Positions 1-46,991 of a DNA stretch of 46,991 nt are shown piece after piece. The stretch is from positions 1 to 46,991 of the forward strand of contig NCCR01000008.1 of the NCBI GenBank assembly GCA_002279765.1, given 5' to 3'. The notes under the pieces were generated by a model. The model was not told the origin of the DNA. It saw only the letters and a program-made list of their open reading frames with translations, and did no database searches. A program made the position numbers and the translations under genes. Each line of letters opens with the position of its first letter. Within the stretch, counting starts at the first letter, position 1. Source of the DNA: Verrucomicrobia bacterium 12-59-8. GTDB lineage: Bacteria > Verrucomicrobiota > Verrucomicrobiae > Verrucomicrobiales > Verrucomicrobiaceae.

Positions 1-297
1 TCCATCCTCACTCTCATCAGTGGTTATGGAATTTTGTACAGCAGTTTCTTCGCCCCTGAATCTCCATGCTCAGTTGCTCATTTCATGCGTATGCCCTGGG
101 GGGACGTGGATTTGACGATGGTTGACGGTTGTTTCCAGAAGAGCGGGAAGGTGTGGAAGGCGACAACCAGTGGTTCGTGGCCGGTGAGTCACGTCTGAAG
201 GACAAAAAGGGACGAAAGTGACCGAAAGGACGAGATTTTCAGCGAAAACTCCAGCTTGGCGCGGGGCGTTCTTTGTGAAAGCTTGCCTGCCCATCTT
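1..297. other. Upstream region with no recognisable gene
   Basis: One plus-strand frame is open from the window edge to a TGA at 196-198, about 65 codons. Its translation shows no domain, hydrophobic pattern or codon bias that I recognise, so it may be the 3' end of a gene cut by the window or may be chance. The rest is leader sequence for the gene starting at 298. No hairpin or clear promoter was found. Confidence 0.4.
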
Positions 298-1407
298 ATG
301 AAATCGAGTCTTGTCTGTTTGTTTGCCCTTGCCGCTGTGTCTTTGCAGGCGGCGGAGGATTTGTCGAAACCCATCGAAGCTCTGCGTGCGGTGGGCAAAG
401 AAGGCCAGGGAAATGAGGCGGCGGGGAAGGCGTGGCAAGAGATTGTGAAGGCGGACCCGGCTGCTCTGCCGGAGGTGCTGAAGGGCATGAACGGGGCGAA
501 TCCGCTGGCGGAAAACTGGCTGCGGGCGGCGGTGGGCGTGATCGCGGATGAGGCGCTGAAGGCGAAGAAGCTGCCGGTGGCGGCGCTGGTGACGTTTTTG
601 AAGAATACTCAAAACAGCCCTGGAGCGCGGGTGGTGGCGTTTGATCTGATCCACCGGGCAGATGAGAAGCTGGCGGAAGAATTGACGCCGACGCTGCTGG
701 AAGACCCGAGCTCGGACCTGCGGCGGCATCCGGTGGCGAAGCTGATCGATGCAGGTGATGCGGCGTTGGAGAAGACGGACAACGCGGCGGCGATCGTGGC
801 TTACGGAAAGGGATTGGGCGGGGCGCGGGATGAGGACCAGATCAAGGTGCTGGCGAAGAAGCTGCGGGATTTGGGCCAGAAGGTGGACCTGCCGAAGCAT
901 TTTGGATTTTTGATGAGCTGGAAGATGATCGCGCCGTTCAGCAACGCGGATCGCGCAGGATTCGACACAGTGTATCCGCCGGAGAAGGAGCTGAAGTTTG
1001 ATGCGAGTTACGAAGGAAAAACCAAGGAGGCGAAGTGGGTGGACTTCACGAGCGCCGATGAGTATGGTAAGATCGACTTCAACAAGCCCTTCGGGATGGA
1101 GAAGAGCGTGGTGGGCTATGCGGCGACGGATTTTTTCAGCACGGAGGATCGTCCGGCGGAGATCCGCATCGGCTGCAAGGACGGCTGGAAGGTGTGGCTG
1201 AACGGCGAGCTGCTCTTCGCGCGTGATGAATACCACCGTGGCGCGAAGCTGGATCAGTACAAGCTGCCGTGCCAGCTCAAGAAGGGCAAGAACACGATCC
1301 TGGTGAAGTGCTGCCAGAACGAGCAGACGGAGCAGTGGACGGTGGAGTGGGAATTCCAACTGCGCGTGTGCGATGCGACGGGGACGGCGATCCTGGCAGC
1401 GAAGTAA
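298..1407 (+). CDS. Secreted protein with C-terminal sugar-binding-like beta-sandwich
   Basis: The 369-aa product starts with a clear Sec signal peptide (MKSSLVCLFALAAVSLQAA), so it is probably exported. I chose the ATG at 298 because the frame can be extended upstream but the signal peptide begins exactly here. The middle (about 20-210) is Ala/Leu-rich and helical, suggestive of short alpha-alpha repeats. The last 120 residues contain DGWKVWLNGELLF and a Lys/Gly turn before a beta-rich end, the pattern of jelly-roll carbohydrate-binding or PA14-like modules found in many Verrucomicrobia and Planctomycetes secreted proteins. It lies 15 nt before the beta-propeller gene, so the two are probably co-transcribed. 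No catalytic motif is visible; the ligand is unknown. Confidence 0.75.
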   Translation: MKSSLVCLFALAAVSLQAAEDLSKPIEALRAVGKEGQGNEAAGKAWQEIVKADPAALPEVLKGMNGANPLAENWLRAAVGVIADEALKAKKLPVAALVTFLKNTQNSPGARVVAFDLIHRADEKLAEELTPTLLEDPSSDLRRHPVAKLIDAGDAALEKTDNAAAIVAYGKGLGGARDEDQIKVLAKKLRDLGQKVDLPKHFGFLMSWKMIAPFSNADRAGFDTVYPPEKELKFDASYEGKTKEAKWVDFTSADEYGKIDFNKPFGMEKSVVGYAATDFFSTEDRPAEIRIGCKDGWKVWLNGELLFARDEYHRGAKLDQYKLPCQLKKGKNTILVKCCQNEQTEQWTVEWEFQLRVCDATGTAILAAK

Positions 1408-1422
1408 TTTTTTAACCTGAAG

Positions 1423-2595
1423 ATGACCATGAAGACGATTTCGATGTGTTTGATGATGTGCCTGACGGCGGGCGTGCTGCGTGCGGACTGGCTGCAGTTT
1501 CGCGGGCCGAATGCGGCGGCGGTATCGACGGAGGGGAAGGTGCCGGGGGATGATCTGAAAATTGCGTGGACGGCGGATCTGCCGGGGCGTGGGCTTTCGG
1601 CACCGATTGTGGTGGGAGAGCGGGTGTTTGTGACGTGCTCGAGCGGGCCGGGGCAGGAGACGCTGCATGTATTTTGCTTCAATGCGGCGGATGGCTCGAA
1701 GCGCTGGGAGCGTGCGATGCGCTCGACGGGACGCACGATGACGCACAACAAGACCTGCGTGGCGGCGAATACGCCGTGCAGCGACGGGGACCGGGTGTTT
1801 GCGCTGTTCTCTTCGAACGATTTGTTTGCCTTTGATCTCGATGGGAATCTGCTGTGGCTGCGCGGGCTGACGTTTGATTACCCGAATGCGAGCAACAGCC
1901 TGGGGATGTCGCAGTCGCCAGTGGTGATGGACGGGACGCTGGTGGTGCAGAGCGAGAATGACAGCGAATCCTTCGCGGCGGGACTGGATGTGGCCACGGG
2001 GCGCAACAAGTGGAAGCTGGAGCGGCCGAAGGCTGCGAACTGGACGAGCGCGACGGTGTGGAAGAACACGGTGGCCCTGCAGTCGAGCGCGGGCATCCTG
2101 GCGGTGGACCCGGCGACGGGAAAGACGGTGTGGGATTACAGCGATGGAGCTAGCACGATCCCATCGAGCGTGGGCGCGGGTGAGACGCTGTATGCGGTGT
2201 CTCACGGGATCACGGCGCTGGCGCCGGAGAAGGGCTCGGTGACGCAGCTGTGGCGCAATGAGAAACTGAACTCAGGCACGGCGAGTCCGGTGGTGCTGGG
2301 TGACTCCCTGTATGTGGTGAATGGCGCAGGCGTGCTGATCAAAGCGAGCCTCAAGAATGGGGACGAGGCATGGAAGCTGCGGATGAAGGGACCTTTCAGC
2401 GGCTCGCCGGTGGCGGCTGGCAAGCGCATCTACATCGTGAATGAGCGCGGTATTTTCCAGGTGATCGATCCCGAGGCGCCAGAGGGCAAGGTGCTGCAGG
2501 AGATGGAACTGAAGGAAACCGTCCTCACGACGCCCGCGATCTCCGGTGGGGCCCTCTATGTGCGCAGCGATGCGAAACTGTGGAAGCTGCAATAA
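1423..2595 (+). CDS. Secreted PQQ-type beta-propeller repeat protein
   Basis: The 390-aa protein has a signal peptide (ATG at 1423; a second in-frame ATG at 1429 is equally plausible) and then the ADWLQFRGPNAAAVS start that marks the secreted PQQ-like beta-propeller family common in Planctomycetes and Verrucomicrobia. Repeated blades are visible as W/F-x-L-D-x-x-T/D-G-x-x-x-W patterns, for example near residues 80-95, 140-150, 190-200 and 230-245. These propellers usually bind a ligand or partner. The alcohol dehydrogenase catalytic residues of true quinoproteins are not evident, so an enzymatic role is not claimed. The stop codon overlaps the next ATG by one base (TAATG at 2593-2597), which suggests translational coupling to the DedA-like gene. 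Confidence 0.85.
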   Translation: MTMKTISMCLMMCLTAGVLRADWLQFRGPNAAAVSTEGKVPGDDLKIAWTADLPGRGLSAPIVVGERVFVTCSSGPGQETLHVFCFNAADGSKRWERAMRSTGRTMTHNKTCVAANTPCSDGDRVFALFSSNDLFAFDLDGNLLWLRGLTFDYPNASNSLGMSQSPVVMDGTLVVQSENDSESFAAGLDVATGRNKWKLERPKAANWTSATVWKNTVALQSSAGILAVDPATGKTVWDYSDGASTIPSSVGAGETLYAVSHGITALAPEKGSVTQLWRNEKLNSGTASPVVLGDSLYVVNGAGVLIKASLKNGDEAWKLRMKGPFSGSPVAAGKRIYIVNERGIFQVIDPEAPEGKVLQEMELKETVLTTPAISGGALYVRSDAKLWKLQ

Positions 2596-3335
2596 TGGGG
2601 ACAACTAACGAACCCGCCCAAGAGCCGGAGGAGCTGGACGCTGCGATCGCCACCGAGGTGGAGCAGGAGACCTCGCGTGCGCTGGGCAAGGAGACGCGCC
2701 AGGTGCTGTTTGCGGTGATGCTGGTGGCCGCCTTCATGGCGCTGGCACACTTCACCCCGCTGAAGGCATGGATCACGAATGTGCAGATCTGGAAGGACAT
2801 GGTGCATGAGTTTGGCTGGGGAGCCCACGCGATCTTCATGGCCGCGTGCGCTGGAACCGTGATGCTGGGCGTGCCGCGCCTGCCTTTGTGCGCCGCCGCA
2901 GGGCTGGTTTTTGGTTTTGGTGAGGGGCTGGTGCTCTCGCTGGTCGCATCGACCCTGGGATCGTATGGAGCCTTTGTGCTGTCGCGTCATGGCTTCCGCC
3001 GCGCGGCCGAATCGAGGGCAGAGAAATGGCCGTGGCTCAAGAAACTGCTGAAAAAGCCGTCCATCCTGCGGGTGTTCTGGGTGCGGCAGCTCATGGTGCC
3101 CGGGCTGGTCCTAAACGTCCTGCTGGGCATGACGCCCGTGAAGCACAGCCGTTTCCTGCTTGGCACGCTGCTGGGCTACCTGCCGCTGAATGTGGCGTTC
3201 AGCCTAGTGGGCAGCGGACTGGGCAAAGGCAGCCTAGCGACCACCTTGACGCAACTGCTCGCCGCCATGGCGGTGATCAACATTGCCGCCTGGCTGGTGT
3301 ATCGAGTGATGAAAAAGCAGAAGCAGAACGGCTGA
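2595..3335 (+). CDS. TVP38/TMEM64 (DedA/VTT) family inner-membrane protein
   Basis: A 246-aa integral membrane protein with an acidic N-terminal tail (about 30 residues) and around six hydrophobic segments. The VTT core is recognisable: a re-entrant Gly-rich stretch (PRLPLCAAAGLVFGFGEG), then a region around residues 150-190 with R-Q-L-M-V-P-G-x-x-x-N-x-L-L-G and FLLGTLLGYLPLN, the conserved Arg/Pro/Gly pattern of SNARE-associated/DedA proteins. This family includes lipid scramblases and undecaprenyl- or phospholipid-flipping proteins; the substrate cannot be deduced here. I chose the ATG at 2595 because it forms a TAATG overlap with the preceding stop; a GTG at 2580 is possible but would lie inside the upstream gene. 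Confidence 0.85.
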   Translation: MGTTNEPAQEPEELDAAIATEVEQETSRALGKETRQVLFAVMLVAAFMALAHFTPLKAWITNVQIWKDMVHEFGWGAHAIFMAACAGTVMLGVPRLPLCAAAGLVFGFGEGLVLSLVASTLGSYGAFVLSRHGFRRAAESRAEKWPWLKKLLKKPSILRVFWVRQLMVPGLVLNVLLGMTPVKHSRFLLGTLLGYLPLNVAFSLVGSGLGKGSLATTLTQLLAAMAVINIAAWLVYRVMKKQKQNG

Positions 3336-3345
3336 AGCAGCGGGC

Positions 3346-3786
3346 TCAATGCATGGCGTGCCAGGACAGCGAGTGATGTTCCGCATCCTCCGCGTCGGTC
3401 TGCTGCGCAGCCGCCACGATGGCGGTCAGGCCAATGAGCACCGCCGCAGGAAAGATGAGGATCAGCAGCGGCAACAGCATGACGAAGGCCAGCGGAGCAA
3501 GCACGAGGCTCAGCGCGATCGTCTCCCAGCCAAACTGCTTCAGCTTGAGACCGACAGGGGGCACGCCAGGCTGGCCGCTTTTGACAAAGACATGCTCCTG
3601 GCGCAGCCAGACGAGCAGGGGGCGCAGTGCCTGACGGAAAGGCCGTAGGAAGGTGGCCTGCATCCGGCGGAACTGCCAGACGCGGTGGAGATTGCGGGTG
3701 ACGAAACGCGCTTCGGCGTTGTGGGCAGTGGCGGCTTGCTGAAACGAGGCCGCCTGCCCTCGTTGAGGTGCAGGGATCGTGTTCAT
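3346..3786 (-). CDS. Small membrane protein of unknown function
   Basis: The predicted product has 146 aa from the ATG at 3786 (a longer frame reaches 3828 but adds nothing recognisable). The N-terminal 90 residues are basic and rich in Arg and Gln. The C-terminal part holds a long hydrophobic stretch (about residues 95-125, TIALSLVLAPLAFVMLLPLL and onwards) that could form one long or two short membrane helices, followed by an acidic, His-containing tail. I do not recognise the family. It converges with the DedA-like gene, separated by only 10 nt. Confidence 0.6.
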   Translation of the reverse strand: MNTIPAPQRGQAASFQQAATAHNAEARFVTRNLHRVWQFRRMQATFLRPFRQALRPLLVWLRQEHVFVKSGQPGVPPVGLKLKQFGWETIALSLVLAPLAFVMLLPLLILIFPAAVLIGLTAIVAAAQQTDAEDAEHHSLSWHAMH

Positions 3787-3850
3787 AGGTTGGATGGTTG
3801 TGACTGAATACGAACCACCCACCTTCATTCTGACACAAAGTCTCTAGATC

Positions 3851-4078
3851 TCACCCAGCCCTACCATGCATGGAGCAGGCCCGGCAGCCGGCGCACAGGT
3901 CACAACTGACCGTGTGGGGGTTCTCCAAGCACTTGGGGCAATGGACGCAGAGCATGCAAAACGGGCGCTGCGTGCCAACCACGCCGGGAGTGCAGGGAAA
4001 TCTTTTGGCAGCACTGCTGGATACTGTACACGCGCTCGATGAGCGCGCCTGGATGGATTCCAAAACATCAGTTTTCAT
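3851..4078 (-). CDS. Candidate Cys-rich miniprotein with two CxxCxxCxxC clusters
   Basis: A 75-aa frame from the ATG at 4078. The last third contains CMLCVHCPKC followed, after eight residues, by CDLCAGCRAC: two identical C-x2-C-x2-C-x2-C clusters. Such spacing is typical of metal binding (zinc knuckle, metallothionein-like or Fe-S) but the pair matches no family I can name. Third codon positions in the Cys-rich half are strongly G/C, like neighbouring genes, whereas the N-terminal half is not, so the true start may be further in (for example a GTG about 35 codons downstream) or the gene may be a remnant. No good ribosome-binding site is visible. It is divergent from the FHA-LuxR gene. Chance cannot be excluded. 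Confidence 0.4.
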   Translation of the reverse strand: MKTDVLESIQARSSSACTVSSSAAKRFPCTPGVVGTQRPFCMLCVHCPKCLENPHTVSCDLCAGCRACSMHGRAG

Positions 4079-4129
4079 GAGTGCGGGGAGTGAGCGAGTC
4101 CACGCATCGAACGGAACCAAAAAACTCGC

Positions 4130-4149
4130 TATTGGCAGACCTGCCAATA
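4130..4149. promoter_or_regulatory. 20-bp palindrome, putative operator of the FHA-LuxR gene
   Basis: TATTGGCAG, two bases (AC), then CTGCCAATA: a perfect 9-bp inverted repeat with overall length 20 bp. It lies 56 nt upstream of the FHA-LuxR start at 4206 and about 50 nt upstream of the divergent Cys-rich ORF. The size and position fit a dimeric HTH regulator site; LuxR-type operators are often about 20-bp palindromes. The identity of the binding protein is inference. Confidence 0.5.
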
Positions 4150-4205
4150 CGTGAACTTTTTTTCAGTCGCGTTGCACTTCCTCTCCTGCTGCGCAGAATC
4201 CACCC

Positions 4206-5087
4206 ATGCCAGTGATTGCCGGGACGAGGGACCAACCAGCCTGTTTGAAATGGAGTGGCGGCGTGCATATGCTCGTGGGCCCCTGTTTCATCGGGCGTCG
4301 TTCAGACAACGACATTCCCATCAGCAATGTCCAGGCTTCGCGGCGCCACGCGGTGCTGATGCATTTGAATGACGACTGGTGGATCAATGACCTGGGCAGC
4401 CGTAACGGCGTCATCGTCAACGGCCTGCGCCTGAGCTGCGCCCGCCGACTGCGGAACGCGGATGAAATCCGCATCGCCAATCAACGGCTGACCTTCTACA
4501 ATACGACGCAGCCCGCTCCGCAACATAGCTCCATCATGGGCAAGATCACGGAACTTGCGCCGCAGATCTTGAGCGATGCGCCGCACTCTTCGGCAGCCTG
4601 CGAACTGCTCATCGTCACGGAACAGGGGGAGATTCTGGAAGGTGACAAAGCGGCCCACTGGTTTTTTGGCAAATCTTTGGAACGCGCGCCCGGTGCCCCG
4701 CATTACTTTCTGCCACCGCAAGTCCGCCAGTGGCTGCAACAACTGGCCGACCAAAATGAGAACATCTTTCCGCCACTGGAAATGGAACAGGAAGGGCACC
4801 GCATCGTGCTGTCGCTCGCGCGTTCCAAGGATGCCCGCTTCTATCTGCTGGGCCGGGTGGAATCCTTGCAGGTTTCCATCGAACGTCTGCAGGGCCTCGG
4901 CCTGACGGAACGTGAGGCTGAGGTCATGCACTGGGTGTGCGAGGGCAAGAACAACCCCGAAATCGCCCAGATTCTTGACGTTACGCTGCACACGGTGAAC
5001 CGGCACAACGAGCACATTTTCAAAAAGCTCGCGGTGGACAACCGGCACAAGGCCATCAAGACCGTGAAAGAGCGCCTGGGGTTGTGA
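4206..5087 (+). CDS. FHA domain - LuxR-type HTH transcriptional regulator
   Basis: A 293-aa protein with two recognisable ends. Residues 22-98 are a forkhead-associated domain: IGRRSDNDI (29-37), SRRH (45-48) and NDLGSRNGVIVNG (61-73) are the conserved phosphothreonine-peptide-binding loops, with Arg, Ser, His and Asn all present. Residues 229-290 are a LuxR/GerE helix-turn-helix (GLTEREAEVMHWVCEGKNN, then TLHTVNRHNEHIFKKL). The middle (about 125-220) has the look of a degenerate sensory (PAS-like) module, CELLIVTEQGEILEGDKAA. This suggests a regulator whose DNA binding is coupled to Ser/Thr phosphorylation of a partner or of itself; no kinase gene is adjacent. No strong Shine-Dalgarno is seen; ATG 4206 was chosen to keep the whole FHA fold. 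Confidence 0.85.
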   Translation: MPVIAGTRDQPACLKWSGGVHMLVGPCFIGRRSDNDIPISNVQASRRHAVLMHLNDDWWINDLGSRNGVIVNGLRLSCARRLRNADEIRIANQRLTFYNTTQPAPQHSSIMGKITELAPQILSDAPHSSAACELLIVTEQGEILEGDKAAHWFFGKSLERAPGAPHYFLPPQVRQWLQQLADQNENIFPPLEMEQEGHRIVLSLARSKDARFYLLGRVESLQVSIERLQGLGLTEREAEVMHWVCEGKNNPEIAQILDVTLHTVNRHNEHIFKKLAVDNRHKAIKTVKERLGL

Positions 5088-5109
5088 GACAGATCGCTTG
5101 ATCTGCCTC
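5086..5109. terminator. Stem-loop between convergent genes
   Basis: CAGATC-GCTT-GATCTG with a three-base GAG/CTC extension across one mismatch. It starts within the stop codon of the FHA-LuxR gene and sits between two convergent genes, so it may terminate both. There is no T-tract, so factor-independent activity is uncertain. Confidence 0.35.
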
Positions 5110-5132
5110 AACACCATGAGCATGGCGCTCGT

Positions 5133-6110
5133 TTACTTCAGCACTGGAGTCAGGACCATGTTGCGGTAGTCCACGTTGGTGTGGTCGCCCTGCAAGTAGA
5201 TGGGGCCGGGCTTGAATTCGTCGCTGCTCATGGCACCACCGGTGCAGCCGAGCACGGGGGCGTTGTCGATGATGGTCTTGCCATTGAGGATCACGGTGAG
5301 GTGGCGATCCACCAAGGTGATGTCGAGGGTCTGCCATTCGCCAATCGGCTTTTCGGCTGCCACACTCGGGGTGATGCGGCTGTAGAGCGCGCCCATGTGG
5401 TGTGAATCAAGCGGCTGGCCGAAGCTCTCCATGACCTGTACTTCATAAATGCCGCGCAGGTAGATGCCGCTGTTGCTGCCTTCCTGCGTGCGCACTTCGG
5501 CCTTCAGATTGAAGTCTTCGAACTCAGCATCCGTGCGCAGATTGCCAAAGTGCTTGTCCTTGGCCTTCACCACGCGGTTCTCAAGCACGCCATCGACGAC
5601 GCTCCAGCCGTTATCGACGCCTTCTTTCAGCAAACGCCAGCCGGTGAGGTCTTTGCCGTTCAAGAGCTGGATGGGATCGCCGAACTTCACCTTGGAGAGG
5701 TCCGGGGCCGACGGCACATCCGCGATGCGCTTGCCGGCGAACTCCTGGGCCTGCCCCATGTCTTTGCCCGCTGCATTTTTCTTGGAGGCGGTGAGCTTCA
5801 AAACTTCGCCTTCGGTTTTCGCGGTGATCGTTTCGATGGCCGCCAGCTTGCCTTCCTTGTTCTTCTGCTCGCGCGTCACGATCAAGGTGTCGCCATCGAG
5901 CTTGGTGCTGGTGGTCGGCACCACGCTGCCGCCGCCCCAGAGGACGCTGGAGCTGAGAGCACCGTCTTTTTCGTCCACCCCGAGCCAGCCTGCGCCACCG
6001 CCAGGAATGGTGAGCGCCCAGCGGCCGATGAAGGGATTGTCGGCAGCATTCAGAAGGGTGCCGAGACTGAACACGGCGGCGATGGAGAGAGGGCGAAGCG
6101 AGAGCAACAT
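5133..6110 (-). CDS. Secreted DUF1080 (3-keto-disaccharide hydrolase-like) protein
   Basis: A 325-aa protein with a signal peptide (first ~22 residues ending LLNAAD). After an N-terminal beta-rich region of about 115 residues, the DUF1080 / 3-keto-glucoside hydrolase domain spans roughly 140-325: LLNGKDLTGWRLL, NSGIYLRGIYEVQV, HHMGALYSRITPS and the terminal FKPGPIYLQGDHTNVDYRNM are hallmark segments of this concanavalin-like fold. The family is greatly expanded in Verrucomicrobia and Planctomycetes, and characterised members hydrolyse 3-keto-glycosides; the substrate here is unknown. It lies 44 nt downstream of the BPSS1187-type hydrolase gene on the same strand, so the two are likely co-transcribed. 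Confidence 0.9.
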   Translation of the reverse strand: MLLSLRPLSIAAVFSLGTLLNAADNPFIGRWALTIPGGGAGWLGVDEKDGALSSSVLWGGGSVVPTTSTKLDGDTLIVTREQKNKEGKLAAIETITAKTEGEVLKLTASKKNAAGKDMGQAQEFAGKRIADVPSAPDLSKVKFGDPIQLLNGKDLTGWRLLKEGVDNGWSVVDGVLENRVVKAKDKHFGNLRTDAEFEDFNLKAEVRTQEGSNSGIYLRGIYEVQVMESFGQPLDSHHMGALYSRITPSVAAEKPIGEWQTLDITLVDRHLTVILNGKTIIDNAPVLGCTGGAMSSDEFKPGPIYLQGDHTNVDYRNMVLTPVLK

Positions 6111-6154
6111 AAGTGAGCGGGTTGGAGGATTGAGATGGGCGTGAACTAACGCGA

Positions 6155-7162
6155 TTATTTGCGCTGATCCTTCACACAGTCGGGATCGGCGGGTGTTGCG
6201 GAGCCGGTTTGATCGACCGGGTGATTGAAGAGGTACTGCCAGACGGCTTCGTGGATGTATTTACCATCCTTGTCCTTCACCGCCGCGCCACCGGGGGTCA
6301 CGGAGCTGTGCGCACGTTTGTCGTCGCCTTTCACATCGGCATGGGTGATGAGACGGCGGGTGTTTTGAAACGGTGGAGCGCTAATATCGACATCCACAAT
6401 GGGTCCGAATTGATTCAAGCCCATCATCTCCCAGGAGCGGCAGTAGTGGTCGGCAGACCAGCCGCCGTCCAGAACGTGGCTGAAGCCGAAGATGCGGTTG
6501 GCGGGTGTCGCGGAGGGAAGAGACTGCCAGCTTTCGTAGTTGTCGCGCGGGCCGCAGAAGCAGACGACGCGATCCACCTTCTGATGCTTGGCGAAGCGGG
6601 CGGAAGTCGTGGCACCATGCGATGCGCCTGAGACGATCACCTTGTCCCAGCGCAGGCCTTTGCCGTCTACGGTGATGAACTGGCCCCACTTGCCTTCGGG
6701 ATGCTCCTTGGCGAGCCACCTCACAAACTGAAACGAGCGCTCCATCATGCCATCTGGCTGCGGAATGCTGACGAGGTCGCTGTGATCTTCGCCGGTTGAG
6801 GCTTCGAGGCGGATGTCGCCGAGTGTTTTGCCGTCATTAAGTCGGGCCGGAGGGATGAGACCGAACCACTTGTTGGCGTAGTGTACCTGGATGGCGTGCA
6901 GGCCGTAGCTGTTCAGGCGCTCGAACAATGGCGCGCTGTGGCCCATGAGCCAGATCACCAGCTTGCCCTGGGACTTGACGCTCGTATCGACACTCGCGTT
7001 CTGGAGGTCCTGAGGCTTGCCCTTCTTGTCGGTGAAGACGAAGTCGATTTCCGGATGCTCTTTGGCACGCGGGTCGATTTCGCTGGCGCGTTTTGAGATG
7101 GTGGGTGCGGCATTGAGGCCGACGGACAAGGCCAGCAGGCAGGTGAGGATGGTCTTCTTCAT
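6155..7162 (-). CDS. Secreted alpha/beta-hydrolase-like protein (BPSS1187 type)
   Basis: A 335-aa protein with a signal peptide (MKKTILTCLLALSVGLNA). The central VIVSGASHGATTSARFAKH contains a G-x-S-x-G nucleophile elbow, and a later R-A-H-S-S-V segment could supply the catalytic His, as in alpha/beta hydrolases. The layout resembles the BPSS1187 family, whose members are secreted and of unknown substrate. It follows pheA by 66 nt and precedes the DUF1080 gene, but a functional link with phenylalanine synthesis is not implied. Confidence 0.7.
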   Translation of the reverse strand: MKKTILTCLLALSVGLNAAPTISKRASEIDPRAKEHPEIDFVFTDKKGKPQDLQNASVDTSVKSQGKLVIWLMGHSAPLFERLNSYGLHAIQVHYANKWFGLIPPARLNDGKTLGDIRLEASTGEDHSDLVSIPQPDGMMERSFQFVRWLAKEHPEGKWGQFITVDGKGLRWDKVIVSGASHGATTSARFAKHQKVDRVVCFCGPRDNYESWQSLPSATPANRIFGFSHVLDGGWSADHYCRSWEMMGLNQFGPIVDVDISAPPFQNTRRLITHADVKGDDKRAHSSVTPGGAAVKDKDGKYIHEAVWQYLFNHPVDQTGSATPADPDCVKDQRK

Positions 7163-7228
7163 GGTTGGTTCTAACGGTTTATCAGGAATTTCGATGCAAC
7201 GAATCCGGAGGGGCCAGGAATGGCCCTG

Positions 7229-8062
7229 TTACGATTCAAAGCGAAGATCAGCGGAGTAGGAGCCCACGCTGCGGAGTGTCGCGCCATCGGTACACGTTTG
7301 ATTGAGGGCCTTCTGCACGCGCGGATCGGCGGTGGAGCCTTCGATCTCGATGTAGAAGCGGTACTTGTTCGGCTGGCCGCGGATCGGGCGAGATTCGAGA
7401 CGCTTCATGTTGATGTCGTTCTCGCTCAGGGGCGTGAGGAAACGGCAGAGGCTGCCGGAGCGGTCTGGCAGCTCGACGACGAGCGCGGTGCGGTTATGCT
7501 CAAGCGATGGCGTGTTCGCGGCATGCCCGATGAGATAGAACTGCGTGATGTTTGGCACCTCGCCTGCAATCGGGAAATGCAGCACCTGCAGGCCATGCAG
7601 CTCGGCGTTTTGACGCGGACCGATGGCGGCGGCTCCGGGTGTGGCGACGGCTTTTTCCGCTGCTTTCGCCGTGCTCGGTTCCACCACGCGCTTCACATCG
7701 GGGTAATGGGCCTTGAGCCAGTCATCGCCGTGATAGAAGGGCATGGCATGAGAATGGATGGAGGTGATGGACTCCCCTTCCCTGCCGAGGAGGGCGAGTT
7801 TCACATCCAGCGTGAGTTCTTCGAGAATGTACAGCTTGCTGCGGGTGTCCACCAGGCGGTCCACGGTGTCGATGATGAAGCCGCCGGAGGAATTTTCGAT
7901 GGGCACGATGCCGAGCGCGTCTGGGTTCGTGGCGAGGAAATCAAACACATCGCCCACGTTGTCGCGCAGGCTGACCGCCACGCCGGGAAAACGCATCTGC
8001 GTGATCAGATGCGAAAAACTGCCCTCGGGACCGAGGCAGGCGATGGTTGGCGGTGGATTCAT
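7229..8062 (-). CDS. pheA: Prephenate dehydratase with ACT domain
   Basis: A 277-aa monofunctional prephenate dehydratase (prephenate to phenylpyruvate in phenylalanine synthesis), without a chorismate mutase domain. The N-terminal two-lobed catalytic region begins ACLGPEGSFSH and includes GIVPIENSSGGF (51-62). The usual T-R-F catalytic segment reads NITQF (171-175), keeping the essential Thr but with Gln for Arg. Residues about 190-265 form an ACT regulatory domain, with GSLCRFL and the ESRP motif (223-226) that binds phenylalanine for feedback inhibition. The ATG at 8062 begins the conserved fold; an upstream extension to 8107 adds no conserved sequence. It is divergent from pbpC across 83 nt. 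Confidence 0.9.
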   Translation of the reverse strand: MNPPPTIACLGPEGSFSHLITQMRFPGVAVSLRDNVGDVFDFLATNPDALGIVPIENSSGGFIIDTVDRLVDTRSKLYILEELTLDVKLALLGREGESITSIHSHAMPFYHGDDWLKAHYPDVKRVVEPSTAKAAEKAVATPGAAAIGPRQNAELHGLQVLHFPIAGEVPNITQFYLIGHAANTPSLEHNRTALVVELPDRSGSLCRFLTPLSENDINMKRLESRPIRGQPNKYRFYIEIEGSTADPRVQKALNQTCTDGATLRSVGSYSADLRFES

Positions 8063-8145
8063 GCGAGCCTTGCATGCTGCGCTGCTGACGCCCACGGTCA
8101 AGAACACCGCGCTGGATTTAATCGTGCCCTCGCGTTCCTTTCGGC

Positions 8146-10401
8146 ATGCGCCGCCGCTGGAAAACCATCCTCATCACCCTGCTTGTGCTGGCGGCAGGCG
8201 GATGGTGGGGGGTGCCCTGGGTGATGCCCTTGCCGGAGGCTCTTTTGCAGCCGCCGCCATCATCCACGCTTTATCTTGCCCGCGACGGGACGCCGCTGCG
8301 GCATTTGCTGAACGAGGATGGCACGCGCTCCGCACCGCCGGTGTCCTATGCGGAGATTCCGCCTACTCTGGTGCATGCGGTGCTGGCGGCGGAGGATAAA
8401 CGCTTCTTCTCGCATGGTGGCATTGATTTGATGGCCGTGGCACGTGCGGGATGGGACAATGCAAGCAACGGACACATTGCTTCCGGTGCTTCGACGATTC
8501 ATCAGCAGCTTATTAAAAACACCACGCCGCAAGCGGGCAGGCGGACACTTTGGGTCAAGATCGTCGAAGCGTTGCGCGCGCGCCGTCTGGCGATGAGTTG
8601 GAGACAAGAGGAGGTGCTGGCGGCGTATGCGAACCGTGTTTCTTTTGGCAATCTCATGACTGGGGTCGCCACGGCTGCGTCCGGCTATTTCCACAAACCG
8701 CTGGGTGATCTCACGCCTGCGGAATGTGCGCTGCTGGCGGCACTGCCGCAGTCTCCGTCGCGACTGAATCCGTTTCGCCATCTGGAGAGGGTGCTGCCGC
8801 GCCAGCGCCGCATTCTGGATAAGATGCACGAACTTCACTGGCTGGATGACGAGCAGCATCGTGTGGCATTGAGCCAGAAGATCGTGCTTCAACGCTTTAG
8901 CGGCGGGTTTGAGGCTCCGCATGCGATGGAGATGCTGCGCGGAGCGGAGCGAGGTAGTACGATTCACACCACTCTCCATGCGACGCTGCAGCAGCAGGTT
9001 GAAACGATTGTCGCGCAGCGGTTGGAGTCGCTTAAAGGACGCCATGTCACGCATGCGGCGGTGGTGGTGATTGAGAATGCCACTGGTGCCGTGCTCGCGC
9101 TGGCGGGTTCGCGCGATTTCTTTGCGCAGGATGGAGGGCAGCTCAATGGGGCCTGGGCGGCGCATTCGCCGGGATCGGCGATGAAGTCGTTTACGTACCT
9201 GCTCGCTTTTGAGCGTGGGGCCACGCCTGCGAGTATTGTTGCGGATCTGCCCATTGAGTTTGCGACGACTTCAGGGACTTATCGGCCTGAGAATTTTTCG
9301 CTGCGGAGCTATGGGCCGATGACGTATCGCTACGCGCTCGGCAATTCGCTCAACATCTCTGCGGTGCGTGTCTTGGATTCCATTGGCGGTGCTGAAACGC
9401 TGCTGCCGAAGCTGCGGGAACTCGGCATGAGTACGCTCACGGAAGATGCTGCGCACTACGGACTCGGCCTGACCATTGGCAACGCCTCGGTGCGTCTCAT
9501 CGAACTTGCGAATGCTTATGCGTGCCTCGCGCGTCTGGGCCGGTACAAGCCATGGTCGTTGCTGCAGGATGATCGTGCTGCTGAAGAGCGGCGGCTTCTG
9601 GGGGAGAACGAGAGCTGGCTCATCGCTGATATTCTCAGAGACAACCAGGCGCGTGAGATGGCGTTTGGGAGCTGGTCTGTGCTGCGTTTGCCGTTCAGGT
9701 GCGCTGTCAAAACTGGGACGAGTTCCACCTTTCGTGACAACTGGACGCTGGGCTACACGCCTGAGTTCACCGTGGGCGTTTGGGTGGGCAATTTTGACAA
9801 CACACCGATGCAGGATGTCAGTGGAGTCACGGGTGCGGGGCCGATCTTCCGCGATGTGATGCTGCACCTGCATGAGAAACATCCCGCGACGTGGTTTGCG
9901 ATGCCGAAGGACATTGTGCGTGCGCGCATTGATCCGCGCACCGGCAAACGCCTCACGCCACAGACGCCGCCTGCGCGTGTGAGCCGCGAGGAGTTTTTCA
10001 TCGCAGACAAGCTTCCCGCTGTGGCGCAGGCTGGTGATTATGATGTGCGGGGCCGCGCAATTTTGCCGCGTGAATATGCTGGCTGGGTTGCGAGTGGTGC
10101 CAACTGGCTTGGTGATCTTGTCACGACTGTGGAGAAAGAGGACAGACCGGTACTGCGCATCACGAATCCGATTCCTGGGACGGTGGTGATTCTTGATCCT
10201 GACATTCGAAACCATGGCAGCCGTCTGCTGCTAGAAGCTGCGGGAGCGAATCAACCGCGCTGGAGTTGCAAGAGCCTCGAATTGCGCAGTGAAGGCATTC
10301 ATACTTTCGCCGTACTCAAACCTGGGAGGCATGAGATTGAGGTGAGGGATGGGACGAGCGGACTGAGTGCGAAGACGTTTGTGATTGTGCAGGAAGAGTG
10401 A
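8146..10401 (+). CDS. pbpC: Penicillin-binding protein 1C (transglycosylase/transpeptidase)
   Basis: A 751-aa bifunctional murein polymerase anchored by one N-terminal helix (7-27). The GT51 transglycosylase domain (about 40-240) carries the catalytic Glu83 in AAEDKRFFSHGG and the second motif GASTIHQQLIKN. The transpeptidase domain has S344-x-x-K347 (SAMK), S401-L-N403 and K522-T-G-T, the three active-site motifs of the penicillin-binding fold. Residues 667-750 match the C-terminal beta domain typical of PBP1C (BiPBP_C). In enterobacteria pbpC sits beside an alpha-2-macroglobulin gene; here no such neighbour is present. It stands alone, divergent from pheA and convergent with the EamA permease gene. 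Confidence 0.93.
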   Translation: MRRRWKTILITLLVLAAGGWWGVPWVMPLPEALLQPPPSSTLYLARDGTPLRHLLNEDGTRSAPPVSYAEIPPTLVHAVLAAEDKRFFSHGGIDLMAVARAGWDNASNGHIASGASTIHQQLIKNTTPQAGRRTLWVKIVEALRARRLAMSWRQEEVLAAYANRVSFGNLMTGVATAASGYFHKPLGDLTPAECALLAALPQSPSRLNPFRHLERVLPRQRRILDKMHELHWLDDEQHRVALSQKIVLQRFSGGFEAPHAMEMLRGAERGSTIHTTLHATLQQQVETIVAQRLESLKGRHVTHAAVVVIENATGAVLALAGSRDFFAQDGGQLNGAWAAHSPGSAMKSFTYLLAFERGATPASIVADLPIEFATTSGTYRPENFSLRSYGPMTYRYALGNSLNISAVRVLDSIGGAETLLPKLRELGMSTLTEDAAHYGLGLTIGNASVRLIELANAYACLARLGRYKPWSLLQDDRAAEERRLLGENESWLIADILRDNQAREMAFGSWSVLRLPFRCAVKTGTSSTFRDNWTLGYTPEFTVGVWVGNFDNTPMQDVSGVTGAGPIFRDVMLHLHEKHPATWFAMPKDIVRARIDPRTGKRLTPQTPPARVSREEFFIADKLPAVAQAGDYDVRGRAILPREYAGWVASGANWLGDLVTTVEKEDRPVLRITNPIPGTVVILDPDIRNHGSRLLLEAAGANQPRWSCKSLELRSEGIHTFAVLKPGRHEIEVRDGTSGLSAKTFVIVQEE

Positions 10402-10417
10402 TGCAAGACGGGACTCC

Positions 10418-11314
10418 TCACACCACAACCAGAACGATGGCGCTCATCATGAGCAGCGCACCAGCCATACGCCAGCGCATGACCTTGGGGCCGAGGTGCT
10501 GCTCGGCGTTCATGAACCAGTGGCCGATCATCCAGACGAGCACGACGCTCAGGAGGCCGCGTGAGGCATAGACGATATTGGCGGAGGTGGCCTTGCCATA
10601 GACGGCGACGGTGCTGACGAAAATGATGCTCTGGGCACCCAGCAGGACCGCACCTCCAACGAGCCAAGGCCAAGCCTGGACGCGGATAGCACTCAGGGGT
10701 GCGGAGAAGCGGAAGATGAGGCCGAAGGAGAGCAGGGCATTGATCCAGAAAATGCAGGGCAGCAGGCGGCCGACGCCCCAGTAGGGACCCCACTTCTGCA
10801 CCAGCACATCAAAGATGGCGAAGGCCACGGCACCGATGCCACCTGCGACGAAGGTGATCAGCAGATGACGTGGCGGCTGACCGGCATCTTTGCGATTTAG
10901 GAAGGTGATACCCAGCACACTCAGAAAGGCGGCGATCCAGAGCTTCACCCCCACGGCTTCGCCAATGAGGAGCGGGGTGAAGAAGGCGACGAGGATGACT
11001 TTCAGCCCAAACACGGGCACAGCGACGGAGACGTCCCCTTTCTCCAGCGCTAGAAACTGCGCGATCTGGCCGACGAAGAGGCACATGGCGATCACGCCGG
11101 GCTGCCACAGATCGACTATTTCCACTGGCGGCCCGCCGAGCAGCCAGAGGAAGGAAAACAGGCCCGCGACGATCAAATTTGCGACAAAAGTGGTGCGCCA
11201 CAGGCCGACGCCGAGATCGCTGGAGCGTTTCAGCACGAGCGCCCCAAAGGCATACAGGAGGGCGGCAATGAGCGGGAAAAGCGTGGTGGCGAAGGCAGGA
11301 GACACCTGTGCCAT
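10418..11314 (-). CDS. EamA/DMT-superfamily permease
   Basis: A 298-aa polytopic membrane protein with about ten hydrophobic helices in two halves, the two-fold repeated EamA architecture of drug/metabolite transporters. Features include ALVLKRSSDLG after helix 1 and a positively charged NRKDAGQPPRH loop between the halves. The transported substrate cannot be read from sequence. The ATG at 11314 places the first helix at the N-terminus; the frame extends to 11338 with no clear benefit. It is divergent from pfkA over 108 nt that include an AT-rich stretch (CATTAAAT) near the pfkA start. Confidence 0.85.
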   Translation of the reverse strand: MAQVSPAFATTLFPLIAALLYAFGALVLKRSSDLGVGLWRTTFVANLIVAGLFSFLWLLGGPPVEIVDLWQPGVIAMCLFVGQIAQFLALEKGDVSVAVPVFGLKVILVAFFTPLLIGEAVGVKLWIAAFLSVLGITFLNRKDAGQPPRHLLITFVAGGIGAVAFAIFDVLVQKWGPYWGVGRLLPCIFWINALLSFGLIFRFSAPLSAIRVQAWPWLVGGAVLLGAQSIIFVSTVAVYGKATSANIVYASRGLLSVVLVWMIGHWFMNAEQHLGPKVMRWRMAGALLMMSAIVLVVV

Positions 11315-11422
11315 TAACACGCGTGCGCAGGGTAGCAAGCACGAGGAATTTCGTCACCATCAGCCGTCACTTGCCACGCGCAGCAGGCTCGCTAAGCAGA
11401 GAATCCCTCCCATTAAATTTCC

Positions 11423-12571
11423 ATGACCGCCCCTTTCCCCGAACAATCCGTCGCCGTGCTCTTCAGTGGTGGTGACTCGCCAGGCATGAATGCTTTTCTG
11501 CGCGCCATCGTACGCCTGGGCCTGAACCGTGAAAAAATCGCCGTGCTCGGCATTCGCGACGGTTACCGCGGCCTGGTCCGTACCGCCCGTGCCGTCAATG
11601 ACGATGCGGAAGCCCTGGTGCGACTGAAAAATGACATTGCCACACACACCGGCCGCGCAGGGCTGATCTCCGAGCAACTGCACGTCATCCAGATGGACCA
11701 CGCCAGCGTGAGCGGTATCATGGGCAAAGGCGGCACCATCCTGGGCTCCGCGCGCTGCCTAGAGTTCCACGATAAAAAAGTGCGTGAGAGCGTCCTCAAA
11801 CTCCTCAAGAACCTCAACGTGCGCGCTTTGGTCGTTGTCGGCGGGGATGGCTCGCTCACGGGTGCCCGGCTGCTGGCGGAAGAAAGCGACCTGCGAGTCA
11901 TTGGCATTCCTGCCACCATCGACAACGATCTTCAGTTTACTGACATGGCGCTGGGAGTTGATACAGCGGTCAACACGCTGGTCTGGGCGGTGGATCACTT
12001 CATCGACACCGCGCGCAGCCACAGGCGCGTGATGGTGCTGGAAACGATGGGCCGTGCGAGCGGCGACCTGGCCCGAATGGCCGGCCTAGCCTCGGGCGCA
12101 GAGATGATCATCACCCCTGAATCAGGCGCGCTGAACGAGGAGGCCATGCGGAAGCTCGCGGCGAAAATCGAAGGCGCAATGACACGCGGACGCGGCCACG
12201 CTATCGTGCTGGTGGCGGAAGGCGTGGAGTTTGATCCCCCCCAGAAACGCAACCGCGCCTATGTGCTGATGGATGCCTTCCAGCAGTACTTCCATCGCCC
12301 TGGAGCGCCCTTCCCCGATCTCGAGGTGCGTCCTTCCGTGCTCGGCCATTTGCAACGCGGCGGGCATACCACGCCGGGGGACTGCATCCTCGCAGCCCGG
12401 TTTGCGGATCGTGCCTGGACGAGCATTCAGCAGGCCGACGGTGGCAGTGGCATCACCGCGCTGCGCAAAAACGTCATCGAAATCGTGCCTTACGGCGAAC
12501 CCGACATGCCAGAGCGTGAAGCCTTCTCGCATGAGATGGAGAGGCTGCATGATGATTTGAGTTCGTGGTAG
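11423..12571 (+). CDS. pfkA: 6-phosphofructokinase, ATP-type signature
   Basis: A 382-aa phosphofructokinase catalysing fructose 6-phosphate to fructose 1,6-bisphosphate. Visible motifs are the N-terminal FSGGDSPGMNAF nucleotide loop, GGDGS (140-144), PATIDNDL (163-170) with the catalytic Asp pair, METMGR-type sugar-phosphate segment (ETMGRASGDLARMAG) and GHLQRGG (308-314). Gly in GGDGS and the small residue (Ala) before TIDND, rather than Asp and Lys, point to ATP rather than pyrophosphate as donor; this follows known family rules and is not proven here. Length is slightly above the 320 aa of E. coli PfkA because of short insertions and a longer C-terminus. Confidence 0.9.
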   Translation: MTAPFPEQSVAVLFSGGDSPGMNAFLRAIVRLGLNREKIAVLGIRDGYRGLVRTARAVNDDAEALVRLKNDIATHTGRAGLISEQLHVIQMDHASVSGIMGKGGTILGSARCLEFHDKKVRESVLKLLKNLNVRALVVVGGDGSLTGARLLAEESDLRVIGIPATIDNDLQFTDMALGVDTAVNTLVWAVDHFIDTARSHRRVMVLETMGRASGDLARMAGLASGAEMIITPESGALNEEAMRKLAAKIEGAMTRGRGHAIVLVAEGVEFDPPQKRNRAYVLMDAFQQYFHRPGAPFPDLEVRPSVLGHLQRGGHTTPGDCILAARFADRAWTSIQQADGGSGITALRKNVIEIVPYGEPDMPEREAFSHEMERLHDDLSSW

Positions 12572-12591
12572 GAAGGAAGGAAGGGAGGAAC

Positions 12592-12623
12592 GGTCAAGAT
12601 GTGTCTGACGGCACCTCTTGACC
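12592..12623. terminator. Perfect 8-bp stem-loop between convergent genes
   Basis: GGTCAAGA (12592-12599) pairs with TCTTGACC (12616-12623), and GTG/CAC can extend the stem inward across one mismatch. It lies 20 nt after the pfkA stop and touches the stop codon of the converging esterase gene, so a bidirectional terminator is likely. A short GGAA-rich tract (12571-12590) precedes it. Confidence 0.5.
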
Positions 12624-13732
12624 TACTTGACGGGGCTTCCATTCTTCACCCAGCGGTCCATCCATTTCACGGTCTTCTGCCACATGTCGGGGAGGTACAC
12701 ATGCCCGACGCCGGGATAGATGGTGTTTTCGAAATGGGATGAGGCCTCTTTGTCATGCAGGGAATAAATTTGGCTTACGATATCGCCGAGGTGCCGCAGG
12801 CCGTCTGTGGGTGAGCCGCTGTCTTGATCCCCGGTCATGAAGAGCATGGGGCGTGGTGCTGCGAGGGCGATGACGGCTTCGGTGTCGAAGTGTTTGAGCA
12901 TGCCGGGGACAAAGTAGTAAATGCCGTGGGCTTTGAGCATGCCGACGCGAATCAGTTCTTCGTAGCGGGTCATGCAGCCGACGCACACGGCGGCACGGGG
13001 GCGGTCATCGAGCGCCATGATCCACCAGCTGCGGGTGGAGCCCATGCTGATGCCGGTGACGCCGATGCGCTGCGCATCGACCTCGGGGCGTGAGCAGAGA
13101 TAATCGAGCGCGGTGAGATCATCGCGCAGCACCATGCCCCAAAGTGTGCGGCCGACCCAGAGATGAAATTTGGCGGCGGTCATCTCGCCGTTGCTGCCTT
13201 TCTGCTGGGGTCCATCGGGGCCCTGGCCGTTGCGCTCGCCAAAGCAGGGTGCGTCAATGCCGAGCACGACATAGCCGGCTTCCGCCAGTGCCGGGCCTGC
13301 GGCGATGGGGGTTGCGTTGGTCTGTAGGAGTTCCTGTTTGCCACTGTCATACTGACCGCCGTGCCAGTGGCAGTAGAGGATGGCGGGAGCCTTGCTCTGC
13401 TCTGTCGCGGACTTTGGCACAAAGACGTAGCCTTTCACGATTTCGCCTGCGCCATTATCAAACTGGGTGGTCTCCAGGGAGTAGCTGCCTTTGTCTTCGC
13501 GGCTGATGACTTGGAATGCTGAGGTGGGTGGGCGCGGAGGGAGGTCGCCGAGGAGGTCGTTTAACTTTGCGCGGATTTGTGTCCGCTGCTGCTGCCAGGC
13601 GTTGAGAGATGCTGGCACCTGCAATGGTGGGGCGATCTTTGCTTTCGCCAGCCAGGCATCGGCGACGGCGTTGGGTTCAGCGGCTTGCATGTGCGTGAGC
13701 AGGAGGATGAGGCAGACAGCGGTCGTACGCAT
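12623..13732 (-). CDS. Secreted alpha/beta-hydrolase (acetyl xylan esterase-like)
   Basis: A 369-aa exported protein (signal peptide ending in MQAAEP). The hydrolase core contains an oxyanion-type segment PAILYCHWHGGQYDSGKQ, the nucleophile elbow VTGISMGSTRSWW (G-x-S-x-G), MTGDQDSGSPTDG around the acid residue and a late GVGHVYLPD with the catalytic His. This organisation is that of secreted dienelactone-hydrolase/acetyl xylan esterase-type proteins abundant in polysaccharide-degrading Verrucomicrobia. Substrate is unknown. It is divergent from the DUF1080-like gene at 13800. Confidence 0.8.
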   Translation of the reverse strand: MRTTAVCLILLLTHMQAAEPNAVADAWLAKAKIAPPLQVPASLNAWQQQRTQIRAKLNDLLGDLPPRPPTSAFQVISREDKGSYSLETTQFDNGAGEIVKGYVFVPKSATEQSKAPAILYCHWHGGQYDSGKQELLQTNATPIAAGPALAEAGYVVLGIDAPCFGERNGQGPDGPQQKGSNGEMTAAKFHLWVGRTLWGMVLRDDLTALDYLCSRPEVDAQRIGVTGISMGSTRSWWIMALDDRPRAAVCVGCMTRYEELIRVGMLKAHGIYYFVPGMLKHFDTEAVIALAAPRPMLFMTGDQDSGSPTDGLRHLGDIVSQIYSLHDKEASSHFENTIYPGVGHVYLPDMWQKTVKWMDRWVKNGSPVK

Positions 13733-13799
13733 GCGCCGGTTCTAGCAGGTCGGGAATTTTCGCGCAATATGGATGCATTGGTTTCGTTCACAACGCCCC

Positions 13800-14516
13800 A
13801 TGAAACACACCTCCCTGCTCACCCTGACGCTCGCTCTTGCCGCCTTCGCTGCACGTGCCGAGGACAAGCCGCTGCTCGCCATTCCTGGCAAAGTCATCTT
13901 TGAAAACAATCTCAGCTCCGGTGCCGGCGCGCCGTGGAAGGCTGCCAAGGGCAAGTGGGAGCCGGTGGACGGCGTGCTGCGCGGCTCCGAACTTGCGGCC
14001 GACAAGCATGGCGCGGTCACCCGCCTGCCCAACAAGCTAAAGGATTTCGTCATTGAGTACGAGTTCAAGTTTTCAGGAGCCAGGACCACCAGCCTTTCGA
14101 TCAACGCCATCAAGGACCACATGGCACGAATCAACATCACGCCGAAGTCGGTGACCATCCAACGCGATGACAACGACCATGAAGGACCGGACAAGGCTGT
14201 CGTCTTCGCCCGTTTTCCTGCAGAACTTGGCGAAGGCTGGCACAAGGTCCGCCTGGAAATGGTGGGCGATAAAATGCTCGGCAAGGTGGACGACCTCATC
14301 GCCTGGGGTGCCAACGATCTTTTCATGAATGAGAAAGCCGGTCCTGGATTCACCGTCGGCGGCGAGTCGGTGGATTTCCGCAATTTCTCGCTGTCGGAAG
14401 CGACCCTCAATCCTGCTTGGGAAGAGGTAAAGGCCACTCTGCCGAAGCCCGGCGAAAAGGTCGCTGCTGCTGCTGCCAAACCCGCCGGCAAAGGGAAGAA
14501 GAAAAAGGCGGAGTAA
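13800..14516 (+). CDS. Secreted DUF1080-like lamin-G-fold protein
   Basis: A 238-aa protein with a signal peptide (MKHTSLLTLTLALAAFAARA). The body, with KVIFENNLSSG, GKWEPVDGVLRGSE, VIEYEFKFSG, DDNDHEGPDKAVVFARF and GEGWHKVRLEMVGDKMLGKVDD, follows the pattern of DUF1080 / concanavalin-like sandwich proteins. It is shorter than the copy at 5133-6110 and lacks that protein's N-terminal region. The C-terminus is a Lys/Ala-rich tail (KPAGKGKKKKAE). No catalytic assignment is possible. It lies 44 nt before the DUF5069 gene on the same strand. Confidence 0.75.
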   Translation: MKHTSLLTLTLALAAFAARAEDKPLLAIPGKVIFENNLSSGAGAPWKAAKGKWEPVDGVLRGSELAADKHGAVTRLPNKLKDFVIEYEFKFSGARTTSLSINAIKDHMARINITPKSVTIQRDDNDHEGPDKAVVFARFPAELGEGWHKVRLEMVGDKMLGKVDDLIAWGANDLFMNEKAGPGFTVGGESVDFRNFSLSEATLNPAWEEVKATLPKPGEKVAAAAAKPAGKGKKKKAE

Positions 14517-14560
14517 GGGCGGTGAATTGACTTTGCCATGCGTCCTCGTTAAAAAGGCGC

Positions 14561-14992
14561 ATGGCATTTCCCATTCGTTCCCCTCGTGATCTGGTCGGCG
14601 GCATCGCCGTCTTTGGGCGCATCCTCGATAAAATCCGGCTCAACGCCAAGGAAGGCAAGCTGCCCGAGGGCTATCACCTAGGCTATCTGGCAGGGAACCG
14701 CACCTTTGACGAGCGTGTGTGCAAGTTTCTCGGGGTGGACTTCAATGAGCTTTCGCAGCGCACACTCGAAGGAGGAACCGACGAGGAAATCCTCGAATGG
14801 TGCTGCCTGAATGGCAACCGGCCCACGGTGGAGCAGATTGAAATCTGGAACGGCTTCATGCACAAGCGCGGCTGGCGCGATGCGGCAAGCGAAGGGCTTG
14901 CAAGGAATCGCGAGGAATCCGGTCTAGGACACCGCGAAGACCTGGTGACATTCTTTGACCTGATGGATGTCGAAGAAGGCCGTGCGCCCTGA
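14561..14992 (+). CDS. DUF5069 domain protein
   Basis: A 143-aa cytosolic protein that I recognise as DUF5069 from RSPRDLVGGIAVFGRILDKI, DERVCKFLGVDF, GGTDEEILEWCCLNGNRP and EIEIWNGFMHKRGWRD. The function of the family is unknown; it recurs in Verrucomicrobia, Planctomycetes and Acidobacteria. An AAGG sequence lies a few bases ahead of the ATG. Its stop codon abuts the stop codon of the converging gene with no base between (14992/14993). Confidence 0.85.
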   Translation: MAFPIRSPRDLVGGIAVFGRILDKIRLNAKEGKLPEGYHLGYLAGNRTFDERVCKFLGVDFNELSQRTLEGGTDEEILEWCCLNGNRPTVEQIEIWNGFMHKRGWRDAASEGLARNREESGLGHREDLVTFFDLMDVEEGRAP

Positions 14993-16243
14993 TCAGAATC
15001 CGCGTGGGGCCATGGAGTAGAGGCCCAGCGTCACATCGTAGGCGTCGAGAAAGGTCATGCGCTTCAGTTCATGACCGGCACCCCATGAATCGGTGAATAG
15101 AAGTTGGTTCTTCGCCAGATTGTAGCCAATGACCATGCGCATGTGTCCGCCGCTGATCTGCCCGTCACCCGGCAGTGGGGGATCTTCAGGCTTCTGGCCG
15201 AGCACCAGTCCCCAAAGCAGGGGCACGCCTTTATCGACATATTCCTTGATGAGTGAGATGAATGCTTTTTCAGACACACGTCGCCTGCTATTCGTGGTAT
15301 AAAACTGCTCTGGGTTGACGAGTGGCTTGAAGGTGACGTTAAAAGCTCCGTCAATCTTAGCGAGACTCTTTTGCATTGTCAGGACGTCGGCTCCACTTTC
15401 CGCATCGATGCTGACGAGCTTCGCCATCTCGTGCTGGTCACAGGGAATGCGCATGTATTCAAACAAGCGCTGGCAGCTCGCGGCGACGCAGTAGCCTTTC
15501 TGCCCCTGATCCACCATGGGCACACCGGAAATATAGACATCTCCTTCGTCCGTCTTTTTGACACGCTGGAGCAATTCCATGCGCTGCACACCCGTGGCCA
15601 TCTTGCCCATGCTCCAGTCGGCCTGATTGGGTGCGGCGAGTTTGAGGCGCAGGAACTCGGGATTCGTCACTTTGCCAGAAGTGTTGTACTCGTTGTGTTC
15701 GAGGAGGGCGATGCCGCTGGGCGCGGTCCAGTTCCAGCCTGTGACCGGCAGCGCCGCATTGGAGGACATCATCTGCCGCTTGGGAACCACCTTCATCACC
15801 TGGCTGAGGTTCTGACCAATCAATTTCAAGATGCGGTCGAATTCCTTCACTTCGATGTCACCCGAGTCGCCGCGATTGTAGAAGGAGATCGTAACACGTG
15901 CGGCACTGCCATTCACGAACTCCAGAATGGCTTCTTCCACTTTGATGGAGCCGCCAAACATGGTGAGCTTTGTCTCCGTGTTGCTGAACATGTGGCGGGA
16001 AAAGCGGGCGCGGTCTTTGCTGGCGCTCACCCATTCAAACTGAGGCGGCTTTTCCTGCTGATCCTGATCTTCGAGTTTCAGCACGTAATGCTTTTCCAAG
16101 TCGGCTGCGGACCATCGCCAGAGCGCAGAGAAATTCAGCAGTGCGTCGAGATTGGCAGAGAGTGCAGGAAGCCGGCTCTCCTGCGCATGTGCCAGCAGGG
16201 GAAGAAGACAAGCGAGGACGGCCAGACAAACGCCACGTTTCAT
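14993..16243 (-). CDS. Secreted C39-like papain-fold cysteine peptidase homologue
   Basis: A 416-aa protein with a signal peptide (MKRGVCLAVLACLLPLLAHA). Residues about 30-230 are of unknown fold. The C-terminal domain (240-416) has DQGQKGYCVAAS with an oxyanion Gln and Cys252, GGHMRMVIGY with His367 and LLFTDSWG with Asp385, the ordered Q-C-H-D residues of C39-like peptidases. It might cleave a peptide or be a structural relative; the intact triad favours activity. No ABC transporter domain or neighbour is present, unlike bacteriocin-processing C39 enzymes. It lies 36 nt downstream of nuoN on the same strand, with a hairpin in the gap, so read-through from nuo is possible. Confidence 0.75.
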   Translation of the reverse strand: MKRGVCLAVLACLLPLLAHAQESRLPALSANLDALLNFSALWRWSAADLEKHYVLKLEDQDQQEKPPQFEWVSASKDRARFSRHMFSNTETKLTMFGGSIKVEEAILEFVNGSAARVTISFYNRGDSGDIEVKEFDRILKLIGQNLSQVMKVVPKRQMMSSNAALPVTGWNWTAPSGIALLEHNEYNTSGKVTNPEFLRLKLAAPNQADWSMGKMATGVQRMELLQRVKKTDEGDVYISGVPMVDQGQKGYCVAASCQRLFEYMRIPCDQHEMAKLVSIDAESGADVLTMQKSLAKIDGAFNVTFKPLVNPEQFYTTNSRRRVSEKAFISLIKEYVDKGVPLLWGLVLGQKPEDPPLPGDGQISGGHMRMVIGYNLAKNQLLFTDSWGAGHELKRMTFLDAYDVTLGLYSMAPRGF

Positions 16244-16246
16244 GCA

Positions 16247-16260
16247 GCGGTTTTAACCGC
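16247..16260 (-). other. Hairpin between nuoN and the C39-like gene
   Basis: GCGGTT-TT-AACCGC, a perfect inverted repeat placed 19 nt after the nuoN stop and 3 nt before the ATG of the following gene. It could attenuate transcription leaving nuoN or hide the initiation region of the C39-like gene, which has no visible Shine-Dalgarno. No T-tract follows. Confidence 0.35.
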
Positions 16261-16279
16261 CATGCCCCCTCCAAGTCAA

Positions 16280-17752
16280 TTACTTCGCGACAACAGCAGC
16301 CCGATCAGATGTGAGGATGCTCTGCAGCGGCTTGGGATAGACTCCGAGAATCAGGATGACGAGGGCGAGGGCACCGGCGACGGCTTTGGCGGGCACCGAG
16401 AAGGCCAGCGCGGGGACGTCGGTGCCTTCGGTGGTGTACATCGCGAGGATGGTCTTGAAGTAGTAGTAGAAGCCAGCGGCGGCGGCGATGACGGCGCAGC
16501 TCAGGGCACCCCAGTAGCCGTGGTCGGCGAGGCCGAGGAAGACGAAGAGCTTGCCGAGGAAGCCAGCGGTGAGCGGCAGACCGGCGAGTGAGGCGAAGGA
16601 GAGGGTCATCAGCAACGCGAGTAGCGGATTGCGTTTGGCGAGTCCGGTGAAGTCTTTGATGTCTTCGCCGAGCCCGTTGGCGCGCATGAGGCCGAGACCA
16701 AGGAAGCCGAGAATGGTCATGGGCAGGTAGGTGGCGAGGTAAAAAGCGACGACACCACCGGAGGAGAGATCGAAGCGAGCGCTTTCGCGGCAGGCGAGAG
16801 CGAGGAGCAGATAGCCTGCATGGGAGATGCTGGAGTAGGCGAGCAGACGCTTCACGCTGGTCTGGAACATCGCGGGCAGGCTGCCGAGCAGGACGGTGAG
16901 AGAGCCGATGACGAGCAGTAGGGCCTGAATCTCGCTGCCAATGATGGAACCTTCGGCCATGAAGGCGTCCAACGCACGGGTGAGGACGACAAAGCCAGCG
17001 GCTTTGGAGCCGACGGAAAGGAAGGCGGTCACGGGAGTGGGGGCACCCTGATACACATCTGGAACCCACATGTGGAAGGGGGCGGCGGCAACTTTGAAGC
17101 CCAGACCGCAGAGCAGCACGGCGGCACCAAAGAGCGCCGTGGTCTTGTTGGTGGCGGGATTGGCCAGCGCCTTGGCGATGCCGTCGAAGCTCATCGTGCC
17201 GGTGGCACCGTAGATCCAGGCGATGCCATAAACGAGGACACCGGTCGAGAGAGCGCCGAGGATGAGATATTTCACTCCGGCTTCAAGGCTGAAGGCGCTT
17301 TTGCGGGCGAAGGCGACGAGGACGTAGAAGGAGACGGTGACGAGTTCGAGGGCGACGAAGACGGTGACGAGGTCGCGGGCGGAGGCCATCCACATCATGC
17401 CGGCGCAAACGATGAGGGACAGGCTGAACATTTCGGCCAGTTTGCCATCGACGGTGAAGCGGGTGAGATACGGCGCGCATTGAAGCGTGAGCCAGAGCAC
17501 GAGGATGGTGATGACGAGCGCGAAACCCTTGTAGAACAGGGCGAGGCTGTCGAGCTGATGCCAGGGCTGGATGAAGCCGGGCTGGCTGGCGCTGTCGTGC
17601 GGCGCGAAGATGAACAGCACGAGTGCGAGCGTGGTGCCAGCAATGGCGGTGAGGCCGAGAGTCTGGCGGGAGATATGAGGCTTGAAGGCCTCAAGCAGCA
17701 GCAGTGCGAGTCCGAGAATGGCGAGGCCGGCTTCGATGGTGAAAACGCTCAT
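16280..17752 (-). CDS. nuoN: NADH-quinone oxidoreductase subunit N
   Basis: A 490-aa antiporter-like membrane subunit of respiratory complex I, with about 14 transmembrane helices. The signature region FKVAAAPFHMWVPDVYQGAP (TPVTAFLSVGSKAAGF follows) contains the conserved Lys, His and Pro of proton-translocating NuoL/M/N subunits, and the segment LLAYSSISHAGYLLLAL is typical of subunit N. It is the last nuo gene of the cluster, 7 nt after nuoM. Confidence 0.95.
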   Translation of the reverse strand: MSVFTIEAGLAILGLALLLLEAFKPHISRQTLGLTAIAGTTLALVLFIFAPHDSASQPGFIQPWHQLDSLALFYKGFALVITILVLWLTLQCAPYLTRFTVDGKLAEMFSLSLIVCAGMMWMASARDLVTVFVALELVTVSFYVLVAFARKSAFSLEAGVKYLILGALSTGVLVYGIAWIYGATGTMSFDGIAKALANPATNKTTALFGAAVLLCGLGFKVAAAPFHMWVPDVYQGAPTPVTAFLSVGSKAAGFVVLTRALDAFMAEGSIIGSEIQALLLVIGSLTVLLGSLPAMFQTSVKRLLAYSSISHAGYLLLALACRESARFDLSSGGVVAFYLATYLPMTILGFLGLGLMRANGLGEDIKDFTGLAKRNPLLALLMTLSFASLAGLPLTAGFLGKLFVFLGLADHGYWGALSCAVIAAAAGFYYYFKTILAMYTTEGTDVPALAFSVPAKAVAGALALVILILGVYPKPLQSILTSDRAAVVAK

Positions 17753-17759
17753 GGCAGGA

Positions 17760-19220
17760 CTACAGCGCGGATTTCATGAGGTTGAGCAGCAGCCAGGGGC
17801 AGCAGCCAGTGACGAGCAGCGTGGTGGCGAGCATGATGAACGGCACACGCTGTGAAAACGCAGGATCGATCATGAAGAGGCCGGTGGCAGGGGTGCCGTG
17901 GAAGATGCTGCGGTAAGCGCGCAGCATGTAAACAGCGGACATCACCACGCCCCAGAGCGCCAGGATGACGGTCCATTGTAGATTGGTCAAAGCACCTGCT
18001 TTGAATTCGGTGAAGTTGCCGAGGAAGATCAACACTTCGCCCGCGAAGTTGGTGAGGCCCGGAAGGCCGATGGAAGCAAAGGCGCCAAAAGCGAATAGCA
18101 CAGTGAAGGCCGGCGCATGGGTGGCGAGGCCGCCGAGCTTGTTGTATTCCAGGGTGCCAAGCTGATTGCGCATGCGGCCGCAGAGGCCGAACAGCAGCGC
18201 AATGGAGATGCCGTGGGCGAACATGAGGATCACCGCGCCCTTCAGAGCGATTTCAGTGCCTGCGGCAATGCCGAGGAAGATGTAACCCATGTGCATGACG
18301 CTGGAGTTGGCGAGCGTGTCGTCGAGGCGGTTCGCATGGATGGTGACGAGGCCCATGACGAGGATGTTGCCCAGGAGCATCAGCAGCAGCGCGTTTTGCA
18401 CCCATTCCACATGGACGCCCTGCGGCAGCAGCGGCAACGCGATGCGGATGAGGCCGTAGAGACCGAATTTTTTCAGCACCCCGGAGTGCAGCATGGCGAC
18501 CGGCGTGGGTGCCGTGGCATAAGCGGGCGCGGCCCAGCTGTGGAAAGGGAAGAGACTGACAAGCGAGCCAAACCCCAGCAGCAGGACGAAGAAGATCTGC
18601 GCCTGCTTCGCATCTGGCAGCGGCGTGAGCTTGGCCTGGCTGCGGAGGGCTTCGAGATCAAAGGTGAGCTTGGAGCCGCCGCTGAACTCAAGCACGAGCC
18701 AGACCAAACCGGCGAGCAACACGAGGCTACCGGCACCGAGATAGATGGTGGCCTTCCATGCGACGGCCTTGCGCAGGGCGGGCTCGGCACGCCCATGCAG
18801 CGCGATCATGAGGAAGGTCGGGATCAACGCGAGCTCATGGAAGGAGTAGATGAAGAAAACATCCGTGGTGAGGAAGGCCCCCAGCGCACCGCCGCCGATG
18901 AGCAGCGAGGAGACGTAGAAGATGGCAGGGCGGTCCTGAATCTGCCAGATGGCGGCCAGCATCACCAGGGCGGTGAGCAGGGAGAGGATGATCGAGATCC
19001 CATCCGCACCGACAGCAAAGCTGAGAGATGGGTTGTCTAGAATCGGGCGCGAATAGGTGAAGGCGAGGCCCGTTTTGCCCCAGTATTGCACCGCCGTGTA
19101 GAGCACGAGGATCAGATTGATGAACGTGGCACCGAGGGATGCAGCGCGGGCAGGCGCACCGAGCCAGACCGCCAGAGCGGCGAGCAGCGGGAGTGCGATG
19201 ATTAGTTCAAGAACGCTCAT
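17760..19220 (-). CDS. nuoM: NADH-quinone oxidoreductase subunit M
   Basis: A 486-aa antiporter-like proton-pumping subunit of complex I. FHELALIPTFLMIALHG carries the conserved helix-5 Glu. FPFHSWAAPAYATAPTPVAM is the helix-7/8 region, slightly different from the usual F-H-x-W-L-P-D-A-H-x-E-A-P-T form because Pro-Asp is replaced by Ala-Pro. GVLKKFGLYGLIRIALP follows with its Lys. Co-transcribed with nuoL, 12 nt upstream. Confidence 0.93.
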   Translation of the reverse strand: MSVLELIIALPLLAALAVWLGAPARAASLGATFINLILVLYTAVQYWGKTGLAFTYSRPILDNPSLSFAVGADGISIILSLLTALVMLAAIWQIQDRPAIFYVSSLLIGGGALGAFLTTDVFFIYSFHELALIPTFLMIALHGRAEPALRKAVAWKATIYLGAGSLVLLAGLVWLVLEFSGGSKLTFDLEALRSQAKLTPLPDAKQAQIFFVLLLGFGSLVSLFPFHSWAAPAYATAPTPVAMLHSGVLKKFGLYGLIRIALPLLPQGVHVEWVQNALLLMLLGNILVMGLVTIHANRLDDTLANSSVMHMGYIFLGIAAGTEIALKGAVILMFAHGISIALLFGLCGRMRNQLGTLEYNKLGGLATHAPAFTVLFAFGAFASIGLPGLTNFAGEVLIFLGNFTEFKAGALTNLQWTVILALWGVVMSAVYMLRAYRSIFHGTPATGLFMIDPAFSQRVPFIMLATTLLVTGCCPWLLLNLMKSAL

Positions 19221-19232
19221 TCAATTTCTCCA

Positions 19233-21107
19233 TCAATGACCCAGACGGGGCAGCACAAATACGACAAGATAAACCACAGCAATGACACCCCCGCCCAGCA
19301 GGAAGGTGTAGCCCTGCATATGACCGCCCTGCAGCATGCGGGTGGCGGCTCCGAGACGGGCGACGATGGCCGTGGGCAGACGGGCGACGAGGCCGTCCAC
19401 CAGCACACGCTCCAAGGCGGTGACGATCCACGCCAAGCGGTCCTGGCAGATGCGGATGATGACGGCGTAGATTTCGTCGAAGTAGAACTTGTTGGCGAAG
19501 AGCTTGATGCTGACCGGGTCTTTGTCCCTGCCGCGATAGAGGTAGATCGCGCCACTGGAACCGATGAGCAGGGCCAGGAGCGAGGCCCAGAACACGGTCT
19601 GATGACCTTCCACATGCGGCGGCTTCATGGCCTGCAGCGGGGTGGCCAGGATGTCATAGCCTGAGATGACGGAGAAGATGGCTAGGACCGCGAGCGGCAG
19701 GATCATGATCATCGGCGCTTCAGTAGCATGATGCGCCGAATCGGTGCGGGGCTTGCCAAAAAAGGCGACGATGAGCAGTCGTGTCATGTAAAAGGCGGTG
19801 AGAGCCGCAGTGGCAGCACCCGCGAGGAAAAGAACCTTGCAGCCGCTGTCAAAAGCGACACCAAGGACAGCTTCCTTGCTCCAGAAACCGCTGAGCAGCG
19901 GCACGCCCATCAAGGCAGCGGTGCCGATCGCAAACGTGTAAAAGGTGACGGGCATGTGCTTGCGCAGACCGCCCATCTTCCAGATGTCCTGCTCATGGTG
20001 GCAGGCATAGATGACGGCACCGGAACCGAGGAAGAGCATCGCTTTGAAGAAAGCGTGCGTGTAAAGATGGAACATGGCGGGATGACCGGGATTCGGACCG
20101 TGCGGTTCGTGCCCGTGCTGGGCAGCCATAGCCACAGCACCGACGGCCATGACCATGTAGCCAAGCTGAGAGAGAGTGGAGTAGGCAAGCACCCGCTTGA
20201 TGTCGTTCTGCTGGGTGGCCATCAAGGCCGCCATCAGTGCGGTAAAGCAACCTATGCCGGCGATGATCTGTGCGGCGAGTGGAGAAGCTTCAATGAGGAA
20301 ACTCACACGTACCAGCATGTAAACACCTGCGGCGACCATGGTGGCGGCGTGGATGAGAGCGGAAACGGGCGTGGGGCCTTCCATGGCGTCCGGCAGCCAG
20401 ACATGGAGCGGGAACTGGGCGGATTTACCCACCGCGCCGAGGAAGATGCAGAGGGCCGCAGCCGTGGTGAAACCAGCGCTGTAACCGGGGGCATCTGGAG
20501 CCAGCGGTCCAGATTTGAAGGCCGTGGCGAGGTCGTCGAGGTTCACACTGCCGCCGTTGGCACCGAAGAGCAGCAGAATGCCGATCATGAAGCCGAAGTC
20601 GCCGATGCGGTTGGTGAGGAAAGCTTTTTTGCAGGCTTCCGCAGCGCTGGCCTTTTGATACCAGTGGCCGATGAGCAGGTAGGAACTCAGGCCGACGAGC
20701 TCCCAGAAGATGAACATCATGATCAGATTGCCAGCCAGCACGATGCCGGTCATGGAGAACATGAAGAGCGAGAGGGAGCCGAAGAAGCGCGGCTTGGCAT
20801 CGTCGTCCTTCATGTAGCCGAGCGAGAAAAGATGCACCAGCATGCCGATGAAGCTGACGATGAACATCATGCCCCGGCTCTGCTTGTCGATCAGGACATC
20901 AATGCCGGCATGCAAATGACCGACGTCAAGGAAGGGCAGGAGCAGCTTGTTATCATCGTCCGCTGCGAGGAAAAAGAGGCAGGCCACGAAGGAAATGATG
21001 GAGGAACCCACCGAAATGAGAACGGCGGCACCTTTAAGCTGACGGTGCCCCAGGAGGATGACGAGCGCCGAAAAGAAAGGCAGCAGAAGGATGATGCTGG
21101 CGTGCAT
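19233..21107 (-). CDS. nuoL: NADH-quinone oxidoreductase subunit L
   Basis: A 624-aa subunit, the distal antiporter-like module of complex I with the long lateral helix. Typical motifs are MFIFWELVGLSSYLLIGHWY with the key Glu, FLTNRIGDFGFMIGI, GKSAQFPLHVWLPDAMEGPT, ALIHAATMVAAGVYMLVR and LAYSTLSQLGYMVMAVG. His-rich HGHEPHGPNPGHP and the C-terminal amphipathic region fit the family. Length is normal. It starts 9 nt after nuoK. Confidence 0.96.
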   Translation of the reverse strand: MHASIILLLPFFSALVILLGHRQLKGAAVLISVGSSIISFVACLFFLAADDDNKLLLPFLDVGHLHAGIDVLIDKQSRGMMFIVSFIGMLVHLFSLGYMKDDDAKPRFFGSLSLFMFSMTGIVLAGNLIMMFIFWELVGLSSYLLIGHWYQKASAAEACKKAFLTNRIGDFGFMIGILLLFGANGGSVNLDDLATAFKSGPLAPDAPGYSAGFTTAAALCIFLGAVGKSAQFPLHVWLPDAMEGPTPVSALIHAATMVAAGVYMLVRVSFLIEASPLAAQIIAGIGCFTALMAALMATQQNDIKRVLAYSTLSQLGYMVMAVGAVAMAAQHGHEPHGPNPGHPAMFHLYTHAFFKAMLFLGSGAVIYACHHEQDIWKMGGLRKHMPVTFYTFAIGTAALMGVPLLSGFWSKEAVLGVAFDSGCKVLFLAGAATAALTAFYMTRLLIVAFFGKPRTDSAHHATEAPMIMILPLAVLAIFSVISGYDILATPLQAMKPPHVEGHQTVFWASLLALLIGSSGAIYLYRGRDKDPVSIKLFANKFYFDEIYAVIIRICQDRLAWIVTALERVLVDGLVARLPTAIVARLGAATRMLQGGHMQGYTFLLGGGVIAVVYLVVFVLPRLGH

Positions 21108-21116
21108 GTCGGCGCG

Positions 21117-21434
21117 TTATCCTTGAAGTTTGGTAACGGACTCCACATCCACGCTCTGCTTGGAGCGGAAGAGAGCCACGATGATGGCAAGGCCGACGGC
21201 CACTTCAGCAGCAGCCACGGTGATGGTGAAGAACACGAGCGACTGCGCGGTGTAATCCGGCAGGCCGTTGACGAGATGAAAGCGGGAGAAGCCGACCAGG
21301 GCGAGATTCGCGGCGCTGAGCATCATCTCCAGACACATATAGACGATGATGATGTTTCTGCGGGCGATGACTCCAGCGAGGCCCAGAGAGAACAACATGC
21401 CGCTGACAACGAGATAGTGGCCGAGGGTGATCAT
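21117..21434 (-). CDS. nuoK: NADH-quinone oxidoreductase subunit K
   Basis: A 105-aa three-helix complex I subunit. VYMCLEMMLSAANLALVGFS contains the conserved membrane Glu on helix 2, and FFTITVAAAEVAVGLAIIVAL includes the second Glu on helix 3; both take part in the proton path. Its ATG overlaps the nuoJ stop by four bases (ATGA), showing translational coupling. Confidence 0.95.
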   Translation of the reverse strand: MITLGHYLVVSGMLFSLGLAGVIARRNIIIVYMCLEMMLSAANLALVGFSRFHLVNGLPDYTAQSLVFFTITVAAAEVAVGLAIIVALFRSKQSVDVESVTKLQG

Positions 21435-22009
21435 GGGGCGCTCCTTTCGCGTTTGCTGAGAACGACGACACCGATCGTGCCGACCAGCAGCAGCAGTCCG
21501 ATCACTTGAAGGTGGAAGCCGTATTGATCAAAGAGGGTGAAGCCGATCAACTTGGCATCAGACAGGGTCCCTGTTTTCAAATCGTTGGTAATCGTGGGCA
21601 GCGCGGCCCGGCCGAGATTTCCGGCGGCAGAGGCCAGCGCCAGCGGAGTGTCCTGGGTGCTTTTCTGCGACAGTTTCGTGCCGCCGACGACGGCGATGAT
21701 TTGCAGGGTGAGAAGCACCGCCAGCAGCACGCCGGAGAGGATGGCGGGCAGATTCATTTTCTTGCCCTCCTCCGTCTTAATGTCGAGCAGCATGATGATG
21801 AAGAGGAACAGCACCATCACCGCGCCGGCATAGACGAGAATCTGGATCACACCAATAAAGTAAGCGTCGAGGCTCACGAACAGCGCTGCGAGGCCGACAA
21901 AGCTGGCCGCGAGCGCGAGAGCACAGGTGACTGGATTGCGCCCGGTGACAACCAGGAAGCCGAAGCCCAGGGTGATCAACGCAAAGAGATAGAACAGCAG
22001 CGGGGGCAT
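21431..22009 (-). CDS. nuoJ: NADH-quinone oxidoreductase subunit J
   Basis: A 192-aa, five-helix complex I subunit, recognised from ALITLGFGFLVVTGRNPVTC, SFVGLAALFVSLDAYFIGVI and ILVYAGAVMVLFLFIIMLLD, the strongly conserved helix-3 segment of NuoJ. I chose the ATG at 22009 because it forms a TAATG overlap with the nuoI stop; the frame can extend to 22027 inside nuoI. Confidence 0.95.
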   Translation of the reverse strand: MPPLLFYLFALITLGFGFLVVTGRNPVTCALALAASFVGLAALFVSLDAYFIGVIQILVYAGAVMVLFLFIIMLLDIKTEEGKKMNLPAILSGVLLAVLLTLQIIAVVGGTKLSQKSTQDTPLALASAAGNLGRAALPTITNDLKTGTLSDAKLIGFTLFDQYGFHLQVIGLLLLVGTIGVVVLSKRERSAP

Positions 22010-22554
22010 TACTTGAGCTCGTTCCACTTGTTCACCAGCCCCACGCGCTGGCCGCCTATTTCATAGAGGCGCTTTTTGTTGTGCACCATCTCCTGGCGTG
22101 AGAGACCGGTGATGGCGTAGTCCTTGCGGAGGAAAATGGCCTGCTCCGGGCAGACCTCCTCGCACATGCCGCAATAAATGCAGCGAATCATGTCGATGTC
22201 GAATTCCTTGGGGCGCTTCTCGACCTTGGCCCAAGGATCGTCGCTGGGGATCTCGCCGGGGATGATTTTGATGGCCTTGGGCGGGCAGATGAACTCGCAG
22301 AGCTGGCAGCTCACACAGCGCTCGCGATCCTGCTCATCTGTGACAAGGGCTGGAGCGCCACGGTAGTGTTCGGGAAGATGCTCGTCCCACTTCTGCTCTG
22401 GGTATTCCATGGTCACCTTGGGCTTGCTGCCGGCGATCTGAAGGAAGGTCTTGATGCCATGGCCAACCGTAATCTTCAGCCCTTTCAACAGCGTGGAAAT
22501 GAACCAGCGTTCATGCCAGGCAAGTTTGGGACGTTGTACAATGATAGTGGCCAT
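22009..22554 (-). CDS. nuoI: NADH-quinone oxidoreductase subunit I (2x 4Fe-4S)
   Basis: A 181-aa ferredoxin-like subunit of the hydrophilic arm. Two tetranuclear clusters are ligated by C80-x2-C83-x2-C86-x3-C90 (CVSCQLCEFICPP) and C125-x2-C128-x2-C131-x3-C135 (CIYCGMCEEVCPE), which relay electrons towards NuoB. The N-terminal amphipathic helices are present. It is the first gene of the nuoIJKLMN run; nuoA-H are not upstream in this window. A TGTGA-N6-TCACA palindrome lies about 70-87 nt ahead of the ATG. Confidence 0.96.
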   Translation of the reverse strand: MATIIVQRPKLAWHERWFISTLLKGLKITVGHGIKTFLQIAGSKPKVTMEYPEQKWDEHLPEHYRGAPALVTDEQDRERCVSCQLCEFICPPKAIKIIPGEIPSDDPWAKVEKRPKEFDIDMIRCIYCGMCEEVCPEQAIFLRKDYAITGLSRQEMVHNKKRLYEIGGQRVGLVNKWNELK

Positions 22555-22623
22555 GTATGAGCAGGGAACCGCAGGAGGATCGGATTTGATTATCCGAACG
22601 TCCCGCAGTGCGGCAACCGCTAT

Positions 22624-22641
22624 TTGTGAAAAATTTCACAA
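22624..22641. promoter_or_regulatory. CRP/FNR-family-type palindrome upstream of nuoI
   Basis: TTGTGAAA-AA-TTTCACAA, a perfect 18-bp inverted repeat containing TGTGA-N6-TCACA, the exact half-sites and spacing of CRP-class operators. Its centre lies about 79 nt upstream of the nuoI ATG, in the 176-nt gap after the helix-hairpin-helix gene. Which regulator binds is inference; FNR sites normally read TTGAT rather than TGTGA. Confidence 0.55.
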
Positions 22642-22730
22642 GGCCGGACCGAAACGCCTCCATCACCTGCAAAAATGCGCCTTGACGGTCTGTGCGCGGA
22701 GGCAGCAGCTCCAAACCTCCCGGCTAGAGG

Positions 22731-23141
22731 CTATTTGGCGTCCTTGCTGACCGTTTTCTCCGGTGTGGATTTCTTTTTGGCGGAAGGTGCTTTCTTTTCT
22801 GGCGGCTGAAATCCCGCCTTCGCATAGTCAACCATTTGAGCAAACGTGCCTTCTCCGATGCCGTCGGCGTTCACCACTTGGCTCACATCGGCCAGAGGGC
22901 GGACTTTTTGGATAGCCTTGGCGCGCACTTCACCGATGCCGGGAATCGCCATGAGCGCTACCAGATCCCCCTCATTCAGCAAAGCCAGCAACTGGGCTCT
23001 TTGCGGTACTGTCAGGGTGTTAGCCAGGGCCTCCACCGTAGCAGAGGGCTTTTCTGGACTTTTCTTTTTTGTGGCGGTGTCAGCAGCAGAAAGAGAGAAA
23101 CTGAGAACCAGGATGGTGAGAAATGTGATGAATGATTTCAT
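22731..23141 (-). CDS. Secreted helix-hairpin-helix (ComEA-like) protein
   Basis: A 136-aa protein from the ATG at 23141 (a TTG at 23150 is less likely) with a signal peptide ending LSFSLSAAD. Residues 62-82 (ALMAIPGIGEVRAKAIQKVRP) are a classical non-specific DNA-binding helix-hairpin-helix, followed by a second, weaker copy around 88-107 (NADGIGEGTFAQMVD). Both flanks are Lys/Pro/Ala-rich. ComEA-type proteins bind DNA outside the cytoplasm during natural transformation; that role is inference here because no other com gene is near. It is upstream of nuoI on the same strand, but 176 nt away. Confidence 0.7.
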   Translation of the reverse strand: MKSFITFLTILVLSFSLSAADTATKKKSPEKPSATVEALANTLTVPQRAQLLALLNEGDLVALMAIPGIGEVRAKAIQKVRPLADVSQVVNADGIGEGTFAQMVDYAKAGFQPPEKKAPSAKKKSTPEKTVSKDAK

Positions 23142-23516
23142 AAGAGTCAAGTGCCCAGCGCGAGTATAGGAATTTCGCGCTAAATGACGAGTGAAAAGTT
23201 TGTATAGATTCCTCTTTCCAAGTATTGAAGTGCCGCCAGACGCCTAAATTCTCGACACTTTTTGCAGGTTCCTCCCGCAATCTCCCCTGAAGTATTTTTG
23301 TTTTCTGGGCGTCGTCAGCGCGCTGCCCTCTGTTTTCCTCCAGGCACAAAGTGCCACAGCAGTGCTACATAGGTGGACGACGAAGTAACGCACCGGAAAA
23401 CGGTCTGGACGGGCAGTGTGCCATTCCGATAGATTCTCACCAGTCAAATAAAAGGAGTTAGAATTCCTATGGCGTTTCTAATTCATATCGGTTAGAATAG
23501 TTTCACTATCGGGGAA
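23142..23516. other. 375-nt AT-richer intergenic region
   Basis: A divergent spacer between the helix-hairpin-helix gene and the hybrid kinase. It is noticeably lower in GC than its neighbours and has no convincing frame. It holds an inverted repeat AGCGCGA (23157-23163) / TCGCGCT (23175-23181) near the helix-hairpin-helix start, and a repeat array before the kinase, annotated separately. Promoters for both genes probably lie here. Confidence 0.55.
23457..23498. promoter_or_regulatory. Repeated GTTAGAAT boxes before the hybrid kinase
   Basis: GTTAGAAT occurs at 23457-23464 and again at 23491-23498, exactly 34 nt apart, with an inverted core TTCTAA at 23476-23481 between them. The last copy ends 18 nt before the kinase ATG. 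The regular spacing suggests a protein-binding array, or the second copy could include a -10 element (TAGAAT). Confidence 0.35.
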
Positions 23517-25826
23517 ATGACCAATTCTGATCGCATTCGCATCTTAATCGTTGAAAACGAGGGCCTCGTGGGCTGTGACATGGCCACAACCCTCGGCAAA
23601 CTCGGCTATGTGGTTGTGTCTATCTGTGCCTCTGGAGAGGAAGCTTTGGAACGCTTGGACGAGTTGCGCCCTGATCTGGTCTTGATGGACGTTCACCTGG
23701 CGGGGCAGCTTGATGGTATTGACACGGCCCGTGAGCTACAGCGCCGCAGCCGTGTGGCCATCGTCTATGTCACGGCCTGCGCGGATCTGGACACCGTCGC
23801 CCGTGCCCGGCAAACGCACCCGCACGGCTACCTTCTCAAGCCTTTCAATCACGACGAACTGCGCCTGGCCGTCGAAGTGGCTGCGCAGCGCCATTTTGAA
23901 GAGAATGAGCGTCAGCGCCGCGAGCACAGCTACTTTGAGGCTTTCCAGAGCCTGGCCGATGGCGTCATCGCCGCCGATCTGTCCGGCGGCGTGGTGTTCA
24001 TGAACCCCTCTGCCGCCCGTGCCACCGGCTGGAATGCGCAGGAGGCGGTGGGCCGCTCCCTGCATGAAGTCTTTCGCATCTATCAGAGCACGGGTGAGCC
24101 TGCCGAGATCCTCTCGGCAGAGGCCGCCACGCAAGCCGCCGAGCGCACTGTTTATCTCACTACTCTGGCAGGTGAACGCGTGCCGATCCAGGACCGTACA
24201 GCGCCGCTGCGTGATGCGCAGGGCCACCTCACTGGACTCATCATTCTCTTCCGTGCCGCTGCTGTGGCAGCGCCAGTGGAAACAGCGACCCTCCCCAACC
24301 GCAGCACCGCGCCGCTGGTGGATGTGGTCGAAAGCATTTCCGATCCGCTGTTTGCACTCGATGCCCGCTGGCGTGTGACGTATGCCAACGCTAGCGCGCT
24401 GCGCCTCTTTGACCGCAGCCTGCAGAACATGCTGGGACTCTCGCTGTGGGACATCATGCCCAGCGCCACCCGTGAACTGCATTATGAGGCCTTTGCGCAT
24501 GCGATGCTGCATCGCGAGACGGTGAACCGTGAACTTTACCTCGACGAAAAACAGATCTGGCTCGAACTGCGTGGCTATCCCTTCGGTGAAGGCCTGCTGC
24601 TCCTGGTGCAGGATGTCACGGCCCGGCGCGAAGAAGCGGAGCGCCGCAACCGGATCGACCGCCTCGAATCACTCGGTCTGCTGGCCCGTGGCTTTGCCCA
24701 CGATTTCAACAACCTGCTGACCGTGCTGCTGGGCAACATTTCGCTGGCAGAGATGCGCCTGCGCAATGCCATCACGCTGCCCGAGCTGCACACTGCCAAA
24801 CAGGCCACACTGCAGGCGCAGAACCTCGTGCAGCAACTGCTCACCTTTGCCCGTGGCGGTGCGCCGATCAAAACGCAGATCCGCCTCGGCGACCTCATCG
24901 AGACCTTCTTCATGCACCACACGCGTGCGAATCGCGTCGAGTACCGCATCGAAGTGCAGCCCGGCCTGCCGCAGATCGCCATTGATGGCGCTCAGATCCG
25001 CCGCCTGCTGAGCAATCTCATCCGCAACGCCGAACAGGCGCAGACTGAGGGTGGTGAAATCACCGTGCGCTGCTTCGCGCCTGACCATGCCGAGATGTTT
25101 CCCGGTGAAATGGTTACCGACACGAATTTCCAGCCCTCCGGCCTCGCCATCGAAGTCGAAGACAAAGGCGAAGGTATCACGACGGAGCACCTGCCGCATA
25201 TTTTTGAGCCCTACTTCAGCACCCGCAAGGCCGACAACGCGACCGGCCTAGGCCTCACGGTCTGCGAATCCATCGCCAAGGCCCACGGCGGCTCCCTGAC
25301 CGTCAGTTCAGAGCAGGGTAAAGGCACCACGGTGCGCTTCTACCTGCCGCTGGATTCGGACGGCGAGGAAGCTGATGCCTTTGGCCTGAGCAAGGTATTC
25401 GACACTCCACCGGAGCTGAACGCCGCCAATCCGCGCATCTTGGTGCTCGAAGATGATCCGCTCGTGCGCTCATTGATCGTCCGCAATCTCACCGGCAACG
25501 GCTTCGACGTCGCCGAGAGTTCCGAAGGCAGTGAAACGGTGCGCATGTACCAGGAAAGCCTGGCGCAAGGCCGCGCTTTCGACCTCGTCATTCTCGACCT
25601 CAGCATTCCCAATGGCATGGGTGGTGTGCGGGCAATGGAAAAGCTGCGCGCCATCGACCCCGAAGTCTTTGCCATCGTTTCCAGCGGCTATTCGGATGAT
25701 CCGGTCATGGCCAATCCGGGCTCCTACGGCTTTGCCGCCGTGCTGCCCAAGCCGTATGAGCCCGCCGACATGCTGCGTCTGGTGCGCAACATCCTGGCCA
25801 CACGCGGCATCCGCCGGGCGTCTTAA
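23517..25826 (+). CDS. Hybrid sensor kinase: REC-PAS-PAS-HisKA-HATPase-REC
   Basis: A 769-aa soluble phosphorelay protein. REC1 (8-120) has Asp58 (LVLMDVH), Thr86 and Lys108. Two PAS-like modules occupy about 138-247 and 266-368. The dimerisation/phosphoacceptor segment contains His395 in GFAHDFNNLLTVLLGN. The ATPase domain shows the N-box (LSNLIRNAEQAQ, ~498-509), the G1 motif VEDKGEG, FEPYFST and GLGL (577-580). REC2 (640-760) has E645/D646, Asp694 (VILDLS) and Lys745. No membrane helix is present, so it senses something in the cytoplasm. No output domain or response regulator gene is adjacent; a phosphotransfer protein elsewhere is likely. ATG 23517 has GGGGAA just ahead. Confidence 0.92.
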   Translation: MTNSDRIRILIVENEGLVGCDMATTLGKLGYVVVSICASGEEALERLDELRPDLVLMDVHLAGQLDGIDTARELQRRSRVAIVYVTACADLDTVARARQTHPHGYLLKPFNHDELRLAVEVAAQRHFEENERQRREHSYFEAFQSLADGVIAADLSGGVVFMNPSAARATGWNAQEAVGRSLHEVFRIYQSTGEPAEILSAEAATQAAERTVYLTTLAGERVPIQDRTAPLRDAQGHLTGLIILFRAAAVAAPVETATLPNRSTAPLVDVVESISDPLFALDARWRVTYANASALRLFDRSLQNMLGLSLWDIMPSATRELHYEAFAHAMLHRETVNRELYLDEKQIWLELRGYPFGEGLLLLVQDVTARREEAERRNRIDRLESLGLLARGFAHDFNNLLTVLLGNISLAEMRLRNAITLPELHTAKQATLQAQNLVQQLLTFARGGAPIKTQIRLGDLIETFFMHHTRANRVEYRIEVQPGLPQIAIDGAQIRRLLSNLIRNAEQAQTEGGEITVRCFAPDHAEMFPGEMVTDTNFQPSGLAIEVEDKGEGITTEHLPHIFEPYFSTRKADNATGLGLTVCESIAKAHGGSLTVSSEQGKGTTVRFYLPLDSDGEEADAFGLSKVFDTPPELNAANPRILVLEDDPLVRSLIVRNLTGNGFDVAESSEGSETVRMYQESLAQGRAFDLVILDLSIPNGMGGVRAMEKLRAIDPEVFAIVSSGYSDDPVMANPGSYGFAAVLPKPYEPADMLRLVRNILATRGIRRAS

Positions 25827-25872
25827 TTCGGGCTACCGTTGACAACCGCGCCTGGTTTGAGCAAAAACCTGC

Positions 25873-26304
25873 ATGCGCGAACAGGACCTTCTTGAGAAAC
25901 TCAGCAAGATCGAGCGGCTATATGCAGGCGCGGCCACTCCCGGTGAAAAAGAAGCTGCTGCCGATGCCATGGAGCGCATCAAACGACGTCTGGGAGAAAC
26001 GGCGAAGATCGAGCGGCCCATCGAGTACAAGTTTACCCTGGCCGATGGCTGGCCGAAAAAGCTCTTCACCGCCCTGCTGCGGCGGTATGCGCTGAGGCCG
26101 TACCGCTATTCACGCCAGCGACGAACCACGGTCATGGTCCGAGTGCCGCGCAGTTTTGTGGATGAGACGCTGTGGCCGGAGTTCCTCGAACTCAGCAAGG
26201 TTTTGCAAACCTACCTCGACGAGGTGACCGAGCGCGTCATCTCAGGTGCCATCCATGCGAATGAAGGCGAGGAAGAGGTGATTGCTGGTGAGTATCTGGG
26301 CTGA
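25873..26304 (+). CDS. DUF2786-like small protein
   Basis: A 143-aa protein. The first 45 residues (LLEKLSKIERLYAGAATPGE and KEAAADAMERIKRRL) resemble the DUF2786 N-terminal helix pair. The centre is basic and aromatic (WPKKLFTALLRRYALRPYRY, then RQRRTTVMVRVPRSFVDETL) and the end is acidic. Its function is unknown; the basic centre might contact nucleic acid. It follows the hybrid kinase by 46 nt and could be co-transcribed with it. Confidence 0.6.
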   Translation: MREQDLLEKLSKIERLYAGAATPGEKEAAADAMERIKRRLGETAKIERPIEYKFTLADGWPKKLFTALLRRYALRPYRYSRQRRTTVMVRVPRSFVDETLWPEFLELSKVLQTYLDEVTERVISGAIHANEGEEEVIAGEYLG

Positions 26305-26310
26305 GGCGGA

Positions 26311-27507
26311 CTACTTGTCGTCCTGCCAGAGGAGACGTGCGGCATAGACGCTGTTGTCTGCGCCGTATTTGTTGTCGGGTTTGATGACGATGTCGGGTCC
26401 GTTCTTCTGCATCCATTCCGCGACGGTGACCCAGGTTTCGTTTTCGCTCACTTCGCATACGCCGAAGTTTCCGAGACGTGCGCCGCGTTCTGGAACGAGG
26501 ATGCGTTCGGTTTCGCGCTTTACAGTGAGGGTAGGCTTGTCCACCTCGGCCATGAACAACGGCGCACGATGGCGGAAGACGTGATCGTTGTTCGCGCCTC
26601 TGCGAGTGTAAACGAGATACAGGTGATCCTTGTGCGCTACCCAGTGCTGCTGGGTGTTGTAGTTGCCCAGGTCAGTGCCGTCGCTCCAGTCCCAGCGTTT
26701 CGGCTCGCTGAAATGCAAGCCGTCATCGCTGACGCACACATAACCAGCGGTGTCATTGCGCAGGGTCAGAAAGAATTTCCCGGCGCAGCGGATCAATGAG
26801 GGCTCATAGACGCCGCGCCCGGATTCCAACGCCAGATCATTGCCATGTTCGACGTAGCGCAGGGTGCTGCCATCAAAGCTACAGCGCAGCACGGTGACGC
26901 GGTAGTATTTGTCGCCTTTGGCCTTGAAGTAGATGGGCAACAGAATGTCGCCGTTTTCCAGATCCACGCGCTGCACACTGCCAGCACCCGCATTGTAAAA
27001 CTTTGGTCCCTCCGGCATTGGCATCTCCACCCATGGTGACCAAGCAGCGAGCTGGGGATCATAGACGGAGAAGCAGGTTTCGCGGGGGCGTTCGTGAATG
27101 ACCTTGTTGTCGGAATATCGGACCGTTTGGCCGATGCCGAGGAGCTTGCCTGACCTCGCATGATACTTCGGCGTGAAGTCGCAGGCTGCAACGATCACGC
27201 CATCCGGTTCTTCGCGGCGGCCCAGAGTTGCTGTGTGTTCGACCGGCTGCGTCCACATCTGGCCGAGATCGGAGGTGCTGACGTGGTTCAGCGCATAAAA
27301 GACATCGCTGCCGGTGAGCAGCAGCTTTTGCATCGTGAGCACGACCTGAGGCGGGCTGCCGGGAATCGCGCCCGCACGCGGATGCACCCAGCATAATTTG
27401 CCATCGTAGCCCTGGGTGATTGTTTCGAGCTTCAGCTCATAGGGATCGGCGGCGTGGAGCGCGAATGCAACAAAGAGGGCGGGAATGAGCAGGCGAATCA
27501 TGCTCAT
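26311..27507 (-). CDS. Secreted sialidase-fold (BNR-like) protein
   Basis: A 398-aa protein with a signal peptide (MSMIRLLIPALFVAFALHAA; an ATG six bases further in is also possible). Asp-box-like repeats are visible as STSDLGQMWTQP and VSDDGLHFSEP, and the overall beta-rich layout with RGVYEPSLIR fits six-bladed exo-sialidase-type propellers. The Arg triad of true sialidases cannot be confirmed by eye, so it may be another glycosidase or lyase on the same fold. Its ATG lies one base after the stop of the MFS transporter gene, making it the third gene of a creatininase-MFS-sialidase-like operon. Confidence 0.75.
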   Translation of the reverse strand: MSMIRLLIPALFVAFALHAADPYELKLETITQGYDGKLCWVHPRAGAIPGSPPQVVLTMQKLLLTGSDVFYALNHVSTSDLGQMWTQPVEHTATLGRREEPDGVIVAACDFTPKYHARSGKLLGIGQTVRYSDNKVIHERPRETCFSVYDPQLAAWSPWVEMPMPEGPKFYNAGAGSVQRVDLENGDILLPIYFKAKGDKYYRVTVLRCSFDGSTLRYVEHGNDLALESGRGVYEPSLIRCAGKFFLTLRNDTAGYVCVSDDGLHFSEPKRWDWSDGTDLGNYNTQQHWVAHKDHLYLVYTRRGANNDHVFRHRAPLFMAEVDKPTLTVKRETERILVPERGARLGNFGVCEVSENETWVTVAEWMQKNGPDIVIKPDNKYGADNSVYAARLLWQDDK

Positions 27508-27508
27508 C

Positions 27509-28750
27509 TCAACGCGCGACGGTCGTTGTGTTGTTCGATTTTTGCGTGTCCCAGAGCAGCTTCATGGCGATGACGCCGAGCCATGGGGCGAGGCCTGCGG
27601 CGGCCATGCCGAGGTCGAAGGACTTCGTTTCATCCACGAGCCGACCAAAGAGCTTGTGCATGGGCGATGACACCGCCCACACCCAGGTACTGAGCAGACC
27701 CGTGAGCCGACCGACATGCCGGTCGGAAAGCTCCTGCACAAAGCTGTAGTAGCAGGGGAACAAGGCCAGCGCACCGGCACCGACGACGAGGATGGCACCC
27801 ATCAGCGGCCAGCCTTTTGGCAGCCAGAGCAGCAGCACGCTGAACGAAGTCATCACACAGGCACCCGCATACACCCAGCGGCGTGCACCATGCGCAGAGA
27901 TGGTAAACCGCCGCGCCAGCCATAGTGAGATGATTCCTGCGGCGATGCAGCCGATGTCTGTGCCAATGTAGTAGGCCGAGTTGAAGGCGAGCGCCTCAGT
28001 CTCCGAGTAGCCACGCCCTTCCTGCATGAACTTGGGCAACCAGACACGGAAGAGATGCCAGCAGGTCTGCGCACCGAAAATCAACATGGCCAGCGCCCAG
28101 AAGCGGCCGCCCATCAGAATGTCCATCAGGCTTTCGCGCTTTGAAGGATCATCCTCGACCGCCACATCCAGATCGCTTTTGCGCATCGACACGAACCACA
28201 GCACCACCCATAGCAGGCCGATGTAGCCGATGGCTTCAAACGCCAGCCGCCAGCTCGAAAGCTCATCGGTCATGAGCCAGATCATCAGCGGCGGCGTGAC
28301 CACGGCGCCGATGGAGGCCCCGCTTTGCAGAACGCTGTTGCCCATGGTGCGATCCTTTGGCTGTAGCAGTGCGAACGTCGTCTTCAACGCACAGGGCCAA
28401 TGCCCCGCTTCGAAGAAACCCAACAGCACGCGGCACGACAACAGCGGCCAGTAGCCTTCCGTCTGTGCCGAGGCGATGCCCATGAGCGACCAGCCGCTGA
28501 GCACCACTGGGTAGAGCCAGTAAACGCGAAACCGGTCCGCCAGAAAGCCGAACACCAGCGACCCCACGGCAAACGCCCAGCCAAATGCCAGTTCCATGTC
28601 GCCATACTGCTCCTGCGACAGGTGGAACTCCTTCGTTACACGCGTCGAAGCATTCGCCAGCGTCTGCCGGTCCATGTAATTGATCGTCGTGGCCAGCAGC
28701 AGCAGCCCGCAGAGATACCATTTATAGAGGGAGGAGCGGGGAGTGTGCAT
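27509..28750 (-). CDS. MFS transporter, anion:cation symporter (hexuronate-like) type
   Basis: A 413-aa, 12-helix transporter. LLLLATTINYMDRQTLANA on helix 1 and the LADRFRVYWLYPVVLSGWSL loop are typical of the ACS family that includes ExuT and sialic acid or hexuronate importers. GFFEAGHWPCALKTTFALLQ with the following KDRTMGNSVLQSGASIGAV matches helix 4-5 of this family. The substrate is probably an acidic sugar or organic anion (inference). GGGAAGG at 28760-28766 is 9 nt before the ATG at 28750, supporting this start; the ATG at 28759, which overlaps the preceding stop (ATGA), is the alternative. Confidence 0.88.
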   Translation of the reverse strand: MHTPRSSLYKWYLCGLLLLATTINYMDRQTLANASTRVTKEFHLSQEQYGDMELAFGWAFAVGSLVFGFLADRFRVYWLYPVVLSGWSLMGIASAQTEGYWPLLSCRVLLGFFEAGHWPCALKTTFALLQPKDRTMGNSVLQSGASIGAVVTPPLMIWLMTDELSSWRLAFEAIGYIGLLWVVLWFVSMRKSDLDVAVEDDPSKRESLMDILMGGRFWALAMLIFGAQTCWHLFRVWLPKFMQEGRGYSETEALAFNSAYYIGTDIGCIAAGIISLWLARRFTISAHGARRWVYAGACVMTSFSVLLLWLPKGWPLMGAILVVGAGALALFPCYYSFVQELSDRHVGRLTGLLSTWVWAVSSPMHKLFGRLVDETKSFDLGMAAAGLAPWLGVIAMKLLWDTQKSNNTTTVAR

Positions 28751-28755
28751 ATGAT

Positions 28756-29514
28756 TCATCCTTCCCAGCTCTTTCCATCCCAGGCAATCAATCGCTCCAG
28801 CAGTTTCACGACTGACTCGCTGAAGCACTGGAAGAGCACTTCGCCTTTTTCTGCGGTCGCGGAGCGGGGATCTCCGACGTGGCCGGGTTCGCTGCGGTCT
28901 GGCATGATCCAGCCACGGGAGGCGGGCTCAAACGGATTGCCGAAGGGAACGTCTCCCGTCTTCATCAGATCACCGACGAGTTCGGGGCGCAGGCGCAGCA
29001 CCATGCTGGTCTCCCATTCGCAGGCGTGGCCCATGACGCGCTGCTGGATGGAAGAGTCACGAGTCCACGGCTCCGCACCGAGACTCCAGTAAGTGGCGAA
29101 GAGGAGCAGGAGATCGCTGCGGTCACGGTATTTTTGGCGCGTCTCAAACACGGCCTGTTTGCCGGGAATGTCGTTGCCGCCGTGGCCATTGAGGAAGACG
29201 AGGCGCTTGAAGCCGTGGGCGATGAAGTTGTCCATCAGGCCGTTGAGCAGGTCGAGATACAAGCGGGGCTCTGCGGACAAGGTGCCGGGGAAGTCCATGT
29301 GATGGTGCGAGTTCCCGAGCCACATCGTGGGTGCGATCAACACACGCGCGCCCAACGCTGCTTCGGTGCGGCGGACGAGCTCGTTCGTCAGCATGCTGTC
29401 GGTGAATACGGGCATGTGCCGTCCGTGCTGCTCCAAAGCGGCGACGGGGAAAATGACGGGGGTGTTTTTGTCGAGAGCGGCCACAGCGGGCCAAGTGAGA
29501 TCAGCCAAGAGCAT
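28756..29514 (-). CDS. Creatininase-family amidohydrolase
   Basis: A 252-aa protein with the metal ligands of the creatininase family: Glu28 and His30 in AALEQHGRHMPVFTDS, Asp39, His111 in FLNGHGGND and Glu166/Glu168 in HACEWETSMV. Family members hydrolyse creatinine or act in cofactor and sugar-amide metabolism (MftE, FAPy deformylase), so the reaction here is open. I chose the ATG at 29514 because it starts at the conserved fold; an extension to 29559 would run into the divergent promoter region. It is the first gene of the operon with the MFS and sialidase-like genes. Confidence 0.85.
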   Translation of the reverse strand: MLLADLTWPAVAALDKNTPVIFPVAALEQHGRHMPVFTDSMLTNELVRRTEAALGARVLIAPTMWLGNSHHHMDFPGTLSAEPRLYLDLLNGLMDNFIAHGFKRLVFLNGHGGNDIPGKQAVFETRQKYRDRSDLLLLFATYWSLGAEPWTRDSSIQQRVMGHACEWETSMVLRLRPELVGDLMKTGDVPFGNPFEPASRGWIMPDRSEPGHVGDPRSATAEKGEVLFQCFSESVVKLLERLIAWDGKSWEG

Positions 29515-29586
29515 GCCATTAGAACGCCGGCGGCGATTGGTTTTTTGATGAACTTGCATCTTTGTTCCGCGCTGGAATCCTATCTG

Positions 29587-31146
29587 ATGAAATTATGGCC
29601 CCGTCTCCTGGTTTGCGGAACACTCATTCTGGAGCTGGCAGCTTGCGGGACCCTATGCCCGAATACTGGTGCCGACACCACCGTGGGATTTGTCAGTCAG
29701 GAATCCATCGCGCACGCCTGCCGTCAGCACACCGTCCGCCACCGTGGCACGTCTGGATTTGAAATGCTGCCAGATAGTCGTGAGTCCTTCCTTGCACGGC
29801 TGGCCATGGTGGAGGCAGCGCAGCGCACGCTGGACCTGCAATACTACATCTGGGATGATGATGTGGTCGGCACCACGTGCGCCGACCGCCTGCTGGCAGC
29901 AGCCGACCGCGGTGTGAAAGTTCGACTGCTACTGGATCTCACGAACAAGGCACAGGCGGAGGTAAGCTCCTCTGCGCTGGCGGCGCATCCAAACATCCAG
30001 GTGGCCTTCTTCAATCCGCTGACGGATCTGAAGGGCATTTTTGCCGGGAATCCCATCCCGGTGATCGGCGAGATCGACCGCATGCAAAGCCGCATGCACA
30101 ACAAGGTCATGATCGCGGATGGCACCCTTGTCATGGGTGGTGGGCGCAACCTGGGAGACACCTATTTTGGCATTCACCGAAAGCACAACATGCGGGATTT
30201 GGATTTCATCGCCGCCGGGCCGGTGGTGGATGCGTCGGCCAAGTCCTTTGAACTCTTCTGGAAGTCGCCGCTGACGCGTAAGGGAGATCCGTCAAAAATC
30301 ACCGATAGCGACCGCGAAAAACTGCGTGATCTGCGCAGGTTCATCGTGCGCAAGAAGCGCGCCTTGGCAGCGAAAAGCGGACATCCCTACCCTCTTGCGC
30401 TGAGCCGGGCGGAGTCGTTGGAAACCCTGCACCAGCTCGTGAACCGCATGATCTGGGCTGAGTACGAATTTGTGGCGGACCCGCCGGAGCGCATGATGCG
30501 TCAGGGACAAGTGGCCTCACCTGTATGGAAAAGAATTGAAGCTTCAATGCGCAAGGCCAAGTCCGACGTGGTGATGCATGCTGCGTATTTCATTCCCCAG
30601 AACGACACGCTGGAGCTGCTACAAGAGGCCACCGCACGCGGCGTCCATGTGCAAGTGCTGACCAATTCCCTAGCTTCCATCGACGGAGTGGCGGCCATGG
30701 CGGGGATCACCAACCGTCGCGAAGGTGTGCTCGACAGCGGGGTCAGCCTCTATGAACTCAATGCGCATGCGGCTGATCGTAAAGACTACATCCATGCCCG
30801 CAGACTCACGCCGCTGGGCATGCACACGAAGGGGTTCGTGGTCGATGACCACCTGTCGTTCATCGGCTCCTTCAACATGGATCCCCGCTCCAAATACATC
30901 AATACAGAGACGGGCGTGATCATCCATAGCGCGGCATTCGCCGCGCGTTTGAAATCTCATCTTGTGAAGGGTTTGCAGCCCGAGAACAGCTGGCGCATCA
31001 CGCGTACCGCCAATGGCTCCCTCCTCTGGACAGGGCAACTGCCCGATGGCTGGCGTTCAGTGCGCCGCATCGAGCCGGATGCATCGCTGGTTCGCCGTCT
31101 GAGTTGTTGGTTCTACCGCTGGCTGCCGTGGGAAGATCTGCTGTAA
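29587..31146 (+). CDS. Phospholipase D-family lipoprotein (cardiolipin synthase C-like)
   Basis: A 519-aa protein with a lipoprotein signal: LILELAAC, lipidated Cys20. Two HKD motifs are complete: H171-N-K173-x4-D178 with GGGRN following, and H413-T-K415-x4-D420 with GSFN following. The order, length and MHNKVMIAD / MHTKGFVVD forms are like ClsC (YmdC), which makes cardiolipin from phosphatidylglycerol and phosphatidylethanolamine. The lipid anchor places it outside the cytoplasm. The frame is open far upstream and has another ATG at 29548, but only 29587 gives a proper lipobox signal. Confidence 0.88.
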   Translation: MKLWPRLLVCGTLILELAACGTLCPNTGADTTVGFVSQESIAHACRQHTVRHRGTSGFEMLPDSRESFLARLAMVEAAQRTLDLQYYIWDDDVVGTTCADRLLAAADRGVKVRLLLDLTNKAQAEVSSSALAAHPNIQVAFFNPLTDLKGIFAGNPIPVIGEIDRMQSRMHNKVMIADGTLVMGGGRNLGDTYFGIHRKHNMRDLDFIAAGPVVDASAKSFELFWKSPLTRKGDPSKITDSDREKLRDLRRFIVRKKRALAAKSGHPYPLALSRAESLETLHQLVNRMIWAEYEFVADPPERMMRQGQVASPVWKRIEASMRKAKSDVVMHAAYFIPQNDTLELLQEATARGVHVQVLTNSLASIDGVAAMAGITNRREGVLDSGVSLYELNAHAADRKDYIHARRLTPLGMHTKGFVVDDHLSFIGSFNMDPRSKYINTETGVIIHSAAFAARLKSHLVKGLQPENSWRITRTANGSLLWTGQLPDGWRSVRRIEPDASLVRRLSCWFYRWLPWEDLL

Positions 31147-31155
31147 ACAGCCGCC

Positions 31156-32406
31156 TCAGCGGATTTCCGCGACCTTGATGGTGTGGGTGACGGGTTTGAT
31201 GAACTTGCGGACGTTGGCGTCCTGCTTGGCATGCTCATCGGCGAGCTTCTTTTTCAGCTTCGTCAGTGCCTCGGCCACTTTGGGATCTTCTGCCGCTTCG
31301 GTGGCGATCACGCGCATGTGGGTGACGAGGTTTTTGATCAGGACGGTTTCAAAGCTTTCCTTCTGGGTGATGGCGGCGGTCAATCCGGCGAAGGCTTCAT
31401 CGAACGGAGTCTTGGTGAACTCGGCGGCGAGGTTGACGCCCTCCGTGAGCTGATCGCGGCTGAATTCCTTGCTTTGGCTGCCCCAGGTGACCTTGGCCTT
31501 GGCGGTGCTGAGGTTCAGCACTCTCAGCGTGAAGCGGTTGAGGTCCTGATTGAAGCTGGTGAAGGGCAGGATGCTGCGATTGCTGCCGGCTGAGGAGGGA
31601 TCTGCGTCGAACACAAACGGCCACTTGGTGCTTTCCAGCGTGACGCTGCCGAGCTGCAGGCCTTTGACCACGTGGCCGGTGCTTGCGGTATTCGGACCTT
31701 TCATATCGACCGTGACTCTGCCGATCTCGCCGTCAAAGCCGAGCGCTTTCAAAAACGCCTGCGCCATCAAAAGCTGGCCAGCCGATGCCGGATGAAAGCC
31801 GTCGCCACCGAAAGGGCCGTATTCTTTGCCCAAGGCCGCTTTCGACTTGGTGAGGGCGCTGATCATCGTGTCATGCACGTTGGCAAAGGGCTGCTTGTTC
31901 TCTTCTGCGAGCTTTTTGGCGATGTCACGAAGGTGTGCAAGGTTGTCATTGTAGTCCTTGCCACTGACGTTCTTTTTGAAGTAATCCGGGTCCACTGCCC
32001 CTGGAGAACCAATGGCCATGACTTTCACACCTACTTTTTTCATACCATCGATCACCGCACGCATGTTCTTCTCATACTCGGCACCGATCTCGGGTGCGTA
32101 GGGCCGGTAGGTGCCATCGTTCATGCCGTAGCAGGTTGTGGTGACATTGGGCTTGAACACGGCGAGGTCGTTTTCGAGACGAGCTGCGAAGCCGCTGGCG
32201 CGTTCACCGCTCCAGCCGAACTGGAACACCTTGATGTCGCTGCGGCCCGTGCAGGCGAGCAGGTAGGTTTCGATGTATTTGGAATAGATCTTCTGCTCCG
32301 TGATGCTGTCACCAATCACTGCGACACGGGCGTTTGGCGGAAGCAGGGATTCAGCACGCAGGCTGACTGCGGTGAGGAGGATGGAGAGAAGCGGGAGGAT
32401 GCGCAT
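31156..32406 (-). CDS. Secreted SGNH/GDSL hydrolase
   Basis: A 416-aa protein with a signal peptide (MRILPLLSILLTAVSLRAES). The four SGNH blocks are clear: VAVIGDSITEQ (Ser), FQFGWSGERASGF (Gly), CYGMNDG (Asn) and GDGFHPASAGQ (Asp/His). A C-terminal region of about 170 residues, beta-rich and then charged and helical, follows the hydrolase. Members of this type deacetylate or de-esterify carbohydrates. It is downstream of the LysM-like lipoprotein on the same strand, 102 nt away. The frame extends to 32508 but the ATG at 32406 begins the signal peptide. Confidence 0.88.
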   Translation of the reverse strand: MRILPLLSILLTAVSLRAESLLPPNARVAVIGDSITEQKIYSKYIETYLLACTGRSDIKVFQFGWSGERASGFAARLENDLAVFKPNVTTTCYGMNDGTYRPYAPEIGAEYEKNMRAVIDGMKKVGVKVMAIGSPGAVDPDYFKKNVSGKDYNDNLAHLRDIAKKLAEENKQPFANVHDTMISALTKSKAALGKEYGPFGGDGFHPASAGQLLMAQAFLKALGFDGEIGRVTVDMKGPNTASTGHVVKGLQLGSVTLESTKWPFVFDADPSSAGSNRSILPFTSFNQDLNRFTLRVLNLSTAKAKVTWGSQSKEFSRDQLTEGVNLAAEFTKTPFDEAFAGLTAAITQKESFETVLIKNLVTHMRVIATEAAEDPKVAEALTKLKKKLADEHAKQDANVRKFIKPVTHTIKVAEIR

Positions 32407-32508
32407 GGTTGGTGAAATGAGAGAGGCACATACCGACGGAAAGAGGGCTTTCTGGCAAGGAAATGTTTTATCCATGGCATTCCAGCTGCATGCATCGCTC
32501 AGACACAC

Positions 32509-33204
32509 TCACTGGTAGCTCTCTTTCATCCAGACAAAGGCGCATGAAAGACTCAAGGCCATGTGCTGGCCGACGAAATCGTAATCATAGCCAAGCCCGT
32601 CAATCTCACCTTGAGCCAAAATTCGAATCCAGGTTTCAGCCTGCTCCAAGTGCTGGATGGTTAACGTGGGACGTTGATGGGGGGAGTGCGTTTTATTCAG
32701 GACACCCTTCACGGCCGCAATGGCATCCGCCTGTGAGGAGAAGGTCGATCGAATGTCTTTGGGGATGGCAAACGTTCCTTGGCTGACACCACTGGCCTCT
32801 CGCGCTCTCAAATAAGTGGGAAGGGTGGCTTGAAATTCCATCGCGGCTTTCGCGAGCGCGTTGATCGCAGGTTGATAGCGAGGATCCAGTCCGGCATCGT
32901 GAAATGCGGCTGCGATGGACGGGGTCTGAATGGTCTTTTCCGCAGGGATCTTCTTTTCATCGGTCAATCCATTCACCACCATGATGAAACGGTAGAAGCG
33001 TTCATGCCCATAGGCTTCGGCAGCCACGTCCCGCAGCAGCATGCCGCGTTTCAAGACGATCGAGGTTGTCTTGGGCGATGGCACCTCGCTTATCGATACC
33101 TCCGGCAGCAAGGGTGCCTTTTTACCACATGCCGCGAGCAGCACGGCAATGGCAAGGCAAACCAGCAAACTACAGATGCTCCATATTGGTTTCATTTGAT
33201 TCAT
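32509..33204 (-). CDS. Lipoprotein with LysM-like domain
   Basis: A 231-aa protein with signal and lipobox LLAAC (Cys26); the ATG at 33195 is an alternative start. Residues about 46-95, SIVLKRGMLLRDVAAEAYG followed by FYRFIMVVNGLTDEKKIPAE, match the LysM pattern (V-x-x-G-x-x-L-x-x-I-A-x-x-x-Y-G ... I-x-x-x-N-x-L ... I) although the usual Asp-Thr is replaced. LysM modules bind peptidoglycan. The C-terminal half is helical with no recognised domain. It starts 10 nt after the recQ stop, so it is probably transcribed with recQ. Confidence 0.7.
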   Translation of the reverse strand: MNQMKPIWSICSLLVCLAIAVLLAACGKKAPLLPEVSISEVPSPKTTSIVLKRGMLLRDVAAEAYGHERFYRFIMVVNGLTDEKKIPAEKTIQTPSIAAAFHDAGLDPRYQPAINALAKAAMEFQATLPTYLRAREASGVSQGTFAIPKDIRSTFSSQADAIAAVKGVLNKTHSPHQRPTLTIQHLEQAETWIRILAQGEIDGLGYDYDFVGQHMALSLSCAFVWMKESYQ

Positions 33205-33214
33205 CCAAACGCTT

Positions 33215-35161
<1,947 letters not shown>

Positions 35162-35313
35162 CCGCACTCATGGCACATGCGGGCTTTGGCATGCAATGCA
35201 AACCTTGCGGCTGGTTTCACACCAAAGCCTGCCGCAGCAAAATGCGAAGGCCAGCGAAAATTCGCCGGCCTCCAGCCTGATTTAACTCAGGAACGTTTCG
35301 ATCAAGGCACCGA
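35162..35313. other. Spacer between tig and recQ with two hairpins
   Basis: This 152-nt gap holds a tig terminator (35246-35273) and a second inverted repeat TGCGGC (35206-35211) / GCCGCA (35231-35236). The recQ promoter probably lies between them and the recQ start. No small gene was recognised. Confidence 0.45.
35246..35273 (-). terminator. Putative tig terminator
   Basis: On the minus strand GGCCGGCGAA pairs with TTCGCTGGCC across one mismatch, and the pairing extends by two further base pairs, followed a few bases on by TTTT. It lies about 40 nt after the trigger factor stop. Confidence 0.5.
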
Positions 35314-36663
35314 TTACTTGCTGTGCGTGTCGCAGTGTTCTGCTTCGGGCTCGGTTTCTTCGACGATGGCCTTGTCCTTGAGGAACTCCATGGCTTCCTG
35401 AAGGAGGAGGTCGCCGCGTACGTTGTCGATGAGGCCGTTTTTCTGCGCCTCGGCCATGAACTTCTTGGCGGGCATCTTCTGGCGCTCGGCGATCTGGGCG
35501 AGGGCCATGGCGATTTTCTGGGCGGGAACTTCGAGGGCTTCCTTCTTGGCGATCTGCTCCAGGATGAAGCTGACTTTGACGTTCTGGCGGGCCTGATTGG
35601 TGGCGCTGTTGAGGATCTCGTCCTGCTGCTTCATCAGCTCTTCTTCGCCGATGCCCTGCTGCATGGCACGCTGGGCGATCTCGTTGGTGCGGCGCTGGGC
35701 TTCGCGGTTCACGACTTCCTGTGGAAGTTCAAACTCGACCTTTTCAAAGAGATGGGCGATGACCTGATTGGACTTCGCAGCATCGCGGGCCTTTTCACGA
35801 CGACGACGGATGGCGTCGCGCACTTCGTCACGCAGGGTTTCGAGGGTCATTTCATCACCGCCAACCTTCTTGATGAGCTCTTCGGTGAGTTCCGGCACGG
35901 CCTTGTTCTTCACGCCGTGGCACTTTGCGGCCAGGGCGACGGTCTTGCCGCGCAGGGCTTCAAAGTTGAAGTCGTCCGCAATGGTGATGTTGAGTGTGCG
36001 CTCGTCATCTTTGGCGATGCCGAGGAGGCCTGAATAGAAGCCGGGGAGGAAATCGTCTTCATCGGCAAGGAGGAACCAGTTTTCCTTCATCTCCTTGAGA
36101 TGAGCTGGAGCGCCCGGCATGGCTTCACTGAGCGGCTGGCCATCAAGGCTGCCGGTGACGCTGAGCACGACGACGTCTCCCAAGGAGGCGACACGGTCCA
36201 CGTCTTCGTAGGTGGCTTGGTTTTCACGGAGGTGGAGGATGTCATGGTCCACATCAGCGTCGGTGACTTCGATACGCGGGAGCTTGACCGGGATGCCGGT
36301 GTACTCGGGCAGCTCAAACTTCGGCGCGAGGCTCATCTCAATGGTGAAGCTGAAGCTCTTGTCCGTGTCGTGATACATCTTGTCGTTCACGGCGAGGACA
36401 TTGAGGAGTTCGAGGCCTTCGCTCTTCACGGCCTGACGCAGGCCTTCGCTGATGAGCTTCTTCTCAAGTTCGTCTTTCACTTCGTTTTCGTAGCGCTTGG
36501 CGACGATGCTCTTCGGCGTTTTGCCGGGGCGATAGCCGGGGAGGCGCACCATGCCGGCGAAGTAGGTGATGATCTCGTCACGTTCTTTGCCGACCTGGTC
36601 GGAGGGAACGCGGACGTGGGCGACGGCGCGGCAGTTGGGCTGATGTTCGACGTTGATGTTCAT
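35314..36663 (-). CDS. tig: Trigger factor (ribosome-associated chaperone / PPIase)
   Basis: A 449-aa trigger factor. The N-terminal ribosome-binding domain begins MNINVEHQPNCRAVAHVRVP and contains the G-Y-R-P-G-K-T-P loop (43-50). The FKBP-like peptidyl-prolyl isomerase domain spans about 155-245 (LGDVVVLSVTGSLDGQPLSE). The long helical C-terminal arms (about 250-435) end in an acidic Glu/His tail. ATG 36663 was chosen because the frame above it, up to 36696, lacks conserved residues. It usually binds L23 at the exit tunnel. The clp genes that often follow tig are absent here; recQ follows. Confidence 0.93.
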   Translation of the reverse strand: MNINVEHQPNCRAVAHVRVPSDQVGKERDEIITYFAGMVRLPGYRPGKTPKSIVAKRYENEVKDELEKKLISEGLRQAVKSEGLELLNVLAVNDKMYHDTDKSFSFTIEMSLAPKFELPEYTGIPVKLPRIEVTDADVDHDILHLRENQATYEDVDRVASLGDVVVLSVTGSLDGQPLSEAMPGAPAHLKEMKENWFLLADEDDFLPGFYSGLLGIAKDDERTLNITIADDFNFEALRGKTVALAAKCHGVKNKAVPELTEELIKKVGGDEMTLETLRDEVRDAIRRRREKARDAAKSNQVIAHLFEKVEFELPQEVVNREAQRRTNEIAQRAMQQGIGEEELMKQQDEILNSATNQARQNVKVSFILEQIAKKEALEVPAQKIAMALAQIAERQKMPAKKFMAEAQKNGLIDNVRGDLLLQEAMEFLKDKAIVEETEPEAEHCDTHSK

Positions 36664-36802
36664 GAGAAAGAGGTTAGGGGGCGAAGTGTTTTCCATCGCG
36701 ACAACCGTGCGGTGGGGAACCGCGTCCGGGCCGGAGGGGCGCGCATGATAGACAGTTTGACGGTTTTGACAAACAAGAACGACATCCCCGAATTTAGCCT
36801 AC

Positions 36803-37300
36803 ATGCGTATTTTTCAGAGATTTGAGGTCTGGCTGCTGCTCATCGCAGGCGGAATCGCCATTTGGTGGTCGTTTCAAACGGCCCCAAACCCGGCGGAAAC
36901 CGGTCCTGGAGCGGAAATGAGCGCCGATTCCCCCCTGCAGCTCCGCCGCTGTACACTGGAGCGTGATTTTGGCAATGCCCGGCTGGATCTGGAGGTGCGC
37001 TATAAGAATGCCAGCCCCCGCCCGCTCTCGATGCAGCCGCCGGACGTGCGCCTGGTCAATGCCGCCGGCAAGGAGGTGCCGCCCTTTATTCTGCCGGTGG
37101 AACGCCCGCCCAGCATCGAAGCCGAGACCACCGGGGACATCCGTCTGCGCTTCTGGCTGGAAGAAAGCGACCTCGCTGGTCTCCTGACCCTGGAAATCCG
37201 CGGGCAGAAGCTGGAAGTGAAAAACAGCACGCCGCTGGACCTGGAGAAGCTGGACAATGCCAGGCCCAGGGTGTGGACGAGTGCGGAGTGGGCTCCCTGA
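36803..37300 (+). CDS. Membrane-anchored beta-rich protein of unknown function
   Basis: A 165-aa protein with an N-terminal anchor or uncleaved signal (WLLLIAGGIAIWWSFQ) and an extracytoplasmic domain of about 120 residues with alternating strands, reminiscent of an Ig-like fold (LDLEVRYKNASPRPLSM and IRLRFWLEESDLAGLLTLEI). I do not recognise a named family. It is divergent from tig across 139 nt; a TTGACA at 36766-36771 may be part of its promoter. Confidence 0.65.
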   Translation: MRIFQRFEVWLLLIAGGIAIWWSFQTAPNPAETGPGAEMSADSPLQLRRCTLERDFGNARLDLEVRYKNASPRPLSMQPPDVRLVNAAGKEVPPFILPVERPPSIEAETTGDIRLRFWLEESDLAGLLTLEIRGQKLEVKNSTPLDLEKLDNARPRVWTSAEWAP

Positions 37301-37306
37301 CGACTT

Positions 37307-37603
37307 TCAGGCCTGCAAAATGACCCAGGTCGCGCCCCAGGAGCCGCTGGTTTCATCCGCAGGCCAGATAAACTGCTGTACTTCTGGCAAACTGGCGAGC
37401 AACCGATGAACGCCGGTTCGGAGGGTGCCGGTGCCTTTGCCGTGAATAATGCGGACGCGCAGGAGGCCGCGCTTGCGGCATTCGGCGAAATATTCGGGCA
37501 GCAGACTGCCGATTTCATCCGGGCGGAAGGTGTGCAGATCGAGTTCGGGGCCGATGGAATGCTCCACCACATCGGGGGTCGGTTCGTCAGCGTCTGCGGG
37601 CAT
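37307..37603 (-). CDS. Smr domain protein
   Basis: A stand-alone Smr (MutS2 C-terminal-like) protein of 98 aa. LDLHTFRPDE (21-30) carries the D-L-H motif and HGKGTGTLR (54-62) the H-G-x-G-x-G-x-L-R motif, both needed for the nucleic acid-nicking fold. Roles of single-domain Smr proteins include RNA or DNA cleavage in quality control. The start is uncertain: ATG 37603 or GTG 37657 in the same frame; neither has a convincing ribosome-binding site. It converges with the preceding gene over 6 nt. Confidence 0.8.
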   Translation of the reverse strand: MPADADEPTPDVVEHSIGPELDLHTFRPDEIGSLLPEYFAECRKRGLLRVRIIHGKGTGTLRTGVHRLLASLPEVQQFIWPADETSGSWGATWVILQA

Positions 37604-37705
37604 GGTGGAAGGTGGTTTGGCGGCACCCTGAGTCCAGCGGCAATCGTATCTATGCACAATGCTTGTGATCTGTGCTGAGGCGTCTAGCTTGTGCCAAGCG
37701 TTTCC

Positions 37706-37711
37706 AAGGAG
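37706..37711 (+). promoter_or_regulatory. Ribosome-binding site deciding a TTG start
   Basis: AAGGAG lies 6 nt ahead of an in-frame TTG at 37718, whereas the in-frame GTG at 37691 has no such site. This supports initiation of the SulP gene at TTG. Confidence 0.6.
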
Positions 37712-37717
37712 TTTCTC

Positions 37718-39571
37718 TTGCTTTCCAACCTACGATCCTGGTTCCAGCAACTGCGTGATTTCTCACGTCAGGGCCAGGCATGGTTGCAAACCGTGGCCGC
37801 AGAGAGTGAACTCGACCCCTTTCCGCTGAAGCAAACGCTGAAGGGCTACCACAAAGAACTGTTCAAGGCAGACTTCAGAAGCGGGCTGGACGGAGCCCTG
37901 CTGGCCATACCGCAGGGAATGGCGTTTGCGGTGGTGGCCGGGCTGCCGCTGGCCTATGGCATCACCTGCTCGGCAGTGGCCTGCGTGGTCGGCGCGCTGT
38001 TGATGAGTTCGCGGCATTCCATCTATGGACCGACGAATGCCACGGCGTTCATGGTGTCGTCCTACTTCGCCTCCTTTCCAAACGTGAACCAACTGGCCTC
38101 GATGCCGATGCTCGTGTTTCTCGTGGGAGCACTGCTGATTTTTGGGGCCTATTTCCGCGTGGCGGAGATGGCGCGGTTCATCAGCCGGGCGGTGGTGGTG
38201 GCGTATCTCACTGGTGCAGCCTTGCAGATGTTTGCGCATCAGCTCCCGGTGGTGCTGGGCCAACAGATCCCTGCCCCGCCTGGCAAACCGGTGGCACGAA
38301 CCCTGGTCTCCGATCTGCATGAGGTGTTGGGCAATCTGGAGACCATTCACTGGCCGAGTGCGCTGATCTGCGTGCTCGCCATTGGCTGCTACTACGGGCT
38401 CAAACGTTTCGGCAAACGCTTCCCGGCGCTGACGCTGACGCTCATCCTAATGTCTCTCATCGCCGCGCTGATGAACCACGCAGGGCTGCAGGTCGCCACC
38501 TATTCGGATTTGTCCTTTACCTGGCGCACGCTGCTGCCGCCATTTCCGGACTTCACCAGCGGCAATGCCTCGGCGCAGTTCAGCCAGCTTTTCGGGCTGG
38601 CGCTTTCGCTCGCGTTTGTCTCCATGATGGAAAACTCCGCCATGGCGCGCACGCTGGCCAGCCGGTCGGGGCACAGCGTCGATGCCAACCAGGACATGCT
38701 TAGCCTAGGTGCGGCGAATCTGGCCTGCGCCTATCTCAGCGGCATGCCCGCGTCCCATTCACTCACCCGTTCACTGGCGGCTTATGAGAGCGGGGCGGTG
38801 ACGCCAGTGTCCGCCATTGTGAGTGGCGTGGTGTGTCTGGTGGCGGCACTGACGATCGGCCCGCTGGTGGCCTTCGTGCCCAAGGCGGCGCTCGGCGCGA
38901 TGGTGATCTGTGTGGCCGTGGCCCTCATCAACAAGCGGCAGATCCACATCTCCATGCGCGCCACAGGGGCGGATGCGGTGGTATTTCTCACGACCTTCGC
39001 CGCCACCCTGCTCGTGCCCCTGCACGTGGCGATCTTTACCGGTGTCGGCATCTCGATCATTCTCTACCTGCACAAGGCCAGCCAGCCTTCCCTAGTGGAA
39101 TATGAATTCAATGAGGAAGGCAATCTGGCCGAAGCACGCCAGGGCGGGCGCCAGCATCCGGCCATCTCGATCGTGCATGTCGAGGGCGATTTGTTTTTTG
39201 CCTCGGCCGACCTGTTCCGCACGCAAATCCTGAACTCCTGCACCGACCCCAATCTACGGATCGTCATCCTGCGGCTCAAGAACGCGCGCCATCTCGATGC
39301 CACGTGCGCCATGGCGATCGAGGAACTGGTGCGCACGCTGCGCGCCGACGGGCGTGATCTCATTGTCAGCGGTGTGTCGAAGGATCTGTACCGGGTGCTG
39401 AAGGGTGCAGGCATGGTGGAGGTGATCGGCAAAGACAATCTCTTCCCCGCCAGCCCGTCCAATCCGAATCTTTCCACCCGCAATGCTTTGCGGCGTGCGC
39501 AGGAGATTCTGGGCATCAAAGACGCCGACGTGCGTATCTACTACGATCCCTCGAAGTCCCCCAAGCCCTAG
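37718..39571 (+). CDS. SulP-family anion permease with STAS domain
   Basis: A 617-aa transporter. The N-terminal hydrophobic part (about 50-430) shows the SulP signature around LDGALLAIPQGMAFAVVAGLPLAYGI with SSRHSIYGPTNATAF, plus the anion-site helices. Residues about 470-570 form a cytosolic STAS domain: ISIVHVEGDLFFASAD and NARHLDATCAMAIEEL, with Thr in the position often phosphorylated in anti-sigma antagonists. Family members carry sulfate, bicarbonate or dicarboxylates; the substrate is not decidable. It precedes the M50 protease gene by 14 nt. Confidence 0.92.
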   Translation: MLSNLRSWFQQLRDFSRQGQAWLQTVAAESELDPFPLKQTLKGYHKELFKADFRSGLDGALLAIPQGMAFAVVAGLPLAYGITCSAVACVVGALLMSSRHSIYGPTNATAFMVSSYFASFPNVNQLASMPMLVFLVGALLIFGAYFRVAEMARFISRAVVVAYLTGAALQMFAHQLPVVLGQQIPAPPGKPVARTLVSDLHEVLGNLETIHWPSALICVLAIGCYYGLKRFGKRFPALTLTLILMSLIAALMNHAGLQVATYSDLSFTWRTLLPPFPDFTSGNASAQFSQLFGLALSLAFVSMMENSAMARTLASRSGHSVDANQDMLSLGAANLACAYLSGMPASHSLTRSLAAYESGAVTPVSAIVSGVVCLVAALTIGPLVAFVPKAALGAMVICVAVALINKRQIHISMRATGADAVVFLTTFAATLLVPLHVAIFTGVGISIILYLHKASQPSLVEYEFNEEGNLAEARQGGRQHPAISIVHVEGDLFFASADLFRTQILNSCTDPNLRIVILRLKNARHLDATCAMAIEELVRTLRADGRDLIVSGVSKDLYRVLKGAGMVEVIGKDNLFPASPSNPNLSTRNALRRAQEILGIKDADVRIYYDPSKSPKP

Positions 39572-39585
39572 CATTGTCCCTCTCT

Positions 39586-40692
39586 ATGAAATGGTCCTTT
39601 CGCCTCTTCACCTTTGCCGGCACGGAGGTCCGTGTGCATGCCACCTTCTTCCTGCTGCTGCTGTTTGTGGCCAGCCAGAGTTTTCTCAGTGGGCAGGGTC
39701 TTCCTGCGGCGCTGGAAATGACGCTGTTCATCACCGTCATGTTTGGCTGCGTGGTGCTGCATGAATTTGGACATGTGATGGCCGCACGGGGTTACGGCAT
39801 CCGCACGCCAGACATCACGCTGCTGCCCATCGGCGGCGTAGCGCGGCTGGAACGCATGCCACGCAAGCCCTCGGAGGAGCTGGTGGTGGCGATCAGCGGC
39901 CCCATGGTGAATGTGATCATCGCCGCAGCGATTTATCTGGGTTTAGGCATCAGCACCGCGATCCATCCAGGCTATGACTTTCTCAAAACGGGCAACTTCT
40001 TCCAGAAGCTCATGGTGTGGAATGTCTTCATGGTGTTGTTCAACCTGATCCCGGCTTTTCCCATGGACGGTGGACGCATCCTGCGCGCCGTATTTGCCAT
40101 GTTCATGGAATACGGCGTTGCGACACGCCGGGCGGCCGCGATCGGGCAGGGCCTCGCGATGATGGTGGCGATTTACATGCTGCTGAATCACACGTTTCAT
40201 CCCATGCTGCTGCTCATCTGCTTTTTCATTTTCATGGCCGCAGGCCAAGAGGCAGCCACTGTGACCCAGCAGGAGGCCACGCGGAATCTGCGGGTGCGTG
40301 ATGCCATGCTCACGGATTTTCGCAGCCTGCCGCCAGACGCAACGCTGCGTGATGGTGTCACGCTGCTGCTGGCCGGAACGCAGCAGGATTTTCCCGTGCT
40401 CGACACCCATGGCGGCATGCAGGGCATGCTGACGCGCCATGACCTGATCTCAGCACTCGCGGAAAAAGGTCCCGGTGAGGCCGTGGTGGATGTGATGCGC
40501 CCCTGCCCCGCATCGACTCAGCCCGCCAGCGAGCTAACCCAGGCGCTCGAAATCTTGAACGCCAGCGATTGTCCTGCCATTCCGGTCCTTGATCCGACCA
40601 ACGGCGGACTCGTCGGCCTGCTCACCACCGAAAACGTGGGTGAATCGCTCATGGTGCGTGCGGCTTTGATGAAAATGCGAGCACAAGCCTAA
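39586..40692 (+). CDS. Site-2 protease family (M50B) membrane metalloprotease with CBS pair
   Basis: A 368-aa polytopic protease. HEFGH (59-63) is the zinc site and NLIPAFPMDGGRILRA (153 onwards) supplies the third ligand Asp161. After about six helices, the C-terminal 130 residues form two CBS modules (VRDAMLTDFRSLPPDATLRD and VVDVMRPCPASTQPASELTQ) that may bind adenine nucleotides and gate activity. Substrates could be anti-sigma factors or membrane proteins. ATG 39586 was taken over an in-frame TTG at 39574. Its stop overlaps the stop of the converging HD gene by four bases. Confidence 0.9.
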   Translation: MKWSFRLFTFAGTEVRVHATFFLLLLFVASQSFLSGQGLPAALEMTLFITVMFGCVVLHEFGHVMAARGYGIRTPDITLLPIGGVARLERMPRKPSEELVVAISGPMVNVIIAAAIYLGLGISTAIHPGYDFLKTGNFFQKLMVWNVFMVLFNLIPAFPMDGGRILRAVFAMFMEYGVATRRAAAIGQGLAMMVAIYMLLNHTFHPMLLLICFFIFMAAGQEAATVTQQEATRNLRVRDAMLTDFRSLPPDATLRDGVTLLLAGTQQDFPVLDTHGGMQGMLTRHDLISALAEKGPGEAVVDVMRPCPASTQPASELTQALEILNASDCPAIPVLDPTNGGLVGLLTTENVGESLMVRAALMKMRAQA

Positions 40693-41759
40693 GCTGGCCC
40701 CTCTGCCTGCGGCAGGTGCACCGATGGAAGCGGTGCGACGATGTTCACGGGCCAAGGGGGGAACTTCTCGAAGATGCCGGGGCCGAGTTCTTTGCTGCTG
40801 GCATAGCCGCGCCGGAACATTTCGAGCTTGGCGTCGATGTTGTCCACGTGATGCAGCGCCACAGCCTCCGGCGTCTTTGGCAGCACGGGGGAGCCGAACT
40901 CATGGGTGCCGTGATGCGCCGCGATGAGATGCAAGAGGTGGAGGCGCACGATTTCTGAGGCGGGCTCCAGGGAGGTCCATTCCACAGCCGCAGGGTCTTC
41001 CAGCAGATCCCGCCACAGCTTGTTCACCAGCTCAAGGCCTAGTGGAATGTGACCGAGCATTTCGGCGGTGAGGTTGAAGGGCATGGTGAAGCCAGACTCC
41101 GCATAGACATTCTCCCAGAGTTTGCCGCAGTCGTGAAACAAGACGCCCGCGATCATCAGATCACGGTTCAACTGCGGATAGAGGCCTGCAAGCGCCACTG
41201 CGCAGCGCATCATCTGCGCCACATGCTCCACCAGACCACCGCGGCGGGCATGATGGTTTTTGCGCGCTGCGCCGGTGCGGCGGAAGCGCTCGCCGTGGCG
41301 CTCAAGAAAGACCCGGCAGAGCTTAAGGAGACGTGGATCACGCAGGGACTCGATGAAGACGACGATGTCGGCATAATCGGCCTGCTGGCGGGCTGCGAGA
41401 TCTGGGTCTCCCAGCAGCAGCGTGCTGGTTTCGTCTTCGGCGAGCAGACGCATCTGCACCTGACGTGGTTCGAGACCGTATTTGCCCTCCACCCACTGGC
41501 CGGCGAGCTGGATGAATCCGTTGCGCGCGAGTTTCGCCGCGTCTTGGAAGAGCGGATTGTTGTCAAAGACACGCCAGATGAAGGAATCAGCGGCATCAAC
41601 GAGCTTCACCTCATAGAACGGACTGCCTGAGCTGGTGGCTTTTTCGATGCGTGATTCGACCTGCAAATGCAGCCGGTAAGGCTGCGGTGTTTGATTCGCG
41701 ACCTGCCGCAGCTGGGTGATCGTGATGAGGTCGAGGTCTTCAGCCGTGGCGTCTTGCAT
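40689..41759 (-). CDS. YhaM-like OB-fold / HD-domain 3'-5' exoribonuclease
   Basis: A 356-aa protein. The N-terminal third (25-105) reads as an OB-fold nucleic-acid-binding domain (YRLHLQVESRIEKATSSGSP). The HD phosphohydrolase domain follows, with H170, H179, the paired H209-D210 in GVLFHDCGKLW, AAHHGTHEFG and HHVDNIDAKLEMF. This order is that of Bacillus YhaM and related 3'-5' exonucleases that trim RNA or DNA ends. It is the last gene of the run beginning with DUF2452, 65 nt after the 472-aa gene. Confidence 0.85.
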   Translation of the reverse strand: MQDATAEDLDLITITQLRQVANQTPQPYRLHLQVESRIEKATSSGSPFYEVKLVDAADSFIWRVFDNNPLFQDAAKLARNGFIQLAGQWVEGKYGLEPRQVQMRLLAEDETSTLLLGDPDLAARQQADYADIVVFIESLRDPRLLKLCRVFLERHGERFRRTGAARKNHHARRGGLVEHVAQMMRCAVALAGLYPQLNRDLMIAGVLFHDCGKLWENVYAESGFTMPFNLTAEMLGHIPLGLELVNKLWRDLLEDPAAVEWTSLEPASEIVRLHLLHLIAAHHGTHEFGSPVLPKTPEAVALHHVDNIDAKLEMFRRGYASSKELGPGIFEKFPPWPVNIVAPLPSVHLPQAEGPA

Positions 41760-41824
41760 GGCGGCAGATTGGCTGCGGACCACACACGGCGTCAAGAACG
41801 AAGCAGGCGAGCTTGCTCGTCGTG

Positions 41825-43243
41825 CTACACGACCGGCTGCCCGATCTCACGCCACGGTCCCTGCTTAAGAACGATGTCCGGCACGAGTGACTGCCAACTG
41901 AGATCGCGGGCGTGGATCATGTTGCGCACTTCGGCACTGGTGTGGAAGAGGAAGGTCTGGTTGGGCTCCTCCAGCGAACGTACGCTCTTGGTTTCGATGA
42001 GGTAACGCAGCAGGTGTTTTTGCTCGGGAGTCACACGTGCGTCGTTCAACCCGAGAATCTGGCCGTTCATCGGGTTGCCCATAGGATAGACATAGACACG
42101 CACCTGGTTTTTGAAAAGCCGCCCAAAGGATTCGAGCAGGCCGCCTTCGAGATCGGTACACCAGCGTTCGTTGAACAGCTCCTGGAACAAGGGCAGGCCG
42201 AGCACGATACCGATGGGGCACTGCGTGTGGCGCGCGAGGTAGCTGCTGACGCGGTGGAACTCCGGATAGTTCGAAATGAGCACGTTTTTGCCGAGCGCCT
42301 GCAGCACGTCTGCACGCGCGAGGAATTCGGTGTCCGGCACCTCGGCACCACTGGCGAGGAGGTTGTGCATGGTGATTTCGAGAATCTCGATGTTGTTGCG
42401 GGCTTCATCACCAAAATCTGCCTGAAACGCGGCCTGACCGCGCTCGATCATGTCGAGATTGAGCTTGGTAATGGGATCAAAGCTGCCGCGCTTGAGGAAG
42501 ACCGGCTTTTTGTAAAGCACATCTGAAGCCTGCCAGATTTCGCCATCAGCGCCGAACAATGCGGCGTCAGCCAGACCGAGGCGGACGAGCTTCAATGCCA
42601 CGAGGCGATCCTGGAACTCCGAGGCGGCGAAGGCGGGGCCGGAGAAGTCGATCATGTCGATTTCCACACGCTTGCGGCTCACATCATCGAGCAGGCTTTG
42701 AAGAAATGTGGAGAGGTCGTGCCGCAGATAGAAGGCGGCGTAGATAAAATTGACGCCCAGTTTGCCGAGTGCATCCGACTGCCGCGCATTGGAGACGTCG
42801 AGGAGCCGCACATGCATATGGACTTCGTTGCTCGGACCGCCAGGGTCGGTCTGAAAACGCATGCCGATCCAGCCATGACATTCCTCCTTGGTGTCGCGAT
42901 AGGAACGAGCGCGCACGGTGTCCGCCAGGGTGAAGAAGGTGGTGGTGGTGCCGCGCTGGGTGTTCAAACGCTGGATGAGCATGGGGTACTCATGCTCCAG
43001 CATGGCGCACATGCGCTGACGCGAGACGTAGCGGGAACACTTGCCGTAGATCTCGTCGCTGATGGTCATGTCATAGGCAGACATGGTTTTGGCCACAGTG
43101 CCTGAGGCACCGCCGGCGCGGAAGAACCAGTTGGCGATTTCCTGACCGGCACCGATTTCAGCAAAGGTGCCGTAGATGGTGTGAGCGAGATTGATCTTGA
43201 GCGCTTTTTCAAGCGTGCCGGGGCGGTCGTTAACAGGATTCAT
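41825..43243 (-). CDS. Conserved protein of unknown function (472 aa)
   Basis: The 472-aa product contains the strongly conserved N-terminal phrase YGTFAEIGAGQEIANWFFR and SGTVAKTMSAYDMTISDEIY, then a run with HGWIGMRFQTDPGG, LGVNFIYAAFYLRHD and IEIDMIDFSGPAF. From memory the same family occurs across Bacteroidetes and other phyla under misleading names such as nicotinate-nucleotide adenylyltransferase or TonB-dependent receptor. No nucleotide-binding motif, signal peptide or membrane segment is visible, so it is cytosolic. No function is assigned. It starts 9 nt after the MidA-type methyltransferase gene and is followed by the YhaM-like gene. Confidence 0.8.
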   Translation of the reverse strand: MNPVNDRPGTLEKALKINLAHTIYGTFAEIGAGQEIANWFFRAGGASGTVAKTMSAYDMTISDEIYGKCSRYVSRQRMCAMLEHEYPMLIQRLNTQRGTTTTFFTLADTVRARSYRDTKEECHGWIGMRFQTDPGGPSNEVHMHVRLLDVSNARQSDALGKLGVNFIYAAFYLRHDLSTFLQSLLDDVSRKRVEIDMIDFSGPAFAASEFQDRLVALKLVRLGLADAALFGADGEIWQASDVLYKKPVFLKRGSFDPITKLNLDMIERGQAAFQADFGDEARNNIEILEITMHNLLASGAEVPDTEFLARADVLQALGKNVLISNYPEFHRVSSYLARHTQCPIGIVLGLPLFQELFNERWCTDLEGGLLESFGRLFKNQVRVYVYPMGNPMNGQILGLNDARVTPEQKHLLRYLIETKSVRSLEEPNQTFLFHTSAEVRNMIHARDLSWQSLVPDIVLKQGPWREIGQPVV

Positions 43244-43252
43244 GTGATGGCT

Positions 43253-44218
43253 TTATGATGCGCACTCCAGACGGCGATGCACGAAGCATTTGAAAGCAGT
43301 TCCGGCTCCCTCGGAATCTGTGAGCCAGGCTGGCGCAGCGTGTGAATGCAGAAATTCGGCCAGGGTCTGCTGGGAGGCCTGTGAGAGGCCGAGTTCGTGC
43401 AGCCAGGCGGCGTAGTCTGTGAAGTTGATGTCGGCGGTGATGTCCTGGCGGCCAGGGTTGGCATAGATGTCGGCTCCGGTGAGTCTCTGATGCAGCAGAT
43501 AAGCACGCAGCGTGCCGTGTGGCCGCCGATGGTAGAGCCGGGGAAATTCGTCGCCATAATCGATGGTGAGCATGGCACCGCTGCGCCAATGCGGAGTCCA
43601 TTGGTGCAGCCAGTCGCGCACGCTGAGGTGAAGCTCGCAGCGCTGGCGGTCTGCAAAGGTGGTGTGACGCAGCGCGCTGTAGTGGGCGGCGTCTAGAGCC
43701 TGCGGATGCAACTGCTCCGGCACCCAGACCTCAAGCCAGCGCTGTGCGGCGGCGTCCCATTGAACGAGCGTGGCGGGGAAGGCGTCGAGGAGTTCGTTAT
43801 GGTAGATGAGTGCGCGACCCTGCGCGGCGGCGAGTGCGGATTCGAGAGAGTTGTGCCACGTCACCTTAGCACCCAGCTTCTTCTGCTGCTCCTGCCGCAG
43901 CACGGGTGAAGTCTCGACGATGTGAAAGGTGAAGCGGCGGCGCGCCCACCAGCCAAGAGACTGGCGCACCGCCTGGATGAGCGAGCCATCACCTGCGCCG
44001 ATCTCGATGACATGACGAACGTACGGTTGAATGCGCGATTCTGCTTTGATCCAGACAGCGACGGCTTGCCCCAATGCCGGTGATAGCGTCGCGGAAGTGG
44101 AGAAGTCGCCGCTTACACCGACGGTCTTGATATGGCGGGTGTAGTAGCCGCGTTCGGGATCGAACAGGGCGCGCGCCATGAAGGCGGAGAAGGGCTCAGA
44201 AACTGCGGATGATTTCAT
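43253..44218 (-). CDS. MidA/NDUFAF7-type SAM-dependent methyltransferase
   Basis: A 321-aa methyltransferase of the DUF185 family. FDPERGYYTRHIKTVGVSGD is the family's N-terminal signature, VIEIGAGDGSLIQAV is the SAM-binding Gly loop, and ALIYHNELLDAFPATLVQW matches the conserved N-E-x-x-D-A-x-P motif. The mitochondrial homologue dimethylates an Arg of the complex I 49-kDa (NuoD-like) subunit during assembly; whether the bacterial protein does so is unknown. Its start overlaps avtA by 23 nt, so the two are translated from one transcript. Confidence 0.88.
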   Translation of the reverse strand: MKSSAVSEPFSAFMARALFDPERGYYTRHIKTVGVSGDFSTSATLSPALGQAVAVWIKAESRIQPYVRHVIEIGAGDGSLIQAVRQSLGWWARRRFTFHIVETSPVLRQEQQKKLGAKVTWHNSLESALAAAQGRALIYHNELLDAFPATLVQWDAAAQRWLEVWVPEQLHPQALDAAHYSALRHTTFADRQRCELHLSVRDWLHQWTPHWRSGAMLTIDYGDEFPRLYHRRPHGTLRAYLLHQRLTGADIYANPGRQDITADINFTDYAAWLHELGLSQASQQTLAEFLHSHAAPAWLTDSEGAGTAFKCFVHRRLECAS

Positions 44219-45446
44219 CGGCGATGATCTGCAAGCCTTCGCTTACGATGTGCTCCGGCTGCGAGTAGGTGAGACGCAGGCACTCATGCGGATGACGCCA
44301 CTCTTTCTCCAGGCCGTAGGCGAAGTAATGGCCGGGGATGACGAGCACCTTACGTTCTTTGAGCCGGCGATACAGTTCTGCAGCAGGGATGGGCAGGCCA
44401 TTGACCCAGAGCCAGAGGAAGAAGGCTCCCTCCTGGGCATGCAAGGCCCACGGGACGCGATCTCCCAGCGCTGATGCGAGAACGGATTTGGCGAAGTCGG
44501 AGCGTTCGCGGTAGAAGGGGCGAATGACCGAGGGGCCGAGTTTGACGAGGGTGTCGTCTTTGAGCAGCGGCATGAGGAGCGCCTGGCCGAGATTGCCATT
44601 CGCCAGCGAGACGATGGCGTTCATGTTTGAGAGCGCCTTCACGATGTGCGGATCGGCGACGATCATGGCGGTGCGCAGGCCGGGCAGGCCGACCTTGCTC
44701 ATGCTGATGCTGAAGATCATGCCCGGCTGCCACTTGGGCTGGAAGCCATTGTGGATGACCCCGGGAAAGGGATGGCCGTAGGCGTTGTCGATGATGAGCG
44801 GGATGCCGTGGGCGTCCGCCAGCGCGTGCAGACTGTCGAACTCGTTTTGAGTGAGTACGTTGCCCGTGGGATTGGTGGGGCATGAGACACACATCGCGGC
44901 GATGTCGGGCGTGATGCGCAGCTGATCAAAATCGACGTGGTATTTGATCTCGTTCGGGGCGGTTTCGACAATGCGTGGCAGACAGGCGGTGAACTGTCCG
45001 GCGCTGAGCGCCTGATTGGCGTAGCCAATGTATTCAGGCAGCAGCGGGAAAAGAATACGGCGCTTGGTCGTGCCCGTCTGACCGGCGAGCAGATTGAAGA
45101 GCAGGAAGAACGCCGACTGCGAACTGGGCATGACCGCGATGTTCTCGTGGGTCACATTCCAGCCGCATTCGCGCTTGAGAAAGGCGGCGAAGGCTTCACG
45201 GAAGAGCGGATTGCCACCGGGGGGATCGTAGTTGAGGAGTGTGCGGTCGATGCTGCCGTCGTCGAGCATGGCGTGCATGCGGTCGCGCCAGAGCTGCTGC
45301 ACGGCGGGAATGGCGGCAGGCTGGCCGCCGCCGAGCATGCGCATGTCTGGATGCGTGGTGAGCGCGGCACCGCAGTCATCCATGAGTTCCTGGATGCCGC
45401 TGGGGCCTGCAAGGCGCTGGCCGATGTCTGAGAAGGTTGGTTGCAT
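44196..45446 (-). CDS. avtA: Valine-pyruvate aminotransferase (AvtA type)
   Basis: A 416-aa PLP-dependent class I aminotransferase that resembles E. coli AvtA throughout: MRMLGGGQPAAIP, SSQSAFFLLFNLLAG, FPLLPEYIGYANQ, SCPTNPTGNVLT, LIIDNAYGHPFPG (Asp220) and SISMSKVGLPGLR with the PLP Lys251. It would interconvert valine or alanine with their 2-oxo acids. ATG 45446 overlaps the DUF2452 stop by one base (TGATG); a TTG lies one codon upstream. Confidence 0.9.
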   Translation of the reverse strand: MQPTFSDIGQRLAGPSGIQELMDDCGAALTTHPDMRMLGGGQPAAIPAVQQLWRDRMHAMLDDGSIDRTLLNYDPPGGNPLFREAFAAFLKRECGWNVTHENIAVMPSSQSAFFLLFNLLAGQTGTTKRRILFPLLPEYIGYANQALSAGQFTACLPRIVETAPNEIKYHVDFDQLRITPDIAAMCVSCPTNPTGNVLTQNEFDSLHALADAHGIPLIIDNAYGHPFPGVIHNGFQPKWQPGMIFSISMSKVGLPGLRTAMIVADPHIVKALSNMNAIVSLANGNLGQALLMPLLKDDTLVKLGPSVIRPFYRERSDFAKSVLASALGDRVPWALHAQEGAFFLWLWVNGLPIPAAELYRRLKERKVLVIPGHYFAYGLEKEWRHPHECLRLTYSQPEHIVSEGLQIIADEIIRSF

Positions 45447-45901
45447 CAAGAGGCGACAGAGGTCTGCACCCAGTCGCGAATGCTGAAATCTGGCGCAGCT
45501 TTTTCAATCTGCCAGCGGCCGTCTGCGTTTAGTCTGACACTGCCGAGCCAGCGCTGATGCCACTCCTCGGGTGCGATCATGCTGAGCTGGCGCCCGCCCT
45601 CGACTTCGTAGAGGTGATAAACCTCGCCACAGACAGGTTCGAAACCGAAGTGGCTTTCGTAGATGAGCTTGTTCCAATTGAACGCGTCGATGACTTCCAT
45701 GTAGCGCTCCTGGATTTCGACCATCTCCTGCTGGAGCACGCGCTCGACACGGGAGACGCCGCGGGATTTGAAGCTGGTGAGATCCTGGGGGATGATTTTG
45801 GCAGCGAGGCGCGAAACCGGATACGACAGGTAGTTGCCCCGAGGTTCAGGGGCTTGAAGAGCAGCGTCAATAGGGTCCAAAGCGGGGGCGTTTTCTCTCA
45901 T
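45446..45901 (-). CDS. DUF2452 protein
   Basis: A 151-aa protein with the DUF2452 pattern: LSYPVSRLAAKIIPQDLTSF, a helical stretch ending NWNKLIYESHFGFEPVCGEV and YHLYEVEGGRQLSMIAPEEW. The function of the family is unknown. The ATG at 45901 gives the conserved start; the frame runs open to 46066 with a non-conserved Arg/Ser/Cys-rich leader. First gene of the run continuing with avtA. Confidence 0.75.
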   Translation of the reverse strand: MRENAPALDPIDAALQAPEPRGNYLSYPVSRLAAKIIPQDLTSFKSRGVSRVERVLQQEMVEIQERYMEVIDAFNWNKLIYESHFGFEPVCGEVYHLYEVEGGRQLSMIAPEEWHQRWLGSVRLNADGRWQIEKAAPDFSIRDWVQTSVAS

Positions 45902-45975
45902 AGATTGGATTGCGTGAACAGGGGATGCAACGGTGCTTTGATTTGAAAAGCCACACCGCGGGCTTAGAATGCGGC

Positions 45976-46533
45976 ATGAAGAACGTCTCGAAACCGCTGC
46001 TGGCCGCACTGCTCTCTGCGTTGCTGGCCTCCTGCGCCACCACCACGATGGACAGCATTCCGACACTGGCGGAACTGAATGCCTATGAAAAAGTGATCCG
46101 TGCCAGGTATCAGGTCATGTACGATGAGCTGGAGCACAAACGCGCCAGCGGCTCCCTCAGCAAGGCGGAGTATGAAGAACAGAAGCGCATGCTGGACTCC
46201 AAGGTCGCTGAAAGTGTCAACAATGCGGCATGGAACAAACACTACTTGGCTGAATCAGAGCGCAAATCCGACGGCGTTCCGACTCCTGATAATCCGGTGG
46301 CTTTGAATCCAGGACAAGTCGCGCCAGGAGGAAATTCCTTTTACCGCCCCTCATACCAGAATTATGGTGCCGTTACAGGCATGGGAGGCTCAGCCGGTCT
46401 GGGCAGCATTCGCGGTGCCAGCGATCAGATTGGCCAATCGAAGACCATCCGCAATGATGCCATGTCAGCCGGGGGCACCTATCTTTCGGCGCCACCGCCA
46501 GGCTCCATTTACGATCAAGATGTGAAGCGTTAA
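45976..46533 (+). CDS. Small lipoprotein with SHOCT-like helix
   Basis: A 185-aa protein from the ATG at 45976. The signal LLAALLSALLASC ends at the lipidated Cys20. Residues about 45-75, DELEHKRASGSLSKAEYEEQ, resemble the SHOCT motif (a short helical oligomerisation segment). The second half is Gly/Ser/Pro-rich and probably disordered (GAVTGMGGSAGLGSIRGASD). Function unknown. It is divergent from DUF2452. Confidence 0.7.
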   Translation: MKNVSKPLLAALLSALLASCATTTMDSIPTLAELNAYEKVIRARYQVMYDELEHKRASGSLSKAEYEEQKRMLDSKVAESVNNAAWNKHYLAESERKSDGVPTPDNPVALNPGQVAPGGNSFYRPSYQNYGAVTGMGGSAGLGSIRGASDQIGQSKTIRNDAMSAGGTYLSAPPPGSIYDQDVKR

Positions 46534-46595
46534 AACGCCGCCTCCCTCCTGGCCCGACATTGCGACAGAGGAGGTGCCCATTAAAATAAAACGAG

Positions 46596-46629
46596 AAAGC
46601 CCTGTGAGGAGTGATCCCCACAGGGCTTT
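46596..46629 (-). terminator. Strong hairpin terminator after the ppdK / H1-like frame
   Basis: AAAGCCCTGTG (46596-46606) pairs perfectly with CACAGGGCTTT (46619-46629) around a 12-nt loop. Read on the minus strand it is followed by CTCGTTTTATTTTAA, an intrinsic-terminator T-tract. The plus-strand lipoprotein gene ends 62 nt before it and may use it too. Confidence 0.8.
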
Positions 46630-46633
46630 GGGA

Positions 46634-46673
46634 GGCGGATTACTCCGCCACATTGACCTCGTCAGGAGGTCAA
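46634..46673. repeat. Two further adjacent hairpins
   Basis: GGCGGA-TTAC-TCCGCC (46634-46649) and TTGACCTC-GTCAG-GAGGTCAA (46653-46673), both perfect, sit between the H1-like stop and the terminator. With the terminator they make three successive stem-loops within 80 nt, possibly protecting the 3' end of the transcript. Confidence 0.6.
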
Positions 46674-46680
46674 CGCGTTA

Positions 46681-46782
46681 CTACTTCTTGGAAGCCTTCT
46701 TTGCCGCTTTCTTGGCGACCTTCTTGACGGCTTTCTTTGCGGGCGCCTTTTTGGCGGCTTTCTTTGCAGCTTTCTTAGCCAT
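46681..46782 (-). CDS. Histone H1-like Lys/Ala miniprotein (nested in the ppdK frame)
   Basis: A 33-aa product starting [17 protein letters not shown], made almost only of Lys and Ala with single Pro, Val and Ser residues, like the tails of bacterial H1/HctB/AlgP-type DNA-binding proteins. It has its own ATG at 46782 and an AGAGGA ribosome-binding site 8 nt before it. However, it shares its reading frame and stop with the upstream pyruvate phosphate dikinase frame, so it may exist separately, as a tail of that enzyme, or as both. A very short basic protein could bind DNA or RNA non-specifically. Confidence 0.55.
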
Positions 46783-46991
46783 GGTGTTTATCCTCTGTTT
46801 GTTGTTGGTTGCGTTGTTGTTTTGTTTTGCCACGGACGCGCTTTTGGCACCTCCACGGACACTTTTTCCTGCGGCGGCCGGAGCGGCGGCGCGCTTTTCT
46901 TCGATCGCGGCCTGCGCTGCGGCAAGGCGTGCGACCGGGACCCGGAAAGGACTGCAACTCACATACGTGAGGTCTGCACGATGGCAGAATT
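46681..46991 (-). CDS. ppdK: Pyruvate phosphate dikinase, 3' end with basic C-terminal extension (partial)
   Basis: The frame enters from the window edge. Its first visible residues, [20 protein letters not shown] followed by [13 protein letters not shown], are the conserved C-terminus of pyruvate phosphate dikinase (PEP-binding domain), which normally ends about here. In this sequence no stop follows: the frame continues through an Ala/Lys/Gly linker, an Asn-rich stretch ([14 protein letters not shown]) and then the Lys/Ala H1-like tail to the TAG at 46681-46683, about 70 extra residues. I verified codon by codon that the frame stays open. A lost stop codon or a sequence error between 46783 and 46890 is the alternative. 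Confidence 0.75.
46791..46796 (-). promoter_or_regulatory. Shine-Dalgarno for the internal H1-like start
   Basis: AGAGGA on the minus strand, 8 nt before the ATG at 46782, in an A/C-rich, T-poor stretch that looks like a leader. It supports independent initiation within the ppdK frame. Confidence 0.5.

Follow-up and report, generated by a model that had tools for sequence, protein, structure and literature searches.

A fused Lys/Ala tail and a predicted nested start at the 3′ end of ppdK in Verrucomicrobiaceae

The ppdK 3′ end and its surroundings

The window, i.e., the whole stretch of 46,991 nucleotides that was analysed (contig NCCR01000008.1 of Verrucomicrobia bacterium 12-59-8, positions 1 to 46,991), ends within the gene for pyruvate phosphate dikinase (PPDK), ppdK, which lies on the minus strand. 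The features of this locus are collected in Table 1. The frame from 46989 to 46681 is open over 102 aa and runs off the window end, with its TAA stop at 46683-46681, and no stop separates the ppdK C-terminus, the linker and the Lys/Ala tail. Window residues 1-29 match positions 837-865 of the 865 positions of TIGR01828, the NCBIfam model of pyruvate phosphate dikinase (E 5.9e-10, 37.8 bits). Solved PPDK chains match the same stretch, and the best of them, 2x0s, aligns to residue 41, into its own C-terminal extension; the conserved C-terminus that the first-pass annotation had recognised is thus identified by both sources. The PPDK fold itself is already known. The window is without approximately the first 880 residues of the enzyme, and the complete gene was read in relatives only, where TIGR01828 matched at full length above its curated cut-off in 16/16 relatives first searched and in 62 of the 68 family genomes, in agreement with the full ppdK expected upstream.

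Approximately 1.2 kb beyond the ppdK stop, a valine-pyruvate transaminase is encoded on the same strand (44196-45449; NF006964, 529.3 bits vs a cut-off of 467). A 472-residue open reading frame near this aminotransferase (41825-43243, minus strand) has no Pfam match and reaches 12.9 bits in NCBIfam, far below the cut-off.

Table 1. Features at the 3′ end of ppdK in the window, and tailed RsfS genes in relatives.
Feature	Position	Strand	Basis
ppdK C-terminal end, 33 codons	46891..46989	-	TIGR01828 and PDB PPDK chains; EEKR ends at 46891; remainder outside window
In-frame linker, 36 codons, stop-free	46783..46890	-	Frame reading; length-variable but in frame in relatives
Conserved GTC CGT (Val-Arg) codons in linker	46855..46860	-	Codon columns across relatives
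Conserved GCA ACC AAC codons in linker	46812-46804	-	Codon columns across relatives
A/C-rich, nearly T-free leader 5′ of nested start	46783..46818	-	Base counts at -36 to -1, 55 relatives
Shine-Dalgarno-like AGAGGA, 8 bases 5′ of nested ATG	46791..46796	-	Sequence; SD 4-mers in relatives
Nested in-frame ATG	46780..46782	-	Met in 60/62 family 3′ ends; ATG 55/55 in codon set
Lys/Ala tail or predicted free peptide, 33 aa	46684..46782	-	16 Lys and 12 Ala
TAA stop common to both predicted products	46681..46683	-	Frame reading
3′ UTR, three stem-loops: 46671-46655, 46649-46634, terminator-like 46629-46596	46596..46671	-	Consensus fold
RsfS with Lys/Ala tail	L248 1117-1626; L250 1039-1626	+	HC2 search, PF02410

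The fused frame in the family and its relatives

With the neighbouring aminotransferase as the query, 51 loci were obtained, the nearest of which are labelled Prosthecobacter or Verrucomicrobiaceae, and in this set the frame continues into the tail in all 15 loci that include the ppdK end. Across the family, 68 genomes were searched with TIGR01828; a readable 3′ end was obtained from 62 of them and from none of the remaining 6. It was found that ppdK, linker, Met and Lys tail share one frame in 60 of these 62 3′ ends. The exceptions are L099, which breaks off inside the linker at a contig end, and L120, which has a direct tail with neither linker nor Met and whose PPDK clusters in the tree with PPDKs from genomes outside the family. 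Of the 60, three have tails that are not readable in full: the contigs of L092 and L110 end within the tail, and L105 contains a masked stretch there. The same frame is present in the isolate Brevifollis gellanilyticus NBRC 108608 (L023 in G013; ppdK locus L065) and in L106, on a contig of 7,957,748 bases. A stop before the tail was found in none of the 61 family 3′ ends that reach it, and no family 3′ end was seen to be out of frame. The reading of the PPDK C-terminus straight into the tail, as first described from the window, therefore holds for the family, and the agreement of 60/62 3′ ends rules out assembly error or chance as the source of the fused frame.

The statistics below rest on 55 sequences, i.e., the 60 with Met minus the masked L105 and the short loci L124 and L144-L146. 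On a tree of these sequences, no fewer than 26 changes in length are needed for the linker and no fewer than 38 for the tail, and tails range from 19 to 79 aa in relatives in which they are complete. Over 70 close pairs (core pS <0.4), pN/pS rises from 0.08 in the core to 0.33 in the linker and 0.42 in the last 14 codons before Met; limits of 0.25 (29 pairs) and 0.55 (314 pairs) agree in direction, and the genomes and pairs in these statistics have common ancestry. The pN/pS value of 0 in the first nine tail codons is partly by construction, given that M[AP]KKA served as the pattern for picking rows; every one of the 62 3′ ends was nonetheless inspected. Maintenance of the frame through at least 26 linker length changes, together with the linker ratio of 0.33, supports by comparison a fused tail that would be translated and under purifying selection.

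Among public proteins, 26 matches to the C-terminal part were considered, of which 22 are 970-1032 aa and 4 are 781-874 aa long; 15 of the 26 are named, and every one is called pyruvate phosphate or orthophosphate dikinase. Several unrelated public PPDKs selected for Lys-rich tails have Met at the tail border at the protein level (P0027, P0030, P0034, P0053, P0061, P0090, P0100). Tail counts among public proteins are not frequencies because the proteins were chosen by similarity, the larger list being the best 120 of 6899.

Outside the family, 76 order-level loci, best-scoring or hand-chosen out of 239 genomes searched, include 38 PPDKs with direct fused Lys tails, and Met is absent from 37 of these 38. 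The exception, L126 (606-3815, minus strand), comes from another family represented by one genome and has a very long Lys-rich PPDK tail with gaagaggagacacccATG in frame at the tail start, which makes it a second case of an SD-led in-frame ATG at a PPDK tail start. Across the phylum sample, long Lys tails on PPDK are rare: none occurs in the 21 loci with the motif (29 loci, 8 without it), and 60 further 3′ ends (46 phylum, 14 order; 1 without the motif) gave only three short direct tails, L259, L297 and L299, all without Met. The enzyme part of the relatives is a full-length PPDK as described by TIGR01828. Most of the PPDKs sampled in the phylum differ from them and finish at most about 12 residues past the conserved C-terminus.

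An order-wide tree, built from the 133 rows in which 600 or more core residues were present, comprises 27 without tail, 11 with short ends, 39 with direct Lys tails, 55 with linker and Met, and 1 unclassed; it is a gene tree, in which transfer is possible. At least 6 changes on this tree are required to explain the state of linker with Met, and direct tails are placed both within that group and outside it. Such a placement suggests an early gain of linker and Met, followed by at least one joint loss in which the fused tail stayed behind.

The comparison of relatives also bears on a ppdK stop followed by an independent H1-like gene, the arrangement that had been named as the refuting one; it was found in 0 of the 61 family 3′ ends reaching the tail and in none of 97 order and phylum outgroup loci. 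The downstream scan of these 97 loci gave 7 matches, namely 5 fused tails themselves and 2 unconvincing frames, and an ancestral separate H1-like gene adjoining ppdK is not supported. Similarly, the exact head MAKKAAKKA has 61 matches in 60/68 family genomes, and by coordinate comparison 57 of them adjoin a ppdK match, on which ground a free-standing paralogue of the tail was rejected. The four matches away from a ppdK match are G028:C14, G034:C28, G044:C689 and G052:C79; that in G028 is the start of a longer protein, by eye a clostripain-like protease, and those in G044 and G052 may belong to a missing ppdK piece because ppdK there is broken by contig ends.

Nucleotide constraint around the nested ATG

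The Lys/Ala repeat had been described as having its own ATG and AGAGGA site, and both are present in the window at the positions given in Table 1. Across the codon set the ATG is invariant (55/55), and the 36 bases 5′ of it are almost T-free. An SD 4-mer (AGGA, GAGG, GGAG or AAGG) lies at -16 to -6 of the nested ATG in 44/55 relatives vs 2.8 expected when the same residues are back-translated at random with each genome's own ppdK codon usage, and the spacing to the ATG is 7-9 bases where the SD is present. Anti-SD pairing energy likewise departs from the random synonymous versions at p<0.05 in 44/55. The 4-mer is missing in 11/55, including Brevifollis (L065), and 8 or more changes on the tree are required to explain this trait. 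The 16S end with the anti-SD was found in 4 of 7 genomes; the remaining genomes may lack an assembled 16S gene. With at least 26 linker length changes without loss of frame and 44 SD 4-mers where 2.8 are expected, the layout exceeds chance.

Codon choice around the start is also unusual. AGG makes up 40% of Arg codons in the linker vs 1% in the core, and AAA occupies the fourth tail codon in 55/55 vs 29% of core Lys. Synonymous change (pS) is 0.128 in the leader (last 14 codons) and 0.102 in the first nine tail codons compared with 0.286 in the core, i.e., two- to threefold lower. In terms of structure, the nested ATG is the most open in-frame ATG in 49/55 genomes (mean -2.9 vs -12.4 kcal/mol for the others), and openness goes beyond the amino-acid expectation (p<0.05) in only 25/55. 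In only 10/55 does the nested site pair more strongly with the anti-SD than every other in-frame ATG does, and the median nested-site pairing is equalled or exceeded at 77 of the 1588 other in-frame ATGs. At the 42 ppdK starts inferred in L052-L124 by a heuristic, none of the four SD 4-mers occurs at -16 to -6; translation of ppdK itself therefore seems to begin with no clear Shine-Dalgarno site. Taken together, the comparison supports a nucleotide constraint at the putative nested start which the amino acids do not explain, and what is expected of an in-frame nested gene, namely a conserved start, a ribosome binding site and an open context, is found at this site, apart from the SD 4-mer in 11/55.

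Two further codon groups in the linker, GTC CGT and GCA ACC AAC, are nearly invariant, more so than any core codon column scored for the residue concerned. At the Val-Arg position, relatives use GTC in 54/54 with Val and CGT in 50/53 with Arg. The two groups lie approximately 39 and 11 alignment codons upstream of the nested ATG, respectively.

Tail function, alternatives and known parallels

Of the 33 residues of the window tail, 16 are Lys; its resemblance to H1 is one of composition only, and its peptide has no Pfam match. The tail on PPDK is presumably disordered. Membership in the HC2 histone family (PF07382) was rejected since the gathering cut-off of 40 bits is not reached: neither the window tail nor L056 gives a match, and P0021 scores 34.4 bits. 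The precomputed database annotation names HC2 on 2 of the 26 public matches, P0021 and P0023. In a scan of the window and loci L001-L031 the ppdK tail was the sole Lys/Ala run, and such tails are thus uncommon. When five genomes were searched with HC2, eight matches were obtained, none of which reaches the cut-off. These include RsfS (ribosome silencing factor, PF02410) with a C-terminal Lys/Ala tail in G001 and G013, which is also seen by eye in G028, and a Lys-rich N-terminus on Rho in G028; of the remaining matches, one lies at the start of a protein that weakly matches a metallo-beta-lactamase, one is a small protein, and two are not runs of this kind. Because Lys/Ala runs occur on RsfS and Rho, RNA or ribosomes are indicated as much as DNA, and because one also occurs on the protein with the weak metallo-beta-lactamase match, such segments need not mean RNA or DNA. 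Binding of the tail to nucleic acids or other polyanions is predicted from its composition and from the similar RsfS tails in relatives.

The first-pass annotation had offered a tailed enzyme and nested in-frame genes as alternatives; the comparison supports both at once, with a fused frame that is kept and under selection and a predicted start constrained at the nucleotide level. The best explanation, to which we assign a probability of roughly three in four, is that one gene and one mRNA give two products, a tailed PPDK and a free polycationic peptide, which would bind RNA, ribosomes or DNA. Initiation at the ppdK start would yield PPDK with a flexible linker and a polycationic tail resembling the C-terminal domain of histone H1. 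Ribosomes may also bind at AGAGGA in the unstructured A/C-rich leader and start in frame at the nested ATG, as the nucleotide-level conservation suggests, to release the free Lys/Ala peptide. Both tail and peptide would bind polyanions, most likely RNA, ribosomes or DNA. The enzyme could then be tethered at polyanion sites, and the free peptide could occupy or compete for the same sites; this proposal draws on the tail composition, the runs on RsfS and Rho, and the mycobacterial HupB protein, whose PAKK/KAAK domain is needed for nucleoid association (PMC5676037). A wider version is held only tentatively, at somewhat less than even odds: the same Lys/Ala segment would tether PPDK when fused and act as an independent histone-like peptide when internally started, pyrophosphate/ATP metabolism and nucleoid or ribosome state would be expressed from one mRNA, and the arrangement would have arisen more than once, in the family and in the lineage of L126.

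The Lys tail may instead be only an appendage of the enzyme, for solubility or as a tether to ribosomes, nucleoid or polyphosphate, with the ATG and SD-like site as remnants or kept for other reasons. The lack of Met in 37/38 direct tails outside the family and in L120 within it agrees with this explanation, as do the 11/55 relatives without an SD 4-mer and the small share (10/55) in which the nested site pairs most strongly with the anti-SD. It does not account for the ATG in 55/55, the 44 SD 4-mers vs 2.8 expected, the lowered synonymous change in leader and head, or the SD and ATG found where the tail begins in L126, a separate lineage; we consider it unlikely. Initiation at the nested ATG is also challenged by the idea that the conserved nucleotides around it serve an RNA signal for processing, pausing or regulator binding. 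The near-invariant GTC CGT and GCA ACC AAC codons do lie away from the ATG, and the 3′ UTR resembles a conserved structured element; yet initiation agrees with the invariant ATG, with the open site and, where an SD is present, with its distance of 7-9 bases, and an RNA signal is considered distinctly improbable. The least probable explanation, to which we give very little weight, is that a formerly independent H1-like gene was fused to ppdK through loss of the ppdK stop, so that the short product alone matters and the fusion is tolerated. Leader and head do resemble a normal gene start, but the frame was kept over at least 26 linker length changes with a linker pN/pS of 0.33, no separate H1-like gene lies just downstream of ppdK in the 97 outgroup loci, and 57/61 exact heads in the 68 family genomes adjoin a ppdK match.

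Both principles behind the two-product reading have been reported elsewhere. In the Rpn genes-within-genes (RpnL/RpnS), the C-terminal segment, which is variable and bears repeats, is produced both within the full-length protein and on its own, from an in-frame start inside the gene (PMC10327210). Rpn is a nuclease toxin that has an inhibitor of its own; ppdK differs in that the host is a housekeeping enzyme, the small product is a Lys/Ala polycation and the internal start is predicted here. Similarly, an in-frame internal Met in cas8b gives the C-terminal small protein Cas11b, a CRISPR effector subunit that was shown experimentally in an archaeon with low SD use (PMC11899642). For Salmonella, 26 in-frame pairs are reported in a survey (PMC11005335). 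As for the tail, HupB carries H1-like C-terminal Lys/Ala/Pro repeats, on an HU protein and not on a metabolic enzyme, and no nested start is described in the consulted part of its source (PMC5676037). Actinobacterial TopA is an enzyme with a C-terminal lysine-repeat tail; it already acts on DNA, and the consulted part of the source describes no nested product (PMC7398561). The first-pass annotation knew of no described example of this arrangement. Within the terms searched, the open-licence literature gave no paper whose title or abstract deals with a PPDK that is Lys-tailed or nested. Since in-frame nested genes and H1-like tails are each known elsewhere, the novelty lies in their combination and in the host gene; what is new here is the host gene, the kind of nested product and the family-wide conservation. 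If the two-product reading is true, it represents a gene-within-a-gene inside a housekeeping enzyme, conserved across a bacterial family and hidden because databases list the long frame only. It would also offer directly testable dual coding, with a fused tail and a free peptide from a single frame, and a possible link from pyrophosphate metabolism to nucleoid or ribosome binding in Verrucomicrobia.

The 3′ UTR, for its part, was folded by consensus from the window and 14 hand-picked relatives out of 53, and two-sided compensatory change was seen in 11 of 26 pairs. Rfam gave two matches below the gathering scores only, ncS01 (26.5 of 58 bits) and ctRNA_pGA1 (21.3 of 45). The three stem-loops are possibly a regulatory element, and some other relatives have a different first stem-loop.
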